DNA from: Cupriavidus sp. P-10
Lineage (GTDB): Bacteria; Pseudomonadota; Gammaproteobacteria; Burkholderiales; Burkholderiaceae
Assembly: GCF_003402535.2 (NCBI RefSeq)
Contig: NZ_AP025170.1
Location: 558,001 to 622,000, forward strand
Length of the DNA: 64,000 nucleotides
Reading direction: 5' to 3'
In this document: piece by piece, positions 1-64,000 of the stretch
How positions within the stretch are numbered: the stretch's first letter is position 1
Layout: each line of letters begins with the position of its first letter
Translations under genes and position numbers: made by a program
The notes under the pieces: model-generated
The model's database searches: none
What the model was told of the DNA's origin: nothing
The model's input: only the letters and a program-made list of their open reading frames with translations

Positions 1-1
1 C

Positions 2-826
2 GAACTGCCGCCGCGCACTGAGCTGGTGATCCGGGTCGAGCCCGAGCCGGTGGAGGCCGCGCACTACGAAGCCCTGCGCCGTCAGGCGCAGACCCAGGCC
101 GAAGCCGCGCTGGCGCGCGTGGATGCGGCGCGCAAGGCCACGCATGGCGCGCCGGCCGGGGCAAAGGCGCGCGCGCTTGCCCAGGCGCAGCAGCAATCGC
201 AGGCGCGCATCCATGTGCTGGCGCAGATCATGCGCCTGCGCCGCGCCGCGTGCGACCCGCGCCTGGCAACGCCCGAAATCGGCAGCCAGATGGAGGAGGG
301 CGCCAAGCTGCGCGCCTTCGTGGCACTGGCGAGCGAACTTGCCGCCAGCGGCCACAAGACGCTGGTGTTCAGCCAGTTCGTCGACTTCCTGCAGTTGCTG
401 AGGCGGGGCCTGGAGCGCGCCGGGCTGGCGCTGCAGTACCTGGACGGCGCCACGCCGGCGGCCGAGCGCACGCGCCGCGTGGCCGCTTTCCAGGCGGGCG
501 AGGGCGATGTCTTCCTGATCAGCCTGAAGGCCGGCGGCTTCGGCCTGAACCTGACCGCGGCCGACTACGTGATCATCGCCGACCCCTGGTGGAACCCCGC
601 GGCCGAGGACCAGGCCATGGGCCGCGCGCACCGCATCGGCCAGCAGCGCCCCGTGACGGTGTACCGGCTGATCAACGCCGGCACCATCGAGGAGCGCATT
701 GTCGCCCTGCACCGCGACAAGCGGGCGCTGGCCGACGGGCTGCTGGATGCAGATGACGAAAGCGCCGCCGGGACCGGCGCGCCATTGCCGGATGTCGACG
801 AGCTGGTGGGCCTGCTGCGCCGCTGA
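2..826 (+). CDS. SNF2/SWI2-family helicase, C-terminal part (5' end outside window)
   Basis: The reading frame is open from the first bases of the window, so this is the tail of a larger protein. It carries the second RecA-like lobe of Snf2 ATPases: VFSQFVDFL (about 40% in), then ISLKAGGFGLNLTAAD (motif V) and QAMGRAHRIGQQRPV (motif VI, with the arginine finger), then the usual TIEERI segment. Bacterial members are DNA translocases of mostly unknown task, often with an N-terminal SWIM zinc finger; that part cannot be seen here. The stop at 824-826 is followed by 162 bp before the next gene. Family assignment is firm, the precise role is unknown. Confidence 0.93.
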   Translation, partial: ELPPRTELVIRVEPEPVEAAHYEALRRQAQTQAEAALARVDAARKATHGAPAGAKARALAQAQQQSQARIHVLAQIMRLRRAACDPRLATPEIGSQMEEGAKLRAFVALASELAASGHKTLVFSQFVDFLQLLRRGLERAGLALQYLDGATPAAERTRRVAAFQAGEGDVFLISLKAGGFGLNLTAADYVIIADPWWNPAAEDQAMGRAHRIGQQRPVTVYRLINAGTIEERIVALHRDKRALADGLLDADDESAAGTGAPLPDVDELVGLLRR

Positions 827-988
827 ACGTCACATCAGGTCGCACACCGGCGCACCATATGCCCCCACGGCATACCTTCAAGCGAACTGGTTCGTTTGGT
901 TTTGGCAGGATCCTTGCTATCTTGTTGCGCTGGCCCGGGGCTCAGACCCCGGCCGCTATTTTGTGCTGACCTTCCTGACGGTGCCCCC

Positions 989-2008
989 ATGCCCATTTCG
1001 TCCCGCCTGCCGCGCTTGTCCTTCCGTTCCGCTTCCCGCCTGGCCGCTGGCATGGCCGCCCTGTGCGCCGCCGCTGCCGTGAGCGCGCCCGCCCAGGCCC
1101 AGGGCGAGTGGCCGACGCAGCCGGTGACCATCCTGATGGGCTTCACCGCCGGTTCCGGTGTCGACATGGTGGGCCGCACGCTGCAGGAATCGCTGCAGAA
1201 GTCGCTCAAGACCACGATCATCTATGACTACCGTCCGGGCGCGGGCGGCAACGTCGCCTCTGAAGTGGTGGCGCACGCCAAGCCGGATGGCTACACGCTG
1301 CTGCTCGGCACCGCGGCCACGCACGGGATCAACCCGGCGCTGTACAAGAACCTGCCGTTCGACGCCGAAGCCGATTTCACGCCGGTGGCGCCGCTGGTGG
1401 AAGTGTCCAACGTGCTGACCGTCAACCCGGCCGTGCTCGACGTGAAGACGGTGAAGGAATTCATCGAGAAGGTGAAGGCCAACCCGGGCAAATACAACTA
1501 TGCCTCGACCGGCAACGGCACCGGCACGCACCTGGCCTTCGCGGAATTCAATGCCCGCGCCGGCCTCGACATGGTCCATGTGCCGTACAAGGGCGGCCCG
1601 GACGCGCTGCAGGCCGTGGTCAAGGGCGAGGTCTGCTGCATTTTCAACCAGGTGCAGAGCGTGCTGCCGCAATACCGTGCCGGCAAGGTGCGGCTGCTGG
1701 GCGTGACCACCAGCAAGCGCGTGCCGGTGATCCCGGACGTGCCGACCATTGCCGAGAGTGGGGTGGCGGGCTACAACAGCACCATCTGGTTCGGCTTCTT
1801 CGGGCCCAAGGGCCTGGATCCGAAGATCGCGCGCAAGATCAATGACGCGGTCAAGGTGGCGCTGGAAACGCCGTCGATCCGGCAGAAGCTGGTCGAGGCC
1901 GGCAATACGCCGCGGATCGAGTCGGTGGAGCAGTTCAAGGCTACCGTCAAGGCGGACCGGCAGAAGTGGGCGGGGGTGGTGAAGACCGTGGGGGCTTCAA
2001 TCGATTGA
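989..2008 (+). CDS. Bug/TctC-family periplasmic solute receptor
   Basis: A 339-residue extracytoplasmic binding protein of the Bug (TctC) family. A signal peptide with a basic start and an alanine-rich core ends near AQAQGEWP, and the mature part has the family marks WPTQPVTILMGFTAGSG, YDYRPGAGGN and PDGYTLLLG. The ATG at 989 places the signal peptide directly at the N-terminus; an open frame further upstream (from 896) would add unlikely residues. Family members bind small carboxylates or amides and normally work with a TctAB membrane pair, but none is encoded here, as is common for the many orphan Bug genes of Cupriavidus and Bordetella. The ligand cannot be told from sequence. Confidence 0.93.
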   Translation: MPISSRLPRLSFRSASRLAAGMAALCAAAAVSAPAQAQGEWPTQPVTILMGFTAGSGVDMVGRTLQESLQKSLKTTIIYDYRPGAGGNVASEVVAHAKPDGYTLLLGTAATHGINPALYKNLPFDAEADFTPVAPLVEVSNVLTVNPAVLDVKTVKEFIEKVKANPGKYNYASTGNGTGTHLAFAEFNARAGLDMVHVPYKGGPDALQAVVKGEVCCIFNQVQSVLPQYRAGKVRLLGVTTSKRVPVIPDVPTIAESGVAGYNSTIWFGFFGPKGLDPKIARKINDAVKVALETPSIRQKLVEAGNTPRIESVEQFKATVKADRQKWAGVVKTVGASID

Positions 2009-2024
2009 GGCTTCGATTGAGGCT
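2001..2024. repeat. 12-bp tandem duplication across the stop codon
   Basis: TCGATTGAGGCT occurs twice head to tail (2001-2012 and 2013-2024); the first copy contains the TGA of the Bug gene. It overlaps a 12-bp perfect palindrome, TCAATCGATTGA, at 1997-2008. It looks like a slippage duplication. Confidence 0.85.
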
Positions 2025-2071
2025 GCATCGATTGCGGCCATATCGGGGGCTTTACTTCGTTGAGGCTCCTG

Positions 2072-2109
2072 CCCTCTCCCCCGGCCCCTCTCCGGCACGC
2101 GGGAGAGGG
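2072..2109. terminator. Hairpin between convergent genes
   Basis: CCCTCTCCC (2072-2080) pairs with GGGAGAGGG (2101-2109) in the short gap between the plus-strand Bug gene and the minus-strand LuxR gene. No T-run follows on either strand, so it may be a stabilising or REP-type hairpin rather than a canonical intrinsic terminator. Motifs of this type are widespread in betaproteobacterial intergenic DNA. Confidence 0.5.
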
Positions 2110-2132
2110 AAGCAAACCGGCGGGCACCCTGA

Positions 2133-3272
2133 CTAAGCCCGCACCCCCAGGCGCGTCAGCAGATGCGCCAGTTGCGCCTGCGTGCCCGTAGCAGTCTTGT
2201 TGAAAATAGCCTTCAACTGCGTCCTCCCGGTCTCGCGCCGAATCCCAATCTGCTCGCAAGCCTCGGGCAACCCCATCCCGCTTGACAACTGCAGCGCCAA
2301 CCGCGTTTCCGCCGGCGTCAGCCCATACAAATCCCGCAGCACCGCCGGCAACGTCATCGGCGCGACGCCGGGTTCATGGATCGCCACCAGTACGCTGGGG
2401 CGCTGCCAATCCATCGACAGTTGATGTGCCGGCGGCAACGGCAACAGGATGATCTGCGCCTGCCGCCCGCCACTATCCACCGCCCGCAGCGCCTGCGCCG
2501 GCTGCGGGTTGCCCGGATCGCACGCCGCCTTCAACGCATCGGCAAATGGCCGCGACAGCCGCCATTCATCAGCCCGCCCGCTCGCCGCCGACACCGTCGC
2601 GGCGCTGGTTTCGATCGACACGGCCGGCAGCAGCCGACGCACCCAGGCCTCCCCGGTGCTGTTGGCAAGCAGCGTCTTGCCATCGTCGCGCAGCACGATC
2701 ACGCCAAACGGCAGCCGCTCCAGCAACTGGCTCGACGCATGCGCCAGCGCCGACACCTGGTGCGTGCGGTCGCGCAGCGCCATGGCATGGCGCACATGCG
2801 GGATCGCCCAGTCGAGCGCACGCGCGTCCTCGGGCGAGTACTGGTTGCCACCCAGCGGCCGCTGCAGCGACAGGAACACTTCATAGTGCGGCTTGCGCTC
2901 GATCAGGCAGGCCATCACCGACGATTGCTCGAACTGGTGCAGGAAGTCGCCGTAGAACGGCGACTGGCGCATCGTCTGCGAGCCGAGCTCGCGCGAATCG
3001 ATGTACCAGTTGCCCACCGACATGCGCTGGGCGAAGGGCAGGCCCGGATCGATGCTTTCGTAGTATTCGCTGTAGGCCGCCACCGCTTCGGGCACGGGAT
3101 TGACCACCTGGTTCACCAGCACGCGTTCGTGGACCGTATCGCGCACCAGCAGCAGCGCATGCGAGCTGTCGCTGGCCTGGCATAGCGCACCCAGGCTGCG
3201 GCGCCAGGCATCGGCGTCAAAGATCCCCTCGTACAGCGCGCGGATGGTGTCATGCATCGGCGTGTTGCTCAT
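2133..3272 (-). CDS. LuxR-type HTH transcriptional regulator (copy 1 of a tandem pair)
   Basis: A 379-residue protein ending in a LuxR/GerE helix-turn-helix at about residues 318-379 (LTPAETRLALQLSSGMGLPE, then RRETGRTQLKAIFNKT). The N-terminal 300 residues show no receiver domain and no obvious acyl-homoserine-lactone pocket; a PAS-like sensor fold is possible but not proven. The ATG at 3272 was chosen because it gives MSNTPMHDTIRALYEGI, which lines up residue for residue with the start of the neighbouring paralogue (MKEADMHGAIRGLYEGI). The upstream mRNA is purine-rich (AGAAAGAAGAAAAA). It lies 104 bp downstream of its paralogue on the same strand and is probably co-transcribed. Ligand and targets are unknown. 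Confidence 0.88.
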   Translation of the reverse strand: MSNTPMHDTIRALYEGIFDADAWRRSLGALCQASDSSHALLLVRDTVHERVLVNQVVNPVPEAVAAYSEYYESIDPGLPFAQRMSVGNWYIDSRELGSQTMRQSPFYGDFLHQFEQSSVMACLIERKPHYEVFLSLQRPLGGNQYSPEDARALDWAIPHVRHAMALRDRTHQVSALAHASSQLLERLPFGVIVLRDDGKTLLANSTGEAWVRRLLPAVSIETSAATVSAASGRADEWRLSRPFADALKAACDPGNPQPAQALRAVDSGGRQAQIILLPLPPAHQLSMDWQRPSVLVAIHEPGVAPMTLPAVLRDLYGLTPAETRLALQLSSGMGLPEACEQIGIRRETGRTQLKAIFNKTATGTQAQLAHLLTRLGVRA

Positions 3273-3376
3273 GGTTTTTCTTCTTTCTTCTTTTTCGTAC
3301 TTTTGGTACTTCCTTCGCGCGGCTGTGCCGAAGCCGCCGGTTGGTTGCCGGCTGGCGTACCGCGCGAGGGTGGAAT

Positions 3377-4483
3377 TCAGGCCCCTTCCAGCGCCGCGCC
3401 CAGGCGCGAAAGCAGGTGGGTGAGCTGGGCCTGGCTGTTGGTGCCGGTCTTGTGGAAGACGGCCTTGAGCTGCGTGCGCGCCGTTTCGTGGCGGATATTC
3501 AGCTGCTGGCTGGCTTCGGGAAGGCCCTGGCCACCGGCCAGATGGGTGGCCAGCCGCGTTTCCGCCGGCGTCAGGCCGTACAGGTCGCGCAGCACGGGAG
3601 CCAGCAGCAGCGGCGCGCTGTCGTGCTCGTGCACCACCACCAGCGCCGCCGGTTCCTGCCACTGTGCGGCGAACGCGTGCGAGGGCGGCAGCGGCAGCAC
3701 GATCACCTGCGCGCTGGCGCCGTTGCCGTCGGTGGCGCGCGCGGCCTGGGCGGCCACCGCGCGCTGCGGGTCGCAGGCCGCGGCCAGCATCTCGCCGAAC
3801 GGGCGCGACAGGGTCCAGTCGGAGACCTTGCCCGCCGGATCCAGGCGTCGCACCCAGCGTTCGCCGGCGCGGTTGCTCAGCAGCACCTGGCGCTGCGGCG
3901 AAAACACCAGCAGCGCGAAATTGAGCCGCTCCACCAGCTGCGACGACAGCCGCGCCAGCACGGTCAGCCCCAGCGTGCGGTCGCGCATGGCCATGGCGCT
4001 GCGCATATGCGGGATGATCCAGTCCATGCCACGGGTGTCGTCGGTCGAGAACAGCGGCTGCGTGCGCCCGCGCTGCATCGAGAAATAGACTTCGTAGTGC
4101 GGCTGGCGCGCGACCAGGCACGCCACGTAGGAGCGCAGGTCGTAGCGGTGGAAGAAGTCGCGGTAGAACGGGTGCCGCGCCATGGCGCCTTCGCCCAGCT
4201 CGCGCGCATCGACGTACCACGCGCCCGGCTGCAGCCGCGGGGCGAACTGCTTGGCCGGGTCGATGGCCTGGAAATCCGATTCGTACTCGGTGAACAGCTC
4301 GACCACCGGATTGACGATTTCATTGACGGTGACCTGGTCGCGTACCGTGTCCCAGACCATCATCGAGGCGTGCGCCGAGCCGGCCATATCGGTCAGGGTG
4401 CGCAGGCTCTGCTGCCACGCACCGGGATCGAGAATGCCCTCGTACAAGCCACGGATCGCTCCGTGCATGTCGGCTTCTTTCAT
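3377..4483 (-). CDS. LuxR-type HTH transcriptional regulator (copy 2 of a tandem pair)
   Basis: A 368-residue paralogue of the gene downstream, alike along the whole length (for example VLRDLYGLTPAETRLA in both). The LuxR-type DNA-binding domain occupies about residues 304-368. The ATG at 4483 is preceded by a strong Shine-Dalgarno-like run (AGGGGGG, 8 bases upstream) and gives an N-terminus that matches the paralogue; earlier in-frame ATGs lack this. As the first gene of the pair it is likely to be read from a promoter in the 366-bp gap before pgk. Tandem duplication is the simplest origin. Signal and regulon are unknown. Confidence 0.88.
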   Translation of the reverse strand: MKEADMHGAIRGLYEGILDPGAWQQSLRTLTDMAGSAHASMMVWDTVRDQVTVNEIVNPVVELFTEYESDFQAIDPAKQFAPRLQPGAWYVDARELGEGAMARHPFYRDFFHRYDLRSYVACLVARQPHYEVYFSMQRGRTQPLFSTDDTRGMDWIIPHMRSAMAMRDRTLGLTVLARLSSQLVERLNFALLVFSPQRQVLLSNRAGERWVRRLDPAGKVSDWTLSRPFGEMLAAACDPQRAVAAQAARATDGNGASAQVIVLPLPPSHAFAAQWQEPAALVVVHEHDSAPLLLAPVLRDLYGLTPAETRLATHLAGGQGLPEASQQLNIRHETARTQLKAVFHKTGTNSQAQLTHLLSRLGAALEGA

Positions 4484-4849
4484 CTGATTACCCCCCTGCA
4501 TTCGCGACAAAACAATGCGCGGCGCCGGCTGTGCGTCCATGCGCACGCCGGCATGCCTTGTTATCCGCCTGGTGCCTTCTCTGGCCGTTGCTTGCCCGGC
4601 TCTTTGTCAGTGCGTGTCTGTTGTAGCAGACGTTGCATACATTACCGCACTCGGCGCGGCAGGGGGGCATCCCCTTGCCCCTTCTTTCGTGGGGAGGCAA
4701 GGAATGATGCGGCCGGCGTGAAGCCTCGTTGTGCTCGCTGCCGCACATTGTAAGTCCGTTGCACCCCGGAATCGCCAAAGCGTTGACCGCGATCAGGTAA
4801 AATCCCCGTTTCCCCGATTTTTCAGCGAAATCTCGCGCCTTTCACCGTC
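4484..4849. promoter_or_regulatory. Divergent intergenic region, LuxR pair / pgk
   Basis: This 366-bp gap separates the minus-strand LuxR genes from plus-strand pgk and should hold promoters for both. A TAAAAT hexamer at 4798-4803, 47 bp before the pgk ATG, could be a -10 element, but no good -35 sits at the right distance. A short inverted repeat, GTCTG-TTGTAG-CAGAC (4616-4631), is the only symmetric element I see on the LuxR side. No RNA gene is apparent. Confidence 0.3.
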
Positions 4850-6046
4850 ATGACCACTGTCCTGCGTCTTTCCGATCTGATTTCCCAAGGCAAAATCTCC
4901 GGCAAGCGGGTGTTCATCCGCGCCGACCTGAACGTGCCGCAGGACGACGCCGGCCATATCACCGAGGACACCCGCATCCGCGCCTCGGTGCCCGCGATCG
5001 AGGCCTGCCTGGCCGCCGGCGCCGCGGTGATGGTCACCTCCCACCTGGGCCGCCCGACCGAAGGCGAGTTCAAGCCGGCAGACTCGCTGGCGCCGATCGC
5101 CACGCGCCTGTCCGAGCTGCTGGGCAAGCCGGTCAAGCTGGTGCAGAACTGGGTCGACGGCGTCGAAGTCGCCCCCGGCCAGGTGGTGCTGCTGGAAAAC
5201 TGCCGCGTGAACAAGGGCGAGAAGAAGAACAGCGACGAGCTGGCCCAGAAGATGGCCAAGCTCTGTGACGTGTATGTGAACGATGCCTTCGGCACCGCGC
5301 ACCGCGCCGAGGCGACCACCCACGGCATCGCCAGGTACGCCCCGATCGCCTGCGCCGGCCCGCTGCTGGCCGCCGAGATCGACGCGCTGGGCAAGGCGCT
5401 GGGCCAGCCGGCCCGTCCGCTGGTGGCGATCGTGGCCGGCTCCAAGGTCTCGACCAAGCTGACCATCCTGAAGTCGCTGGCCGACAAGGTCGACAACCTG
5501 GTCGTCGGCGGCGGCATCGCCAACACCTTCATGCTGGCCGCCGGCCTGAAGATCGGCAAGTCGCTCGCGGAAGCCGACCTGGTCGGCGACGCCAAGACCA
5601 TCATCGACATCATGGCCAGGCGCGGCGCCTCGGTGCCCATCCCCGTCGACGTGGTCTGCGCCAAGGAGTTCAGCGCCACCGCCGTGGCGACCGTCAAGGA
5701 CGTCAAGGACGTGGCCGACGACGACATGATCCTGGACATCGGTCCCAGGACCGCTGCCCAGCTGGCCGACCAGCTCAAGGCCGCCGGCACCATCGTCTGG
5801 AATGGCCCGGTGGGCGTGTTCGAGTTTGACCAGTTCGGCAACGGCACCAAGGTGCTGGCGCAGGCCATCGCCGATTCCAGGGCGTTCTCGATCGCGGGCG
5901 GCGGCGACACGCTGGCCGCCATCGCCAAGTACGGCATTGCCGACCGCGTGGGCTATATCTCCACCGGCGGCGGCGCGTTCCTGGAATTCCTGGAAGGCAA
6001 GAAGCTGCCCGCCTTTGAAGTGCTGGAGCAGCGCGCAGCAGGCTGA
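4850..6046 (+). CDS. pgk: Phosphoglycerate kinase
   Basis: Converts 1,3-bisphosphoglycerate and ADP to 3-phosphoglycerate and ATP (reversed in gluconeogenesis and the Calvin cycle). At 398 residues it has the usual bacterial length. Visible signatures are [13 protein letters not shown] near the start, [10 protein letters not shown] (substrate-binding arginine and histidine), [40 protein letters not shown] in the hinge and GGGDTLAA in the nucleotide-binding lobe. It heads a plus-strand run with pyk (59 bp downstream) and fba, so three glycolytic enzymes are grouped. Confidence 0.98.
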
Positions 6047-6105
6047 AGCATCCGCCGGGCCTGGCGCCGTGCCGGGCCCCCGTCCTTCACCAAGGAAACC
6101 CGCGC

Positions 6106-7542
6106 ATGACCCGTTCCACCAAGATCGTTGCCACCATCGGCCCCGCTTCCAGCTCGCTGGAGATCCTGACGCGCATGATTGCCGCGGGCGTCGACGTGGT
6201 GCGGCTGAATTTCTCGCACGGCAGCGCGCAGGACCATATCGACCGCGCCCGCCTGGTGCGCGAGGCCGCCCAGTCGTGCGGGCGCGAGGTCGCCATCATG
6301 GCCGACCTGCAGGGCCCCAAGATCCGTGTCGGCAAGTTCGAGCAAGGCAAGGTCACGCTCAAGCCGGGCGCCCCCTTTGTCCTCGATTCCGCCTGTCAGC
6401 TCGGCAATGAAGAACGCGTTGGCCTGGACTACCAGGACCTGCCGCGCGACGTCGGCCCCGGCGACCTGCTGCTGCTCAACGACGGCCTGATCGTGCTGGT
6501 GGTGGACCGCGTGCTGGGCACCGAGATCTTCACCACCGTGCGCATCGGCGGCGACCTGTCCAACAACAAGGGCATCAACCGCCAGGGCGGCGGCCTGTCG
6601 GCGCCGGCGCTGACGGCCAAGGACATGGACGACATCAAGACCGCCATGGCCCTGGGCGCGGACTATGTCGCGGTCAGCTTCCCCAAGAACGCCACCGACA
6701 TGGAAATGGCGCGCCAGCTGGCCGCCGTGGCTGGCCAGCCGCATGGCCACAAGGCCCGCATGATCGCCAAGATCGAGCGCGCCGAGGCCATCCACCCGGG
6801 CGTGCTGGAAGAAATCCTGCAGGCGTCCGACGGCATCATGGTGGCGCGTGGCGACCTCGCCGTGGAAGTCGGCAACGCCGCCGTGCCCGCGCTGCAGAAG
6901 CGCATGATCAAGCTGGCGCGCGAAGCCAACAAGCTCACCATCACCGCGACGCAGATGATGGAAAGCATGATCGTCAACCCGGTGCCGACGCGCGCCGAGG
7001 TGTCGGACGTGGCCAACGCCGTGCTGGACGGTACCGACGCGGTGATGCTGTCGGCCGAGACCGCGGCCGGGCGCTACCCGGTGGAGACTGTAGAGGCCAT
7101 GGCCGCGGTCTGCATCGAGGCCGAGAAGTCCGAGGTGGTGCAGCTCGACACCGACTTCCTGAATCAGACGTTCTCGCGCATTGATCAGTCGGTGGCGATG
7201 GGTGCGCTGTTCACGGCCTATCATTTGCAGGTGAAGGCGATTGCCGCGCTGACCGATTCCGGCGCCACCGCGCTGTGGATGAGCCGTCACCGCATCCATG
7301 TGCCGATCTACGCCATGACGCCCAACCTGGCCTCGCAGCGCAAGATGCAGCTGTACCGCAACGTGGTGCCGCTGCCGCTGCAGTCCAGCGCCGACCGCGA
7401 CACCGCGCTGGAGCAGGCCGAAGAGCTGCTGCTGGCGCAGGGCGTGGTGCAGCGCGGCGACTTCATCGTGCTGACCATCGGCGAACCGATGGGGCAGCCG
7501 GGCGGTACCAACACCCTGAAGATCGTCAGGGTGGGGCACTGA
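6106..7542 (+). CDS. pyk: Pyruvate kinase
   Basis: Transfers the phosphate of phosphoenolpyruvate to ADP, giving pyruvate. The 478-residue protein has the typical start TKIVATIGPASSS, the RLNFSHG loop, the active-site lysine in IAKIERAEAI, the metal-binding MVARGDLAVEVG and the TATQMMESMI segment with the catalytic threonine. The C-terminal regulatory domain is complete. It lies 59 bp after pgk and 50 bp before fba on the same strand, in keeping with one transcription unit. The isozyme type (AMP- or fructose bisphosphate-activated) cannot be decided from the sequence alone. Confidence 0.98.
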   Translation: MTRSTKIVATIGPASSSLEILTRMIAAGVDVVRLNFSHGSAQDHIDRARLVREAAQSCGREVAIMADLQGPKIRVGKFEQGKVTLKPGAPFVLDSACQLGNEERVGLDYQDLPRDVGPGDLLLLNDGLIVLVVDRVLGTEIFTTVRIGGDLSNNKGINRQGGGLSAPALTAKDMDDIKTAMALGADYVAVSFPKNATDMEMARQLAAVAGQPHGHKARMIAKIERAEAIHPGVLEEILQASDGIMVARGDLAVEVGNAAVPALQKRMIKLAREANKLTITATQMMESMIVNPVPTRAEVSDVANAVLDGTDAVMLSAETAAGRYPVETVEAMAAVCIEAEKSEVVQLDTDFLNQTFSRIDQSVAMGALFTAYHLQVKAIAALTDSGATALWMSRHRIHVPIYAMTPNLASQRKMQLYRNVVPLPLQSSADRDTALEQAEELLLAQGVVQRGDFIVLTIGEPMGQPGGTNTLKIVRVGH

Positions 7543-7592
7543 GCGCCGACAGAAGAATACAGAGACACCCCATTTTTATTTAGGAGTTAGAC

Positions 7593-8657
7593 ATGCCACT
7601 CGTTTCGATGCGCCAGCTGCTGGACCACGCAGCCGAGAACAGCTACGGCCTGCCGGCCTTCAACGTGAACAACCTCGAGCAAGTGCAGGCCATCATGCAG
7701 GCGGCCGACGAGGTCAACGCTCCGGTGATCATGCAAGCCTCGGCCGGTGCCCGCAAATACGCCGGCGAGCATTTCCTGCGCCACCTGATCGAAGCCGCGG
7801 TCGAAGCCTACCCGCACATCCCGGTGGTGATGCACCAGGACCACGGCCAGTCGCCGGCGATCTGCCAGGGCGCGATCGACCTGGGCTTCTCGTCGGTGAT
7901 GATGGACGGTTCGCTGCGCGAAGACGGCAAGACCCCGGCCGAGTACGACTACAACATCGACGTCACCCGCAAGGTGGTGGAACTGGCCCACGCCGTCGGC
8001 GTGACCGTGGAAGGCGAACTGGGCTGCCTGGGCTCGCTGGAAACCGGTGAAGCCGGCGAAGAAGACGGCATCGGCGCCGAAGGCGTGCTGGATCACTCCA
8101 TGCTGCTGACCGATCCGGAGCAGGCCGCCGACTTCGTCAAGGCCACCCAGCTGGACGCGCTGGCCATCGCCATCGGCACCTCGCACGGCGCCTACAAGTT
8201 CACCCGCAAGCCCACCGGCGACATCCTGGCGATCAGCCGCATCAAGGAAATCCACGCCCGCATCCCCAACACCCACCTGGTGATGCACGGCTCGTCGGCC
8301 GTTCCGCAAGAACTGCTGGAAGAAATCCGCAAGTTCGGCGGCGACATGAAGGAAACCTACGGCGTGCCGGTCGAGGAAATCCAGGAAGCCATCAAGTACG
8401 GCGTGCGCAAGATCAACATCGATACCGACATCCGCCTGGCCATGACCGGCGCGATTCGTCGCTTCTTTGTCGAGAACCCGAGCAAGTTCGACCCGCGCGA
8501 ATACCTGAAGCCGGCCCGCGAAGCCGCCAAGCAAGTGTGCAAGGCGCGCTACATTTCCTTCGGCTGCGAAGGCCAGGCCAGCAAGATCAAGCCGGTCACG
8601 CTGGTCGACGTCGCGCAGCAGTACAAGTCGGGCAAGCTGGCGCAGGTCGTGCAGTAA
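7593..8657 (+). CDS. fba: Fructose-bisphosphate aldolase, class II (Calvin-cycle subtype)
   Basis: Zinc-dependent aldolase joining dihydroxyacetone phosphate and glyceraldehyde 3-phosphate. The 354-residue chain shows the class II marks: [13 protein letters not shown] at the N-terminus, [10 protein letters not shown] with a zinc-binding histidine, [23 protein letters not shown] with further metal ligands, and [15 protein letters not shown] at the phosphate site. The length and the [13 protein letters not shown] insert fit the CbbA/FbaA subgroup of proteobacteria. A good ribosome site, AGGAG, lies 7 bases before the ATG. It follows pyk by 50 bp. The symbol cbbA is also used for such genes. Confidence 0.97.
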
Positions 8658-8667
8658 TTGTCCCGTG

Positions 8668-8695
8668 TCCGCCTTCCGCGCAAGTGGAAGGCGGA
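8668..8695 (+). terminator. Hairpin between fba and purC
   Basis: TCCGCCTTCC (8668-8677) and GGAAGGCGGA (8686-8695) form a perfect 10-bp stem with an 8-base loop, 10 bases after the fba stop. There is no T-run after it, so it may act as a partial terminator or 3'-end stabiliser that separates the glycolytic from the purine genes. Confidence 0.5.
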
Positions 8696-8761
8696 TCGCA
8701 GTTCCGGCCGCCGCGGCACGCATTTTGCGCCCGGCGGCTTCGCCGTTTTATCGGAACCATC

Positions 8762-9670
8762 ATGTCCAACGCTCTCTACCAGTCCTCCATCAACTCGCTG
8801 CCGCTGCTGGGCCACGGCAAGGTGCGCGACAACTACGCCGTCGGCAATGACAAGTTGCTGATCGTCACCACCGACCGCCTGTCGGCGTTCGACGTCATCA
8901 TGGGCGAGCCGATCCCCGACAAGGGCCGCGTGCTGAACCAGATGGCCGACTTCTGGTTCAGGAAGCTGGCGCACATTGTGCCGAACCATGAGACCGGCAT
9001 CGCGCCCGAAACCGTGGTCGCGCCGGAGGAAGTGGAGCAGGTCAAGGGCCGCGCCGTGGTGGTCAAGCGCCTGAAGCCGATCCTGGTCGAAGCCGTGGTG
9101 CGCGGCTACCTCGCCGGCAGCGGCTGGAAGGACTACCAGGCCACCGGCAAGGTGTGCGGCATCACGCTGCCCGCCGGCCTGCAGAATGCGCAGAAGCTGC
9201 CCGAGCCGATCTTCACCCCGGCCGCCAAGGCAGAAATGGGCGAGCACGACGAGAACATCTCGTTCGCCGAGGTCGAGGCCCGCATCGGCATCGCGCTGGC
9301 GCGCCAGATGCGCGAGATCTCGATCCGCCTGTACAAGGAAGCGGCCGAGTTCGCCGCCACCCGCGGCATCATCATCGCCGACACCAAGTTCGAGTTCGGC
9401 CTGGACGACAACGGCGTGCTGACGCTGATGGACGAAGTGCTGACCGCCGACTCCTCGCGCTTCTGGCCGGCCGATTCGTACCAGGTGGGCACCAACCCGC
9501 CGTCGTTCGACAAGCAGTTCGTGCGCGACTGGCTGGAAGCCGTGCGCATCGACGGCAAGCCGTGGCCCAAGACCGCCCCGGCGCCGCAACTGCCGGATGA
9601 CGTGATCGAAAAGACGGCGGCGAAGTATCGTGAGGCGCTGACGCGCCTGACGGGTGAAGAGCTGAAGTAA
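8762..9670 (+). CDS. purC: Phosphoribosylaminoimidazole-succinocarboxamide synthase (SAICAR synthetase)
   Basis: ATP-dependent ligation of aspartate to CAIR in step 8 of purine synthesis. The 302-residue protein begins [20 protein letters not shown], with the family KVR(D/E) motif, then [20 protein letters not shown], a conserved GSGWKDYQ, and DTKFEFG near the C-terminal metal site. The ATG at 8762 gives the standard N-terminus; the frame is open further upstream but with non-homologous residues. The next two genes supply its substrate, which supports a purC-purE-purK unit. Confidence 0.98.
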
Positions 9671-9679
9671 GCCATGGCG

Positions 9680-9703
9680 TCGTTCCCGCGCGTGCGGGAA
9701 CGA
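9680..9703 (+). repeat. Hairpin in the purC-purE gap
   Basis: TCGTTCCCGC (9680-9689) and GCGGGAACGA (9694-9703) form a perfect 10-bp stem with a GCGT loop, 9 bases after the purC stop. It lacks a T-run. Within an apparent operon it is more likely a REP-like or RNA-stabilising hairpin than a full stop. Confidence 0.55.
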
Positions 9704-9723
9704 CCATCGAAGGAACAGATAAA

Positions 9724-10221
9724 GTGAGCAAGCAAGACAAGCCGCTGGTCGGCGTCGTGATGGGCAGCAGTTCCGACTGGGACGTGATGCAGCACGCGGT
9801 GGCCATGCTGAAGGATTTCGGCGTGCCGTTCGAAGCCCAGGTGGTGTCCGCGCACCGCATGGCCGACGACATGTTCCGCTATGCCGAGACCGCGCGCAGC
9901 CGCGGCATCCGCGCCATCATCGCCGGCGCCGGCGGTGCCGCGCACCTGCCGGGCATGATCGCGGCCAAGACCATCGTGCCGGTGTTCGGCGTGCCCGTGC
10001 CGTCGAAGTACCTGCGCGGCGAAGACTCGCTGCTGTCGATCGTGCAGATGCCCAAGGGCGTGCCGGTCGCCACCTTCGCCATCGGTGAAGCGGGCGCCGC
10101 CAATGCCGCGCTGCATGCCATCGCCACGCTGGCCACCACCGACGACGCGCTGGCCACTGCGCTGGAAGCCTTCCGCGCCAGGCAGACCGAAGCCGCGCGC
10201 GCCATGACTTTGCCGCTGTAA
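9724..10221 (+). CDS. purE: N5-carboxyaminoimidazole ribonucleotide mutase, PurE catalytic subunit
   Basis: Interconverts N5-CAIR and CAIR in de novo purine synthesis. The 165-residue class I PurE has [15 protein letters not shown] at the phosphate-binding start, the [11 protein letters not shown] motif with the catalytic histidine, and [12 protein letters not shown]. The start codon is GTG at 9724; the residues after it match the family N-terminus, and AAGGAACAGATAAA upstream offers a ribosome site. It sits 41 bp before purK, its usual partner. The 3' end carries a 14-bp duplication that includes the stop codon. Confidence 0.97.
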
Positions 10222-10238
10222 TGCTGCCGCTGTAATCC
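10211..10238. repeat. 14-bp tandem duplication across the purE stop
   Basis: TGCCGCTGTAATGC (10211-10224) is followed at once by TGCCGCTGTAATCC (10225-10238), 13 of 14 bases alike. The TAA stop of purE lies in the first copy, so the duplication does not touch the protein. Confidence 0.85.
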
Positions 10239-10262
10239 TCCGGACCCACACGGAACCAAGCA

Positions 10263-11507
10263 ATGCCGACCGATATCCATCCCTACCTCTCCGAAGCCCA
10301 CACGCCGGAATCGCGCGCCGAGTTCGGCGTCGACCGTCCCGACGCGCCCATCCTGCCCGGCGCGTGGCTGGGCATGCTGGGCGGCGGCCAGCTCGGCCGC
10401 ATGTTCACGCATGCGGCGCAGGCGATGGGCTATCGCGTGTGCGTGCTCGATCCCGACCAGGACAGCCCGGCGGGCGTGGTGGCCGACAAGCATATCTGCG
10501 CCCAGTACACCGACGAGGCCGCGCTGGCCGAGATGGCCAAGCTGTGCCAGGCGGTGAGCACCGAGTTCGAGAACGTGCCGTCGCTGTCGCTGGACCGCCT
10601 GGAGCAACTGGGTTCGTTTGTCGCGCCGCGCGGCTACTGCGTGTCGATCGCGCAGAACCGCATCGGCGAGAAGAAGTTCTTCGCCGCCTGCGCCGAGCGC
10701 ACCGGCGTGCCCACGGCCCCGCACTGGGTGATCCAGCACGACGCCGACGTCGACCAGCTGCCCGACCTCGTGCTGCCCGGCATCCTCAAGACTGCGCGCA
10801 TGGGCTATGACGGCAAGGGCCAGGCCCGCGTGAAGACGCGCGACGACGTGCGCGCCGCATGGAAGGCGATGCAGCACGTGCCGTGCGTGCTGGAACAGAT
10901 GCTGCCGCTGGCCTATGAAGTCTCGGTGCTGGCCGCGCGCGCCGCGGACGGCTCCACCGCGACCTGGCCGCTGGCCGAGAACGTGCACCGCGACGGCATC
11001 CTGTTCTCGACGGAAATGCCGTCGACCAGCGTCTCGCCCGACATCGCCGACCGCGCCCGCGCCGCGGCTGCCGCCATCGCCACGGAAATGGGCTATGTCG
11101 GCGTGCTGTGCATCGAGTTTTTCGTGCTGACCGACGGTTCGCTGGTCGCCAACGAAATGGCGCCGCGCCCGCACAACTCGGGCCACATCACCATGGACGC
11201 GTGCGAGACCAGCCAGTTCGAGCAGCAGGTGCGCGCCATGGCCCGCCTGCCGCTGGGCAGCACGCGCCAGCATTCGGCCGGCAAGATGCTGAACCTGCTG
11301 GGCGATGTGTGGTTCGAGTTCGGGCTGGAACGTACCCCGGCCTGGGACGAGGTGGTGGCGCAGCCCGGCGCCAAGCTACATTTGTACGGCAAGAGCGATG
11401 CGCGCCCGTCGCGCAAGATGGGGCACGTCAACTGCATCGGCGAGCATGCCGAGGCGGCCGGCGCTGCCTTTGCCGCGGCCGCGCAGGCGCTGCATATCCT
11501 GCCCTGA
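10263..11507 (+). CDS. purK: N5-carboxyaminoimidazole ribonucleotide synthetase
   Basis: ATP-grasp enzyme that carboxylates AIR with bicarbonate to N5-CAIR, the substrate of PurE. The 414-residue chain has an extra stretch of about 30 residues before the conserved [14 protein letters not shown] nucleotide/substrate motif, then [20 protein letters not shown] of the ATP-grasp loop, the metal-binding CIEFFVL and [14 protein letters not shown]. It follows purE directly. The ATG at 10263 has no better competitor, so the N-terminal extension is probably real, as in other Burkholderiaceae. Confidence 0.97.
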
Positions 11508-11550
11508 TTTCCCGCTCTGATATCCCGCTCCGATATCCCGCACTGATTCG
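11504..11550. repeat. 13-bp tandem repeat over the purK stop
   Basis: Three near-identical 13-bp units (CTGATTTCCCGCT, CTGATATCCCGCT, CCGATATCCCGCA) run from 11504 to 11542, and a partial fourth starts at 11543. The purK TGA (11505-11507) is in the first unit and the array ends 14 bp before the next start codon. Confidence 0.85.
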
Positions 11551-11564
11551 ACGCAAGGAACACG

Positions 11565-12554
11565 ATGTCGCCGCGCACGCCAACGGCTGCTGAACTCGAT
11601 GAAGCCGTCCGCCTGCTTGAGGCGGGGCAACTGGTCGCTTTCCCGACCGAGACGGTCTACGGGCTGGGTGCCGACGCCGAGAATCCCGAGGCGGTCGGCC
11701 GTATCTTCGCGCTGAAGGGACGGCCGTCCAACCATCCGGTGATCGTGCATGTGGTCGACGGCGCCGATATCAGCTACTGGACCGACGAGGTTCCGGAAGC
11801 CGCGCAGAAGCTGATCCATGCGTTCTGGCCAGGGCCGCTGACGCTGATTCTGAAGCGCGCTTCGCATATCGATGCCGCGGTGGCGGGGGGGCAGGACAGC
11901 ATCGGCTTGCGTTGCCCGTCGCATCCGGTGGCGCAGGCGCTGCTGGCGCGCTTCAAGCGCGGCCGCGGCGGAGTTGCGGCGCCTTCGGCCAACAAGTTCG
12001 GGCAGGTCAGCCCTACTACCGCGCAGCATGTGCGGGATGAATTTGGCGATGCGGTTTATGTGCTGGAAGGCGATGGGGTCGAGGTCGGGATTGAATCGAC
12101 CATTGTCGACCTGTCGCGCCTGGACGCTGGCGTCGGGCCGGTCTTGTTGCGTCCCGGTGCCGTCACGGTCGGGATGCTGGCCCAGGTACTGGGCGAAGCG
12201 CCCCTGCCCCCCGATGCCGCCGCGCCGCGCGCGTCAGGCACGCTGAAGGCCCATTACGCGCCGCACACGCCCTTGTTGCTGGCGGATGCGCAGGCGGCTG
12301 CCGCGCGGCTTGTCGCGCTGCCCGGCGATGCGCGCGTGGCCTGGGTAGGACGCGCGCCGCTGGCGGACCAGCGCTGCACCTGGGTGCAGGCGCCGGCGGA
12401 TGCTGCTGCGTATGCGCGGGAGCTGTACCGGTTATTGCGCAAGCTCGACAAGCAGGGCTATTCGCAACTGGTGTTCGAGACGTTGCCTGAAGGGCAGGAT
12501 TGGGCTGGAGTGCGGGACCGGCTGGAGCGCGCGGCGGCGGCGTTCGGGGGCTGA
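11565..12554 (+). CDS. tsaC: L-threonylcarbamoyladenylate synthase (Sua5/YciO/YrdC family)
   Basis: Makes threonylcarbamoyl-AMP from threonine, bicarbonate and ATP, the first step of tRNA t6A37 formation. The YrdC domain covers roughly residues 10-200 with VAFPTETVYGLGADA, the nucleotide-binding KGRPSNHPVIVHV and PSANKFGQVSPTTAQHV. At 329 residues the protein is the long Sua5 form, with a linker (residues 200-220) and a C-terminal Rossmann-like Sua5 domain (HYAPHTPLLL onward). TsaE of the same pathway is at 42.1 kb. The gene ends 37 bp before convergent azlD. Confidence 0.95.
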   Translation: MSPRTPTAAELDEAVRLLEAGQLVAFPTETVYGLGADAENPEAVGRIFALKGRPSNHPVIVHVVDGADISYWTDEVPEAAQKLIHAFWPGPLTLILKRASHIDAAVAGGQDSIGLRCPSHPVAQALLARFKRGRGGVAAPSANKFGQVSPTTAQHVRDEFGDAVYVLEGDGVEVGIESTIVDLSRLDAGVGPVLLRPGAVTVGMLAQVLGEAPLPPDAAAPRASGTLKAHYAPHTPLLLADAQAAAARLVALPGDARVAWVGRAPLADQRCTWVQAPADAAAYARELYRLLRKLDKQGYSQLVFETLPEGQDWAGVRDRLERAAAAFGG

Positions 12555-12591
12555 AGCGGATTCGGGCGAGCACTTCCAGACGCGCTAGCCC

Positions 12592-12915
12592 TCACCCCAA
12601 CAACCGCAACGCCGTATAGACCGCCATCCCCACCGCAATCATCCCCACCATCCGCCGCGTCAGCAGGTAGAACGCGGTGGCCACCACGCCCGCTACCAGC
12701 TTGTAGTTCGACAGCGCCACGGTGAAATGCCCCTGCCACGTCATCAGGTCCGGCAGGATGATCGCCGCCAGCGCCGCTGCGGGCGCATAACGCAGCGCCC
12801 GCTGGATGCGGTCAGGCACCGAGACGTGCTCGCCAGCCATCAGGAAGAACGCGCGCGTCAGCACCGTGACCACGGCCATGCCGACCAGCGCGATCCAGAT
12901 ATCCGAATGGCTCAT
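12592..12915 (-). CDS. azlD: AzlD-family branched-chain amino acid export subunit
   Basis: A 107-residue membrane protein with about four hydrophobic segments and the AzlD signature region ALRYAPAAALAAIILPDLM. AzlD pairs with AzlC to export branched-chain amino acids and analogues. Its ATG overlaps the azlC stop by 4 bases (ATGA), so the two are translationally coupled, as in most bacteria that have them. Confidence 0.93.
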   Translation of the reverse strand: MSHSDIWIALVGMAVVTVLTRAFFLMAGEHVSVPDRIQRALRYAPAAALAAIILPDLMTWQGHFTVALSNYKLVAGVVATAFYLLTRRMVGMIAVGMAVYTALRLLG

Positions 12916-13730
12916 GCGCGGTCTCCCGGCGGCGCATCAGCCGCATTGCCAATCGGCGCGGACTTGCGCCGCCGACGAATGCCCCGCAGCGCAGCCCGCG
13001 CCGCCAACTCGTCACTGGCCATGCCCGCGGCAATCGCACCGACCACCGCCACCACGAGCCCAAGCCGGTACGGCAAGTCAAAGCACAACAACGCCATTAC
13101 CGCCGAAATCACCACCGCCATCAGTGTCGAGCGCGAATTGATGGTGGCGATCATTACCGGGATCAGCGCCATCGTGCCCGCCAGGCCCAGCCCCCAGCTG
13201 TCCGGGAACAGGCTCGCCAGCACGATGCCCAGGATCGACGATACCTGCCACATCGCGAAGTTGGTCAGCGCCATGCCCCAGAAGTAGCCTTCCTTGCCGG
13301 GCTCATAGCCCGGCGTCGAATACTTCTGCATGAAGTAGACGAAATGCAGGTCGCCGTTGAAGAACCCCAGCACCGTGCGCCGCGCCAGCGTCAGGTAGCT
13401 GAAGTGCGGCTGCATGGCGGCGCTGAAGATGACGAAGCGCAGGTTGACCATGGCCGCGGTCAGCCAGATCGTCCACAGCGGCAGTCCGGCCGCGAACAGC
13501 GGCAGCACCGCCAGCTGCGCGGAGCCGGCATAGGCCAGCAGCGACATGCCGATGGCTTCGGGCACGGTCAGCACCGATTTGCTCATCGCCACGCCGGTCA
13601 CCAGCCCCCAGGAAAATACCGCGGGAAGGGATGGGGCAAAGCGGCGCACGCCGGCCATGAAGCCGTCGCGTTCGGCGGGTGCGAAGCGATGCCAGAAGCG
13701 CAACCACACCGAGGGTTGTCGGGAAGTCAT
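12912..13730 (-). CDS. azlC: AzlC-family branched-chain amino acid exporter, large subunit
   Basis: A 272-residue polytopic inner-membrane protein. After a cytoplasmic start, FAPSLPAVFSWGLVTGVAMS opens the AzlC domain; GMSLLAYAGSAQLAVLPL and NLRFVIFSAAMQPHF are characteristic of the family. The ATG at 13730 was chosen over an in-frame TTG 18 bases upstream because homologues begin close to it; neither has a clear ribosome site. A promoter with a perfect TATAAT lies about 85 bp upstream. A basic cytoplasmic C-tail (RRRRKSAPIG) is present. The specific substrate is inferred from the family only. Confidence 0.92.
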   Translation of the reverse strand: MTSRQPSVWLRFWHRFAPAERDGFMAGVRRFAPSLPAVFSWGLVTGVAMSKSVLTVPEAIGMSLLAYAGSAQLAVLPLFAAGLPLWTIWLTAAMVNLRFVIFSAAMQPHFSYLTLARRTVLGFFNGDLHFVYFMQKYSTPGYEPGKEGYFWGMALTNFAMWQVSSILGIVLASLFPDSWGLGLAGTMALIPVMIATINSRSTLMAVVISAVMALLCFDLPYRLGLVVAVVGAIAAGMASDELAARAALRGIRRRRKSAPIGNAADAPPGDRA

Positions 13731-13813
13731 GTCAGAGGAAAGGGGCAATGCAGGTCCGGCGCCGAGGGCCGGCCCGGAAAGCTGCCGCCGCAGGACGCGG
13801 CCGGCACCCTGGC

Positions 13814-13841
13814 ATTATAGGGTCGGAACGCGCCCTGGTAA
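13814..13841 (-). promoter_or_regulatory. Promoter of azlCD
   Basis: On the minus strand a consensus -10 TATAAT (13814-13819) is preceded by TTACCA (13836-13841, 4 of 6 to the -35 consensus) with a 16-bp spacer. It lies between the dacB terminator and the azlC start, leaving a leader of about 75 bases. Confidence 0.65.
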
Positions 13842-13860
13842 GTGGGCACTTAACAAATTG

Positions 13861-13915
13861 GCGCCCGGCGTTGGCGGCAGGCCACGCACGGGTGGCCTGC
13901 CGTCAACGCCGGCGC
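13861..13915 (-). terminator. Terminator hairpin after dacB
   Basis: An inverted repeat with 21 consecutive pairs (one G-T) joins 13865-13885 and 13892-13912, with a 6-base loop and three more pairs after a bulge. On the minus strand it begins 5 bases after the dacB stop and is followed by CAATTTGTTA, a weak T-rich tail. It should end dacB transcription before the azlC promoter. Confidence 0.75.
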
Positions 13916-13920
13916 AAATC

Positions 13921-15519
13921 TCAGGGCGCGCCGCGATACACCCACTGCATCAGCGCGTCGTGCGCCTCCTGCGCCTGCGAGGCGCTGGGGTGGTTGATCA
14001 TGCTCACCACCACATAACGGCTGCCATCCTCGGCATCGACATAGCCTGCCAGCGCACGCACATCGGCCAGCGTGCCGGTCTTGAGGTAGCCGCTGCCGGC
14101 CGCATTGGCGCGGGTCAGCCGGTTGCGCAGCGTGCCGTCGACGCCCAGCACCGGCAGCGAATCGACCAGCACCGGGCCGACGTTGCTGGCCGCGGCCTGC
14201 TGCAGCAGGCGCGCCATGTCGTAGGCGCTGATGCGTTCCTCGCGCGACAGGCCGGAGCCGTTATCCAGCACCAGCCCGGGCATGTCCAGCCCCTGCTTTG
14301 TCAGCCAGCGCCGCACCACGCGGATCGAACGCTCGGGGCTGGCCGGGCCGCCGCGGTCCAGCTCGGCGCCGATGGTCAGGAACAGCTGGCGTGCCATCAC
14401 GTTGTTGGAGAACTTGTTGATGTCGCGCACGATGTCGGACAGCGGCAGGCCATAGTGGCGCGCCAGCAGCACCGCGCCGCGCGGCACCTTGCCGCTGCGC
14501 AGCGCCGGCAGGTGGGTGAAGCGCCCGCCGGCGCGCTGCCATTCGGCGACAAAGCCGCCCCAGGTGAAATCCGCGTGTGACAGCGTGGCGATATTGAGCA
14601 CGTGCTCGCCGCAGTCGCTCGAATAGTCGCCGGCGAACGATGCCAGCACGGTGCCGTCGGCCTGTGGCTGCACGCTGGGGGTGGCGCGGCTCTGCCAGTC
14701 GCCGCAGCGGCCGTTGGTCAGCGTCAGCTGGTTGTCGAGCTTGAGTTGCGCCAGCTCCGGCGTGACGCTGACCGCCACGGTCTGCGTGACGGGATCCGGC
14801 GTCAGCGTGAACGACAGCGTCTTGAAGGCATAGAGCAGGGCATCGGGGCCGACGTTGTAGGCGCGCTGCGCTTCGCCATCGATAGTGCCGTTGCCGTTGA
14901 GCCCATCGGCAAAGTAACTGCGGTCCAGCACCAGGTCGCCGTTGATCGTGGCGGCGCCGCCGGCGCGGGCGCTGGCCACCAGCTTGGCCATCTCCTCCGG
15001 CACCAGCTTGGGATCGCCGCGGCCGCGCAGGTAGACATTGCCATTGACGGTGCCGTCGAAGCCGGGCTGCGCGTCGGCGTAGAGCGCGGTCTGCCAGCGG
15101 TAGTCGGCGCCGAGCAGCTGCAGGCCGGCGAAGGTTGTGACCAGCTTCATGGTCGAGGCCGGGTTCATCGGCTGCTGCGCATTCCAGCTGGCGCGCGCAC
15201 TTGGAGCGCCCAGCTTGATGACGTAGAAGCTGGCGGCCGAGGCCGGCACGCCGGCGCGGCGCAGGGCCGTGGCCACCTGCGCCGGTACGCCGGCCTGCAC
15301 CAGGGTCGGATCGGCGGACGGCGTGGCTCTGGCTGCCTTGCCGGCTTTCTGGACCTTCTGGGATTTCTGTACCTTGGCTGGCGGCTTGGCCAGCGCCGGG
15401 GCGATGACCGGCCCACCGGCCATCAGCAAGGCGGCGGCAAGAAGAGGCGACAGGCGGCGCAGCAGCGCGCCGGGTCGCGATGCGGTTCGCGTGGCGGTTG
15501 TTCTTGGCATGGCGGCCAT
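13921..15519 (-). CDS. dacB: D-alanyl-D-alanine carboxypeptidase/endopeptidase (PBP4, DacB)
   Basis: Periplasmic low-molecular-weight penicillin-binding protein of class C that trims and cleaves peptidoglycan crosslinks. The three serine-DD-peptidase motifs are visible: STMK (serine 122, lysine 125), SNN (371-373) and KTG (480-482); the long stretch between the first two contains the extra domains typical of PBP4. A signal peptide is at about residues 16-44, followed by a lysine/alanine-rich linker (KPPAKVQKSQKVQK). Two ATGs, at 15519 and 15510, are possible starts. The gene stands alone, with a strong hairpin after it. Confidence 0.95.
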   Translation of the reverse strand: MAAMPRTTATRTASRPGALLRRLSPLLAAALLMAGGPVIAPALAKPPAKVQKSQKVQKAGKAARATPSADPTLVQAGVPAQVATALRRAGVPASAASFYVIKLGAPSARASWNAQQPMNPASTMKLVTTFAGLQLLGADYRWQTALYADAQPGFDGTVNGNVYLRGRGDPKLVPEEMAKLVASARAGGAATINGDLVLDRSYFADGLNGNGTIDGEAQRAYNVGPDALLYAFKTLSFTLTPDPVTQTVAVSVTPELAQLKLDNQLTLTNGRCGDWQSRATPSVQPQADGTVLASFAGDYSSDCGEHVLNIATLSHADFTWGGFVAEWQRAGGRFTHLPALRSGKVPRGAVLLARHYGLPLSDIVRDINKFSNNVMARQLFLTIGAELDRGGPASPERSIRVVRRWLTKQGLDMPGLVLDNGSGLSREERISAYDMARLLQQAAASNVGPVLVDSLPVLGVDGTLRNRLTRANAAGSGYLKTGTLADVRALAGYVDAEDGSRYVVVSMINHPSASQAQEAHDALMQWVYRGAP

Positions 15520-15563
15520 GTTAACGCATGGCTGGCGCTTGCCGGATGACAGCGGCGTGGCGC

Positions 15564-16148
15564 TCAGTCCGCGCGCGGCGGCGCCAGCCGGGACAGCAGC
15601 GATTTCAGCGTGGCTTGATCGCTATCGGACAGCGCGCTGCCCACATGCGCGTCATGCTCGACCACCGCGCGCGTGGCCGCGTCCAGCGTCTTGCGTCCCG
15701 ACGGGGTCAGCACCAGGCTGTAGGCGCGGCGATCGCCCGGCGCCGGGCGGCGCGCGACCAGGTTCATCTCTTCCAGCGCATCGACCAGCAGCACCGCGCC
15801 CGAGCGCGCGATGCCCAGGATGCGCGCCAGCTCGGTCAGCTTCAGGTGCGGGTTGCGCGAGATGATCACCAGCGCCGAGAAGCGCGGCGGGGTGATCTGC
15901 CACTGCGACAAAGACAGTACGAAATCCTCGTAGATGCGGATCTGCGCGCGGCGGATGGCGTAGCCGATCAGGCTGTCGAGCACGCCATAGTCGACATTGG
16001 GCACATGCGGATCGAAGCCGCTGTCGGCCACCGCCGGATCCGGCGCAAGCGGTTCGCGCGGTTTGCGCCGCGCGCTGGCGGTGTGCGTGCTGCCAGTCTT
16101 GCCTGCCGCGGCGGGTGCGCCAGATGCACCGGATGCGTCGGGGATCAT
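15564..16148 (-). CDS. MarR-family transcriptional regulator
   Basis: A 194-residue winged-helix regulator. The first 45 residues are a Pro/Ala/Lys-rich extension; the MarR fold follows with LTELARILGIARSGAVLLVD as the recognition HTH and RRPAPGDRRAYSLVLT as the wing (conserved DxRxxxLxLT pattern). Its ATG overlaps the stop of the LivK-like gene by 4 bases, so it is the last gene of the operon headed by the FAD monooxygenase. MarR proteins commonly repress the catabolic operon that contains them until a phenolic ligand binds. A 19-bp palindrome over the operon promoter is the likely target. Confidence 0.92.
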   Translation of the reverse strand: MIPDASGASGAPAAAGKTGSTHTASARRKPREPLAPDPAVADSGFDPHVPNVDYGVLDSLIGYAIRRAQIRIYEDFVLSLSQWQITPPRFSALVIISRNPHLKLTELARILGIARSGAVLLVDALEEMNLVARRPAPGDRRAYSLVLTPSGRKTLDAATRAVVEHDAHVGSALSDSDQATLKSLLSRLAPPRAD

Positions 16149-17296
16149 TGCAGTAGTTTCCAGTTGCCGTTGTCGATCGTCAGCATAACGCGGCCGCGCT
16201 GGTCAAAGCCATAGTGGTCTTGCCCACTGTAGTTGAGCACGCCGTGCGACACCACGATGTCCTTTTCGGTCTCCAGCGCCTGGCGCAGCGCCTGGCGGAA
16301 GGCCGGCGTCCCGGGTTTGGCGTTTTTCAGCGCCACCGGCACGATCCGCTCCAGCACCAGCCCGGCATCGTAGGCATGCGCGCCGAACTGCGTGCGCGAC
16401 TCGGCGCCGTATTGCTTCTCGTAGCGGGTGACGTAGTCGAGTCCCGGCTTGCGTACCGGGTCGCCGGCTGGCAGCTGCTCCGGCACGATCACCGGCCCCG
16501 CCGGCAGGATCGCGCCATTGACCAGGCGTCCGCCGATGCGGATCAGGTCTTTGGTGGCGGCGCCGTGGGTCTGGTAGATGGCGCCGCCGTAGCCCCGCTC
16601 GCGCAGCGTGGTGTGCGGCAGCGCAGCACCGGTGCCGGCGCCGGCGATCAGGATGGCGTCGGGTTTGGCGGCGATCAGCTTGATGGCCTGCGCGGTCACG
16701 CTGGTATCGGCGCGGCCATAGCGCTCGGTGGCGATCAGGCGCAGGCCGTTGGCGGTGGCGGCGGCGGTGAAATCCTTCAGCCAGGTTTCACCGTACGCGT
16801 CGGCAAAGCCGATGAAGCCGATGGTCTTGACGCCCTTGGTCTTGGCGGTGGCGGCGACGGCGTTGGCCATCAGCCGCACCGGCTGCGCCAGCCGGAAGGT
16901 CCAGCCGCCGCGGCCGGGCTTGAGCTCGATCGGCGAGAAGGCGAGCTGGACGGTCTGGCTTTCCTCGGCCACCTCGGCGATGGCAATCGAAGGCGCGACC
17001 GCTGACGAGCCGAGAATGATGTCGACCTTGTCTTCGGAGACGAAGCGGCGCGCCACCCTGGCGCCCTGGGTGGGATCGGAGGCGTCATCCAGCACGATGT
17101 AGCGCACCGCCTCGCCGCCGATCTTCTGCGGCAGGTAGGGCATCGAGTTTTTCTGCGGGATGCCGAGCGAGGCGGACGGGCCGGTGGTCGACAGGCTGAC
17201 GCCGACGGTGATGTCCGCCAGCGCGACGCTGGCGGTGAAGGCGAGGGCGGCGGCCAGCGCCAGGCGGGTGAGCCGGGTTGGGTCCAGGGGCGCCAT
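16145..17296 (-). CDS. LivK-type periplasmic substrate-binding protein of an ABC importer
   Basis: A 383-residue protein with a signal peptide (LALAAALAFTASVALA, cleaved near residue 27) and a type I periplasmic binding fold (Peripla_BP_6): ITVGVSLSTTGPSASLGIPQ at the start and RFVSEDKVDIILGSSAV in the first lobe. Homologues serve branched-chain amino acid-type importers, and many have been recruited for aromatic acids. No LivHMGF genes are adjacent, so it must use membrane parts encoded elsewhere. It lies between a FAD monooxygenase (50 bp upstream) and a MarR regulator (4-bp overlap), which suggests an aromatic or heteroaromatic ligand. Confidence 0.92.
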   Translation of the reverse strand: MAPLDPTRLTRLALAAALAFTASVALADITVGVSLSTTGPSASLGIPQKNSMPYLPQKIGGEAVRYIVLDDASDPTQGARVARRFVSEDKVDIILGSSAVAPSIAIAEVAEESQTVQLAFSPIELKPGRGGWTFRLAQPVRLMANAVAATAKTKGVKTIGFIGFADAYGETWLKDFTAAATANGLRLIATERYGRADTSVTAQAIKLIAAKPDAILIAGAGTGAALPHTTLRERGYGGAIYQTHGAATKDLIRIGGRLVNGAILPAGPVIVPEQLPAGDPVRKPGLDYVTRYEKQYGAESRTQFGAHAYDAGLVLERIVPVALKNAKPGTPAFRQALRQALETEKDIVVSHGVLNYSGQDHYGFDQRGRVMLTIDNGNWKLLQ

Positions 17297-17346
17297 GTTG
17301 TCTCCTCTTGATGGTTTTTTTTGGTTGGATCTGGCGGATCGCGGTG

Positions 17347-18603
17347 CTATCGCCCGCCGCCCTGCATCGACTGCCGGTCGAACCCCGCCAGTTGCTTATA
17401 CCGCAGCGAAATCGCCTCCAGCTCGGCGCGCGGAATCACCTGTTCGATATCGCGGAACCCCTGCGGCGCGCGTTCCTCTGCCAGTTGCATCACCTGCTCG
17501 GGCCCGTTCATGCGGTTGCGCAGCACGATACCAGCAGTGCGCGGCAGGCGCTCCGCCTCGTATTCGCGCAGCGCGTAAGGGGTGTCCCGCGTGCCAAGCA
17601 GGCTGTCGAGCAGGTAGCGCGCATCCAGGATCGCCTGCGCGCTGCCATTCGAGCCGATCGGGTACATCGGGTGCGCGGCATCGCCGAGCAGCGTGACGCG
17701 GTCGAAGGTCCAGCGCGGCAGAGGGTCCTTGTCGACCATCGGGAATTCGTAGATCGCCCCGGCACCGTCGATCAGCGCGGGGATGTCGATCCAGTCCCAT
17801 TGCCAGCCGGCAAACTGCGCCAGGAACACCGACTTGTCGACCTGCTTGTTCCAGTCGCTGCGCGGCGGTGTGTCAGACACGCTGTCGGGCACGCGCAGCT
17901 CGGCGATCCAGTTGACCAGCGAGCGGCCCTGCCGGCGCAGCGGCTCGGAGATGGGGTAGGCGACGAACTTCTGGTTCTGGTGCCCGGCCATGAACATCGA
18001 GCGCCCGTCGAGGTAGGGCGGCGCCTCGGTGACCGCGCGCCACAGCATGCGGCGCGAGAAGCGCGGCGCGTCGCCGGTGGGATAGAAGTGCTGGCGCACC
18101 GCGGAGTGGATGCCGTCGGCGCCGACCAGCACGTCGGCGCTGGCTTCCACCTCGGCACCGTCGCCGCGGCGGCGCAGGCCGAAACGCACAGGCCCGCGCG
18201 CGCCGGTATCGAGCACGGTCTCGAACGCATGTCCTGTGTGGACCGCATCGGCACCCAGCCGCTCGACCACGGTGCGATGCAGCAGCATCTGGAACTCGCC
18301 GCGATGGATCGAGAACTGCGGCCAGTCGTAGCCCGCCGCGAGCCCGCGCGGCTCATGCCAGATACGCTGGCCCAGCTTGTTGTAGTAGGAGAGCGACGAG
18401 GTCTCGATCGCGATCCCGGCCAGCGCGTCGCGCAAACCGAGCTCGGACAGGATGCGTACCGCGTGCGGCAGCAGGTTGATGCCCACGCCCAGCGGGCGCA
18501 GCGATTCGCTGGCTTCCCAGACTTCGGCGTCGATGCCGTGGCGGTGGCACAGCAGCGCCAGCGTCAGCCCGCCGATGCCGCCGCCGGCGATTGCGATCTT
18601 CAT
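17347..18603 (-). CDS. FAD-dependent aromatic monooxygenase (PhzS-like group)
   Basis: A 418-residue group A flavoprotein hydroxylase. GGGIGGL at residues 7-13 binds the FAD ADP moiety, VLVGADGIHSAVR is the DG motif and VTLLGDAAHPMYPIGSNG the GD motif for the FAD ribose. GSNG after the GD motif and the overall length resemble PhzS/salicylate hydroxylase-like enzymes, which use NAD(P)H and oxygen to hydroxylate aromatic acids. It is the first gene of an operon with a periplasmic binding protein and a MarR regulator. The substrate is unknown. Confidence 0.92.
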   Translation of the reverse strand: MKIAIAGGGIGGLTLALLCHRHGIDAEVWEASESLRPLGVGINLLPHAVRILSELGLRDALAGIAIETSSLSYYNKLGQRIWHEPRGLAAGYDWPQFSIHRGEFQMLLHRTVVERLGADAVHTGHAFETVLDTGARGPVRFGLRRRGDGAEVEASADVLVGADGIHSAVRQHFYPTGDAPRFSRRMLWRAVTEAPPYLDGRSMFMAGHQNQKFVAYPISEPLRRQGRSLVNWIAELRVPDSVSDTPPRSDWNKQVDKSVFLAQFAGWQWDWIDIPALIDGAGAIYEFPMVDKDPLPRWTFDRVTLLGDAAHPMYPIGSNGSAQAILDARYLLDSLLGTRDTPYALREYEAERLPRTAGIVLRNRMNGPEQVMQLAEERAPQGFRDIEQVIPRAELEAISLRYKQLAGFDRQSMQGGGR

Positions 18604-18651
18604 GTTGTCTCCCCGCTTGCGGCGCGCAGCGACGCGCCCGGTCGTCGAATT

Positions 18652-18670
18652 TTGTTATCGAGTATAACAA
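18652..18670. promoter_or_regulatory. Palindromic operator, probable MarR site
   Basis: TTGTTATCGAGTATAACAA has perfect 7-base arms (TTGTTAT/ATAACAA) around a 5-base centre. It lies 48 bp before the monooxygenase start and covers the -10 hexamer of the promoter. Size, AT-rich arms and position are those of MarR operators, and the operon's third gene encodes a MarR protein. Binding is inferred. Confidence 0.7.
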
Positions 18671-18688
18671 TTCGCGTCCGCGCGGCAA
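18661..18688 (-). promoter_or_regulatory. Promoter of the monooxygenase-LivK-MarR operon
   Basis: On the minus strand TTGCCG (18683-18688) and TATACT (18661-18666) are spaced by 16 bp. The palindromic operator overlaps the -10 element, so bound repressor would block polymerase. The leader would be about 50 bases. Confidence 0.6.
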
Positions 18689-18739
18689 GGTGGGGATACA
18701 CCCCGGAGTGGCCTGTCCGGGGTCAGGTAAAACCCGGCC

Positions 18740-19192
18740 TCAGCCGGCCGCCGCGCCGTCGGGCCTGGCGGCATGCTTCAGCGACGGCACCGGGAAGATG
18801 ATGTCGTACAGCCAGTTGTACACCAGCGCGTAGACCATGTAGAAGACGGCCACGGCGATATCCATGATCAGGGCATCGACCAGGCTGATATTCAGGTACC
18901 ACGCCAGGGCCGGCAGGAACACCACCAGCAGGCCCAGTTCGAACAGGATCGCGTGCAGCACCCGCACCTTGACCGATTTGCGCACCTGCCCGGTGATGCG
19001 CAGCATGGCCTTGTCGAACAGCAGGTTGTACAGGTAGTTCCAGCCGGTCGCGATCAGCGACGCGACCGCGCCGATCAGGCCCATCTCGTGCAGCTTGTAG
19101 CCAAAGGCCCAGCTGGCCAGTGGCGCGAAGATCAGCAAGCCGACGAGCTCGAAGCCAACGGCGTGGCGGATCCGGTCCCGGGTAGTACGCAT
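18740..19192 (-). CDS. PACE-family multidrug (chlorhexidine) efflux transporter
   Basis: A 150-residue inner-membrane protein made of two bacterial transmembrane pair (BTP) domains, four helices in all. Each half starts with the same signature: RIRHAVGFELVGLL (residues 7-20) and VRVLHAILFELGLLV in the second half. Glutamate 15, the proton-coupling residue shown for AceI of Acinetobacter, is present. Family members export chlorhexidine, acriflavine or short diamines. It is divergent from a LysR regulator with a typical LysR site between them, the same arrangement as aceI/aceR. Confidence 0.92.
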   Translation of the reverse strand: MRTTRDRIRHAVGFELVGLLIFAPLASWAFGYKLHEMGLIGAVASLIATGWNYLYNLLFDKAMLRITGQVRKSVKVRVLHAILFELGLLVVFLPALAWYLNISLVDALIMDIAVAVFYMVYALVYNWLYDIIFPVPSLKHAARPDGAAAG

Positions 19193-19264
19193 GGTTTCCT
19201 CCTGCGGAGCAACAATTCAGTCGGGCCAAGTCTATCTGCTTTGCTGGGATTGCCAAGTTGGATA

Positions 19265-19283
19265 CTATCGTCAAATCCGATAG
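19265..19283. promoter_or_regulatory. LysR-type binding site in the PACE/LysR gap
   Basis: CTATCGTCAAATCCGATAG has 6-base inverted arms and contains ATC-N9-GAT, a variant of the T-N11-A LysR box. It is 21 bp before the LysR start and 72 bp before the PACE start, a position suited to autoregulation and activation of the divergent gene. Confidence 0.6.
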
Positions 19284-19303
19284 ATCACTCGCAGGGGCGT
19301 CGT

Positions 19304-20206
19304 ATGAGTCTCTCCTTGGACCAACTCCAGGCCTTTGTCGCCGCCGCAGAGGCCGGCTCGTTCTCCGCCGCGGCGCGCCGGCTCGGCAAGGCCCAGTCAG
19401 TGGTCAGCGCCGCCGTGTCGAATCTGGAAATCGACGTCGGCAACGCGCTGTTCGACCGCACCGGCCGCTATCCCGTGCTGACCCCGGCCGGCGAGCGGCT
19501 GCTGGCAGAGGCACGCGTGATCCTGGAGCGCTGCGAGCACTTCCGTGGCGTCGCCAAGAGCCTGGGCGAGGGCGTGGAGACACGGCTGGTGCTCGCCGTC
19601 GACGAGCTCTATCCGGAAGAAACGCTGGGACAGCTGCTCGAAGCGTTCTCCGGCCGGTTTCCGGCGGTCGAGCTGGAAGTGCTGTTCCCGCTGATGGAGG
19701 ACGTCAGCCGGCTGGTGCTGGAGGGTGGCGCCGATCTCGGCATCATGTGGCGGCAGGAGGTGCTGCCGCCCGAGCTGGGCTTCCATGCACTGGGCTGGAT
19801 GCCGATGCAGATCCTTTGCGCGCCCGACCATCCGCTCGCGTCGCAGCGCGTGGACTGGGAAGAGCTGAAACGCTACCGCCAGCTGATGGTCGCGACGCGT
19901 ACCGACAGCGAAGAGAAGATGCGCCTGCGCGTGGCGGCGGATGTGTGGTGGGTGGAGAGCCAGTGGGTCATCGTCGAGCTGGTCAAGCGCGGGCTCGGCT
20001 GGGCTTTCGTGCCGTGGCACGTGGTGGCCAACTCGCCGGCGGCGGCGCAACTGGTGTCGCCGCCGCTGGCGTTCCAGCAGCAGGACTGGCCGGTGGCGAT
20101 GGAACTGGTGTGGCACAAGCAGCGGCCGCTGGGCAAGGCCGCCACCTGGCTGCGCGAACGCATCTGCGCGCAGCCGTTGCCGAACGCGCCGCAGCGCGGC
20201 GCCTAG
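19304..20206 (+). CDS. LysR-family regulator, probably of the divergent PACE gene
   Basis: A 300-residue LysR protein. The N-terminal HTH (about residues 4-62) reads LDQLQAFVAAAEAGSFSAAA and LGKAQSVVSAAVSNLE, and the effector domain follows from about residue 90. The ATG at 19304 gives the canonical LysR N-terminus. By analogy with AceR it would activate the divergent efflux gene when the compound is present; that is inference from the arrangement. Its last 4 bases overlap the convergent stop of the outer-membrane factor gene. Confidence 0.93.
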   Translation: MSLSLDQLQAFVAAAEAGSFSAAARRLGKAQSVVSAAVSNLEIDVGNALFDRTGRYPVLTPAGERLLAEARVILERCEHFRGVAKSLGEGVETRLVLAVDELYPEETLGQLLEAFSGRFPAVELEVLFPLMEDVSRLVLEGGADLGIMWRQEVLPPELGFHALGWMPMQILCAPDHPLASQRVDWEELKRYRQLMVATRTDSEEKMRLRVAADVWWVESQWVIVELVKRGLGWAFVPWHVVANSPAAAQLVSPPLAFQQQDWPVAMELVWHKQRPLGKAATWLRERICAQPLPNAPQRGA

Positions 20207-21702
20207 CGCTGGCTGACTGTCGCGCCGTTCACCGGTTGCGGATGCCAGTTGCCGCCCAGGGCCTTGATCAGCACCACTGCCGCCGTGTACTGGCGCCCGG
20301 CGATCGACAGCGCGGTGCGCTCGGCGGTGTAGGCAGCCGTCTGCGCCGTCAGCACGTCGAGCAGGCCCGCGGTGCCGGCGCGGTAGCGGTTGTTGACCAG
20401 CGCCAGCGCCTCGCGCGCGGAGCGCAGCGCGTCGTTCTGCACCACCGCTTCCTGCTCCAGCAGCCGTTGCGCGGCGAGGTTGTCCTCGACTTCCTGGAAC
20501 GCCGACAGCACGGTCTGGCGGTAGTTGGCCACGGTCTGGTCATACGCGGCCACGGCCTGCGCCTTGGCCGCGCTGCGCAGGCCGCCATCGAACAGCGTGC
20601 CGGCCAGTCCGCCCCCGATCGACCAGATGCGGTCCGGCAGCGACATCCAGCGCGCCAGCGTGCTGGCGGTCAGCCCGCCGCTGGCCGACAGCGACAGCGT
20701 CGGGTAATACGCGGCCTGCGCCACGCCGATCTGCGCATTGGCGGACGCCATGCGGCGCTCGGCCGCCCCGATGTCGGGCCGGCGCTCCAGCAGTTCCGAA
20801 GGCACCGCGCCCGGCACGAGCGGCGGTGCCTTGCGGAAATCGTCCGCGGCCAGCGACAGCGCCGCGGGCGGCTTGCCGACCAGCACGGCGATGGCATGCT
20901 CCAGCTGCGCGCGCGTGATCTGGATGTCGATCTGCTGCGCCTGCGCGCTCTTGAGCTGGGTCTCTGACTGCAGCACGTCGGAGCGTTGCGCGGTGCCGGC
21001 GGCGTACTGGTTCTGCACCAGCTGCAGCGACTTCTGGTAGTCGGCGACGGTGCGGTCGAGCAACGCCTTCTGCGCATCGGCCACGCGCAGCAGGAAGAAG
21101 CTCTGCGCCAGCGTTGCCTGCGTCGACAGCAGTGTCGAGGCCAGGTCGGCCTGGCTCGCCTGCGCGCTGGCTTCGCTGCTTTCCACCTGGCGCCGCACGC
21201 GGCCCCACACATCGATCTCCCAGGTTGCGCCCAGCGTCACGCTCTGCCCGTTGAGCGTATTGCCGCTGGCGCCGCGTGCGCGCGAAGCGCCGGCCTGCGC
21301 ATCGACGGTCGGGAAGAAGCCGGCACGAGCCGCCTGCAGCGCGGCCACGGCCTGGCGATACTGCGCTTCCGCCGCCTTGATGTTCTGGTTGGAAATCTGC
21401 ACTTCCGACATCAGCGCATCGAGCTGCGGGTCGCCGAAGACCGTCCACCAGTCGGCACGCGCGACGGCATCCTGCGGCTCGGCGGTTTTCCAGTCGCCGC
21501 GCCAGGCATTCGCATCGGTCGTGGCATCGGCGGCTTCCTTGAAAGCTTCCGGCACCGGCGCATCGGGGCGCTTGTAGTCAGGGCCGACCGCGCAGCCGGC
21601 CAGCAGCAGCGCGCACGCCAGCGGCAGCGGCAGGGCATGGGTCAGGAATCGGCTAAACGCAGGGCGAAACACAAGGTTAAACACAGGGTTAAACACAGTC
21701 AT
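20203..21702 (-). CDS. RND efflux outer-membrane factor (NodT family lipoprotein)
   Basis: A 499-residue TolC-like channel subunit. The N-terminus ends in the lipobox LLLAGC (lipidated cysteine 37), followed by AVGPDYKRP, typical of NodT/OprM proteins, and two copies of the OEP repeat with long periplasmic helices (QNIKAAEAQYRQAVAALQAA, LALVNNRYRAGTAGLLDVL). The ATG at 21702 is preferred to an in-frame TTG 15 bases upstream. It is the last gene of an mdtABC-like operon, 17 bp after the second pump gene. The pre-lipobox region contains an odd four-fold VF-repeat. Confidence 0.95.
   Translation of the reverse strand: MTVFNPVFNLVFRPAFSRFLTHALPLPLACALLLAGCAVGPDYKRPDAPVPEAFKEAADATTDANAWRGDWKTAEPQDAVARADWWTVFGDPQLDALMSEVQISNQNIKAAEAQYRQAVAALQAARAGFFPTVDAQAGASRARGASGNTLNGQSVTLGATWEIDVWGRVRRQVESSEASAQASQADLASTLLSTQATLAQSFFLLRVADAQKALLDRTVADYQKSLQLVQNQYAAGTAQRSDVLQSETQLKSAQAQQIDIQITRAQLEHAIAVLVGKPPAALSLAADDFRKAPPLVPGAVPSELLERRPDIGAAERRMASANAQIGVAQAAYYPTLSLSASGGLTASTLARWMSLPDRIWSIGGGLAGTLFDGGLRSAAKAQAVAAYDQTVANYRQTVLSAFQEVEDNLAAQRLLEQEAVVQNDALRSAREALALVNNRYRAGTAGLLDVLTAQTAAYTAERTALSIAGRQYTAAVVLIKALGGNWHPQPVNGATVSQR
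21649..21696 (-). repeat. Four imperfect 12-bp repeats in the lipoprotein leader
   Basis: Codons 3-18 of the outer-membrane factor read VFNP-VFNL-VFRP-AFSR, encoded by four diverged 12-bp units based on GTGTTTAACCCT. They lie before the hydrophobic core of the signal peptide and look like a tandem duplication kept in frame. Confidence 0.75.
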
Positions 21703-21719
21703 GAGGAATCTCTGCAAAT

Positions 21720-24700
21720 TCAGACGGCGGCCGGATGGTCAGGCGTGCCGCTATCGCCGCTATGGCCGCGGCGGCGCTGGCGCCAGGCCTTGACCTTCAG
21801 GCGCCAGCGGTCCAGCGTCAGGTAGACCACCGGCGTGGTGTACAGCGTCAGCAGCTGGCTCACCACCAGGCCGCCGACAATGGAGATGCCCAGCGGCGCG
21901 CGCAGCTCGGCACCGTCGCCGCGGCCGATCGCCAGCGGCACCGCGCCCAGCAGCGCGGCCATGGTGGTCATCAGGATCGGGCGGAAGCGCAGCAGGCAGG
22001 CGCGGTAGATGGCATCGCGCGGCGACAGCCCTTCGCGGCGCTCGGCGTCGATGGCGAAGTCGATCATCATGATCGCGTTCTTCTTCACGATGCCGATCAG
22101 CAGGATCACGCCGATCAGCGCGATGATGCTGAAGTCGGTCTTCGATGCCAGCAGCGCCAGCAGCGCGCCCACGCCGGCCGACGGCAGCGTCGACAGGATC
22201 GTCAGCGGGTGCACGTAGCTCTCGTACAGCACGCCGAGCACGATGTAGATCGTGATCAGCGCCGCCAGGATCAGGATCGGCTGGCTCTTGAGCGAATCCT
22301 GGAACGCCTTGGCGCCGCCCTGGAAGTTGGCGCGCAGCGTCTCGGGCACGCCGATGCGCGCCATCTCGCGGTTGATCGCATCCGTCGCCTGCGACAGCGA
22401 GGTACCCTCGGCGAGGTTGAACGAGATCGTCGACGCGGCAAACTGGCCCTGGTGGTTCACGCCCAGCGGCGTGCTGGTCGGCACCACGCGCGAGAACGCG
22501 GACAACGGCACACGGTTGCCATTGCCGGTGACGACGTAGATGTCCTTGAGCGCGTTCGGGCCCTGCAGGTACTCGGGGCTCAGCTCCATCACCACGCGGT
22601 ACTGGTTGAGCGGATGGTAGATGGTCGACACCAGCCGCTGGCCGAACGCGTTGTTCAGCACCGCATCCACCTGCTGCGCGGTCACGCCCAGGCGTGACGC
22701 CGCATCGCGGTCGATGATCACCGAGGTCTGCAGGCCCTTGTCGTTGGTATCGGTGTCGATGTCCTCCAGCCCCTTCAGGTTGGACAGCGCCGCGCGCACC
22801 TTGGGCTCCCACGTGCGCAGCACTTCGAGGTCGTCGGACTGCAGCGTGAACTGGTACTGCGAACTGCTCTGCCGCCCGCCGATGCGGATGTCCTGCACCG
22901 GTTGCAGGAACAGGCTGGCGCCCGGCTCCTTGGCCAGCTTGCCGCGCAGCCGCGCGATGATCGCATCGGCGGATTCCTTGCGCTCGGACAGCGGCTTGAG
23001 CGTGACGAACATCTGCCCGGTATTGCGCTGCGAGCCGCCGGTAAAGCCGGTCACGTTCTCCACTGCCGGATCCGAGCGCACGATCGTGATGAAGTTGTCG
23101 AGCTTGCCGCGCATGGCCTGGAACGAGGTGGCCTGGTCGGCGCGGATAAAGCCGATCAGCCGGCCCGTGTCCTGCTGCGGGAAAAAGCCCTTCGGCACGA
23201 TCACGTACAGCCACACGTTGAGCGCGATGGTGGCGATCAGCACCAGCCACACCAGCGGGCTGAAGCGCAGCGCGGTCGACAGCGAGCGCGCGTAGCCGTC
23301 ATGCAGCCACTGGAACATGCGCTCGGTGGCACGGAAGAAACGCCCCTGCTGCTCCGGTTCCACAGGGCGCAGCATGCGCGCGCACATCATCGGCGTGGTG
23401 GTCAGCGACACCACCAGCGACACCAGGATCGCCACCGAGAGCGTGATCGCAAACTCCTGGAACAGCCGACCGACGATGCCGCCCATCATCAGGAGCGGGA
23501 TAAATACCGCGATCAGCGACAGGCTCATCGACAGCACCGTGAAGCCCACCTCGCGCGCGCCGCGCAGCGCGGCGGCCAGCGGCTTCATGCCTTCCTCGAT
23601 ATGGCGCGAGATGTTTTCCAGCACCACGATGGCATCGTCGACCACGAAACCGGTGGCGATCGTCAGCGCCATCAGCGACAGGTTGTTCAACGAGAACCCG
23701 GCCAGGTACATCACCGTGAAGGTGCCGATCAGCGAGACCGGCACGGCCACGCTGGGGATCAGCGTGGCGCGCACATTGCGCAGGAACACGAACACCACCA
23801 TGATCACCAGCGCCACCGCGATCATCAGCGTGTGCTCGACCTCGCGCAGCGAGGCGCGGATGGTGGGCGTGCGGTCCATCATCACGTCCATCGAGATCGC
23901 CGCCGGGATCATCTTCTGCAGGTTCGGCAGCATCTCGTTGACGCGGTCCACCGTCTCGATGATGTTGGCGCCAGGCGAGCGGTTCAGCACCAGCAGCACC
24001 GACGGCTTGCCGTTGGCCGAGCCCGCATTGCGGATGTCCTGCACCGAGTCGACCACATTGGCCACGTCGCGCAGCCGCACCGGCACCGCGAACGAATTCG
24101 GGCCGCTGGTGGCGCTGTTGCCGCCGGTGGCGCCGCTGGTGATGGTGGTGGTGCCACTGCTGGTGGTGAGCGTGGTCACGGTGACGCCGTTGACCACCTT
24201 GGTGCTGACGCCGCCGCTGGCCGTGGCATTGGCGGTGCTGGCGATCAGCGCGCCCGCCGACGCCGACGAGTACGTGCCCGGCGTGGCGTAGCGGATGATC
24301 AGCGGCATGTAGTCTTCCGCCTTCATCGCCTGGTCATTGGCGTAGACCTGCCAGTTGTTGCTGGCGTTCTCCAGCGTGCCCAGCGGGCGGTTGGCGTTGG
24401 TCGCGCTGATGGTGTTGCGCACGTCATCCAGCGAGATGCCGTAGTTGTTCAGGGCGGTGGGATTCAGTTCCACCCGCACCGCCGGCAACGACGCGCCACC
24501 GATGGTCACCTGGCCCACGCCGTCCACCTGCGACAGCTTCTGCGCCAGGATGGTCGACGCCGCGTCGTAGAGCTGGCCGCGCGTCATGGTCGGCGACGTC
24601 AGCGCGATGATCATGATCGGCGCGTCGGCCGGGTTCACCTTGCGGTAGGTCGGGTTGTTGGGCAGGCTGGTTGGCAGCGTCGCCCGCGAGGCATTGATCG

Positions 24701-25031
24701 CCGCCTGCACGTCGCGCGCGGCGCCGTCGATATTGCGCGACAGGTCGAACTGCAGCGTCACGCGGGTGGAGCCGAGCGAGCTGCTGGAGGTGATTTCCGT
24801 CACGCCGGCGATGGTGCCGAGCGCGCGCTCCAGCGGCGTCGCCACGGTGGCGGCCATCGTTTCCGGGCTCGCGCCCGGCAGCGACGCCGATACCGAGATG
24901 GTCGGGAAGTCCACCTGCGGCAGCGGCGACACCGGCAGCAGCCGCAGCGCCGCCAGCCCCGCCAGCAGAATGCCGAGGGTCAGCAGCGCGGTCGCGACCG
25001 GGCGATGGATAAAGGCAGCCGAGAGATTCAT
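21720..25031 (-). CDS. mdtC: RND multidrug efflux pump subunit, MdtC-like, with an inserted Ser/Thr-rich loop
   Basis: A 1103-residue inner-membrane proton antiporter of the HAE-1 RND family. The TM4 proton-relay pair is seen in [17 protein letters not shown], and the two porter-domain halves are complete. The family is usually about 1020-1050 residues long; the excess is a low-complexity Ser/Thr/Gly-rich insert at residues about 251-314, just before [15 protein letters not shown]. The start overlaps the stop of the upstream pump gene by 4 bases. In E. coli MdtB and MdtC form a mixed trimer with MdtC as the drug-binding member; the same is expected here. Confidence 0.95.
24090..24281 (-). other. 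Low-complexity Ser/Thr/Gly insert in the MdtC-like pump
   Basis: About 64 codons (residues 251-314) with runs such as [15 protein letters not shown] replace what should be a short turn between RYATPG and VPVRLRDVA in the porter domain. The frame is intact and the base composition is like the rest of the gene. Confidence 0.75.
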
Positions 25032-28000
25032 CGCGGGGTCGGCTCCCGTGGGGGCTCATACGGCGGCTCCTCGCCCGTACCGCCTTCCTCCGGATCACCG
25101 AAGCGGCGCTTGCGCCAGCCCTTCACGCGCCTGGCCACGCGGTCGAACGCCAGGTAGATCACCGGCGTGGTGAACAGCGTCAGCACTTGGCTGACCAGCA
25201 GGCCGCCCACCATGGTCACGCCCAGCGGCTGGCGCAGTTCGCTGCCGATGCCGGAGCCCAGCATCAGCGGCAGCGCCGCCAGCAGTGCCGCCATGGTGGT
25301 CATCAGGATCGGGCGGAAACGCAGAAGGCAGGCCTGGAAGATCGCGTCGCGCGGCGACATGCCGCCTTCGCGTTCGGCCTCGAGCGCGAAGTCGATCATC
25401 ATGATCGCGTTCTTCTTGACGATGCCGATCAGCAGGATGATGCCGATGATGGCGATGATGCCCAGGTCCATCCCCGCCACCAGCAGCGCCAGCAGCGCGC
25501 CCACGCCGGCCGACGGCAGCGTCGACAGGATCGTGACCGGGTGGATGGTGCTTTCATACAGCACGCCCAGCACGATATACATCGTCACCACCGCGGCCAG
25601 GATCAGCCACAGCGTGTTCGACAGCGACGCGCGGAACGCCAGCGCCGCGCCCTGGAAGCTGGTCTGCATCGAGATCGGCAGGCCCAGCTCCTGTTCCACC
25701 TTGGTGATCTTGTCGACCGCGGCGCCGAGCGATTCGCCATGCGCCAGGTTGAAAGAGATCGTCGCCGCCGGGAACTGGCCCTGATGGTTGATCACCAGCG
25801 GCCCGGTGCGCTCCGTGATGCGCGCGAACGCGCCCAGCGGCACCTGTCCGCCGGAAGAGGAGGGCAGGCGCAGGTCGGCCAGCGACTGCGGGCTCTTGCG
25901 GAATTCCGGCATGGTCTCCAGCACCACGCGGTACTGGCTCGACTGCGTGAAGATGGTCGACACCAGCCGCTGTCCGAAGGCGCTGTACAGCGCGCTGTCG
26001 ATCACCGCGGTGGTGATGCCGAAGCGCGCCGCGGCGTCGCGGTCGATATCGACATAGGCGCGCAGGCCGTTGTTCTGCTGGTCGCTGGTGACGTCGCGCA
26101 GCTCGGGCTCCTGGCGCAGGCGCTCCACCAGTTTCGGCACCCACGTGGCCAGCGTCTCGGGATCGGGGTCCTCCACCGTGAACTGGTACTGCGTGCGCGA
26201 GACCTTGTCTTCGATGGTCAGGTCCTGCACCGGCTGCGTGAACAGCGACACGCCGCCAAGGTTCTGCACCGACTGCTGCAGGCGCTGCGTGACCACGTCG
26301 ATCGGGTCGCGCTCGCCCTTGGGCTTGAGGTTGATCAGCATGCGCCCGGCGTTGAGCGTGGTGTTGCTGCCATCCACGCCGATGAACGACGACAGGCTTG
26401 CGACCGCCGGATCCTGCATCACCACCTTGGCCACCGCTTCCTGCTTGCGCGCCATGGCGCTGAACGAGGTGGTCTGCGCGGCCTCGGTAATGCCCTGGAT
26501 CACGCCGGTGTCCTGCACCGGGAAGAAACCCTTGGGCACCAGCAGGTACAGCAGAACGGTCAGCACCAGCGTAGCCACTGCCACGACCAGCGTTGCCTTC
26601 TGGCGATCGAGCACCCACTCCAGCCCGCGGCCGTAACGCTCGATCACGTTGTCGAAGAAGCGGCCCGTGGCACGGTGAAAGCGCGACAGCTTTTCTTCCG
26701 GCACATGGTGCAGCAGGCGCGCGCACATCATTGGCGTGAGCGTCAGCGAGACCACCGCCGAGATCAGGATCGACACCGCCAGCGTGATCGCGAATTCGCG
26801 GAACAGCCGGCCGACCACGTCGCCCATGAACAGCAGCGGGATCAGCACCGCCACCAGCGAGAAGGTCAGCGAGATGATGGTGAAGCCAATTTGCTTCGAG
26901 CCTTTGAGCGCGGCCTGCATCGGCGAATCGCCCTTCTCGATGTAACGCATGATGTTCTCGATCATCACGATCGCATCATCGACCACGAAGCCGGTGGCAA
27001 TGGTCAGCGCCATCAGCGTCAGGTTGTTGATCGAGAAGCCGGCCAGGTACATCACGCCGAAGGTGCCCACCAGCGACAGCGGCACCGCAACGCCGGGGAT
27101 GATGGTGGCGGGGATATTGCGCAGGAACAGGAAGATCACCAGCACCACCAGCGCGATCGCCAGCAGCAGCTCGAACTGCACGTCCTCGACCGAGGCGCGA
27201 ATGGTGGTGGTACGGTCGGTCAGCAGCTGCACGTGGACCGACGCCGGCAGCGCGTTCTGCAGCTGCGGCAGCAGGGTCTTGATGCGGTCGACCACCTCGA
27301 TCACGTTCGCGCCGGGCTGGCGCTGGATGTTCAGCACGATCGCGGGCTTGTCGTTGGCCCACGCGGCCAGGCGGCTGTTCTCGGGGCCGTCGACGATCTC
27401 CGCCACGTCGGTGATGCGGATCGGTGCGCCGTTCCTGTAGCCCAGGATGATCTGGCGGTATTCGTCGGCGGAGCGCAGCTGGTCGTTGGCATCGATGGTC
27501 GAGGCGCGCTGCGGGCCGTCGAAGCTGCCCTTGGCGCCGTTGACGTTGGCCGAGCCGATCGCGGTGCGCAGGTCGTCGATCGACATGCCGAGCGACGCCA
27601 GCGCGGCCGGATTGGCCTGGATGCGTACGGCGGGGCGCTGCCCGCCGCTGATGGTGACCAGGCCCACGCCCTGGATCTGCGAGATCTTCTGCGCCACGCG
27701 CGTATCCACCATGTCCTGCAGCTTGGGCAGCGGCATGGTGTCGGAGGTCATGGCGATGGTCATGATCGGCGCGTCGGCCGGGTTGACCTTGCTGTAGACC
27801 GGCGGCATCGGCAGGTCGGACGGCAGCAGGTTGCTGCCGGCGTTGATGGCGGCCTGCACCTCCTGCTCGGCCACGTCCAGCGGCAGCGTCAGCTCGAACT
27901 GCAGCGTGATCACCGAGGCGCCGCCCGACGAGGACGACGACATCTGTTTCAGGCCCGGCATCTGGCCGAACTGGCGTTCCAGCGGTGCCGTCACCGACGA

Positions 28001-28180
28001 GGTCATCACGTCGGGGCTCGCGCCGGGGTAGAGCGTGGTGACCTGGATGGTCGGATAGTCGACCTCCGGCAGCGCCGACAGCGGCAGCAGCCGGTAGGCC
28101 ACCAGCCCTGAGAGCAGGATGGCCAGCATCAGCAGCGCCGTGGCGACCGGGCGCTCGATGAAGAGGCGTGAGGGGTTCAT
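25028..28180 (-). CDS. mdtB: RND multidrug efflux pump subunit, MdtB-like
   Basis: A 1050-residue HAE-1 RND antiporter, close to the standard length. It has [17 protein letters not shown] in TM4 with the two aspartates, repeated [21 protein letters not shown] in the second half, and the usual large periplasmic porter domains. It begins 9 bases after the membrane-fusion gene and overlaps the next pump gene by 4 bases, so MFP, MdtB-like, MdtC-like and outer-membrane factor form one operon. Two different RND subunits in a row is the hallmark of the MdtABC type, known to export bile salts, novobiocin and metal-related stressors. Confidence 0.95.
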
Positions 28181-28189
28181 GCGTGGTCC

Positions 28190-29701
28190 TTACTGCTGCT
28201 GCTGCTGGCGGCGCGGGCCTTCCGCACTGGGCGCGCTGGCGCCGCCTTCGCGATGGCGGCGATGCTCGCCTGCCACGCCAGATGCGCCAGCCGCTGCCGC
28301 AGCGCTGGCGTCGCCATGCGCACCGCTGGCGCCACCCCCGCCGGCGCCATCGCGGTTGCGCCGGCCGCGCCCACGCGGCTGGCTCGCCGGCACCGTGGCC
28401 GCGGCGCGCGCGGCCGGGTCGACCGTCTCGACCGTCATGCCTTCCTTGAGCCGGTCGGCGCCATCCACCACCACGCGCTGGCCGGGCTCCAGGCCCTTGA
28501 GGACCGCATTGCGGCTGCCGTCGCCGGGCCCGAGGGTGACGACCTGCACCTTGACCTTGTTGGCGTCGTCCACGGTGTAGACGAACGTACCCTGCTGGCC
28601 GCGCTGGATCGCCGCCACCGGGATCACGGTGGCGTCCTTGAGCGTGTCGACGCGCGTGCGCACGTTGACGAACTGGTTCGGGAACAGCATGCCGTCTTCA
28701 TTGGGGAAGACCGCCTTGAGCTTGACCGTGCCGGTGGTGGTGTCGATCTGGTTGTCGGTGGTCAGCAGCGTGCCTTCGCCCAGCTGGTTGCGCACCTGGC
28801 GGTCCCAGGCCTGCACCGGCAGCTTTTCGCCGGCATTGAGCTTCCTCAGCACCGACGGCAGGTTGTCCTCGGGGATGGTGTACATCACGGCGATCGGCTG
28901 GATCTGCGTGATCAGCGCGATGCCGTTGGTGTCGCTGGTGTTGACGATGTTGCCCGGATCGACCTGGCGCAGGCCGATGCGGCCCGACACCGGCGCCACG
29001 ATCCTGGTGTAGCCCAGCTGCAGGCGCGAGTTGGCGACGTTGCCCTGATCGGTCTTGACCACGCCCTCGTACTGGCGCACCAGCGCGTCCTGGGTATCGA
29101 CCTGCTGCTTGGAGATCGAATCCTGGCCCAGCAGGGTGCGGTAGCGCTGCTGGTCCAGCTTCGCGTTCTGCAGCAGCGCCTGGTCGCGCGCCAGCTGGCC
29201 CACGGCCTGGTCCAGCGCGGCCTGGAACGGGCGCGGGTCGATCTCGGCCAGCACGTCGCCGGCCTTGACCATCTGGCCTTCCTTGAACAGCACCTTCAGC
29301 AGCGGGCCGGAAACCTGCGCGCGCACGGTCACGTTCGAAACCGGGGTCACGTTGCCCAGTCCGTTCAGGACCACGTCCATGTCGCGCTGGGCCACCGTGG
29401 CGACCACCACCGGCGAGCGCGGCATGCCGGCGCGTCCGCCGGGGCCACCAGGGCCACCAGGGCCACCGGGACCGCCAGGACCTCCTGCACCAGGCCCGCT
29501 GGCGCCGCCCGGGCCGCCTGCGGTGCCTTTGGGCGCGTCGCCGCGGTGGGCATACCAGTACCAGCCGCCCCCGGCCAGCAGCAGCACCAGCAGCCCGGCA
29601 TACAGCCGGCGCCGGTTCCTGCGGGGCGGGGTACCGCCGGGCGGCAGGGGCGGACGGGAAGACGGGGAGGGGTTAGGTTGGCCTTGTTCGGGGTTGGACA
29701 T
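28190..29701 (-). CDS. mdtA: RND periplasmic adaptor (membrane-fusion protein), MdtA-like
   Basis: A 503-residue adaptor linking the RND pump to its outer-membrane channel. A single N-terminal membrane anchor is at about residues 33-50 (YAGLLVLLLAGGGWYWY), followed by a Gly-Pro tract, then the HlyD-like lipoyl/hairpin core (SGPLLKVLFKEGQMVKAGD) and beta-barrel. The ATG at 29701 follows AGGA by 9 bases and gives a cytoplasmic Pro-rich head; a longer open frame upstream has no support. Odd parts are the collagen-like GGP repeats at residues 63-89 and a Gly/Ala/Arg-rich tail ending in QQQQQ. First gene of the efflux operon. Confidence 0.94.
   Translation of the reverse strand: MSNPEQGQPNPSPSSRPPLPPGGTPPRRNRRRLYAGLLVLLLAGGGWYWYAHRGDAPKGTAGGPGGASGPGAGGPGGPGGPGGPGGPGGRAGMPRSPVVVATVAQRDMDVVLNGLGNVTPVSNVTVRAQVSGPLLKVLFKEGQMVKAGDVLAEIDPRPFQAALDQAVGQLARDQALLQNAKLDQQRYRTLLGQDSISKQQVDTQDALVRQYEGVVKTDQGNVANSRLQLGYTRIVAPVSGRIGLRQVDPGNIVNTSDTNGIALITQIQPIAVMYTIPEDNLPSVLRKLNAGEKLPVQAWDRQVRNQLGEGTLLTTDNQIDTTTGTVKLKAVFPNEDGMLFPNQFVNVRTRVDTLKDATVIPVAAIQRGQQGTFVYTVDDANKVKVQVVTLGPGDGSRNAVLKGLEPGQRVVVDGADRLKEGMTVETVDPAARAAATVPASQPRGRGRRNRDGAGGGGASGAHGDASAAAAAGASGVAGEHRRHREGGASAPSAEGPRRQQQQQ
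29435..29513 (-). repeat. GGP-encoding low-complexity tandem repeat in mdtA
   Basis: Near-perfect 9-bp units (GGTGGCCCT-like on the coding strand) encode residues 63-89, GGPGGASGPG then repeated GGP. It is a candidate site of length variation between strains. Confidence 0.8.
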
Positions 29702-29937
29702 GTCCGCAATCCTGGGAACGGCGCGCCCGGCGCGCCGTGGTGTTCTGCTGGCAAGTGACGATGCAGCAGTATGCCGCAACGCAATGGGCACCGGCCGGCC
29801 GTGGGGGCAACGCACCCAAAGGCCGCCGGCGTGCCGGCGAGTGCCGTGCAGCGCGCATGGGACGGCGCCGACGGCAAGTCATGCGGCAAGGATAATGTGC
29901 GGGCGCGGACGCCCGTATTTCGGCGCCCGGCGCTTTT

Positions 29938-29952
29938 ATTACAGAGGATTAC
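29938..29952. promoter_or_regulatory. Direct repeat resembling an OmpR/CpxR-family site
   Basis: On the minus strand GTAAT-CCTCT-GTAAT, two 5-mers with a 10-bp period, resembles the CpxR consensus GTAAA-N5-GTAAA. It lies in the 334-bp gap between divergent mdtA and the response-regulator gene. In E. coli mdtABC is activated by BaeR and CpxR. Binding by the adjacent regulator is inference. Confidence 0.5.
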
Positions 29953-30035
29953 CAGCGCCCCAGGTGTAACCTCCAGAAACAAAACCGCCCGGCCGATCCG
30001 GCATGTGCGCCGCCCGGGCTGACTATCATGTGCCT

Positions 30036-30779
30036 ATGCGAACGAACCAGCCTACCCAGATCCTCGTCGTCGACGACGATCCCGAACTTCGCGACCTGCT
30101 GCGCGAGTATCTGACCCAGCAGGGCTTTGCCGTCTCGGTACTGCACGACGGCGACGGCCTGCAGGCGCGCCTGGAGCGCGAACGGCCCGCGCTGATCGTG
30201 CTCGACCTGATGATGCCCAAGGTCGACGGCCTGACCGCGCTGCGCAACCTGCGCGCCAAGAACGACGACATCCCGGTGATCCTGCTCACCGCCCGCAGCG
30301 ACGAGATCGACCGCATCGTCGGCCTGGAGATCGGCGCCGACGACTATCTCGGCAAGCCCTTCTCGCCGCGCGAGCTGCTGGCGCGCATCAACGCGGTGCT
30401 GCGCCGCAAGCTGGCCCGCCCGGCCGCGGCGCCCGAGGACCGCGAATCGGTCGCCTTCGGCCCGTTCCGCGTCAATTTCCGCCAGCGCACGCTGACCCGC
30501 GCCGGCCAGACGCTGTCGATCAGCGACACCGAATTCGCGCTGCTCAAGCTGCTGCTGATGCATCCGCTCGAAGTGCTGTCGCGCGAGCGCATCGTCGAGC
30601 TGATGTACGGCAGCGCCAGCGGCATCAGCGACCGCGGCATCGACGTGCAGATCTGGCGCCTGCGCCGGCTGCTGGATGAAGACGCGCAGCGGCCACGCTA
30701 TATCCAGACCGTGCGCGGCCGCGGCTACACCTTCGTGCCCGACGAAGCGGAAGAAATTCCCGCCGAGCTTTCCGACTAA
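30036..30779 (+). CDS. OmpR-family response regulator next to the efflux operon
   Basis: A 247-residue regulator. Receiver domain residues 8-122: acidic triad VVDDDPE, phospho-acceptor aspartate 57 in LIVLDLMMP, threonine 85 and lysine 107 (GKPFSPREL). The C-terminal winged helix has LSISDTEFALLKLLLMHP and RGIDVQIWRLRRLL, typical of OmpR/RstA. The ATG at 30036 gives a short start (MRTNQPTQILVVDD). The cognate kinase follows after 66 bp, and the MdtABC-type operon is divergent, so control of that pump, as BaeSR does in E. coli, is the best guess. Confidence 0.95.
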   Translation: MRTNQPTQILVVDDDPELRDLLREYLTQQGFAVSVLHDGDGLQARLERERPALIVLDLMMPKVDGLTALRNLRAKNDDIPVILLTARSDEIDRIVGLEIGADDYLGKPFSPRELLARINAVLRRKLARPAAAPEDRESVAFGPFRVNFRQRTLTRAGQTLSISDTEFALLKLLLMHPLEVLSRERIVELMYGSASGISDRGIDVQIWRLRRLLDEDAQRPRYIQTVRGRGYTFVPDEAEEIPAELSD

Positions 30780-30845
30780 AGCCCGCGGCGGCCGGCCGTT
30801 TTATCGTTTGACGTGCCGCCGCGTGCCACCCGAGCCTGCTTCCCG

Positions 30846-32114
30846 ATGAAGTTGCGACGTATCGACACCCTGTTCGGCCGCATTGCCTTGCTGATCGCGG
30901 CCGTGCTCGTGATCAGCCACTTCTCGTGGCTGGCCATCCTGCGCATGGACCGGCGCCAGCAGCAGGTCGACTATTCCGTGGAGCAGATGCTGTTCCAGCT
31001 CGACAGCATCGAGCGCGCGCTCGATGCGCGCCCGCCGGCGAAGCTGCCCAGCCTGGTGGAGACCGCCGATACCGCCAGCGCCGACGAGCACGCCACCGCG
31101 CCCAAGGGCGGCCGCTCGCGCCGCCTGGTCGAACAGTTCATCTCGCGGTTGCCGCAGGGTACGGAGATCCGGCTGGAAGACGAGACCACGCCGCGCATCT
31201 GGATCAAGCTGCCCAGCCGCGACGACTGGATCGCCATGCCGATCCTCTGGGTCCACAATCCGCCGCCCGATAACCGCCTGGTGCCGGGCGTGATGCTGGT
31301 GGTGGGCGTGGCGATCATATTCGCGCTGCTGATCGCCTGGCAACTGCAGCGCCCTGTCCGGGACATGGCCAACGCCGCCGAGCTGCTGTCGCGGCAGCGC
31401 GAGGTGCCGCCTTTGCGCGAACGCGGGCCGCGTGAGCTAAGGCAGTTGATCGAGCGCTTCAACCGTATGGTGGCTGACCTGGCGCGCATCGATCAGGAGC
31501 GCAATACGATGCTGGCGGGCATCGCGCATGACCTGAAGACGCCGCTGGCGCGGCTGCGGCTGCGCGCGGAGATGATGTCCGACCCCAAGGCCGCGGCGGG
31601 GGTCACGCGTGATGTGGATTCGATGCAGGCGATCGTTGAGCAGTTCTTGAGCTTCGCGCAGACCAGCGAGTCGACGGCACGGCCGGTGCCGGTGGACCGG
31701 CGGGTCAACGAACTGGCGGCTTCGCTTGCCGAGCAGGAACGGCAGGTAGTGTTGTCGCTGGGTGCGGGGGACGGGTTCCGCATGATTGCCACGCAGCTGG
31801 ACCGGATCATTGGCAACCTGGTTGACAATGCCTATGCCTATGGCAAGCCGCCTGTTTGCATCGCCACGACGCGTACGGCTGACGGTTACGTGCTGGTGGT
31901 CGAAGACCAGGGGGCCGGGATTCCTGAAGAGGACAAGGAGCGCGTCACATTGCCGTTCGTGCGGCTCGATCCCGCTCGGGGCGGCAATGCGCATTCCGGG
32001 TTGGGGCTGGCGATCGTGGATCGGCTGGTGCGGCAGGCTGGGGGGAAGCTCAATCTGGTCAATGCCGACGGGGGTGGGTTCAGGGTTGAGATGGTTTTTG
32101 GGGTGGTGGCTTGA
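30846..32114 (+). CDS. Sensor histidine kinase, partner of the OmpR-type regulator
   Basis: A 422-residue membrane kinase. TM1 is at about residues 11-31, a periplasmic sensor of some 110 residues follows, TM2 (VMLVVGVAIIFALLIAW) is near 149-166, then HAMP. The phosphorylated histidine is H228 in AGIAHDLKTPLARLRL; the N-box is IIGNLVDNAYAYG, and G boxes are VEDQGAGIPEED and GLGLAIVDRLVRQAGG. The architecture matches EnvZ/RstB-type sensors. The ATG at 30846 lies at the start of the cytoplasmic MKLRRIDTLFGR. The last third of the gene uses more G- and T-ending codons than its surroundings. The stimulus is unknown, perhaps drugs or envelope stress. Confidence 0.94.
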   Translation: MKLRRIDTLFGRIALLIAAVLVISHFSWLAILRMDRRQQQVDYSVEQMLFQLDSIERALDARPPAKLPSLVETADTASADEHATAPKGGRSRRLVEQFISRLPQGTEIRLEDETTPRIWIKLPSRDDWIAMPILWVHNPPPDNRLVPGVMLVVGVAIIFALLIAWQLQRPVRDMANAAELLSRQREVPPLRERGPRELRQLIERFNRMVADLARIDQERNTMLAGIAHDLKTPLARLRLRAEMMSDPKAAAGVTRDVDSMQAIVEQFLSFAQTSESTARPVPVDRRVNELAASLAEQERQVVLSLGAGDGFRMIATQLDRIIGNLVDNAYAYGKPPVCIATTRTADGYVLVVEDQGAGIPEEDKERVTLPFVRLDPARGGNAHSGLGLAIVDRLVRQAGGKLNLVNADGGGFRVEMVFGVVA

Positions 32115-32126
32115 TGGATGTGGCTC

Positions 32127-32605
32127 GGTCTCGCTGCGGCTTGGCATCTGGTAGCTATTTGATATGCCCGGTTCCGCCCTGAAGGGCGGGTAACTCTTTG
32201 TCCGAGCGACAAAGAGTCACCAGAAAGCGCGTTTATTGCCCTGGGCGGGCGGCCACTTTTATCGTAGTGTGCGAGGGCTTTCGTACGGGGCTCTCCTTCC
32301 TCGCAAAGCAAGACTGCCTGCCGCAGGGGTGCACCATGGTGGCAGGGATGGACATGCTGGTTGAACGAGCCCAGAGGGTTGGTGGACCCTGCTACCGGGG
32401 GCAACGCAGGAACGCCTACGGCTGCGCTGCGCGCCGGCAGCATCTCAGGTCAGGGGCCTTGGCACGGCACGCATCGCTGCGCTCGCTTGGCGCTATCGCC
32501 GAGTGACTCGCCCCTTCAGGGGCGAAACCCGGGCATATCAAATAGCTACCAGATGCCCGCCGCAGCGATAAAGAGAACGATAGAGAGAGCGAGAGAGCGA
32601 GACCC
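32127..32605. repeat. Inverted-repeat element of about 0.48 kb (MITE- or REP-like)
   Basis: A perfect 29-bp inverted repeat at 32143-32171 and 32529-32557 (core GGTAGCTATTTGATATGCCC) lies inside longer imperfect arms that reach about 32127-32187 and 32511-32605. The right arm carries a GA-rich insertion (32570-32600). Inside the left end is a second hairpin, ACTCTTTGTC-CGAGC-GACAAAGAGT (32193-32217). Short open frames in the interior look like translated repeat DNA, not genes. It fills the gap between the sensor kinase and the minus-strand Bug gene. A non-autonomous mobile element or large structured repeat are both possible; no transposase or clear target duplication is seen. Confidence 0.65.
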
Positions 32606-32606
32606 C

Positions 32607-33605
32607 TCAATCCTCCGCCACGAACCCCGTAGCCTCAACAATCGGCTTCCATGCAGCCCGCTCCACCTGGATCCTGCGCTTCGCCTCCTGCCCCGGGCGT
32701 GCCACGACCTCAAGCCCCAGCGCTTCCAGCTTGGCAGCCGTAGCAGCATTGCCCGACGCGGCAATAAACATTTTCTCAACCTTGGCGACCACGTCAGGCT
32801 GCGTGCCAGCCGGCACAAACACCCCATACCAGCTGGTCGCATAGTCATACTGGCTGAACCCCTGCTCCTTCATCGTCGGCACGTCAGGCAGCGCCTTGGC
32901 CCGCCGCGTGCCGCTGACGCCCAAAAACTGCAGCTTGCCGCCCTTGTAGAGCGGCATCATGCTCGCCACCGCATCCCAGCCGATCGACACGTTGCCGCTG
33001 ATCACGTCGACCAGCATCGGCGCCGCGCCACGGTAGGCGGCCGGCGTGATCGCGATGCCTGCCGCCTTGCCCAAAGCGACCGTGCCGAGGTGGCCGGCGC
33101 TGCCGATGGTCGCCAGGCCCAGGCTCGCGCCCGAAGGATTGCGCTTGGCCCACTCCAGGTATTCCTTCATGTTCCGGTAGGGCTGTTGCACCCCGGCGGC
33201 CACCACGGTCGGCACGTCGGTCAGCACCGCCGCCGGCACCAGGTCCTTGTCGGCGTCGTAACCCAGCTTCTTGTACGTCAGCGGAAAAATGGTGAACAGC
33301 GGCGATGGGCCGATAAACACGGTCTTGCCATCCGGCCTGGCGCGCTTCACATAGTCCAGCGCCAGCCGTGCCGACGCACCCGGCCGGTTCTCGACGACCA
33401 CCGTGCCGTGGCCGTCCTGGCGCAATTGCTCGGCGTACAGGCGGGCCAGGCTGTCGGCCGCGCCGCCGGGGGCGTAGCCGACGATGATATGCATCGGTTC
33501 GGCATCAGCCGCAAGGGCCGGGCCCGCGACGACGAGGGCGGCCGCGGCGGCCGCGGTGGTCAGTGCGGCCAGCAGGCCGCGTGCGAAACGGGAGTCAGCA
33601 GTCAT
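32607..33605 (-). CDS. Bug/TctC-family solute receptor, paired with an amidase
   Basis: A 332-residue periplasmic receptor. The signal peptide (LLAALTTAAAAAALVVAG) is cleaved near ALAADAEP; the mature protein has the Bug-family IIVGYAPGGAADSLARLYAE and VVVENRPGASARLALDYV. The ATG at 33605 gives this N-terminus directly. It starts 41 bp after the stop of an amidase on the same strand, so the two are probably co-expressed; the receptor might bind an amide, or the acid the amidase releases. No TctA/TctB genes are near. Confidence 0.93.
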   Translation of the reverse strand: MTADSRFARGLLAALTTAAAAAALVVAGPALAADAEPMHIIVGYAPGGAADSLARLYAEQLRQDGHGTVVVENRPGASARLALDYVKRARPDGKTVFIGPSPLFTIFPLTYKKLGYDADKDLVPAAVLTDVPTVVAAGVQQPYRNMKEYLEWAKRNPSGASLGLATIGSAGHLGTVALGKAAGIAITPAAYRGAAPMLVDVISGNVSIGWDAVASMMPLYKGGKLQFLGVSGTRRAKALPDVPTMKEQGFSQYDYATSWYGVFVPAGTQPDVVAKVEKMFIAASGNAATAAKLEALGLEVVARPGQEAKRRIQVERAAWKPIVEATGFVAED

Positions 33606-33646
33606 GGCAGTCAGGATCGATGGAAGTTGGCCGGGCAGGGCGGGGC

Positions 33647-35074
33647 TCACGGCAACGCGGGCCACCTGTTGCGAAAGTCGTGCGCGGCCTCGTACAGCGC
33701 CGCGGCACGCAGCAGGTCGGCATCGCGCCGGAACCGGCCGACCAGTTGCAGGCCGATCGGCAGGCCATCCTCGCCAAAGCCGCAAGGCAGGCTGATCGCC
33801 GGATGGCCGGTCATGTTGAACGGCATGGTCCACGGAAACCAGCACGCGCGCACATTGTCGTACTGCTGGCCGTCGATCTCGATCTGGCCGAACAGGTCCT
33901 GGTCGATCGGCAAGGCCGTGCGCGTGAGCGTGGGCATGGCCAGCAACTCGGCATCGGCCAGCAGGTCCTGCACGCGCAGGAACAGCTTCGAGCGCTCGAA
34001 CATGGCCTGCTGGTATTCCATGCCGGTGAAGTGCGCGGCCGATTCAACCTGCCGCACGAAGGTGGCGCTGAGCGCATCGCGGTGTTGCGCCACGATCGGC
34101 GCGAAGCGGGTGCGCCAGACCGTATGGTTGATCGCGCGCCAGATCGGCTCGACCTCAAAGCCTTCGCCCGAGAACGGCTCCAGCACCGCGCCAAGCTCAC
34201 GCAATCGCTCCAGGCTTGCCATGAACGCCGCGGCGACGTCAGCGGCCACCGTGCGGCCCGGCGGTGCCAGGCAATAGCGGATGCGCACGCCGCGCAGGTC
34301 GCCGTGCGGCTGCGCGGCGGCCACGTAGTCGGCGGCAGGCACGCCCAGCGACCAGGGATCGCACGCATGCTCTCCGGCCATCGCCTGCATCATCAGCGCG
34401 GTATCCATGACCGTGCGCGTGGTCGGCGTGACATAGGTCTGGTTGCCGAACAGGTCCTGCGCCTGGCTGTGCGGGATCACGCCCTGGCTCTGCTTGATGC
34501 CGACCACGCCGTTGCAGGCCGCCGGGATGCGCGTCGAGCCGCCGCCGTCGGTCGCCACCGCGAGCGGTGCAATGCCGCTCGCCACTGCCACCGCGGCGCC
34601 GCCGCTCGAGCCGCCGCTGGTGCGCTGCGCGTGCCAGGCATTGCGCGTGCGCCCGAACAGCGGCGAATCGGTCAGGCATTTGGAGCCGAACTCCGGCGTG
34701 GTGGTCTTGCCGACGAGGATCGCGCCATGCGCGCGCAGGCGGGCGACCGAGACCGCGTCTTCGACCGGCACGTTGTCGCGCATCGGCACTGCGCCAAAGG
34801 TCGTGCGCACGCCGCGCGTGTTGACGATGTCCTTGGCGGTGAAGGGGATGCCGTGCAGCGGACCCAGCGGCCGGCCAGCCATCACCTCCTGCTCGGCGGC
34901 GCGTGCGGCGGCCATGGCCTCGTCGGCGCATAGCGTGATGAAGCAGTTCAGCTCGGGCTGCAGCCTTGCGGCACGGGCCAGCACCGCTTCCATCAGCTCT
35001 ACCGGCGAGATGTCCTTGCGGCGGATGCGGGCCTGCAGTTCAGCGGCGGAAAGAAAGCAAAGCGCTTCGCTCAT
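33647..35074 (-). CDS. Amidase signature family hydrolase
   Basis: A 475-residue hydrolase of carbon-nitrogen bonds in amides. The Ser-cisSer-Lys triad is visible: K81 in GIPFTAKDI, S156 in TSGGSSGGAAVAVASG and S180 in TDGGGSTRIPAAC. Length and N-terminus (SAAELQARIRRKDISPVEL) resemble the GatA-like amidases that act on free amides; the gene is not beside gatB/gatC, so a role in tRNA amidation is unlikely. The neighbouring Bug receptor suggests uptake and hydrolysis of an external amide. The substrate is not predictable. Confidence 0.93.
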   Translation of the reverse strand: MSEALCFLSAAELQARIRRKDISPVELMEAVLARAARLQPELNCFITLCADEAMAAARAAEQEVMAGRPLGPLHGIPFTAKDIVNTRGVRTTFGAVPMRDNVPVEDAVSVARLRAHGAILVGKTTTPEFGSKCLTDSPLFGRTRNAWHAQRTSGGSSGGAAVAVASGIAPLAVATDGGGSTRIPAACNGVVGIKQSQGVIPHSQAQDLFGNQTYVTPTTRTVMDTALMMQAMAGEHACDPWSLGVPAADYVAAAQPHGDLRGVRIRYCLAPPGRTVAADVAAAFMASLERLRELGAVLEPFSGEGFEVEPIWRAINHTVWRTRFAPIVAQHRDALSATFVRQVESAAHFTGMEYQQAMFERSKLFLRVQDLLADAELLAMPTLTRTALPIDQDLFGQIEIDGQQYDNVRACWFPWTMPFNMTGHPAISLPCGFGEDGLPIGLQLVGRFRRDADLLRAAALYEAAHDFRNRWPALP

Positions 35075-35200
35075 CGGCGTGCGTCTCCTGGGACGGGCCG
35101 GTACGCGGCCGGCCGCGATGGGACGGGCGGGGAAGACCCGCCGGGGCAGGGCCCGGCGCGGGATCGCGCGGCGGGCGAGTGCGCTGGCAGTGTAACCCGC

Positions 35201-35818
35201 TCAGACCTTCTTTTTCTCGCCGATCCGGCTTTCCTTGCCGGCCAGCAGCTTGGCGATGTTCTGCCGGTGGCGCGCGATCAGCAGCACGCTGATCACGAAA
35301 ATGGCGCCGGTCATCGCGTCCACGCCATTCATCAGCACGTAGAAGAACGGCGCGAAGATCGCCGCCACAAGTGCTGCCAGCGACGAGTAGCGGAAGAAGA
35401 ACGCAATGATCAGCCAGGTGGCCAGCGTGCCCAGGCCCAGGATGGGATCGATCGCCAGCAGGATGCCCGCCGCGGTCGCTACGCCCTTGCCACCGGCAAA
35501 GCGGTGGTAGACCGGGAACAGGTGCCCCAGGAATACCGCCAGCGCCACCATGGCCAGGCCGGTCTCGGTCAGCCCGTAGGCCGGCCCGAAGCGCGCCGCC
35601 AGCCACACCGCCAGCCAGCCCTTGAGCGCATCGCCGATCAGCGTCAGGATCGCGGCCTTCTTGTTGCCGGTGCGCAGCACATTGGTCGCCCCCGGGTTGC
35701 CCGAGCCGTACGAATGCGGGTCCGGCAGCCCCATCAGCTTGCTGACGACAACAGCAAAGGAAATCGAGCCGATCAGGTAGGCGGCGAGGGCGAAAATCAG
35801 GTTAGGCAGGTTAGCCAT
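35201..35818 (-). CDS. plsY: Acyl-phosphate:glycerol-3-phosphate acyltransferase PlsY
   Basis: Inner-membrane enzyme that acylates glycerol 3-phosphate with acyl-phosphate from PlsX, the first step of phospholipid synthesis. The 205-residue polytopic protein has the three conserved cytoplasmic motifs: [36 protein letters not shown] and a final [17 protein letters not shown]. The ATG at 35818 gives [20 protein letters not shown], the usual first membrane helix. A highly charged KKKV tail ends the protein. Confidence 0.96.
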
Positions 35819-35959
35819 GTGCAGTGGGGTGTTTTCAAGCTGGCGGGATTGTAGCGCGGCGGCGCCTTCACCACGTCCGTGACTTCCCGGATTGGCAGGT
35901 GCGGCCGCCACGCGCGTGGCGCCGGGTGGCGGCTGCTGCGCACCCGAGGCGCCCGCGCC

Positions 35960-36451
35960 TCAGTCAGGCAGCGCGCACTCCACCGGCTTGGCATCGACCA
36001 GACCCGGCAGCAGTTTCGGGTCCAGGCTGACGAGGTAGCCGCGCCGGCCGCCGTTGATGTAGATGCGCTCCAGCTCCAGCACGGTGGCCTCCACATACAC
36101 CGGCATGCGCTTGCGCGTGCCGAACGGCGAGGTGCCGCCGACCATGTAGCCGCTGTGGCGCTGCGCCACGTCGGGCTTGCACGGCTGCACGCTCTTGCGC
36201 CCGGTCTGGCGCGCCAGGTTCTTGGTGGAGACCGAGCAGTCGCCGTGCATCAGCACCACCAGCGGCTGCGCGCGCTCGTCTTCCATGATCAGGGTCTTGA
36301 CCACGTCGTGCTCGGCCACGCCGAGCTGGCGCGCCGATTCCCCGGTGCCGCCGTGCTCGACGTATTCATAGGGGTGTTCGCCGAAGGCCACGCCTTGCTT
36401 GCGCAGGAACTGGGTGGCGGGGGTTTCGGAGACGTGCTTGTTCTTGCTCAT
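35960..36451 (-). CDS. ybaK: YbaK/EbsC-family Cys-tRNA(Pro) deacylase
   Basis: A 163-residue trans-editing protein that clears mischarged tRNA(Pro). The YbaK fold is marked by VVKTLIMEDERAQPLVVLMHG, with the active lysine in KTL, and by GGTSPFGTRKRMPVYVE. The ATG at 36451 gives the common start MSKNKHVSETPATQFL. It lies 46 bp downstream of xerD on the same strand and 141 bp before plsY. Deacylation of cysteinyl-tRNA is the role known for the E. coli protein; related INS-domain enzymes have other substrates. Confidence 0.93.
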   Translation of the reverse strand: MSKNKHVSETPATQFLRKQGVAFGEHPYEYVEHGGTGESARQLGVAEHDVVKTLIMEDERAQPLVVLMHGDCSVSTKNLARQTGRKSVQPCKPDVAQRHSGYMVGGTSPFGTRKRMPVYVEATVLELERIYINGGRRGYLVSLDPKLLPGLVDAKPVECALPD

Positions 36452-36497
36452 GTCTTGCTGATGGCGTGGATGCCGGTCTGGAAGGGCTCGGTATGGC

Positions 36498-37445
36498 TCA
36501 GCCGCGCGGATGGTGCTGCTGGTGCAGCTCGCGCAGGCGTTCGCGTGCGACGTGGGTGTAAATCTGGGTGGTGGAAATATCGGCGTGGCCGAGCAGCAGC
36601 TGCACCACGCGCAGGTCGGCGCCGTGGTTGAGCAGGTGCGTGGCGAAGGCGTGCCGCAGCGTGTGCGGCGACAGCGGCGCATGCACGCCGGCATCGCGCG
36701 CATGGCGCTTGATCAGGTGCCAGAACGCCTGGCGCGTCATGCCTTCGCCGCGCTGCGTGACGAAGAGCGCGTCGCAGGCGCGCCCGGCCAGCAGCGCGGG
36801 ACGGGCGCTGGCGAGGTAGCGGCGCAGCCAGTCGGAGGCCTGCTGGCCGAACGGGACCAGCCGTTCCTTGTCGCCCTTGCCGCCGACCACGCGCGCCACG
36901 CCCTCGTTCAGGCCGATCTCGATGGTTTTCATCTGGGTCAGCTCGGACACGCGCAGGCCGCTGGCATACATCAGCTCCAGCATGGTGCGGTCGCGCAGGC
37001 CCAGCGGCGTGCCGGTGTCGGGCGCTTCCAGCAGCGCATCGACCTGCGCCTCGGTCAGTGTCTTGGGGTAGCGCGGCGGCTGCTTGGCGGGGCGCAGCAG
37101 CAGGCAGGGATCGGCCTCGACGATGTGTTCGCGCAACGCCCACTGGTAGAAGCGCCGGAACACCGCCAGCCGCCGGTTGGCCGACGACGCGCGCGTCTGT
37201 GTGTGGCGTGCGCTGAAATAGGCCGACAGCACGCTGTCGTCCACGCCCGGCAGCTCGCCGTGGCCGTCGTGGCGCAGCCAGCGGGCCAGCAAGGTCAGGT
37301 CGCGCCGGTACGCGTCGATGGTGTTCTGCGACAGGCCGTCTTCCAGCCACAGCGCGTCGCAGAAGCGGCCGACCAGCGCCGCGTCGGCATCGCTGGGAGC
37401 CGCGGCAAGATCTGGCGGTGCGGCCACCGGTGCGGCGGCACTCAT
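36498..37445 (-). CDS. xerD: Site-specific tyrosine recombinase XerD
   Basis: Resolves chromosome dimers at dif together with XerC and FtsK. The 315-residue protein has the SAM-like core-binding domain (DGLSQNTIDAYRRDL) and a full set of catalytic residues: R165 (ASGLRVSEL), K190, H261 and R264 (SPHTLRHAFATHLLNHG), H287 and nucleophile Y296 (STTQIYTHV). The signature GADLRVVQLLLGHADI favours XerD over XerC. The ATG overlaps the end of ogt by 4 bases. No dif-like site is apparent in the window. Confidence 0.95.
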   Translation of the reverse strand: MSAAAPVAAPPDLAAAPSDADAALVGRFCDALWLEDGLSQNTIDAYRRDLTLLARWLRHDGHGELPGVDDSVLSAYFSARHTQTRASSANRRLAVFRRFYQWALREHIVEADPCLLLRPAKQPPRYPKTLTEAQVDALLEAPDTGTPLGLRDRTMLELMYASGLRVSELTQMKTIEIGLNEGVARVVGGKGDKERLVPFGQQASDWLRRYLASARPALLAGRACDALFVTQRGEGMTRQAFWHLIKRHARDAGVHAPLSPHTLRHAFATHLLNHGADLRVVQLLLGHADISTTQIYTHVARERLRELHQQHHPRG

Positions 37446-37933
37446 ATCAGCATGGCGCCTTCATGGCGCAGCAGCCAGCGTTTGACGTCGAGGTAGAAAC
37501 CGTCTTCGGCATGATGGGAGAAGCCGCCGATACCGCGGGCCGAGACCACGCGATGGCAGGGGATCACGATCGGGAACGGATTCTGGCCGCAAGCCTGGCC
37601 CACCGCGCGCGGCATCGCGCCGATGGCCCCGGCAATGGTGCCGTAGGTGGTGGTGGCGCCGCGCGGCACGGCGGCGATCGCCTGCCAGACCTGCTGCTGG
37701 AAATCGCTGCCCGCCGGAGCGAGGGGCAGGTCGAAGGGGGCGTCGGGGTTGGCGTAGTACGCGTCGAGCTGGGCCTCGAGCCGGGCCACGAGCTGGCGCG
37801 TCAGCGCATCGGCCGGCGCGCGTGCCTCGACGTGCGCGGGCAGGTACACGATGGCCCGGATGCGCGTGCCGTCCGTGCGCACGCCGACCTTGCCGAACGG
37901 GGCGGAAAGGATGGCATCGTAAGTGGCAGGCAT
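37442..37933 (-). CDS. ogt: Methylated-DNA-protein cysteine methyltransferase
   Basis: Suicide repair enzyme that moves the alkyl group from O6-alkylguanine to its own cysteine, C126 in IPCHRVV. Other marks are YGTIAGAIG and GQNPFPIVIPCHR. The 163-residue form from the ATG at 37933 was chosen; an in-frame TTG at 37984 would add 17 unlikely residues. Its stop overlaps the xerD start, so the pair is co-transcribed, and its 5' end lies about 50 bp from the terminator of the upstream Bug gene. Confidence 0.94.
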   Translation of the reverse strand: MPATYDAILSAPFGKVGVRTDGTRIRAIVYLPAHVEARAPADALTRQLVARLEAQLDAYYANPDAPFDLPLAPAGSDFQQQVWQAIAAVPRGATTTYGTIAGAIGAMPRAVGQACGQNPFPIVIPCHRVVSARGIGGFSHHAEDGFYLDVKRWLLRHEGAMLI

Positions 37934-37984
37934 GGCGGTCGAACTGGGGCGGATGCTGGATTTTAGTGCTTTTTGCGTTGGCAA

Positions 37985-38010
37985 GAAAAAAGGCCGCCTG
38001 GCGGCGGCCT
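37985..38010 (-). terminator. Intrinsic terminator after the Bug gene
   Basis: On the minus strand AGGCCGCC-GCCA-GGCGGCCT (a perfect 8-bp stem, 37991-38010) is followed at once by a T-run. It starts 24 bases after the stop of the Bug receptor gene and isolates ogt-xerD from it. Confidence 0.92.
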
Positions 38011-38034
38011 CAGCGGCAAGTGCTGCAGCCGGAT

Positions 38035-39003
38035 TTATTGCTCCAGCTTGATGTTCTGCACCTTCACCAGGTTCTTCATCTTGTCGAACTCTTTCCTGAT
38101 CTCGGCCGCGTGCTGCGCCGGCGTATTGCCCGATGGCTCGGCGCCGGCGGTGCGCAGGCGCTCCTGGAAGCCCTTGTCCTGCAGCGCCTTGACAGCGGCG
38201 TCGTTCAGCTTCTTGATGACGTCGTCAGGCGTGCCGGCCGGCGCTACCAGGCCGTACCAGGCCGGGTCGTTCGGCTCCTTCAGGCCCATTTCGCCGAAGG
38301 TCGGCACGTCCGGCAGCGAGTCCAGGCGCTTGTTCCAGGCCACCACCAGCGGGCGCAGCTTGCCGGCCTTGATATAGGGCATCGACGACGGCAGGTTGTC
38401 CACCATGATCGGCACCTGGCCGGCAAGCACGTCGTTCAGCGCCGGGCCCGCGCCGCGGTACGGGATATGGACCATGAAGGTCTTGGTCGATACCTTGAAC
38501 TGCTCGCCCAGCATGTGGCCGAAGCCGCAGGTGCCCGACGACGCGTACGAGTACTTGCCCGGGTTGGCCTTCAGCACGGCCAGGAATTCCTTGTAGGTCT
38601 TGGCCGGGAAGTTCGGGTTCACCGCGATCACGTTGGCCACGTTGGCCAGGTTGGTGATGGGCTTGAAGTCCTTGATCGGGTCGTACGACAGCTTGGGGTT
38701 GCAGGCCGGGTTCACGGCCATGGTCGACACCGTCGAGATGCCGATGGTGTATCCGTCCGGCGCCGCCTTGGCGATCGCGTCCGCTCCGATCGAGCCGCCC
38801 CCGCCGGCGCGGTTTTCCACGACCACCGGCTGGCCCAGGATGCGGCTCATCTGGTCGGCGGCGCCGCGGCCGACGATGTCGGTGGTGCCGCCCGGTGCGA
38901 ACGGAATAATCAGGCGGATCGGCTTGGTCGGAAAGCTCTGGGCGTGCGCCGTGGTGGTGGCCGCGACCAGGGCCAGGGTCAGGGCGAGTTTGCCAGCTTG
39001 CAT
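38035..39003 (-). CDS. Bug/TctC-family periplasmic solute receptor
   Basis: A 322-residue receptor with a short signal peptide (MQAGKLALTLALVAATTTAHA) and the family signatures PIRLIIPFAPGGTTDIVGR, VVVENRAGGGGSIGADAIAK and PDGYTIGIS. A cysteine pair (about C113 and C167, in NPACNP and SGTCGFG) may form a disulphide. It stands alone, with a clear terminator downstream and no transporter genes beside it. Ligand unknown; it is the third orphan Bug gene in the window. Confidence 0.94.
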   Translation of the reverse strand: MQAGKLALTLALVAATTTAHAQSFPTKPIRLIIPFAPGGTTDIVGRGAADQMSRILGQPVVVENRAGGGGSIGADAIAKAAPDGYTIGISTVSTMAVNPACNPKLSYDPIKDFKPITNLANVANVIAVNPNFPAKTYKEFLAVLKANPGKYSYASSGTCGFGHMLGEQFKVSTKTFMVHIPYRGAGPALNDVLAGQVPIMVDNLPSSMPYIKAGKLRPLVVAWNKRLDSLPDVPTFGEMGLKEPNDPAWYGLVAPAGTPDDVIKKLNDAAVKALQDKGFQERLRTAGAEPSGNTPAQHAAEIRKEFDKMKNLVKVQNIKLEQ

Positions 39004-39116
39004 GAGATCATGTCTCCCGTCAGAAATCCGGGCAGGGTGCTGCCCGGAAGCAAAGAAACCGTCGCGGTGCCACAGGTAAAGGCACGGCGGCGGCAGCGTA
39101 AAAGAATGCGGCCCTG

Positions 39117-39812
39117 TCAGCCGCCGAGCAGTCCGCGCTTGACGTCCGGGTCGACCGGGCGGTCGCCCAGGAACACCCGCAGCACGGCCTGGTAGAAGTC
39201 TTCGCCGGGGATCGGGCGGCCGCGCGGCGTGCCGTTGATGGCGACGACCGTGCCCGTCTGCGGGGTAAAGTCCAGGTTGATCACGTCGCCCTTGTGCGCG
39301 TTGCCGACCTCCCCCAGGGTGCGCTCGAACTGCACCAGCCGCGCGGACAGCCCCTGCACCTGGGATTCGCTGTGGTTGTCGCGGATGCCCTGGCGGATGG
39401 CGCGGGCAAAGGCAGGCGGTTCGGCCTCGCGCAGCATGCGCAACTGTAGCCGCTTGGCGCCGGGCGTGCCGAGTACCACGGTCGCGTTGCGGGCCTTTTC
39501 CTGCAGGTACAGCGCGGCTACGTAGCCCTTGGTCAGGAAGCGCGCGCGCAGCGCGGTGCCGTTGAGTTGCAGTTCCTTGCCGCCCACGCGCGCGGCGTCA
39601 TCGAAGCGGATCCCCTCCATCTCGATCGCGCGCGCCGGCATCGCGCCGGCCGCGGTGGTGGCGCACAGCATCACCAGCAGGGCGGCCGCGCGCGAGCGCA
39701 GGCCGGTGTGAAGGCCAGCGCGTGAACGGGAGCGAAGGTGGGTGTCCGGGCCTGGCGGCGCGGAACGGGTGCGGGACAACATGGCGGCAGGACGTACAAC
39801 TAGGCATGCCAT
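39117..39812 (-). CDS. Chalcone isomerase-like periplasmic protein
   Basis: A 231-residue protein with a signal peptide (AAALLVMLCATTAAGAMPARA, cleaved near residue 62) after a long basic head, and a bacterial chalcone isomerase-like fold: GIRFDDAARVGGKELQLNGT, ALYLQEKARNA, KGDVINLDFTPQTGTVVAING. The bacterial members have no proven isomerase activity. The ATG at 39812 has AGGT 8 bases upstream; the internal ATG at 39782 would give a more ordinary signal peptide. Function unknown beyond probable small-ligand binding in the periplasm. Confidence 0.85.
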   Translation of the reverse strand: MACLVVRPAAMLSRTRSAPPGPDTHLRSRSRAGLHTGLRSRAAALLVMLCATTAAGAMPARAIEMEGIRFDDAARVGGKELQLNGTALRARFLTKGYVAALYLQEKARNATVVLGTPGAKRLQLRMLREAEPPAFARAIRQGIRDNHSESQVQGLSARLVQFERTLGEVGNAHKGDVINLDFTPQTGTVVAINGTPRGRPIPGEDFYQAVLRVFLGDRPVDPDVKRGLLGG

Positions 39813-39963
39813 GCTGACCTAAATCTGGAAAAATACCTATCCGTATCTGCCCTAGTCTGCACATTCCCGCACGTCGGCCGTATTTCCATCCCACATCCGG
39901 CCGGAATCGCGACCGGAGGCCGGGCAGCTACCACGCCGTGCCCTCGCCATTACAACAACGACA

Positions 39964-40857
39964 ATGTCTTCTGCTCTCCTGCTGGTGCCTGACTTCAGCC
40001 TGATCCTGATCGGCTGGCTGCTGGTGCGCTATTCCCCGTTCGACCGCGCCTTCTGGGGCGGAGTGGAGCGGCTGGTCTACTTTGTGCTGTTCCCGGCGCT
40101 GCTGCTGCAGTCGACCAATGCCGCCGTCTTCGATTTCTCGTCGACCTCGGCGATGCTGGGCCTGGCGCTGCTGGCGATGGCCGTGGGCATGGCAGCCGGC
40201 TACGCCGTCAAATGGGTGCTGAAGCCCGATGCGCTGAGCTTTGCCTCGGGCCTGCAGACCGCCTTCCGCTTTAATTCCTACATCGGCCTGGCGCTGGCAT
40301 CGCGCCTCGGCGGCAGCGAGGGGCTTGCGCTGATGGCGGTGATCGTCGGCTGCACCGTGCCGCTGTGCAACGTGGCGGCGGTGTGGGCGCTGGCCCGGCA
40401 CGGCGAGACCGCGCTGTGGAAGGAGCTGGCGCGCAACCCGCTGATCCTGGCCACGGCCGGCGGCCTCGTGACCAACCTGCTGGGCCTGCACCCGCCCGAG
40501 GTGGTGGCGATGACGCTGAACCGGCTTGGCTCGGCCTCGACCGCGCTGGGGCTGATGACGGTGGGCGCCGGTTTGCAGATGAGCGGGGCGACCGGCACGG
40601 TCGGGCCGGTGGCATGGTGGACCGGGGTCAAGCTGCTGGCGATGCCGTGCGTGGCCTGGCTGGTGGGCCGGCACCTGCCGCTGACCGCGCTGCAGTACCA
40701 GATCGTGGTGCTCTATGCCTCGCTGCCCACCGCGTCGAGCGCCTATATCCTGGCGGTGCGGATGGGCGGCAACGGGCCGATGGTGGCGGCGACGATTTCT
40801 GTGATGACGGTGGCGGCCATCGTCACCACGCCGCTGTGGCTGGCGCTGGTCAGCTAG
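39964..40857 (+). CDS. AEC (auxin efflux carrier) family transporter
   Basis: A 297-residue membrane protein with about ten helices and the AEC layout: two homologous halves, FALFPALLL-like segments (YFVLFPALLLQSTNA) and a C-terminal LPTASSAYILAVRMGGNG that matches the family's most conserved motif. Bacterial members move malonate, malate or other small acids (MdcF, MleP types). No linked catabolic gene identifies the substrate. The stop codon lies inside a 14-bp tandem array shared with convergent queG. Confidence 0.93.
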   Translation: MSSALLLVPDFSLILIGWLLVRYSPFDRAFWGGVERLVYFVLFPALLLQSTNAAVFDFSSTSAMLGLALLAMAVGMAAGYAVKWVLKPDALSFASGLQTAFRFNSYIGLALASRLGGSEGLALMAVIVGCTVPLCNVAAVWALARHGETALWKELARNPLILATAGGLVTNLLGLHPPEVVAMTLNRLGSASTALGLMTVGAGLQMSGATGTVGPVAWWTGVKLLAMPCVAWLVGRHLPLTALQYQIVVLYASLPTASSAYILAVRMGGNGPMVAATISVMTVAAIVTTPLWLALVS

Positions 40858-40917
40858 GTCCGGTCAGCGAGGTCCGGCCAGCCAGATTCGGTCAGCCAAA
40901 TTCGGTCAGCCAGTGCG
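40848..40917. repeat. 14-bp tandem array over two convergent stop codons
   Basis: Five units in a row (40848, 40862, 40876, 40890, 40904): GGTCAGCTAGGTCC, GGTCAGCGAGGTCC, GGCCAGCCAGATTC, GGTCAGCCAAATTC and GGTCAGCCAGTGCG. The first holds the AEC stop; the last encodes the C-terminus and stop of queG. The first nine bases are nearly constant. Confidence 0.88.
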
Positions 40918-42132
40918 TGCCGGCTCGCCCTGCGCGAGCGCCCAGTCGATATGCTCCAGCACCAAAGGCGAAGCGGACTCGCGCGCCGCCTGCAAGGCGG
41001 CGCGGATGCGCGCGGCCAGTGCCGCGTCTTCCGCGCGCGTGCCCGACAGCGCCACGCGCAGGCTGTTACCCAGTCCCACCGCCAGGTTGCGCAGCCAGCG
41101 CTCATGGCCGATGCGCCGGATCGGGCTGCCTTCCAGGCGCTGGTTGAACTCGTCCTCGGTCCACTGGAACAGCGCCACCATGTCGGGCGCGTCCAGGCCG
41201 TTGCGCACATCGAAGTCCGGCACGCTGGCCACGTGCGCGAACTTGTTCCACGGGCAGGCCAGCTGGCAGTCGTCGCAGCCGTAGACACGGTTGCCCATCG
41301 GCGCGCGGAATTCGGCCGGGATCGGGCCCTTGTGCTCGATGGTCAGGTAGGAGATGCAGCGGCGCGCATCGAGCCGGTAGGGCGCAACGATGGCGCGCGT
41401 GGGGCAGATGTCGAGGCAGCGGTGGCAATTGCCGCAGTGGCCCGGTTCGGGCGCATCGGCCGGCAACGGGATATCTACCAGGATCTCGCCCAGGAAGAAC
41501 ATCGAGCCCCCGTCGCGGTCGAGCAGCAGCGTATGCTTGCCGCGCCAGCCGAGTCCGCCCTGGCTGGCCAGCGCCACTTCCATCACCGGCGCGGAATCGG
41601 TGAAGACACGGTAGCCGAATTTGCCGATTTCGGCCTCGATCCGGCTGGCCAACTGCTGGAGACGGCTGCGCAGGACCTTGTGATAGTCGCGGCCGCGCGC
41701 GTACAGCGACACCACCGCCGTGGCCGGATCGCCCAGCCGCGCCAGTTCGCGCCGGCGCCAGTCGGGCGCGCCCGGTGGGGTTTCGGCAGCAGGGACATAG
41801 GGCATGCGCGCGACGATGGCGCGTACCGTGCCCGGCACCAGTTCGGCCGGACGGGCGCGCCGCAAGCCGTGGTTCGCCATATAATCCATGTCGCCGTGAT
41901 AACCCTGCTCCAGCCATGCCAGAAGCCCCGGCTCGGCGTGGCCAAGATCGACGTCGGCGATGCGCACCGACGCAAAACCCAGCGCGGCGCCCCATTCGCG
42001 GATAGATTCCGCAAGCGCCGCCAGCTCCTCGGGGTTGGCCTGGCCGGCCTGGCCGGATTGCCCTGGAGCGCTTGCGGGAACACTATGCGCGCCTGGCGCG
42101 CTGGCCGGCGGCTTGACTGCTGGGTCGATCAT
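40906..42132 (-). CDS. queG: Epoxyqueuosine reductase QueG
   Basis: Cobalamin- and Fe-S-dependent enzyme that reduces epoxyqueuosine to queuosine in tRNA. The 408-residue protein has the QueG core (ALGFASVRIADVDLGHAEPG) and two 4Fe-4S motifs, CGNCHRCLDICPTRAI and CDDCQLACPWNKFA. The first 30 residues are a low-complexity Ala/Gly/Gln stretch with a duplicated GQ(S/A)GQAGQA block. The ATG at 42132 is only 16 bp from the divergent tsaE start. Head-to-head queG-tsaE is common in betaproteobacteria. Confidence 0.96.
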   Translation of the reverse strand: MIDPAVKPPASAPGAHSVPASAPGQSGQAGQANPEELAALAESIREWGAALGFASVRIADVDLGHAEPGLLAWLEQGYHGDMDYMANHGLRRARPAELVPGTVRAIVARMPYVPAAETPPGAPDWRRRELARLGDPATAVVSLYARGRDYHKVLRSRLQQLASRIEAEIGKFGYRVFTDSAPVMEVALASQGGLGWRGKHTLLLDRDGGSMFFLGEILVDIPLPADAPEPGHCGNCHRCLDICPTRAIVAPYRLDARRCISYLTIEHKGPIPAEFRAPMGNRVYGCDDCQLACPWNKFAHVASVPDFDVRNGLDAPDMVALFQWTEDEFNQRLEGSPIRRIGHERWLRNLAVGLGNSLRVALSGTRAEDAALAARIRAALQAARESASPLVLEHIDWALAQGEPARTG

Positions 42133-42148
42133 CCCTGAATTGTACGCA

Positions 42149-42673
42149 ATGCCCTTGCTCGAAGAACGCACCCTGACGCTGCCCGACGAAGCCGCCACCG
42201 CGCGCCTGGGCGCCGCGCTGGCCGCCACGGTGCAGGCCATGCCGCCGCGCACGGTGCATGTGCAGTTGTCCGGCGACCTTGGCGCCGGCAAGACCACGCT
42301 GTCGCGCGCGGTGCTGCGCGCGCTCGGCCATGCGGGCAAGGTCCGCAGCCCCACCTACACGCTGTGCGAGCCCTACGAGGTGGCCCGCGCCGACGGCTCG
42401 CCGCTGACGGTCTACCACTTCGACCTGTACCGCTTCGCCGATCCGGAGGAGTGGATAGACGCAGGTTTCCGCGACTGTTTTGCCGAACCTGCCTTCAACC
42501 TGGTCGAATGGCCGGAGAAGGCGGGGCGGCTGCTCGGGGAACCCGACCTGCATGTGTTGCTCCAATCGGACATGACACCGCCGGACGACAGCGAAAACGA
42601 TGCCGGGGAGCGACGAATCGCGACGTTGCGCGCCTATACTCACACTGGACTTACCTTGCTGAACGCATGCTGA
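42149..42673 (+). CDS. tsaE: tRNA t6A biosynthesis ATPase TsaE
   Basis: P-loop ATPase that works with TsaD/TsaB to place threonylcarbamoyl on tRNA A37. The 174-residue protein has the Walker A GDLGAGKTTLSRAVLRAL, then SPTYTLCEPYEV and the Walker B-like YHFDLYRFADPEE. The ATG at 42149 gives the short normal N-terminus. Its stop overlaps the amiC start by 7 bases, a conserved tsaE-amiC pairing also found in E. coli (amiB). TsaC of the same pathway lies at 11.6 kb. Confidence 0.95.
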   Translation: MPLLEERTLTLPDEAATARLGAALAATVQAMPPRTVHVQLSGDLGAGKTTLSRAVLRALGHAGKVRSPTYTLCEPYEVARADGSPLTVYHFDLYRFADPEEWIDAGFRDCFAEPAFNLVEWPEKAGRLLGEPDLHVLLQSDMTPPDDSENDAGERRIATLRAYTHTGLTLLNAC

Positions 42674-44166
42674 TCAAGCGACTTGCCACCGACCGCCCCG
42701 ATGGACCCGACGGCCTGCTGCAGGCGCGCCGCAAATGGATGGCGCAGGCACTGAAGCTGGGCGCGGGCACGGCCGTGCTGACGCTCGCCGGCCCGCAGAT
42801 CGCGTTCGGCGCCGGCATCGTCGCGGTGCGCGTGTGGCCGGCCGAGGACTACACCCGCGTCACCATCGAATCCGATGCGCCGCTGTCTGCGGTGCACCAG
42901 ATGATTCGCGATCCGGACAGGCTGGTGGTCGACATCGATGGCCTGGACCTCTCGCCCACGCTGCGCGAGCTGGTGGCCAAGATCACCCCCAACGACCCCT
43001 ATATCCAGACCGTGCGCGTCGGCCAGAACCGCCCGCGCGTGGTGCGCATGGTGTTCGACCTGAAGGAGAGCGTGGCGCCGCAGGTGTTCACGCTGTTGCC
43101 GATCGGCACCTACCGCAACCGGCTGGTGTTCGACCTGTACCCGGTCAACCCGCCCGACCCGCTGTGGAAACTGGTGCGCGACACCGAGGACAAGCAGCGC
43201 CGCTTCGCCACCTCGGACCCCGCGCCGGGTCCGGACAGCATTGCCGGTGCCCCGGCTGGCGCCGAGGAAGATGCCATCGGCGCGCTGGTGCGCAAGTTCG
43301 ACGAGAAGGGCGACGTGCCGGCCACGACTGCGCCGCCACCCCCGGTGGTTGCCGCCCGGCCCAGGCCGTCGGCCCCCATGGTGCCGAAGCCGGATGCCCC
43401 CGTGGTGCCGCCGGTCGCGCGCGACAACCCGACTGCCGAGCGCCCGTTCAAGATGCGCCGCCTGCTGACGGTGGCCCTGGATCCCGGCCACGGCGGCGAA
43501 GACCCCGGCGCGATCGGCGCCGCTGGTTCGCGCGAGAAGGACGTGGTGCTGCAGATCGCGCACCGGCTGCGCGCCAAGATCGACGCCCAGCCCAATATGC
43601 GCGCGATGATGACGCGCGATGCGGATTTCTTCGTGCCATTGAACGTGCGCGTGCAGAAGGCGCGACGGGTGCAGGCCGACCTGTTCGTGTCGATCCACGC
43701 GGATGCCTTCCTGTCGCCGGAGGCCAATGGTGCGTCGGTGTTCGCATTGTCCGAGCGTGGCGCGTCCAGTTCCGCGGCGCGCTGGCTGGCCAACAAGGAA
43801 AACGCCGCTGACCTGATCGGTGGCGCCAACATGGGCAACAAGGATGCGCAGGTCGCGCGCGTGTTGCTGGACCTGTCCACCACCGCGCAGATCAATGACA
43901 GCCTGCAGGTCGGCAAGTCCGTGCTGGGCGAGATCGGCGGCATCAACCGGCTGCACAAGGGGAGTGTGGAGCAGGCCGGGTTTGCGGTGCTCAAGGCGCC
44001 GGATATCCCGTCGATCCTGATCGAGACCGCGTTTATCAGCAACCCCGCCGAGGAGCGCAAGCTCAACGACAGCGCGCACCAGGAGCAGCTGGCGAATGCC
44101 ATCCTGCGTGGGATCAAGGCGTATTTTGCGAAGAATCCGCCGTTGTCGAAGAATCCGTCGGTGTGA
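42667..44166 (+). CDS. amiC: N-acetylmuramoyl-L-alanine amidase (AmiC type)
   Basis: Periplasmic zinc amidase that splits septal peptidoglycan for daughter-cell separation. The 499-residue protein has a Tat-like leader (ARRKWMAQALKLGAG), an AMIN domain at about residues 50-150 (VRVWPAEDYTRVTIESDAP), a Pro-rich linker (about 215-260) and the Amidase_3 domain: LDPGHGGEDPGAIG, SREKDVVLQIAHRL, VSIHADAFLS and LIETAFISNPAEE supply the zinc ligands and catalytic glutamate. The start overlaps the tsaE stop. The last 12 codons are an 18-bp duplication (KNPPLS-KNPSV). A strong terminator follows. Confidence 0.96.
   Translation: MLIKRLATDRPDGPDGLLQARRKWMAQALKLGAGTAVLTLAGPQIAFGAGIVAVRVWPAEDYTRVTIESDAPLSAVHQMIRDPDRLVVDIDGLDLSPTLRELVAKITPNDPYIQTVRVGQNRPRVVRMVFDLKESVAPQVFTLLPIGTYRNRLVFDLYPVNPPDPLWKLVRDTEDKQRRFATSDPAPGPDSIAGAPAGAEEDAIGALVRKFDEKGDVPATTAPPPPVVAARPRPSAPMVPKPDAPVVPPVARDNPTAERPFKMRRLLTVALDPGHGGEDPGAIGAAGSREKDVVLQIAHRLRAKIDAQPNMRAMMTRDADFFVPLNVRVQKARRVQADLFVSIHADAFLSPEANGASVFALSERGASSSAARWLANKENAADLIGGANMGNKDAQVARVLLDLSTTAQINDSLQVGKSVLGEIGGINRLHKGSVEQAGFAVLKAPDIPSILIETAFISNPAEERKLNDSAHQEQLANAILRGIKAYFAKNPPLSKNPSV
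44131..44166 (+). repeat. 18-bp duplication at the amiC 3' end
   Basis: Two adjacent 18-bp units (44131-44148 and 44149-44166) share 14 bases, starting AAGAATCCG in both, and encode KNPPLS-KNPSV-stop. Confidence 0.7.
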
Positions 44167-44180
44167 TCGGAACGGACACA

Positions 44181-44208
44181 AAAAAACCGGGGTTTGCCCC
44201 GGTTTTTT
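44181..44208. terminator. Bidirectional intrinsic terminator
   Basis: AAAAAACCGGGG-TTTG-CCCCGGTTTTTT is a perfect 12-bp stem with A and T runs on its outer sides. It serves plus-strand amiC and the convergent minus-strand SBF transporter gene, which ends at 44224. Confidence 0.95.
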
Positions 44209-44223
44209 TACGACTGCGGCACC

Positions 44224-45249
44224 TTACGCCCGCGCCGCCGCGCGATCCTCCAGCAGCGCATCCCGATTGGCATAGCGCGCGGCGATCACCGAGCAGACGA
44301 TCAGCTGCAACTGGTGATAAACCATCAGCGGCAGCACCAGCAGCCCCAGCGCGGGATGGCCGGCAAACAGGATCTTCGCCATCGGGATGCCGTTGGCCAG
44401 GCTCTTCTTCGAGCCGCAGAACACCGCGGTGATCTCGTCCTCGACCGAGAACCCCATCCGCCGCGCGGTCAGCGTGGTGAAGCCCAGCACCACGAACAGC
44501 AGCACCGCGGCGATCAGCATCACCGCACCGATGGTCTGCCACTGGTACTGGTGCCACAGGCCTTCGGCGGTGGCATCGCAGAACGACGAGTAGACGATCA
44601 GCACGATCACGCCACGGTCGATCTTGGTGGTGATCTGCTTCTTCTTCGCCAGCCAGTTGCCGATCAGCGGACGCAGCAGCTGGCCCAGCGCGAACGGCAG
44701 CAGCAATTGCAGCGCCACGCCGGTAAGCGCCTTGCCCAGCGGCATCGACGCGCCGCTGGCGCTGATCACCAGCCCCATCAGCAGCGGCGTGACCAGCATG
44801 CCGATCAGGCCCGAGATGGTGGCGTTGAAGATCGCGCCCGACACATTGCCACGCGCCATCGAGGTCATGGCCACCGACGACGACACCGTAGAAGGCAGCG
44901 CGCACAGGAAGAACACGCCCAGCAGCAGGTCCGGCGGCAGCGTGTTGTGCAGGGCCAGCATCAGCAGCGCGCCGACCACCGGGAACACCACGTAGGTGAA
45001 CGACTGCACGAACGCATGCAGGCGCCAGTTCTTGGCGCCCGCCACCAGCTTGTCGCGCGACAGTGCCGCGCCATGCAGGAAAAAGACCAGTGCCACGCCC
45101 ACGCTGGTGACCACGCCAAGGTGCAGCGGGCCCTTGCCGGTGCCGATTTCCGGGGCCGCCAGGGCGATCGCGATGGCGGTCAGCATGATGAGGACGAAGC
45201 CGTCGATCAGGTCATAGAGTTTCTTGAGCTTGGCAAAAAGACGGGACAT
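44224..45249 (-). CDS. SBF-like (bile acid:sodium symporter superfamily, YfeH type) transporter
   Basis: A 341-residue inner-membrane protein with about ten helices. The family signature FFLHGAALSRDKLVAG, CALPSTVSSSVAMTSMARGN and ITAVFCGSKKSLANGIPMAK match YfeH-like members of the SBF superfamily, distant relatives of bile acid and ArsB/ACR3 carriers. Transport substrate is unknown. It is divergent from a LysR regulator, 92 bp apart, which may control it. Confidence 0.93.
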   Translation of the reverse strand: MSRLFAKLKKLYDLIDGFVLIMLTAIAIALAAPEIGTGKGPLHLGVVTSVGVALVFFLHGAALSRDKLVAGAKNWRLHAFVQSFTYVVFPVVGALLMLALHNTLPPDLLLGVFFLCALPSTVSSSVAMTSMARGNVSGAIFNATISGLIGMLVTPLLMGLVISASGASMPLGKALTGVALQLLLPFALGQLLRPLIGNWLAKKKQITTKIDRGVIVLIVYSSFCDATAEGLWHQYQWQTIGAVMLIAAVLLFVVLGFTTLTARRMGFSVEDEITAVFCGSKKSLANGIPMAKILFAGHPALGLLVLPLMVYHQLQLIVCSVIAARYANRDALLEDRAAARA

Positions 45250-45315
45250 GACTGCGGTTGGTTAGGGTTTTGCCTAGTATTGGACGCCAGCCGGGTCTAG
45301 AATGCAAATTCATTT

Positions 45316-45326
45316 ATAGAATCTAT
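45316..45326. promoter_or_regulatory. Candidate LysR site in the SBF/LysR gap
   Basis: ATAGAATCTAT, a short palindrome with 5-base arms inside an AT-rich patch (45301-45330), lies 15 bp before the LysR start. It fits an autoregulatory LysR site but is short. Confidence 0.35.
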
Positions 45327-45341
45327 TTATCCGGTCGTTGC

Positions 45342-46259
45342 ATGAATTACACACTACGCCAGCTGCGCGTCTTCCTGGCGGTGGCCAGCAGCGGCGGCTT
45401 CAGCCGCGCCGCCGACCTGGTCGGCCTGACCCAGCCGGCGGTCAGCCGGGGCGTGGCAGAGCTGGAAGAGGCACTTGGCGTACGGTTGCTGGACCGGACC
45501 ACGCGTGAGGTGGTGTTGACCGACGCCGGCCATGCCCTGGTGCCTGCCCTGGAGCGCCTGCTCAACCAGCTCGACGATACCCTGGAAGAGACGCGTCAGT
45601 TAGGTGAACGCTATCGGGGTCGTGTAGTCATAGCCGGAGCTCCGACCATTTCGGCGCGGTTGATGCCGATGTATGTGGCTGCCTGTGCCGCGCAATATCC
45701 CGATATCCGCCTGACGGTGCGCGACAACGTGCAGGCTGACGGCCTGGAGCAGGTGCGGGCCGGCGCGGTCGACTTCGGCGTGCTGATCGATCCGCTGGTG
45801 CGTGAAGGGCTGGTGGTGGAGCCGGTGGCGACTGACCCGTTCTGCTTTGTGTGCCGGCGCGACCACCCGCTGGCGCAGTCGCCGTCGGTGCCATGGTCGG
45901 CGCTGCACGGCATGCGGCTGGTGCTGCTGGACTTTGCCTCGGGCAGCCGGCCGCTGATCGACCGCATCTTCAGCCGCCACGGCGTGGCACCGCAGGTGGT
46001 GCAGGAGCTGGGGCACTCGGCCAGCGTATTTGGCATGGTCGAGGCCGGCATCGGCGCCTCGGTGCTGCCTTCGTTCTCGCTGCCGCTGCCGGCGGCGTCG
46101 CCCCTGGTGTGGCGGCCGCTGGTGCCGCGCGAGGAGCGCAGCATTGTCATGGTCTGCCGGGAGGACCGCTCGCTGTCGCCGGCCGCGGCGGCGGTGTGGG
46201 CGCTGGTGCGGCGCCTGACGTTGCGCGCCGAGGCGCCCGGGATGGACGCCGCAGCCTGA
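45342..46259 (+). CDS. LysR-family transcriptional regulator
   Basis: A 305-residue LysR protein: LRQLRVFLAVASSGGFSRAA and LTQPAVSRGVAELEEALGVR form the HTH (residues about 4-63), and the periplasmic-binding-like effector domain runs from about 92 to 295 (RGRVVIAGAPTISARLMP). The ATG at 45342 gives the canonical N-terminus. The divergent SBF-family transporter is its most likely target. Its effector is unknown. Confidence 0.94.
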   Translation: MNYTLRQLRVFLAVASSGGFSRAADLVGLTQPAVSRGVAELEEALGVRLLDRTTREVVLTDAGHALVPALERLLNQLDDTLEETRQLGERYRGRVVIAGAPTISARLMPMYVAACAAQYPDIRLTVRDNVQADGLEQVRAGAVDFGVLIDPLVREGLVVEPVATDPFCFVCRRDHPLAQSPSVPWSALHGMRLVLLDFASGSRPLIDRIFSRHGVAPQVVQELGHSASVFGMVEAGIGASVLPSFSLPLPAASPLVWRPLVPREERSIVMVCREDRSLSPAAAAVWALVRRLTLRAEAPGMDAAA

Positions 46260-46278
46260 ACGCTGGCTTCGTGGGCGG

Positions 46279-47058
46279 TCAGCGCGCGGTGACCATCACC
46301 GCCTCCAGTTCAAAGCTCCCGTCGGCCTGGATCCGATAGTGCTCCCGCACTTCGGCCGGCGCGACCTGCCACAGGTGGCGGATTGCCGCCACCGCCACGG
46401 GCGGCGTGCGCATGCGCTGGACCCAGCTTTCGAACTCGATGCCGATGCGCCACGGCTCGGATACGCTGACGCCCGGCGCGGCAAAGCCCGCCGCCTCGAA
46501 CAGTGCGCGCCAGCCGGCCGGCGTGTAGTCGCGCACATGCGACGGATCGCGCAGCAGTTCGGCCGACTGCAGCCAGGTATCGCGCAACGGATCGTCGGAC
46601 CCGGCGATATCGATCAGTACCACCTTGCCGCCCGGCTTGAGCACGCGGCGCACCTCGGCCAGCGCCGCCGGGACGTCGCGCCAGTGGTGGGCGCTCATGC
46701 GCGAGACCACAGCGCAGAAGCTGGCGTCGTCAAACGGCAGTTGCTCGGCCGCGCCCTGGCGCGTGCGAACGTTGGCCAGCCCCCGATCCCGTGCCGCGCC
46801 TTCCACCACAGCCAGCATGTCGGCCGACAGGTCGTAAGCCGTCACTTCGCCTGCAACCGCCGCCGCGGCAAAGCTGGCGTGGCCGGCGCCGCAGCCGAGG
46901 TCGAGCACGCGGCTGCGCGGCCGGTTGCCTTCGGGGATCAGCGCGGCCAGTTCGTCCTTCAGTTGCTGCAGGTCGGCGCCGCTGGCATGGACGGCGCTGG
47001 TGAGGTACGCGCTGGCGGCGGCGCCGAACTGCGCGGCGACGAGTTCCTGTTGTTGCAT
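46279..47058 (-). CDS. Class I SAM-dependent methyltransferase
   Basis: A 259-residue methyltransferase of the UbiE/Methyltransf_11 kind. Motif I is VLDLGCGAGHASFAAA, with VTAYDLSADMLAVV as motif post-I, QGAAEQLPFDDASFCAVVSR for motif II/III, and the LKPGGKVVLIDIAG motif. The substrate is not deducible; homologues act on small molecules. It is divergent from an XRE/MmyB-like regulator, 124 bp apart, and has a good promoter in that gap, so the regulator may control it. Confidence 0.92.
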   Translation of the reverse strand: MQQQELVAAQFGAAASAYLTSAVHASGADLQQLKDELAALIPEGNRPRSRVLDLGCGAGHASFAAAAVAGEVTAYDLSADMLAVVEGAARDRGLANVRTRQGAAEQLPFDDASFCAVVSRMSAHHWRDVPAALAEVRRVLKPGGKVVLIDIAGSDDPLRDTWLQSAELLRDPSHVRDYTPAGWRALFEAAGFAAPGVSVSEPWRIGIEFESWVQRMRTPPVAVAAIRHLWQVAPAEVREHYRIQADGSFELEAVMVTAR

Positions 47059-47114
47059 GGCTGGCTCCTTGGCCTTTCTTGTGGAGAGGGTTGCCCGCGA
47101 GGCGGGTTCGGCAT

Positions 47115-47143
47115 ACTGTAGGCGGCTCGTATTCCCGGTACAA
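47115..47143 (-). promoter_or_regulatory. Promoter of the methyltransferase gene, with direct repeats beside it
   Basis: On the minus strand TTGTAC (47138-47143) and TACAGT (47115-47120) are spaced by exactly 17 bp. Next to it on the plus strand lie TTATCC twice (47145-47150, 47153-47158) and GGTACAAG/GGTATAAG (47137-47144, 47160-47167), possible operator sequences for the divergent XRE regulator. Confidence 0.6.
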
Positions 47144-47182
47144 GTTATCCTTTTATCCTGGTATAAGCGCCACCAGCCTGTG

Positions 47183-47989
47183 ATGTCAGCCTCCGCTCCC
47201 ATCTCCGAATTCCCCGCGCAATCTACCCGTGAAGCCGTGTTGGGTGCCTTCCTGCGCGCGCACCGCGAGCGGCTGGCGCCCGCCGACGTCGGGCTTGCGC
47301 CGGGCCGCCGCCGCCGTACGCCTGGCTTGCGGCGCGAAGAGGTGGCGCAACTGGCGGGGCTGAGCGCTACCTGGGTGACATGGCTGGAGCAGGGCCGTCC
47401 GGTTTCGCTGTCGGCGCGCGCTTTAGCCAGCCTGGCAGCGGCGCTGCGGCTGTCGCGCGCCGAACGCGCCTACCTGTTCGAACTGGCCGGACGCCGTGAC
47501 CCGCAGCAGGCCGCCGACGAAACCGTGCCGGCGACCGTGCTGGCCAGCGTGGATGCGATCGCCGGCCCGGCTTACCTGCTCGACCGGCAATGGACCGCGC
47601 TGGCCTGGAACGACGCAGCGGCGCGGCTGTTCACCGGCTGGCTCGATGCCGCCAGTGGCGAGCGCAACCTGCTGCGCGCGATGTTCCTGTCGCCGGTGCT
47701 GCAGGCGCTGGTGGAAGACTGGCCGCACCGCGCCGCCCGGCTGGTGGCCGAATTCCGCGCGCACAGCATCCGCCACGCCGACGAGGCGCCGACGCGCGCA
47801 TTGATCGATGGGCTGATGGGGGAGAGCGCGGCCTTCCGTGATGCCTGGCTGTCGCAGGATGTGGAAGACCGCGAGGGCGGGCGCCGGGGGTTCCGGCACC
47901 CGCAGCTGGGGGCGCTGCAGTTCGAGCAGCTGACGCTGGTGCCGGCGGCGGCGCCGGGGCTGATGCTGGTGATGCTGCTGCCGGGCTGA
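47183..47989 (+). CDS. XRE-type HTH regulator with MmyB-like ligand domain
   Basis: A 268-residue regulator. The HTH is at about residues 20-90 (TPGLRREEVAQLAGLSATWV, with the family's RRxxPGLRREEVA motif), and a C-terminal MmyB-like PAS fold follows (YLLDRQWTALAWNDAAARLF, then NLLRAMFLSP). In actinobacteria such proteins often control a divergent oxidoreductase or modifying enzyme and may bind a fatty acid-like ligand. The divergent methyltransferase is the likely target. The ATG at 47183 was chosen because it follows the putative promoter repeats; the open frame upstream overlaps the divergent gene. Confidence 0.9.
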   Translation: MSASAPISEFPAQSTREAVLGAFLRAHRERLAPADVGLAPGRRRRTPGLRREEVAQLAGLSATWVTWLEQGRPVSLSARALASLAAALRLSRAERAYLFELAGRRDPQQAADETVPATVLASVDAIAGPAYLLDRQWTALAWNDAAARLFTGWLDAASGERNLLRAMFLSPVLQALVEDWPHRAARLVAEFRAHSIRHADEAPTRALIDGLMGESAAFRDAWLSQDVEDREGGRRGFRHPQLGALQFEQLTLVPAAAPGLMLVMLLPG

Positions 47990-48003
47990 GCGGCCGCTGC
48001 CTG

Positions 48004-48762
48004 TTACTTCGGCTGCATCCGGATCGCGCCGTCGAGGCGGATCACTTCACCGTTCATCATCGTGTTCTCGATGATTGCGCGTGCCAGCTTGGCGTATTCG
48101 GCCGGGCGGCCCAGGCGCGGGGGGAACGGCACCATCCTGCCGAGGGCGTCCTGCACTTCCTGCGGCATGCCGAGCAGCATGGGCGTTTCAAAGATCCCCG
48201 GGGCAATGGTCATGCAGCGGACGCCGTCGCGGGACAGGTCGCGGGCGATGGCCAGGGTCATGGCGACTACACCGCCCTTGGAGGCCGCATAGGCGGCTTG
48301 TCCGATCTGGCCATCGAATGCGGCCACCGAGGCAGTATTGATGATCACGCCGCGCTCGCCTTCGCTGTCGGGGGTGTTCTGGACCATGGCGGCGGCGGCC
48401 AGGCGGATCATGTTGAAAGTGCCGATCAGGTTGATGCGGACGGTCTTGTCGAAGGCATCCAGCGGATGCGGGCCGTTCTTGCCGACCGTCTTGTTGGCGG
48501 TGGCGATGCCGGCGCAGTTGATGATGCCTGACAGGCGGCCCAGTGCCTGGGCGGCGGCGACCACGGCCTGGCCGTCAGCTTCGGAGGTGACGTCGCAGCG
48601 GATGAATTGGCCGTTCAGTTCGGTGGCGAGGGTTTGGCCGGCTTGCTCGTTGAGGTCGGCGATGACGACTTTGGCGCCGGCTTCGGCGAGCATGCGGGCG
48701 GTGCCGGCGCCCAGGCCGGAGGCGCCGCCGGTGATGATGAATACGTTGTCTTGGATTTGCAT
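48004..48762 (-). CDS. Short-chain dehydrogenase, 3-hydroxyacyl-CoA dehydrogenase (HSD10) type
   Basis: A 252-residue NAD-dependent [13 protein letters not shown] (residues 11-20) binds the cofactor, NCAG is at 82-85, and the catalytic set is S145, Y158 and K162 (YAASK). D36 in VVIADLN favours NAD(H). The sequence [34 protein letters not shown] and the ending [10 protein letters not shown] are those of the type 2 3-hydroxyacyl-CoA dehydrogenase group, used in fatty acid or isoleucine breakdown. Confidence 0.92.
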
Positions 48763-48796
48763 TGTGGGTTGTCTCCTTTGATCTTGCTGGTATTTC

Positions 48797-48810
48797 CGTT
48801 TACGTAAACG
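48797..48810. promoter_or_regulatory. 14-bp perfect palindromic operator before the SDR gene
   Basis: CGTTTACGTAAACG is a perfect palindrome 35 bp upstream of the SDR start, directly after a TTGACG -35-like hexamer on the minus strand (48809-48814). It resembles the sites proposed for LiuR/PsrA-type regulators of acyl-CoA and branched-chain amino acid breakdown, which suits the predicted enzyme. No regulator gene adjoins it. Confidence 0.6.
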
Positions 48811-48844
48811 TCAACCATTGTACGAGGTGGGAGTTGATGTGCAA

Positions 48845-48882
48845 GGGTTTTGGGACTGTCGTTTGGGGGGATTTTGGGGGGG
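48845..48882 (+). other. G-quadruplex motif
   Basis: Four G-runs of 3, 3, 6 and 7 bases with loops of 4, 10 and 5 lie on the plus strand between the SDR promoter and the adk terminator. Few other places in the window have such runs. Confidence 0.55.
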
Positions 48883-48957
48883 CTGGCGGTTATGGGATAT
48901 GGCCGCTGCTGGCGGCATGGCGGGAATGCCTTCGGCTGCGCGGTGTGCGACCCCAGA

Positions 48958-48985
48958 GAAAAAGCGGCCCTTGGGCCGCTTTTTT
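48958..48985 (-). terminator. Intrinsic terminator after adk
   Basis: AAAAGCGGCCC and GGGCCGCTTTT form a perfect stem with a TT loop and are flanked by A and T runs, so it can work in both directions. It lies 22 bp after the adk stop on the minus strand. Confidence 0.93.
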
Positions 48986-49006
48986 TGTCGTGGTCTCGAC
49001 TACCGA

Positions 49007-49672
<666 letters not shown>

Positions 49673-50044
49673 TTACGGGTCCTCAGAGTTTTGAATCTGG
49701 TATGGCGGGAGATCAGAAGGAGGGTAATGCCGCAACTTGACGCAAGACTTACTGCTGTCTTGTTCGGATGATGACGGCATCTGGCGCGGGCACGGCCCAC
49801 GCGGACGTCCGGCGGCGGCTGCCAGGGGGATGGCGGCGCGGCACACCAGTCGGGCTCTATCTTTATCTCCCCACCGAGCCTTGGCCGGCGGCGCGTTGGC
49901 GCACAGCCGGGGCGGCCCTGTATCGGCAAGCATTATGCCATGAGGCGGCGCGAATTCGGCCTGAAATCCGCCCCCGGGGTCAGGTTGCAGCAGATTGAAC
50001 CTGAGCGGGCGGCTGGCCCCATCGGGTGGCGCCCAGGATGGCGA
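49673..50044. other. Intergenic stretch adk-kdsB
   Basis: This gap should contain the adk promoter and the end of the kdsB transcript. The only structure I see is an inverted repeat TCAGGTT-N11-AACCTGA (49980-50004), 41 bp after the kdsB stop. Short open frames here have no recognisable protein. No RNA gene is visible. Confidence 0.3.
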
Positions 50045-50854
50045 TCAGGGTCCGTCCTGTGCCATCGACCCGGCCCAAAGGGCGCGGACGCGCTCCAGGT
50101 CGGCCGGGGTGTCGACGCCGGGCGCTGGCGCGGCGCTGGTTTCGAGCACCGCGATGCGCTCTCCATGCCACATGGCGCGCAGCTGCTCCAGCGCCTCGGT
50201 CTGCTCCAGCGGCGCGGCCGGCAGCGTCGGGAAGCGGCGCAGGAAGCCGGCGCGATAGGCGTACAGGCCGATATGGCGCAGCACCGGCATGGCCGGCAGC
50301 GGCACCTGGGCCGTGGCGGCCGGGGCGGCGGGGACGCCGGACCAGGCGTCGCGCGCCCACGGGATCGGCGCGCGCGAGAAGTACAGCGCGCGGCCGGCGG
50401 CGTCGCAGACTACCTTGACCACGTTGGGATTGAAGACCTCGGCGATCTCGTGCAGCGGGTGTGCCGCGGTGGCGATGGCGCAGTCGGCGTGGTGCGCCAG
50501 GTGCAGCGCCACCTCGTCGATCAGCGACGGCTCGATCAGCGGTTCGTCGCCCTGCACGTTGACCACGATCGCGTCGTCGGCCAGGCCAAGTTGCGCGGCG
50601 ACTTCGGCCAGGCGGTCGGTGCCGGACGGGTGGTCGGCGCGGGTCAGCACGGCTTCGATACCGTGGTCGGCGCAGGCCCTGGCCACTGCCGGGGCATCGG
50701 TGGCGACCACGGTCCGCTGGGCCGACGAGGCGTGGGCGCGCTCGGCGACGCGCACGATCATCGGGCGTCCGCCGATATCGGCCAGCGGCTTGTCAGGCAG
50801 GCGGGTCGAAGCGAGCCGTGCGGGGATGACGACGGTGAAGGCCGGGACGGTCAT
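50045..50854 (-). CDS. kdsB: 3-deoxy-manno-octulosonate cytidylyltransferase
   Basis: Activates KDO with CTP to CMP-KDO for the lipopolysaccharide inner core. The 269-residue protein starts [20 protein letters not shown] (nucleotide-binding loop), with [24 protein letters not shown] and the [12 protein letters not shown] motif. A loop of some 20 residues around [18 protein letters not shown] is Ala/Pro-rich, a lineage feature. It is the last gene of the lpxK-Trm112-kdsB unit on the minus strand. Confidence 0.96.
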
Positions 50855-50873
50855 GGTGCTGACTCAGTTGTCC

Positions 50874-51080
50874 TCAGTTGCCGTTCGCCGGCGTGTCCGG
50901 GTCGATGACACGCCCCGGCACCGACTGGCGCGCTTCGTCGGCCAGCATCACGGGGATGCCATCGCGGATCGGGTATGCCAGCTTGTCTGCGTGGCAGATC
51001 AGTTCCTGCGCGGCGCGGTCGTATTCCAGCTTGCCCTTGCACAGCGGGCAGACCAGGATTTCAAGCAGCCGGTTGTCCAT
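50874..51080 (-). CDS. Trm112/YcaR-family small protein
   Basis: A 68-residue protein with the Trm112 core: [40 protein letters not shown]. Only the first CxxC and a single later cysteine are present, as in most bacterial members. Such proteins are often found between lpxK and kdsB; eukaryotic Trm112 activates methyltransferases, but the bacterial role is open. Its first 20 bases overlap the end of lpxK, indicating coupled translation. Confidence 0.93.
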
Positions 51081-52170
51081 CTCGGTGTTCCTCGTTGCGC
51101 CCGGCGCTGCCGGACGTGGCCGCCGCGGACTGCGCGGTCGGTGCCGTGTTGATATGCGCCAGCACGGCGCTGCGGATTTTGTCGATCAGGCCCGCGTCGA
51201 TCACCGGCCTGGTAGGCACGACCCAGATGCGCGGGTCGTCGAAGCGCTCGCATTTTACGGCATCCTTTTCGGTGATCAGGATCACGTCCGCATCGAGCGC
51301 GTCGGCGTTGCCGGCAAAGGGGTCGTCGGCGAAGTCATAGTGGTCGGGCAGCGGCAGCGTCTTCGGCGACAGGCCCGCGCCGCGCAGGCTGGCGAAGAAG
51401 CGCTCGGGGTTGCCGATGCCCGCCGCGGCCAGCACGCGCCGGCCAGCAAAGGCGGAAACCGGCCGCGCCATGGTCGGGTCGTTCAGCTGCCACGCGTCTT
51501 CCAGCTCCAGCCGCATGCCGTACACGCCGGGGCGGTCAGGCGTGGCGCGGAAGTTGGGATCGTTGATCAGCGTGGCGTCGCGCGGGCGCGTCAGCGGCTC
51601 GCGCAGCGGGCCAGCCGGCAGCATCAGGCCGTTGCCGCCCATGCGCGTGTCGAACATCACGATTTCGAAGTCGCGCTGCAGCTTGTAGTGCTGCAGGCCG
51701 TCGTCGAGCAGCAGCACATTGACGCCGGGGTGCGACACCAGCATGGTCTGCGCGCACAGCGCGCGGTCCGGGTACACCCATACCGGCACATCGGTGGCGC
51801 GCGCGATCAGCAGCGGCTCGTCGCCGACGTCGCTGGCCTGCGAGGTCGGCTTGACCCGGCGCGGATGCTTCAGTTCGACGCCATAGCCGCGCGACACCAC
51901 GCCGGGCCGCAGCCCGGCCTCGGTCAGCGCGCGCGCCAGCGCGATCACGGCCGGCGTCTTGCCGGTGCCGCCCACGGTGACGTTGCCGACCACCACCACC
52001 GGCATCGGCAGCCGCGTGGATTTGAACCAGCCGCGCTGGTAGCCGTGCCGGCGCACGCGGGCCACCAGCCCGAACAGCAGCGAGAAGGGCAGCATGACCC
52101 AGGCAAACCAGCCGCGGCGCTGCCACTGGGCGGTCACGAAGTCGGCGAGGGCATGGCGGGGAGCGGGCAT
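51061..52170 (-). CDS. lpxK: Tetraacyldisaccharide 4'-kinase
   Basis: Phosphorylates the lipid A disaccharide at the 4' position on the inner membrane face. The 369-residue protein has an N-terminal membrane helix ([18 protein letters not shown]), the Walker [17 protein letters not shown], then GVVSRGYG and [15 protein letters not shown] with catalytic acidic residues, and TEKDAVK near the end. The ATG at 52170 is followed by a basic region normal for the family. The last 25 residues are a variable Ala/Ser tail. First gene of lpxK-Trm112-kdsB. Confidence 0.96.
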
Positions 52171-52355
52171 GGACGCGGCGGGTCGTTCAGGACGTGGATG
52201 GGATGGGATTGTAGTGCGCCCGGGAGTTCGCGCCCGAATGGGAGGAAGAGAAGGAAGGGAGGATCGGCGAACACCGGCGGATCCGCCCATTATGGGCACT
52301 GCGCAGCGCATGGGGCAAGCCTGACCCTTGCGCTGCCCCCGAGGGAGAGCAGCGC

Positions 52356-52787
52356 TCAGCGCGGTTGCGAGCTCTGCGTGGCGAAAGTCAGGCGCGACAG
52401 CCCGGCCAGCCGCGCGGCCTCCATCACGTTCACGACCGCCTGGTGGCTGGCCTGCGCGTCGGCGTTGACGATCACCACCGGCGGCTGGCCGTTGCCTGCG
52501 GGCCCCGACGCGGCGCGCAGGCGGTCGGCCAGGCTGGTCACGTCCTTCTGCTCCAGCACCTGCTTGTTGACCGAGTAGACCCCGCGCGAGGACACCGACA
52601 CCACGATCTCGTGCGGCCGCTGCTGGGCGCGCTCGGCGTCGGCGGTGGGCAGCTGGATCTGCAGCTCGGTAAAGCGCGAGTACGTGGTCGTGATCATCAG
52701 GAAGATCAGGATCACGAGCAGCACGTCGATCAGCGGGATCAGGTTGATCTCCGGCTCTTCGCGCCGCTGGCGGGAACGGAATCGCAT
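52356..52787 (-). CDS. exbD: ExbD/TolR-family energy-transducing protein
   Basis: A 143-residue protein with one N-terminal membrane helix ([19 protein letters not shown]) that carries the conserved proton-path aspartate (LIDVLL), and a periplasmic domain. With ExbB it forms the proton channel that powers TonB or a similar partner. No tonB is adjacent; the conserved exbB-exbD-lpxK order in betaproteobacteria suggests an envelope-related duty, perhaps Tol-like. It starts 14 bp after exbB. Confidence 0.93.
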
Positions 52788-52801
52788 GGCTTGATCCGGG
52801 A

Positions 52802-53422
52802 TCAGCTGCGGCGTTGCGGCAGGATCGCGTCCAGGAACGCGGTGGCGCGGAATTCCAGCTCGGCCACGTAGTCGTCCACGCGGCGGCGGAAGTAGCGCCA
52901 GAAGATCAGCGCCGGGATCGCCACGATCAGGCCGAAGGCGGTGTTGTACAGCGCCACCGAGATGCCGTGCGCCAGCTGTTCCGGATTGGCGCCGGTGCCA
53001 CCCTGGCTGCCGAAGATCTCGATCATGCCGATCACGGTGCCGAGCAGGCCCATCAGCGGCGCGACCGAGGCGATCGTGCCGAGCGCGTTCAGGTAGCGCT
53101 CCAGCTCGTGCGCAACCACGCGGCCGGCTTCCTCGACCACGTCCTTGGCGGCATCGCGCGAAGTGTGAGGCTGCAGCACCACATGGCGCAGGCCTGCGGC
53201 CAGCACCCGGCCGAGCGGCGAATTCTGTTCCAGCGTGTTGACCACTTCCGGCGTGGCCCGGCGCTGCTGCGCAGCGGCCAGCGCTTCTTCATAGAGCCGG
53301 GGCGGCAGCACCTTGCTGCGCTTGAGCGACAGGAAACGTTCGACGACCAGCGCCAGCGCGAGGACCGAGGCCAGCAACAGCGGCCAGATCGGCCAGCCGG
53401 CCGCTTGAATGATGGAAAACAA
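52802..53422 (-). CDS. exbB: ExbB/TolQ/MotA-family proton channel protein
   Basis: A 206-residue inner-membrane protein with three helices: first near the N-terminus ([20 protein letters not shown]), then the conserved pair [20 protein letters not shown] and [20 protein letters not shown]. The start used is TTG at 53422, which follows a GGGGGT ribosome site by a few bases and gives [11 protein letters not shown], the usual family start; an ATG further up (53512) would add 30 residues of other character. Partner of ExbD. Confidence 0.9.
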
Positions 53423-53620
53423 TTGGACCCCCGGGATCGACAACCCAGTAAAGAAACCCCAACCAGCTGGTCGGCATGCCTTGAGGCGCGTCAGCAGGCA
53501 GCGCTCCGGCATTGCTCTGAAAAATCAGGCGCAACTCTACCCCGCGGCCTGCCGCGCGGCAAGCGACGGCCGGGCCGGCTGTCTCGGGCGCGCATCGGCG
53601 CTGGGTGATGTCGCCGGCGG

Positions 53621-53727
53621 CTTTCCACAGGGAGCAGGGACAGTGCTGTGGATCGATTGTGGAAAGCCGCCTGACAAGCGATCCAAGTCCTTGATTCGCA
53701 AGAGGAAGCCAAGCCCTGCTTAAAAAT
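53621..53727 (+). repeat. DnaA-box/IHF unit A
   Basis: Boxes CTTTCCACA (53621), TGTGGATCG (53647) and TGTGGAAAG (53658) each have two mismatches to the DnaA consensus in one orientation. The IHF match CAA-GTCC-TTGATT is at 53684-53696 and the AT block TGCTTAAAAAT at 53717-53727. Confidence 0.65.
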
Positions 53728-53836
53728 TGTGCAGGCGGGTGCGAGGATGCCCGAGGCGCATGCCGCACACCGGTGGAAAACCCAGTTTGACGCTGCCGCG
53801 TACCGCGTCCATGCGCTGCGGCGCGGATCGGTGGGG

Positions 53837-53943
53837 TCTTCCACACTAGTGCGGGACAGCATTGTGGAGCGGTTGTGGACAGGTATCGGAGAAGGCGCCT
53901 AAGCCTTTGATTTTTAAAGCATGGTCTGTGGTTGCTTAAAAAT
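53837..53943 (+). repeat. DnaA-box/IHF unit B
   Basis: Boxes TCTTCCACA (53837), TGTGGAGCG (53863) and TGTGGACAG (53874) are weak; the IHF match TAA-GCCT-TTGATT is at 53900-53912 and TGCTTAAAAAT at 53933-53943. All offsets are the same as in unit A. Confidence 0.65.
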
Positions 53944-54008
53944 AAGGCAAACGCAGGCGGGCACGCCGCCGAAGTGGCCTGCGGCGCTCGGCATGGGTAA
54001 ACCCCGGC

Positions 54009-54115
54009 TTTTCCACACAGGGCAGGGAGAGAATTGTGGATGGCCTGTGGATAAAGTCTGGAGAGGTGGGCTAACCCATTGATTTGACAGGCGGAAAAGT
54101 TTTCTGCCTGTAAAT
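54009..54115 (+). repeat. DnaA-box/IHF unit C
   Basis: The strongest unit: TTTTCCACA (54009, one mismatch), TGTGGATGG (54035) and the perfect TGTGGATAA (54046). The IHF match TAA-CCCA-TTGATT is at 54072-54084 and the AT block TGCCTGTAAAT at 54105-54115. Confidence 0.75.
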
Positions 54116-54255
54116 TGAGCAGGGCTGTCGATACTGCCCGTTCCACATGGTGCAGTGCCGGTTCGCAGCATGGCGCGACGGCTACGCCGCTTGGCGCGTG
54201 ATGCCAGTTGCGCTTGGCGCCTTTAGCGGGCGGAAAGTCGGGTAAACACCGCGTT

Positions 54256-54351
54256 TTATCCAGAATTCCTGTGGATAACTTTGTGAACAAGCCCTGTCGG
54301 CGCCCGCTAAGTGGTTGATGCAAAAGAGAATTGGTTATATTGCCTAATTTT
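54256..54351 (+). repeat. DnaA-box/IHF unit D (11 bp shorter)
   Basis: TTATCCAGA (54256, one mismatch), perfect TGTGGATAA (54270) and TGTGAACAA (54282); the first two form the palindrome TTATCCA-N9-TGGATAA. The IHF-like TAA-GTGG-TTGATG (one mismatch) is at 54308-54320 and TGCCTAATTTT at 54341-54351, both 11 bp closer than in units A-C. Confidence 0.65.
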
Positions 54352-54498
54352 TGTTTCAATCATAAACCTCATAAAAATCAAAGGGTTGTACGAAACGATG
54401 CGGGCTGTGGGACGGGCTGGGGCCACCAACGGGACCCCCTTGACAGACCGGTTATGCTGTGGACATGTCCTATTTACGCCGCTTGCCGGACGTGATCC

Positions 54499-55884
54499 AT
54501 GCCTGACCTGCCCACCTTTTCGCGTGACGCTTCCTCCACCGGCCAGCGCAGCGGCCGTGAGGTCATTCCTGTAGGCGAGCTAAACCACACGATCGCCCGC
54601 TTGCTGGAGCGAAGCTTTCCCCTGGCCTGGGTGCGCGGCGAAATTTCCAACTTCACCCGCGCGGCCAGCGGCCACTGGTATTTTTCGCTCAAGGATGCGC
54701 GCGCCCAGATCCGCTGCGTGATGTTCCGCGGCCGCAACCAGCATGTTGACTTCCAGCCGCGCGAGGGCGAGGCGGTCGAGGTGCGCGCCGTGGTCACGAT
54801 GTACGAGGCGCGTGGCGAATTGCAGCTCGGCGTGGAGGCGATGCGCCGCGCCGGGCTGGGCAACCTGTACGAAGCTTTCCTGAGGCTGAAGGAGAAGCTG
54901 GCGCAGGCCGGCCTCTTCGACCCAGAGCGCAAGCGGCAGGTGCCGGCGCACCCGCGCACCATCGGTGTCATCACCTCGCTGCAGGCTGCCGCCTTGCGCG
55001 ATGTGCTGACCACGCTGCGCCGGCGCGCGCCGCATGTGCCGGTGGTGGTCTACCCGGTACCGGTGCAGGGTGCCGGCGCGGCACAGAAGATCGCCGACAT
55101 GATCGACCTGGCCGATGCGCGCGGCGAGTGCGAGGTGCTGATCCTGTGCCGCGGCGGGGGCAGCATCGAAGACCTGTGGTCGTTCAATGAAGAGGCGGTG
55201 GCGCACGCGATCGCGCGGTGCGCGCTGCCGCTGATTTCCGGCGTGGGGCACGAGACCGACTTCACCATTGCCGATTTCGTCGCCGACGTGCGCGCGCCCA
55301 CGCCGACCGGCGCGGCCGAACTGGTCAGCCCCGACCGCTCGCACCTGCTGGCGCAGACCCTGCGTGGCCGCGATGCGCTGGCGCAGGCGATGCGACGCAC
55401 GCTGGACTTGCGCGCCCAGCACCTGGACTGGCTGGCGCGGCGCGTGCGCAGCCCGCAGGCGCAGCTGCAGGAACGCCGCGCGCGCGTCGACAATCTGGCC
55501 CGACACTTGCGATCGGCATTGCGCGACACCGTGGTGTCGCAGCGGCATCGCCAGCAAGTGCTGGCGATGCGCTGGAGCGCCTGCCGGCCCGACACCGCCG
55601 CCGCACAGGCCGACCTGGGGCGGTTGTGGCAGCGGCTGCAGGCCGCCGCCGCGCGCCGCCACGAGCGCGCCGGCCAGCGCCTGGCGCGCGCGGCCGGTGC
55701 GCTGGAGTTGCTGGCGCCGCAGCGCACGCTCGAACGCGGCTACGCGGTGCTGCTCGACCAGCGCGGACGCGCGCTGCGCTCGCCCACTGAAATCCGCCCG
55801 GGCAGCGTGGTCGAGGCCCACCTGGCCGAGGGCGTTGCCGACCTGTCGATCGCCGGCGTGCAGCCGAAGCTGCCTGAATTCTGA
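54499..55884 (+). CDS. xseA: Exodeoxyribonuclease VII large subunit
   Basis: Catalytic subunit of the ATP-independent single-strand nuclease ExoVII. The 461-residue protein has an N-terminal OB fold ([28 protein letters not shown]), the catalytic core with [37 protein letters not shown] and [17 protein letters not shown], and a helical C-terminal region (residues about 290-400) that carries the small subunits. In most homologues ITS is followed by PTGAA or SGAA; here QAAALRD is a small variation. A TTGACA hexamer at 54440 could be a -35 element without a clear -10. xseB is not in the window. Confidence 0.96.
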
Positions 55885-55925
55885 GCGCGCGCATGTCCGC
55901 AACGAGTCCGATCCGCGCCCCGGGG

Positions 55926-55968
55926 AACGCTTGGGAAGCGCTTGGGAAGCGCTTGGGAAGCGCTTGGG
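55926..55968. repeat. 11-bp tandem repeat between xseA and sodB
   Basis: Three exact copies of AAGCGCTTGGG (55936-55968) follow a 10-bp partial copy (55926-55935). Each unit contains the palindrome AAGCGCTT. It begins 41 bp after the xseA stop. It is a likely polymorphic locus. Confidence 0.9.
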
Positions 55969-56042
55969 GAAGGGCGCGGAAAACCCCCGGAAACCCGCGC
56001 CCGGACAAACTAACATCGAAGCAGGGGGCATAGGCCCGCGGT

Positions 56043-56071
56043 TTGCGTGGGTATTCCAAGTCCCCTACAAT
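56043..56071 (+). promoter_or_regulatory. Promoter of sodB
   Basis: TTGCGT (56043-56048) and TACAAT (56066-56071) are spaced by 17 bp. Transcription would start about 38 bases before the sodB ATG. Confidence 0.7.
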
Positions 56072-56115
56072 CGACAGTTCCGGACCCCACAACCCCAACC
56101 CACAGAGACAGAACA

Positions 56116-56697
56116 ATGGAACACAAGCTCCCCCCGCTTCCGTACGCGCATGATGCCCTGGCTCCGCACATCTCCAAGGAGACGCTGGAGTTCCATCATG
56201 ACAAGCACCACCAGACCTACGTCACCAACCTGAACAACCTCATCAAGGGCACCGAGTTCGAGAACGCGACCCTGGAAGAGATCGTCAAGAAGTCGTCGGG
56301 CGGCATCTTCAACAACGCTGCCCAGGTGTGGAACCACACCTTCTACTGGGATTCGCTGAAGCCCAACGGCGGCGGCCAGCCGACCGGCGCGCTGGCTGAT
56401 GCCATCAACGCCAAGTGGGGCTCGTTCGACAAGTTCAAGGAAGAGTTCACCAAGACCGCCGTCGGCACCTTCGGTTCGGGCTGGGCCTGGCTGGTGAAGA
56501 AGGCCGATGGCTCGCTGGACCTGGTGTCCACTTCCAACGCCGCCACCCCGCTGACCACCGACGCCAAGCCGCTGCTGACCTGCGACGTGTGGGAACACGC
56601 TTACTACATCGACTACCGCAATGCCCGTCCGAAGTACGTCGAGGCATTCTGGAACGTCGTGAACTGGGACTTCGCCGGCTCGAATTTCGCTGGCTGA
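56116..56697 (+). CDS. sodB: Superoxide dismutase, iron type
   Basis: Converts superoxide to oxygen and hydrogen peroxide in the cytoplasm. The 193-residue protein has the four metal ligands: histidine in [13 protein letters not shown], histidine in VWNHTFYW, and aspartate and histidine in [25 protein letters not shown], with the glutamine in that position, and GSGWAWLV favour the iron over the manganese type. The ATG at 56116 follows a short CACAGAGACAGAAC leader. It has its own promoter and terminator. Confidence 0.97.
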
Positions 56698-56718
56698 TCC
56701 ACGGATCACCGTCTCATG

Positions 56719-56745
56719 AAAAAGGGCCGCAAGGCCCTTTTTTCT
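56719..56745 (+). terminator. Intrinsic terminator after sodB
   Basis: AAAGGGCC-GCAA-GGCCCTTT (56721-56740) followed by more T residues, 23 bp after the sodB stop. Confidence 0.94.
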
Positions 56746-56763
56746 TGCACGCTCGCCTCCGCT

Positions 56764-56905
56764 TCAATCCTGCTTCGGCTGTCCGTTCGACGCCATCAGT
56801 CCGCCATCCACCGGCAAATTGACGCCAGTGACAAAGCGCGCCCCGAGACCGTCGACACATTGACGATGCAGCTGCGCGCCTCGAGCAGCGCGGGCATGGC
56901 GGCAC
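56764..56905 (-). pseudogene. Remnant of a short-chain dehydrogenase gene with internal deletion
   Basis: On the minus strand one frame (about 56840-56896) reads PALLEARSCIVNVSTVSG, the middle of an SDR around its catalytic serine, and another frame (56764-56841) reads ARFVTGVNLPVDGGLMASNG, the C-terminal end of an SDR. In an intact enzyme some 100 residues, including the YxxxK motif, lie between these parts. The two are fused out of frame, so this is a decayed gene. The 150 bp upstream has no recognisable coding sequence. Confidence 0.75.
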
Positions 56906-57058
56906 GGCCGGGCCACCCGCCGTGGCAGCGCGTGCGTGGCACCGGCAGCAGGCGCAATGGCGCGCTTTCTACAAGGCGTGGAGTTTCTTACAAGCGTCAT
57001 GCGTGCTGTGCCTCCCGATTCGCCCCGCCCACACGGGGAGCCGTTCCTGAGGGGCTGC

Positions 57059-57664
57059 CTAGCCTCCACCGCGCGCCAGCCTCGCGGCGGCGCGCAGGCT
57101 GCGCACGATGCGGTCGAACGCGGCAGCGCGCGCGTCGTCGGAGCGCTGGCGCAGCGCGAACGACGGGTGGTAAGTGGCGATGACGAGCCGGCCCTCATGC
57201 TCGACCGGTGTGTCCATCATCGTGCCGAGTGTCACGCTCTTGCGACCGAGCACCGCGCGCGCGGCGGTCGCGCCCAGCGCGACGATGATCGTGGGATCCA
57301 CCTGCTTCAACTCGCGCTCGAGCCACAGGTGGCAGGCCTCGATCTCCAGCTGCCCGGGCGACTTGTGCAGGCGCCGCTTGCCGCGCAATTCGAACTTGAA
57401 ATGCTTGACCGCGTTGGTCATGAACAGTTTGTCGCGGTCCAGTCCGGCCTGGTCCAGCGCCTCGTCCAGCAGGTGTCCCGCGGGACCCACGAAGGGCGAG
57501 CCTTGCAGGTCTTCCTGCGATCCCGGCTGTTCGCCCACCAGCATGATGCGCGCGCGCGGCGCGCCCGCACCCGGCACCCCCTGCGTGGCGTTGCGCCATA
57601 GCGGGCAACGCCGGCATTCATTCAGTTCGGCATGGCTGACCGGGGGTTTCTTGCGCTCGGGCAT
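57059..57664 (-). CDS. UdgX-like uracil-DNA glycosylase
   Basis: A 201-residue family 4/UdgX uracil-DNA glycosylase. Motif A is GEQPGSQEDLQGSPFVGPAG, with the glutamine of UdgX instead of GEAPG; the R-loop insert GKRRLH holds histidine 100, which in Mycobacterium smegmatis UdgX bonds covalently to the abasic site; motif B is HPSFALR. Fe-S cysteines C17 and C20 and C111 are present, but the protein has no fourth cysteine: the position expected for it reads VALGATAA with alanine 129. The start at 57664 gives the normal N-terminus. UdgX excises uracil and stays covalently bound to DNA. Confidence 0.93.
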   Translation of the reverse strand: MPERKKPPVSHAELNECRRCPLWRNATQGVPGAGAPRARIMLVGEQPGSQEDLQGSPFVGPAGHLLDEALDQAGLDRDKLFMTNAVKHFKFELRGKRRLHKSPGQLEIEACHLWLERELKQVDPTIIVALGATAARAVLGRKSVTLGTMMDTPVEHEGRLVIATYHPSFALRQRSDDARAAAFDRIVRSLRAAARLARGGG

Positions 57665-57787
57665 GGCATCGATGGCAGGGCGGTGCGGGACGCATAGCCC
57701 GCTAGCGGGTGCGCAGCAGGTTCCGCGCCATGCAAGGCATCGTCAGCAGGCATTCAATATCGGGGAACAGAAAGGGGGGGCGGTGCT

Positions 57788-58543
57788 TCAGCCTTGTGTG
57801 GGGCCTGCGGCAGACAGCGACCAGTAACGCTCTGGCGCGCACAGGTCGCACAGCTGCGCTTCGCCGAACATCTGCAGCTGGCTCTGGTACGCATTGATCG
57901 CGTAGCTCTTCTGCGCGAGGTACTGTCCGACCGGCAGGTTGACCGGTGTCGCTTGCAGCCCGGCACGCAGGCATTCGGCCAGCCGCTCCTGCAATACCCC
58001 TGGCCGCCGGCGGTGGATCGCGTCCTCGTAGTAGAGCCACTGCACCTGCGGGTTGGGTGCCGCGTGCGGAGACGAAGGTTCCAGCAGCGCGCTCCAGGCA
58101 CCCGCGCGTGCCTGGGCCGCCTGCATCAGCAGCCGGCAGGCGTCGTGCACCAGCACGTGGTCGGTGTGGAACAGGCCAAGCGGCGCGATCACCAGGCCTT
58201 CGGTCTGCGCAAGCAAGACGCGCTGCAGGCCGTCGGCGAGCTCGCGCGGCGTGTGGCGGCGGCCGTACTGGCCGTCCCAGAACTCAAGCCAGACCGGATG
58301 CGCGTCCAGCATGCCGAGCGCGCGGCTATCCTCGCGCCGGCGCGCGAGCACTGCCTGCTCGGCGCTGTCGAAGCCCGCGTTGCGGTCCCAGTCCGGCGCC
58401 GCCATGCCCGCGGGCGGGACGCCGGCCAGGACAGTCACCACGCGCGTGCCGCGTACCGCGGCGATCAGGCCGCCGCAGCTGAACACCGCGTCGTCCAGGT
58501 GCGGAGCGATCACCGTTACCGGGCCGGCTATGTCAGTCACCAT
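57788..58543 (-). CDS. PIG-L/LmbE-family deacetylase
   Basis: A 251-residue zinc-dependent N-deacetylase. The metal site is PHLDDAVFSCGG (H15, D18), with the second histidine in the GLFHTDHVLVHDA segment. Family members deacetylate N-acetylglucosaminyl compounds in glycolipid, mycothiol/bacillithiol or antibiotic synthesis. Here no glycosyltransferase is adjacent; it lies 108 bp downstream of an orphan gene on the same strand. Substrate unknown. Confidence 0.92.
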   Translation of the reverse strand: MVTDIAGPVTVIAPHLDDAVFSCGGLIAAVRGTRVVTVLAGVPPAGMAAPDWDRNAGFDSAEQAVLARRREDSRALGMLDAHPVWLEFWDGQYGRRHTPRELADGLQRVLLAQTEGLVIAPLGLFHTDHVLVHDACRLLMQAAQARAGAWSALLEPSSPHAAPNPQVQWLYYEDAIHRRRPGVLQERLAECLRAGLQATPVNLPVGQYLAQKSYAINAYQSQLQMFGEAQLCDLCAPERYWSLSAAGPTQG

Positions 58544-58651
58544 CGAATCACCATTGCCGCCGCCACGTCGTTTCGTCGCCTTTCGTCGCCGAATGGCACA
58601 AGACGCTGCGCATGGTGGCCGGCCAGGCCGGCGGCCGCGCTCCTGGGCGAA

Positions 58652-59095
58652 TCAGGCCTGCCCGTGACCGCCGGAGGGCGCGCCCGTATGTGCGCGCGCG
58701 CGCGTGCCGGCCGAGACGGTGCAGCAGACCAGAAAGTAGGCGCGCTTGAGCGCCATCGCGGCCTGCGCCTTCTTGCCTTCCTCGGCGAAGGCAAAGGCTT
58801 CGCGCAGGCACTGGCTGATCCCGTCGGCGGTGCCGTGCTGCTCGAACAATCCGTCGGGCCGGTTCCCCCACAGACCCAGCAGTACGGCCTGCCGTTGCGC
58901 GAGCGTTTGCGGCGGCCATGCGCGCTCGCGGCTCAGCAATTCCAGGCGGGTGGCAAGCAGCGTCTCCAGGAACAGTGTAGGACGCGCAGGATGCGGGGCG
59001 CCGGCAGCCGGTTGCAGCACAGCGGCTGGGGCCAACGGCGCGTCAGCGGCGCCGCCCGCGGCTATAGCCGTTTCGCCTTGCAGGAAAGTGGTCAT
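58652..59095 (-). CDS. Hypothetical protein
   Basis: A 147-residue open frame from the ATG at 59095 with no family I recognise. The first 45 residues are Ala/Pro-rich; the rest is predicted mainly helical (ETLLATRLELLSRERAW, FAFAEEGKKAQAAMALKRAY) with a pair of cysteines (VCCTVSAG). There is no signal peptide or membrane segment. The frame is open about 315 bases further upstream, but with a composition not typical of coding DNA, so the shorter form is preferred. It lies between the hybrid kinase and the PIG-L gene on the same strand. Confidence 0.55.
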   Translation of the reverse strand: MTTFLQGETAIAAGGAADAPLAPAAVLQPAAGAPHPARPTLFLETLLATRLELLSRERAWPPQTLAQRQAVLLGLWGNRPDGLFEQHGTADGISQCLREAFAFAEEGKKAQAAMALKRAYFLVCCTVSAGTRARAHTGAPSGGHGQA

Positions 59096-59378
59096 GGCAT
59101 TGGGGGAGACCGCGCCGTCCCTGCATGGGCAGGCATGGCGGGGCGCGATCCCCGGGTCTGGTTGCGCTCGCGCGCTCATTGAATGCGCTGCAAGTTGCGT
59201 TCCAGGCGCGGGCCAGCGCGGCAGGCCCGGCACGGCGCAGGGGCGGCACCGCGCTGGCGGGGAATATTGCAACGATGCGCGTAAATCCGCGGGGTACGGC
59301 TGGTACTTGCCGCCCGTGCCATGCCCGTGCAACGATCCCTGCCCACCGTACGGCGGCTGTGGGCCTTGTTCCGGGACC

Positions 59379-62300
59379 TTACACCGCGCGCAGGTCCCGG
59401 ATGGCGTCAAGCAGCGCCTGGAGCGACACCGGCTTGGTCAGGTGTGCGTCAAAGCCTGCCTGCATCGACTGCCGGACATCGTCCGGGCGCCCATAGCCGC
59501 TCAGCGCGATCGCCGTCAGCGCGTTCAGGTGCGGCTGCAGGCGGATGGCGCGGATGACGTCCAGGCCCGACATGCCCGGCATGCCGATGTCGGAGAGCAG
59601 CAGATCCGCCGGATGGTGTGCCAGCCAGTCCAGCGCCTCCTGCCCGCTGGTGGCCACCGTTACGCTGGCGCCCTCCATTTCGAGCAGCAGCTTGAACGTC
59701 TCGACCGTGCCGGGATCGTCGTCGACCAGCAGGATCCCGGTGCCGCCCAGCGGCAGTGACGGTGCGGGCGCTGGTACGGCATTGGCGGCGATATCCTCGC
59801 GCAGCGGGAAGGTGACCGTGAAGACCGCACCATGTCCGAGGCCGGCGGATGCCGCACGCACCGTACCGCCCTGCATCGAGACCAGTTCGCGCACCAGCGA
59901 CAGCCCGATGCCAAGGCCACCCTGGCGCGCGGTGGGAGAGGTGCCCTGGCGGAACATGTCGAAGATATGCGGCAGGCTCTGCGGCTCGATGCCCACGCCG
60001 GTATCGCGCACCGCCAGCACCGCATCACCGTCGGCACGGTCCAGCGTCACAGTGATGATGCCGCCGTCACCGGTGTACTTGAGCGCATTGCTGACCAGGT
60101 TCCACACGATCTGCTCGACGCGCGTCAGGTCTGCATCGATCACCAGCCGCTGTGGCGGCAGCGAGCGCTCCAGTTTGATGCCCTTGCGCGCGGCATCTTC
60201 CTCGATGGCGTTGCAGACCCGGTCGACCACTTCGGCCCAGTCCACCGGCGCGCGCGCGATCGACAGCTTGCCGGTGCGCAGGCGCGACATGTCGAGCAGG
60301 TCGTCGATGATATGCGCCTGGCCAATCACGGTCCGCCGGATCGTGGCGGCGGCGCGCTGGATCACGGCGTTGCCGCGCGCGTCGGGCGAGCGGCTGATCA
60401 ACTCGGCGCTGGCGCTGATCAGGTTGAGCGGATGCTTCAGCTCGTGCGACACCACCGCCAGGAAGTCGTCGCGCCCGCGTTCGGCGCGCTGGCCGGCGCG
60501 GGCCTCGTCGGGATCGGTTGCGCCGGGCCGGGCAGTGAGCGAGGCCAACCGCGTCAGCGCCGCTTCCTTGCCGGCTTCCAGCTCTGCGGTGGCCGAGCGC
60601 AGCTCTTCGTTGATCGCCTGCAGCTCCTCGTTGGAAGCCTTCAATTCCTCGTTCGAGGTCTCGGCCTGCTCGATGGTGGCCTGCAGCCGCTCCTTGACGC
60701 GGCGCAGCTCGCTTTCCAGCCGCGCGATCGTCGGGTCGCGCCCGTCGCCGGTTTTGCCCACGGGCACCGTGCTCATGCTGTCATCTACCTCGTCGAACAG
60801 GATCAGCACGAAGTCGCCGTTGGACTCGGCATCGTGGACCGGCCGCGCGGTCATGTTGACAAAGAAGCTGCGCCCGTCCCGCTCCAGTTGCACGCGCCTG
60901 GCCTCGACGCTGTGATTGGTCTGCAACGCCTGGTAGATCGCGGTGCGCAGTTCCAGCCGCAGTTCCTGGCGCACGGCGGCGATGATGTTATGCGAGGGCT
61001 CGCCGCCGGCGTATTGCAGGAAGCGGCCGGTACGGTCCGACAGATGCACGATTTCGGAGTCGCGGCTGACCAGCACGCTGGGGGGCGCGTGCTGCTCGAG
61101 CAGGCGCTGGTGCAGGTCGCCGAAGGAGAACTTGCGCTTGCCTGACGGCTGCAGCACCGCCACGGGCGTGCGCCCGTTGGCGGCACCGGCCGGCAGTGGC
61201 AACGGCGCGTCTGCGCGCGCCGCGACATTGGCGCGGTACAGGCGCGACTTCTTGTCGACCACCGAGAACAGGTTGCTGGCGCTTTCGGCCGCTTCGGAAC
61301 TGCCCAGGAACAGGTAGCCGCCGGGCCGCAGTGCGAAGTGGAAGGTGCGCAGGATATCGGCCTGTGCGTCGCGGTCGAGGTAGATCAGCAGGTTGCGGCA
61401 GCAGATCAGGTCAAGGCGCGCGAACGGCGGGTCGCTGAGCACGTTGTGCAGCGCGAACAGCACGCGCTCGCGCAGCTCCTTGCGCACGCGGAAATGGGCG
61501 CCATCCTTGTTGAAGAACTGCCGCACGCGCGCCGGCTCGACGTCGGCGACGATGGACTCCGGATACATCCCGTTGCGGGCGATCGCTACCGCGCGCTCGT
61601 CGATATCGGTGGCGAACACCTGGAACGGCAACGGCTGCGGCGTCTGCGAAGACGCCTCCTGCAGCAGCATGGCCAGCGAATACGCTTCTTCGCCGGTGGC
61701 GCAGCCGGGCGCCCAGACCCGGACCGGGTCGTGCCCGGCGCGGTTCTGGAACAGGGGCGTCAGGACTTCGGCGCGCAGCGCCTCGAAGGCGTCTGTGTCA
61801 CGGAAGAAATTCGTCACGCTGATCAGCATGTCCTGCAGCAGCGCCGGCGTTTCATCCGGATGGAGGTGGAGGTAGTCGCGGTACTGCTGCAGGTCGGTCA
61901 GCCCGTTGACCTGCAGCCGGCGCTCGATGCGCCGCAGCACCGTGGCGCGCTTGTAATGGCGGAAATCGTGCGAGGTGCGGGAGCGCAAGGTCACCATGAT
62001 CTCGCGCAGTGCGCGTTCCTGGCTTTCCGGCTGCTGCCCGGGCTTGCCTTCATCCGGCGTCTGCGGCAGGTGGATATGGCTGGCGGTGTTCCACAGGTCC
62101 AGCAACCGCTGCGGGATATCGTTGGCCGGCAGCACGAAATCCACCAGGCCGGTGCTGATGGCCGAGCGCGGCATGCTCGGATATTCGGCGTCTTCCGGAT
62201 CCTGCGCGATGGCGATGCCGCCCAGCTCCTTCACGCGGGTCAGCCCGACTGAACCGTTGGCGCCGGCGCCGGACAAGACCACGCTGATTGCGCGCTGGCG

Positions 62301-62690
62301 ATGCGCTTCGGCCAGCGAGCGAAAGAACAGGTCGATCGCCGCGCCGCGGCCTCCCTGCGCGCCAGGGCCTTCCTGCTGCGTCACGTGCAGGCAGCCGTCG
62401 ACCATGGCCAGGCTGCAGTCCGGCGCGATGACGTAGACCTTGTTGGCCTCGATGCGGGCGGTGTTGCTGACCTGCTGCACGGGCATGGCGGTGCGCGCCT
62501 GGAGCAGCGGCGCCAGTTGGCTGGCGTGGTCCGGGGACAGGTGCGCGACGAGGACGAAGGCAGCCCCGGTACTGGCTGGCAGGGCTTCGAAAAACTGGTT
62601 CAAGGCAGCTATGCCGCCAGCGGATGCGCCGAGACCGACCACGGGGAAGGCAAGCGGGCTTGGCAGGGGTTCGTCACGATTTCTGGACAT
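59379..62690 (-). CDS. CheB-CheR-PAS-histidine kinase-receiver hybrid
   Basis: An 1103-residue cytoplasmic fusion. Order: CheB methylesterase-like domain (residues 15-200; S23 in GASAGG, H50), CheR methyltransferase (about 225-490; SAM motif WAPGCATGEEAYS, FFRDTDAF), a PAS-like region (about 525-635), a coiled coil (655-720; repeated NEEL), HisKA with H749 (VVSHELKHPLNL), HATPase (N-box VWNLVSNALKYTG, GGLGIGLSLVREL) and a receiver with D1034 (LLLSDIGMPG). The catalytic aspartate of CheB is replaced by N145 in SGAGANGSVG. No chemoreceptor is near. Such fusions sense through non-classical routes; partner and output are unknown. Confidence 0.93.
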   Translation of the reverse strand: MSRNRDEPLPSPLAFPVVGLGASAGGIAALNQFFEALPASTGAAFVLVAHLSPDHASQLAPLLQARTAMPVQQVSNTARIEANKVYVIAPDCSLAMVDGCLHVTQQEGPGAQGGRGAAIDLFFRSLAEAHRQRAISVVLSGAGANGSVGLTRVKELGGIAIAQDPEDAEYPSMPRSAISTGLVDFVLPANDIPQRLLDLWNTASHIHLPQTPDEGKPGQQPESQERALREIMVTLRSRTSHDFRHYKRATVLRRIERRLQVNGLTDLQQYRDYLHLHPDETPALLQDMLISVTNFFRDTDAFEALRAEVLTPLFQNRAGHDPVRVWAPGCATGEEAYSLAMLLQEASSQTPQPLPFQVFATDIDERAVAIARNGMYPESIVADVEPARVRQFFNKDGAHFRVRKELRERVLFALHNVLSDPPFARLDLICCRNLLIYLDRDAQADILRTFHFALRPGGYLFLGSSEAAESASNLFSVVDKKSRLYRANVAARADAPLPLPAGAANGRTPVAVLQPSGKRKFSFGDLHQRLLEQHAPPSVLVSRDSEIVHLSDRTGRFLQYAGGEPSHNIIAAVRQELRLELRTAIYQALQTNHSVEARRVQLERDGRSFFVNMTARPVHDAESNGDFVLILFDEVDDSMSTVPVGKTGDGRDPTIARLESELRRVKERLQATIEQAETSNEELKASNEELQAINEELRSATAELEAGKEAALTRLASLTARPGATDPDEARAGQRAERGRDDFLAVVSHELKHPLNLISASAELISRSPDARGNAVIQRAAATIRRTVIGQAHIIDDLLDMSRLRTGKLSIARAPVDWAEVVDRVCNAIEEDAARKGIKLERSLPPQRLVIDADLTRVEQIVWNLVSNALKYTGDGGIITVTLDRADGDAVLAVRDTGVGIEPQSLPHIFDMFRQGTSPTARQGGLGIGLSLVRELVSMQGGTVRAASAGLGHGAVFTVTFPLREDIAANAVPAPAPSLPLGGTGILLVDDDPGTVETFKLLLEMEGASVTVATSGQEALDWLAHHPADLLLSDIGMPGMSGLDVIRAIRLQPHLNALTAIALSGYGRPDDVRQSMQAGFDAHLTKPVSLQALLDAIRDLRAV

Positions 62691-62848
62691 TACTGCATGG
62701 GTAAGTGGAATTGCGCCGGCCGGAAGTGGCGCAATCCGCGTGCAAGGCGCCCGCCGCTCGTGCGGGGAACGCAGGGCATTGGCATCGTTGTTTGCCCGGG
62801 TGCGTCATGCCACGTCCTCTCTTGAACCGGCTTGCCGACGCCACCCGG

Positions 62849-63499
62849 CTATTCCGCGGTGGACACTTCCGCGTCGGCTTCGGCTTCGGTGCTGTCGCCG
62901 ACCGGGGGCAGCAGGATCGTTGCCGGTGCCGCCGCGCGGATGCGCAGCACCGTCTGGCGCGAGGTATTGAAACGTCGCGCGGTCTCGCTGACCGACTGGC
63001 CCTCCGCCAGCGCGCGCAGGATCGCGTCGCGTTCTTCGGGCTTGTGCTTGGGCGGGCGTCCGACCGCGCGCCCCATGGCCTTGGCCGCGGCCAGGCTGTC
63101 GCGCACGCGCGCACTGCGCGTGCTGCCCTCCAGCGCGGCAACGGTGCGCAGAACCATGACCGCCTCCGGCGGTGCGGCGCTGGCCAGGTTGGCGCGGCTG
63201 AGCTGCACGCAATGCAGTGCCACGCCGAGCAGGCGGAACTTGCGGATCGTACCCAGCACTTCCTGCACGCTCCAGCCCAGGCAGCACAACTGCATGGTCA
63301 CCACGATGTCGCCGGCGCGCACCCGTTGCAGCAGCGACAGCAGCCGCGGCCGTTCGCCCGCGGGTACTGAAGCCGGCTCGCTTTCCCAGAAGGCACAGCG
63401 CAGGTCGACGGTATAGCCGGCACGGTCGGCGATGCGCAGTTCGTCTTCCATCGCGTCGAGATCACCGGCGCGGTTCGAGTAGATGAAGGTAGACGGCAT
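62849..63499 (-). CDS. Serine-recombinase-like DNA-binding protein without catalytic residues
   Basis: A 216-residue protein with a resolvase fold (residues 3-140) and a C-terminal Hin-type HTH (about 157-190, DAILRALAEGQSVSETARRF). Compared with active resolvases the nucleophilic serine of YxRVS is missing (IYSNRAGDL, alanine 11), and KLDRLGR reads QLCCLGW (C72, C73, W76), so two catalytic arginines and the aspartate are lost. The hinge helix and GRPPKHK linker are normal. This points to a DNA-binding protein, perhaps a regulator, that no longer cuts DNA. The ATG at 63499 has AGGA nearby. It lies 158 bp upstream of the hybrid kinase on the same strand. The C-tail is acidic. Confidence 0.85.
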   Translation of the reverse strand: MPSTFIYSNRAGDLDAMEDELRIADRAGYTVDLRCAFWESEPASVPAGERPRLLSLLQRVRAGDIVVTMQLCCLGWSVQEVLGTIRKFRLLGVALHCVQLSRANLASAAPPEAVMVLRTVAALEGSTRSARVRDSLAAAKAMGRAVGRPPKHKPEERDAILRALAEGQSVSETARRFNTSRQTVLRIRAAAPATILLPPVGDSTEAEADAEVSTAE

Positions 63500-63805
63500 G
63501 AGGATTCCTCTTTGTGATCTTTCGTCTCCGGTCGCTGGCCGGACGCACCTCCAGGCATGTCCGCAAGCGACCTGTTTCTTCTGATTAGCAAAACTCGTCC
63601 CAGCAGCAGGGGGCGGCAAGATAGTGACGGTTATCGTGCCGATGTGTGCATTTCTGTCATGTACGTAACGCGAGTCTTACGTACTCGCGCGAAGCGCTCT
63701 GCGACGCGCACGCCTCGGCTAGCATGCGGATAAGGCGCGACATCAGGCCGTGCCGGTGAACGGGCATGCCGGTGCGCGCAAGCTTTTCAATGTGAGGCGG
63801 TACCC
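63500..63805. promoter_or_regulatory. Intergenic region with nested palindromes
   Basis: At 63661-63689 two inverted repeats interlock: GTACGTAA-N8-TTACGTAC and CGCGAGT-N7-ACTCGCG. They could be an operator or alternative hairpins between the divergent recombinase-like gene and the plus-strand gene at 63806. No good -10/-35 pair was found. Confidence 0.45.
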
Positions 63806-64000
63806 ATGACAAAGGTGATCCACGTCGTCATCACCGCAGTGTGCGGGCGCTGGTATGCCACGCCGGTCCATGACGATCACAGTGCCGGGGGGTCGACGGG
63901 TTTCGATTCGCGGCAGGCAGCGCAACGGTTCTGCGCCCGCGTTTTCCCGGGCGTGCCGATCTCGCAGGGCGGCATGCGCGCCGCTCGCCGCATCGTCGCC
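63806..64000 (+). CDS. Hypothetical protein, 3' end outside window
   Basis: An open frame from the ATG at 63806 (GAGGCGG 7 bases upstream) runs to the window edge, 65 codons without a stop. It begins MTKVIHVVITAVCGRWYATP and continues with FDSRQAAQRFCARVFPG. I recognise no family. Divergent from the recombinase-like gene. Confidence 0.5.
   Translation, partial: MTKVIHVVITAVCGRWYATPVHDDHSAGGSTGFDSRQAAQRFCARVFPGVPISQGGMRAARRIVA

Follow-up and report, generated by a model that had tools for sequence, protein, structure and literature searches.

How DnaA is reset between rounds of replication outside the E. coli group is, to our knowledge, largely an open matter, and the locus studied here raises the question of whether an array of DnaA boxes and IHF sites located away from dnaA takes part in it in a betaproteobacterium. 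The window, i.e., the whole 64-kb stretch of Cupriavidus sp. P-10 DNA that was analysed, contains this array as non-coding DNA in the exbB-xseA interval. The original prediction had placed the element at 53621-54351; it extends to 54466, with a strict IHF site beginning at 54376 and a further DnaA box at 54458. Its neighbours are an exbB-type gene of the MotA/TolQ/ExbB family (52802-53512, minus strand), the true start of which possibly lies further in, and, outside the element, xseA (54499-55884, plus strand), encoding the large subunit of exonuclease VII (41% to E. coli XseA). Beyond this gene, an 11-bp tandem repeat (GGGAAGCGCTT; 4.3 copies) was found at 55923-55968, between xseA and an ORF which we take, from reading its sequence, to be superoxide-dismutase-like.

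When 731-bp stretches were taken every 50 bp, the element proved to be the DnaA-box-richest one of the 64-kb window, featuring 13 boxes at up to two mismatches. Furthermore, the window contains four strict matches to the IHF motif (WATCAANNNNTTR), and every one of them falls within 53684-54388. The two perfect TTATCCACA boxes that had been announced are located at 54046 and 54270, both on the minus strand, while several boxes in units 1 and 2 of the four tandem units deviate by at least two mismatches. An RNA gene had been named beforehand as the alternative speaking against a DnaA-related site; the window offers no Rfam support for it, as no match was obtained at gathering thresholds in the 64 kb, and a tRNA search of the window also returned nothing.

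Units 1 to 3 start at 53621, 53837 and 54009 (spacings of 216 and 172) and follow one layout, namely, DnaA boxes at 0 (plus strand), +26 and +37 (both minus strand), a strict IHF 13-mer from +63 with TTGATT at +70, and an AT-rich TGC-N11-GCA block at +96, so that the array and the offsets of 70 and 96 were found as claimed. Unit 1 is composed of box I (CTTTCCACA, 53621-53629), box II (CGATCCACA, 53647-53655), box III (CTTTCCACA, 53658-53666), the IHF site CAAGTCCTTGATT on the plus strand (53684-53696) and an AT-rich, Fis-like dyad (53717-53733). The corresponding features of unit 2 are box I (TCTTCCACA, 53837-53845), a weak box II (53863-53871, TGTGGAGCG as read on the plus strand), box III (CTGTCCACA, 53874-53882), the plus-strand IHF site TAAGCCTTTGATT (53900-53912) and the dyad at 53933-53949. 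In unit 3, box I (TTTTCCACA, 54009-54017) and box II (CCATCCACA, 54035-54043) are followed by a perfect TTATCCACA box III (54046-54054), the plus-strand IHF site TAACCCATTGATT (54072-54084) and the dyad at 54105-54121. In unit 1, boxes I and III also belong to a perfect 14-bp inverted repeat (GGCGGCTTTCCACA; 53616-53671) with its arms 28 bases apart; the repeat finder reported no such pair for units 2 and 3. The four units themselves were invisible to the repeat finders because their spacers have diverged.

This geometry occurs three times in the 64 kb, all in the element, and a pattern built from units 1 to 3 likewise matched only the element (three matches at up to two mismatches) in the 9.08-Mb genome. 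Among 35 loci, 55 units of this type were detected in 20 loci (one genome being represented twice) of what is called here the Cupriavidus/Ralstonia group, a label coined in this analysis, and none in the 15 other Burkholderiaceae loci. Three units were present in 17 of the group's loci, two in one locus and a single unit in two copies of the same contig. Their consensus order is TCCACA, GGGACAG, two TGTGGA repeats, the IHF site, AAAGG and the dyad. Units 1 to 3 resemble unit 4 over everything from their last two boxes onwards to the right and therefore give the impression of derived copies in which box I was shifted outward by about one helical turn; as for their role, added DnaA/IHF capacity is our guess.

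Unit 4 (54256-54466) is the most important of the four units, and its difference in geometry from units 1 to 3 matters. It had been described as the same unit minus 11 bp. Its IHF-like site TAAGTGGTTGATG (54308-54320, plus strand, one mismatch), which is the counterpart of the IHF sites in units 1 to 3, indeed lies at +52, i.e., 63 minus 11. Its boxes are placed at 0 (plus), +14 (minus) and +26 (minus) rather than at 0/+26/+37. Box I (TTATCCAGA, 54256-54264) and the perfect TTATCCACA box II (54270-54278) are arranged head-to-head, followed by box III (TTGTTCACA, 54282-54290). An AT-rich block with only the TGC half of the dyad, as read from the sequence, is found at 54341-54357. The unit continues with the strict IHF site on the minus strand (54376-54388), which begins 106 bp beyond the start of box II, and with DnaA box IV (ATGTCCACA, 54458-54466, minus strand) 82 bp further on.

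To interpret this core, E. coli K-12 stretches carrying DARS1, DARS2 and datA were scanned with the same rules as the window; the places assumed for the three loci fit published site descriptions. The boxes of DARS1 (1608 plus, 1622 minus and 1634 minus in the fetched stretch) and of DARS2 (1636 plus, 1650 minus and 1662 minus) both follow the 0/+14/+26 arrangement, box I of unit 4 taking the same place as box I in either site. Over the 35 bases of the core, unit 4 is identical to DARS1 at 28 and to DARS2 at 26 positions, compared to 24 between DARS1 and DARS2. Three boxes in the order plus, minus, minus at these distances, with I and II head-to-head, define a DARS core and are present in unit 4, whereas units 1 to 3 and the second copy of the module in the same genome (see below) deviate from it. 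A pattern designed from the unit 4 core itself gave one occurrence at up to three mismatches.

The comparison of the exbB-xseA interval across relatives, proposed earlier as a check, revealed that boxes and spacing are conserved. In 12 Cupriavidus-group sequences, 118 of the 182 site columns were invariant, compared to 87 of the 699 columns in the rest of the interval (Fisher p 5e-44). Within unit 4, all nine columns of boxes II, III and IV were invariant, as were seven of nine in box I, 10 of 13 in the IHF-like site and nine of 13 in the strict IHF site. A broader set of 101 regions upstream of xseA was compiled from 80 loci found with XseA, the window and 20 loci of one family that were hand-picked from 193 genomes with a match. 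Perfect TTWTCCACA on the minus strand was detected in 64 of these regions, and around these anchors a plus-strand box was located at -14 in 41 cases and a minus-strand box at +12 in 42. Minus-strand IHF sites accumulated at distances of 103-107, with 46 hits there and 16 at all of the remaining 195 scored distances taken together. A composite test was passed by 66/101 regions, by none in each of 20 shuffles and by 2/101 after reverse complementation. Two pairs of entries are repeats (L015 and L085 represent one contig, and L088 and L089 are nearly identical); after their removal, 99 regions remained, 62 of them anchored, with the plus-strand box in 40, the minus-strand box in 41, the IHF site at 103-107 in 44 and the composite in 64.

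The composite test was failed by 35 of the 101 regions, including all 18 loci of Methylotenera, Methylophilus, Methylobacillus, Methylopumilus or Methylophilaceae. Box I varied in both collections, being recognisable in 41 of the 64 anchored regions and in 56 of the 73 modules introduced below. In the xseA rows L090, L092-L097 and L099 (genera g9, g10, g11, g13, g20 and g25), it is absent while boxes II and III and the IHF site are kept. In g9 genomes, another locus was noticed that carries the three boxes together with the IHF site at +105 (L116-L126; neighbours partly named). The single g9 xseA locus that was fetched (L096) lacks box I, so the role may have moved to this other locus.

To evaluate the prevalence of the arrangement, an open-spacing search was carried out in which box II had to be followed by a strict IHF site after any gap of 80-110, with a reversed-pattern control. 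The pair was found in 68 of the 160 genomes of the order (own genome counted) and in 69 of the 184 genomes of the class, the control yielding zero in both searches. Among the matches listed for the order, 79 of 95 had box II and the IHF site at 103-107 (peak at 105); for the class, 65 of the 83 matches from outside the own order were placed at 104-108 (peak at 106-107), three rows from two genomes of the own order having been dropped from this count. From the fetched loci, 93 modules were cut, 73 being non-redundant. A minus-strand box followed the IHF site in 66/73 of them, either at 70-74 (47 modules) or at 81-84 (19 modules) and never at both, while no distance of a plus-strand box after the IHF site recurred in the 73 modules. 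In gammaproteobacterial loci, hand-picked from 83 rows with typical spacing, such a box was present in 18 of 20, at 72-73, 82-86 or 92-94. That the box IV positions differ in steps of roughly one helical turn points to looping of the DNA by way of the IHF bend as a possibility. A full TGC-N11-GCA dyad with an AT-rich centre was located 33-36 bp before the IHF site in 18/73 modules (shuffle mean 0.7); it resembles the Fis consensus printed in the available text of PMC8682772, a likeness that serves as a lead only. These counts show that the DnaA/IHF plan of unit 4 is widespread in the class.

Subsequently, 73 beta- and 20 gammaproteobacterial modules were combined into a profile (search size 9.3 Mb). 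Applied to the E. coli loci, the profile recovered the DARS1 core with an E value of 4.5e-4 and datA around its box at 2245 with 0.011, the best shuffled or reversed control reaching 66. For DARS2, the core obtained an E value of 8.2 and another, non-core stretch 2.6. The profile of the 20 gammaproteobacterial modules alone gave 0.0011 for DARS1 and 0.67 for datA (best control 19) and missed the DARS2 core.

Within the Cupriavidus sp. P-10 genome, two strict matches only were obtained, at xseA (C1:612270) and between priA and hemE (C1:3583882), both on the contig that carries dnaA. The priA-hemE copy (C1:3583882-3584070; L130:1883-2070) comprises box II, box III, a strict IHF site at +106 and box IV 73 bp further on; box I is not recognisable, with four mismatches at its place. 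As dnaA starts contig C1, the xseA copy is located 612 kb from it in one direction and the priA-hemE copy, in the other direction, 151 kb short of the contig end, distances which assume that the 3.735-Mb contig is a closed chromosome. Regarding trans-acting factors, the genome encodes DnaA, an Hda-like ORF, IHF alpha and a distant relative of Fis, which is weak (34% over 50 aa).

The module was confirmed in 17 of 20 loci hand-picked from the 95 matches listed for the order, ten being situated beside priA and/or hemE, five beside xseA and two elsewhere; of the three loci in which it was not confirmed, one was at xseA, one lay next to dnaA and one was a contig end. Six of the 20 gammaproteobacterial loci contained priA and one uvrB, and the neighbours named in others include pepN, uup-like, dnaQ, rapA, selO and sulfate adenylyltransferase genes. 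Family scans (30 in total, 28 on module-adjacent proteins, one in both libraries) assigned no family in 2/10, 7/10 and 3/10 cases per batch. That the genes adjoining the module change with the lineage is in line with a cis element that stands on its own, and such varied neighbours argue against its being the promoter of a single gene. Multiplied forms were also encountered. In genome G055, L131:2180-3062 consists of five units in tandem, roughly 215 bp long and all with a head-to-head pair of DnaA boxes at 14 bp; the flanking stretch contains an ORF that is transposase-like by reading of its sequence, and three module cores stand in tandem at its priA-hemE locus (L132:1676-2640). The priA-hemE locus of genome G354 (L146) features three strict pattern hits, two of them passing the module rule.

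Taken as a whole, the element is probably a DARS-type, i.e., DnaA-reactivating, chromosomal control site with IHF, supplemented by lineage-specific units, and since its core matches the E. coli sites at which DnaA is recharged, it probably helps to time chromosome replication. This reading has to be weighed against several others. DnaA-like 9-mers are short and AT-rich and the boxes of units 1 and 2 are weak, which could be taken to mean that the array arose by chance or is a decaying repeat without function; considering the excess of invariant columns at the sites, the class-wide spacing peaks and the lack of any shuffled region passing the composite test, the probability of this is negligible, and for unit 4 the comparisons across relatives refute it. 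A cryptic or remnant replication origin, part of the original prediction, would also combine AT-rich stretches with DnaA boxes and IHF sites. However, dnaA lies at the contig start, 612 kb away, the region on the dnaA side has neither the 14/12 geometry nor an IHF site at up to one mismatch, and head-to-head boxes are not the arrangement of oriC as described in the available portion of PMC10380432, making such an origin very improbable. The element as oriC proper was rejected, dnaA having been located elsewhere and its adjoining region scanned, with the geometry being absent. It is also conceivable that the element represents a DnaA/IHF-controlled promoter region of xseA (and exbB), tying exonuclease VII expression to replication. 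Box IV is situated inside a TTGACA...TATGCTGTGGACATG stretch just before xseA. Conservation of this stretch extends through the Cupriavidus-group loci and, almost completely, to L016 and L017, and the composite test is passed by most xseA-upstream regions. However, the same module also occupies the priA-hemE interval, where it is directed away from priA, gammaproteobacterial modules adjoin the genes listed above from pepN to sulfate adenylyltransferase, and about 200 bp of spacing are kept whatever the gene, so that we regard a promoter role as improbable.

A datA-type site, at which IHF would bend the DNA and ATP-DnaA would gather on the boxes to both sides of it and hydrolyse its ATP (DDAH), or plain titration of DnaA, appears unlikely though conceivable. 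In the fetched datA stretch (L003), a plus-strand box at 2245, an IHF site at 2310 and a plus-strand box at 2407 were found, with starts 65 and 97 bp apart; by our own reading, the boxes at 2245 and 2407 represent boxes 2 and 3. Read on the reverse strand, the module presents box IV, the IHF site, box III and box II in one orientation, as in datA, where the IHF site is flanked by boxes at 65 and 97 bp. For the 47/73 modules with box IV at 70-74, the distances corresponding to those of datA amount to approximately 66-70 and 95-99. Furthermore, the variable box I suits a datA-type function, which needs no head-to-head pair, and the second genomic copy is just 151 kb from the end of the dnaA contig. 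In E. coli, datA is nearer to oriC than the DARS sites. On the other hand, datA has no head-to-head I/II pair at 14 bp, its profile match is confined to the surroundings of the 2245 box and does not follow the IV-IHF-III register, and box IV of the window belongs to the 82-bp class, which translates into 78 bp compared to the 65 bp of datA. datA is also found beside tRNA genes. For a shared origin of datA and the module, the profile gave no support in the register expected.

Returning to the DARS-type reading, several points count against it: box I, which E. coli DARS cannot do without, varies across the modules; 35 of the 101 regions fail the composite test; the DARS2 core is scored weakly by one profile and missed by the other; the paired IHF sites and the required Fis sites of DARS2 contrast with a single IHF site at 106 and no more than suggested Fis-like sites here; the perfect boxes could just titrate DnaA; and part of the geometry would fit datA on the other strand. 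With these in mind, the following course of events is proposed. ADP-DnaA would assemble head-to-head on boxes I and II, aided by box III, change its shape and drop ADP; the apo-DnaA would then depart and rebind ATP. IHF bound at 54376, about ten helical turns from box II, would bend the DNA and thereby bring DnaA on box IV, perhaps together with a Fis-like protein on the AT-rich dyad, back onto the core, and this fold-back would turn the core on at the right time. Units 1 to 3 would provide lineage-specific DnaA/IHF binding and may raise the capacity of the site or gate its core. Together with the priA-hemE copy, two such modules would operate on the dnaA chromosome. The searched open-licence literature, by searches that were partly loose, contained no title on betaproteobacterial sites of this kind, on the IHF spacing rule or on the tandem units. 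A fixed, checkable geometry that occurs twice on a betaproteobacterial chromosome, and also in numerous related genomes, allows the generality of DNA-driven DnaA reactivation to be tested.

The known systems resemble the element to different degrees. With bacterial oriC, it has DnaA boxes, IHF and AT-rich DNA in common, but it is not beside dnaA, and its boxes are arranged differently. According to the accessible sections of PMC10380432, head-to-head boxes I and II are characteristic of DARS and functionally essential, the boxes of oriC being head-to-tail, and this review mentions DARS-like sequences in many proteobacterial species. Of the readings originally proposed, a DARS-like locus has the best support, which applies to unit 4 through its core geometry, its sequence and the recurrence of its plan in the order and the class, and does not hold for the array as it was described, because units 1 to 3 differ. 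Synteny does not reach E. coli, since the guaB-xseA and priA-rpmE intervals of this organism lack such a box arrangement. The neighbourhoods of DARS1 (uvrB) and DARS2 (mutH) are not shared with the exbB-xseA and priA-hemE locations found here, and when class genomes were compared with the DARS1-uvrB stretch of E. coli, the matches listed covered uvrB only (best 80% identity) and none of them DARS1.

Compared to DARS2, which lies between ygdT and mutH (its core being located between rppH and ygdT in the fetched stretch), unit 4 has the same core geometry and a different IHF arrangement. DARS2 carries a plus-strand IHF site 79 bp and a minus-strand site 95 bp after box II, 3 bp apart, whereas the element lacks this pair, IBS1-2, and has one strict site at 106. 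The orientation of this site is that of the second DARS2 site, with a distance longer by about one helical turn; no box IV was found 70-86 after the second IHF site of DARS2. In those parts of PMC4245941 that were available, IBS1 and IBS2 are likewise given as 3 bp apart and FBS2-3 as needed, a displacement of IBS1-2 away from the core is reported to leave moderate activity if it amounts to 10 bp and no more than partial activity at 5 bp, and the DARS2 core is described as conserved in gammaproteobacteria related to E. coli. Counterparts of the Fis sites FBS2-3 of DARS2 are no more than suggested by the Fis-resembling TGC-N11-GCA dyads of the element, the genome's own Fis relative being weak.

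DARS1, located upstream of uvrB, is the closest relative in terms of its core, sharing both spacing and orientations with unit 4. It differs from the element in occupying another genomic place and in being without a consensus IHF site and, in the scan, without such tandem units. Nevertheless, its stretch (L001:1608-1819) features an IHF-like site with two mismatches, placed 107 bp after box II, and after another 82 bp a DnaA box with one mismatch, equalling the class-wide spacing. Such a pair occurred at eight of 46012 positions on both strands of about 25 kb of E. coli loci, DARS1 being among them; as this count was made post hoc, a relation of the degenerate pair to the module is suggestive only. 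Tentatively, and with considerable doubt, a more far-reaching history may be sketched from the sequence comparisons: an ancestral module consisting of boxes I-II-III, an IHF site at about 106 and box IV at one of two or three helical-turn positions would have spread over the class Gammaproteobacteria as GTDB defines it, frequently in the vicinity of priA or xseA. DARS1, and perhaps also DARS2 and datA, would be its eroded or split descendants, the IHF-like site and box of DARS1 being degenerate remnants, and the Cupriavidus/Ralstonia group would have added up to three DnaA/IHF units; the whole would act as an IHF-looped switch serving both directions of the DnaA nucleotide cycle. In any case, the spacing data provide an evolutionary frame in which the separate DARS1, DARS2 and datA loci of E. 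coli can be considered.
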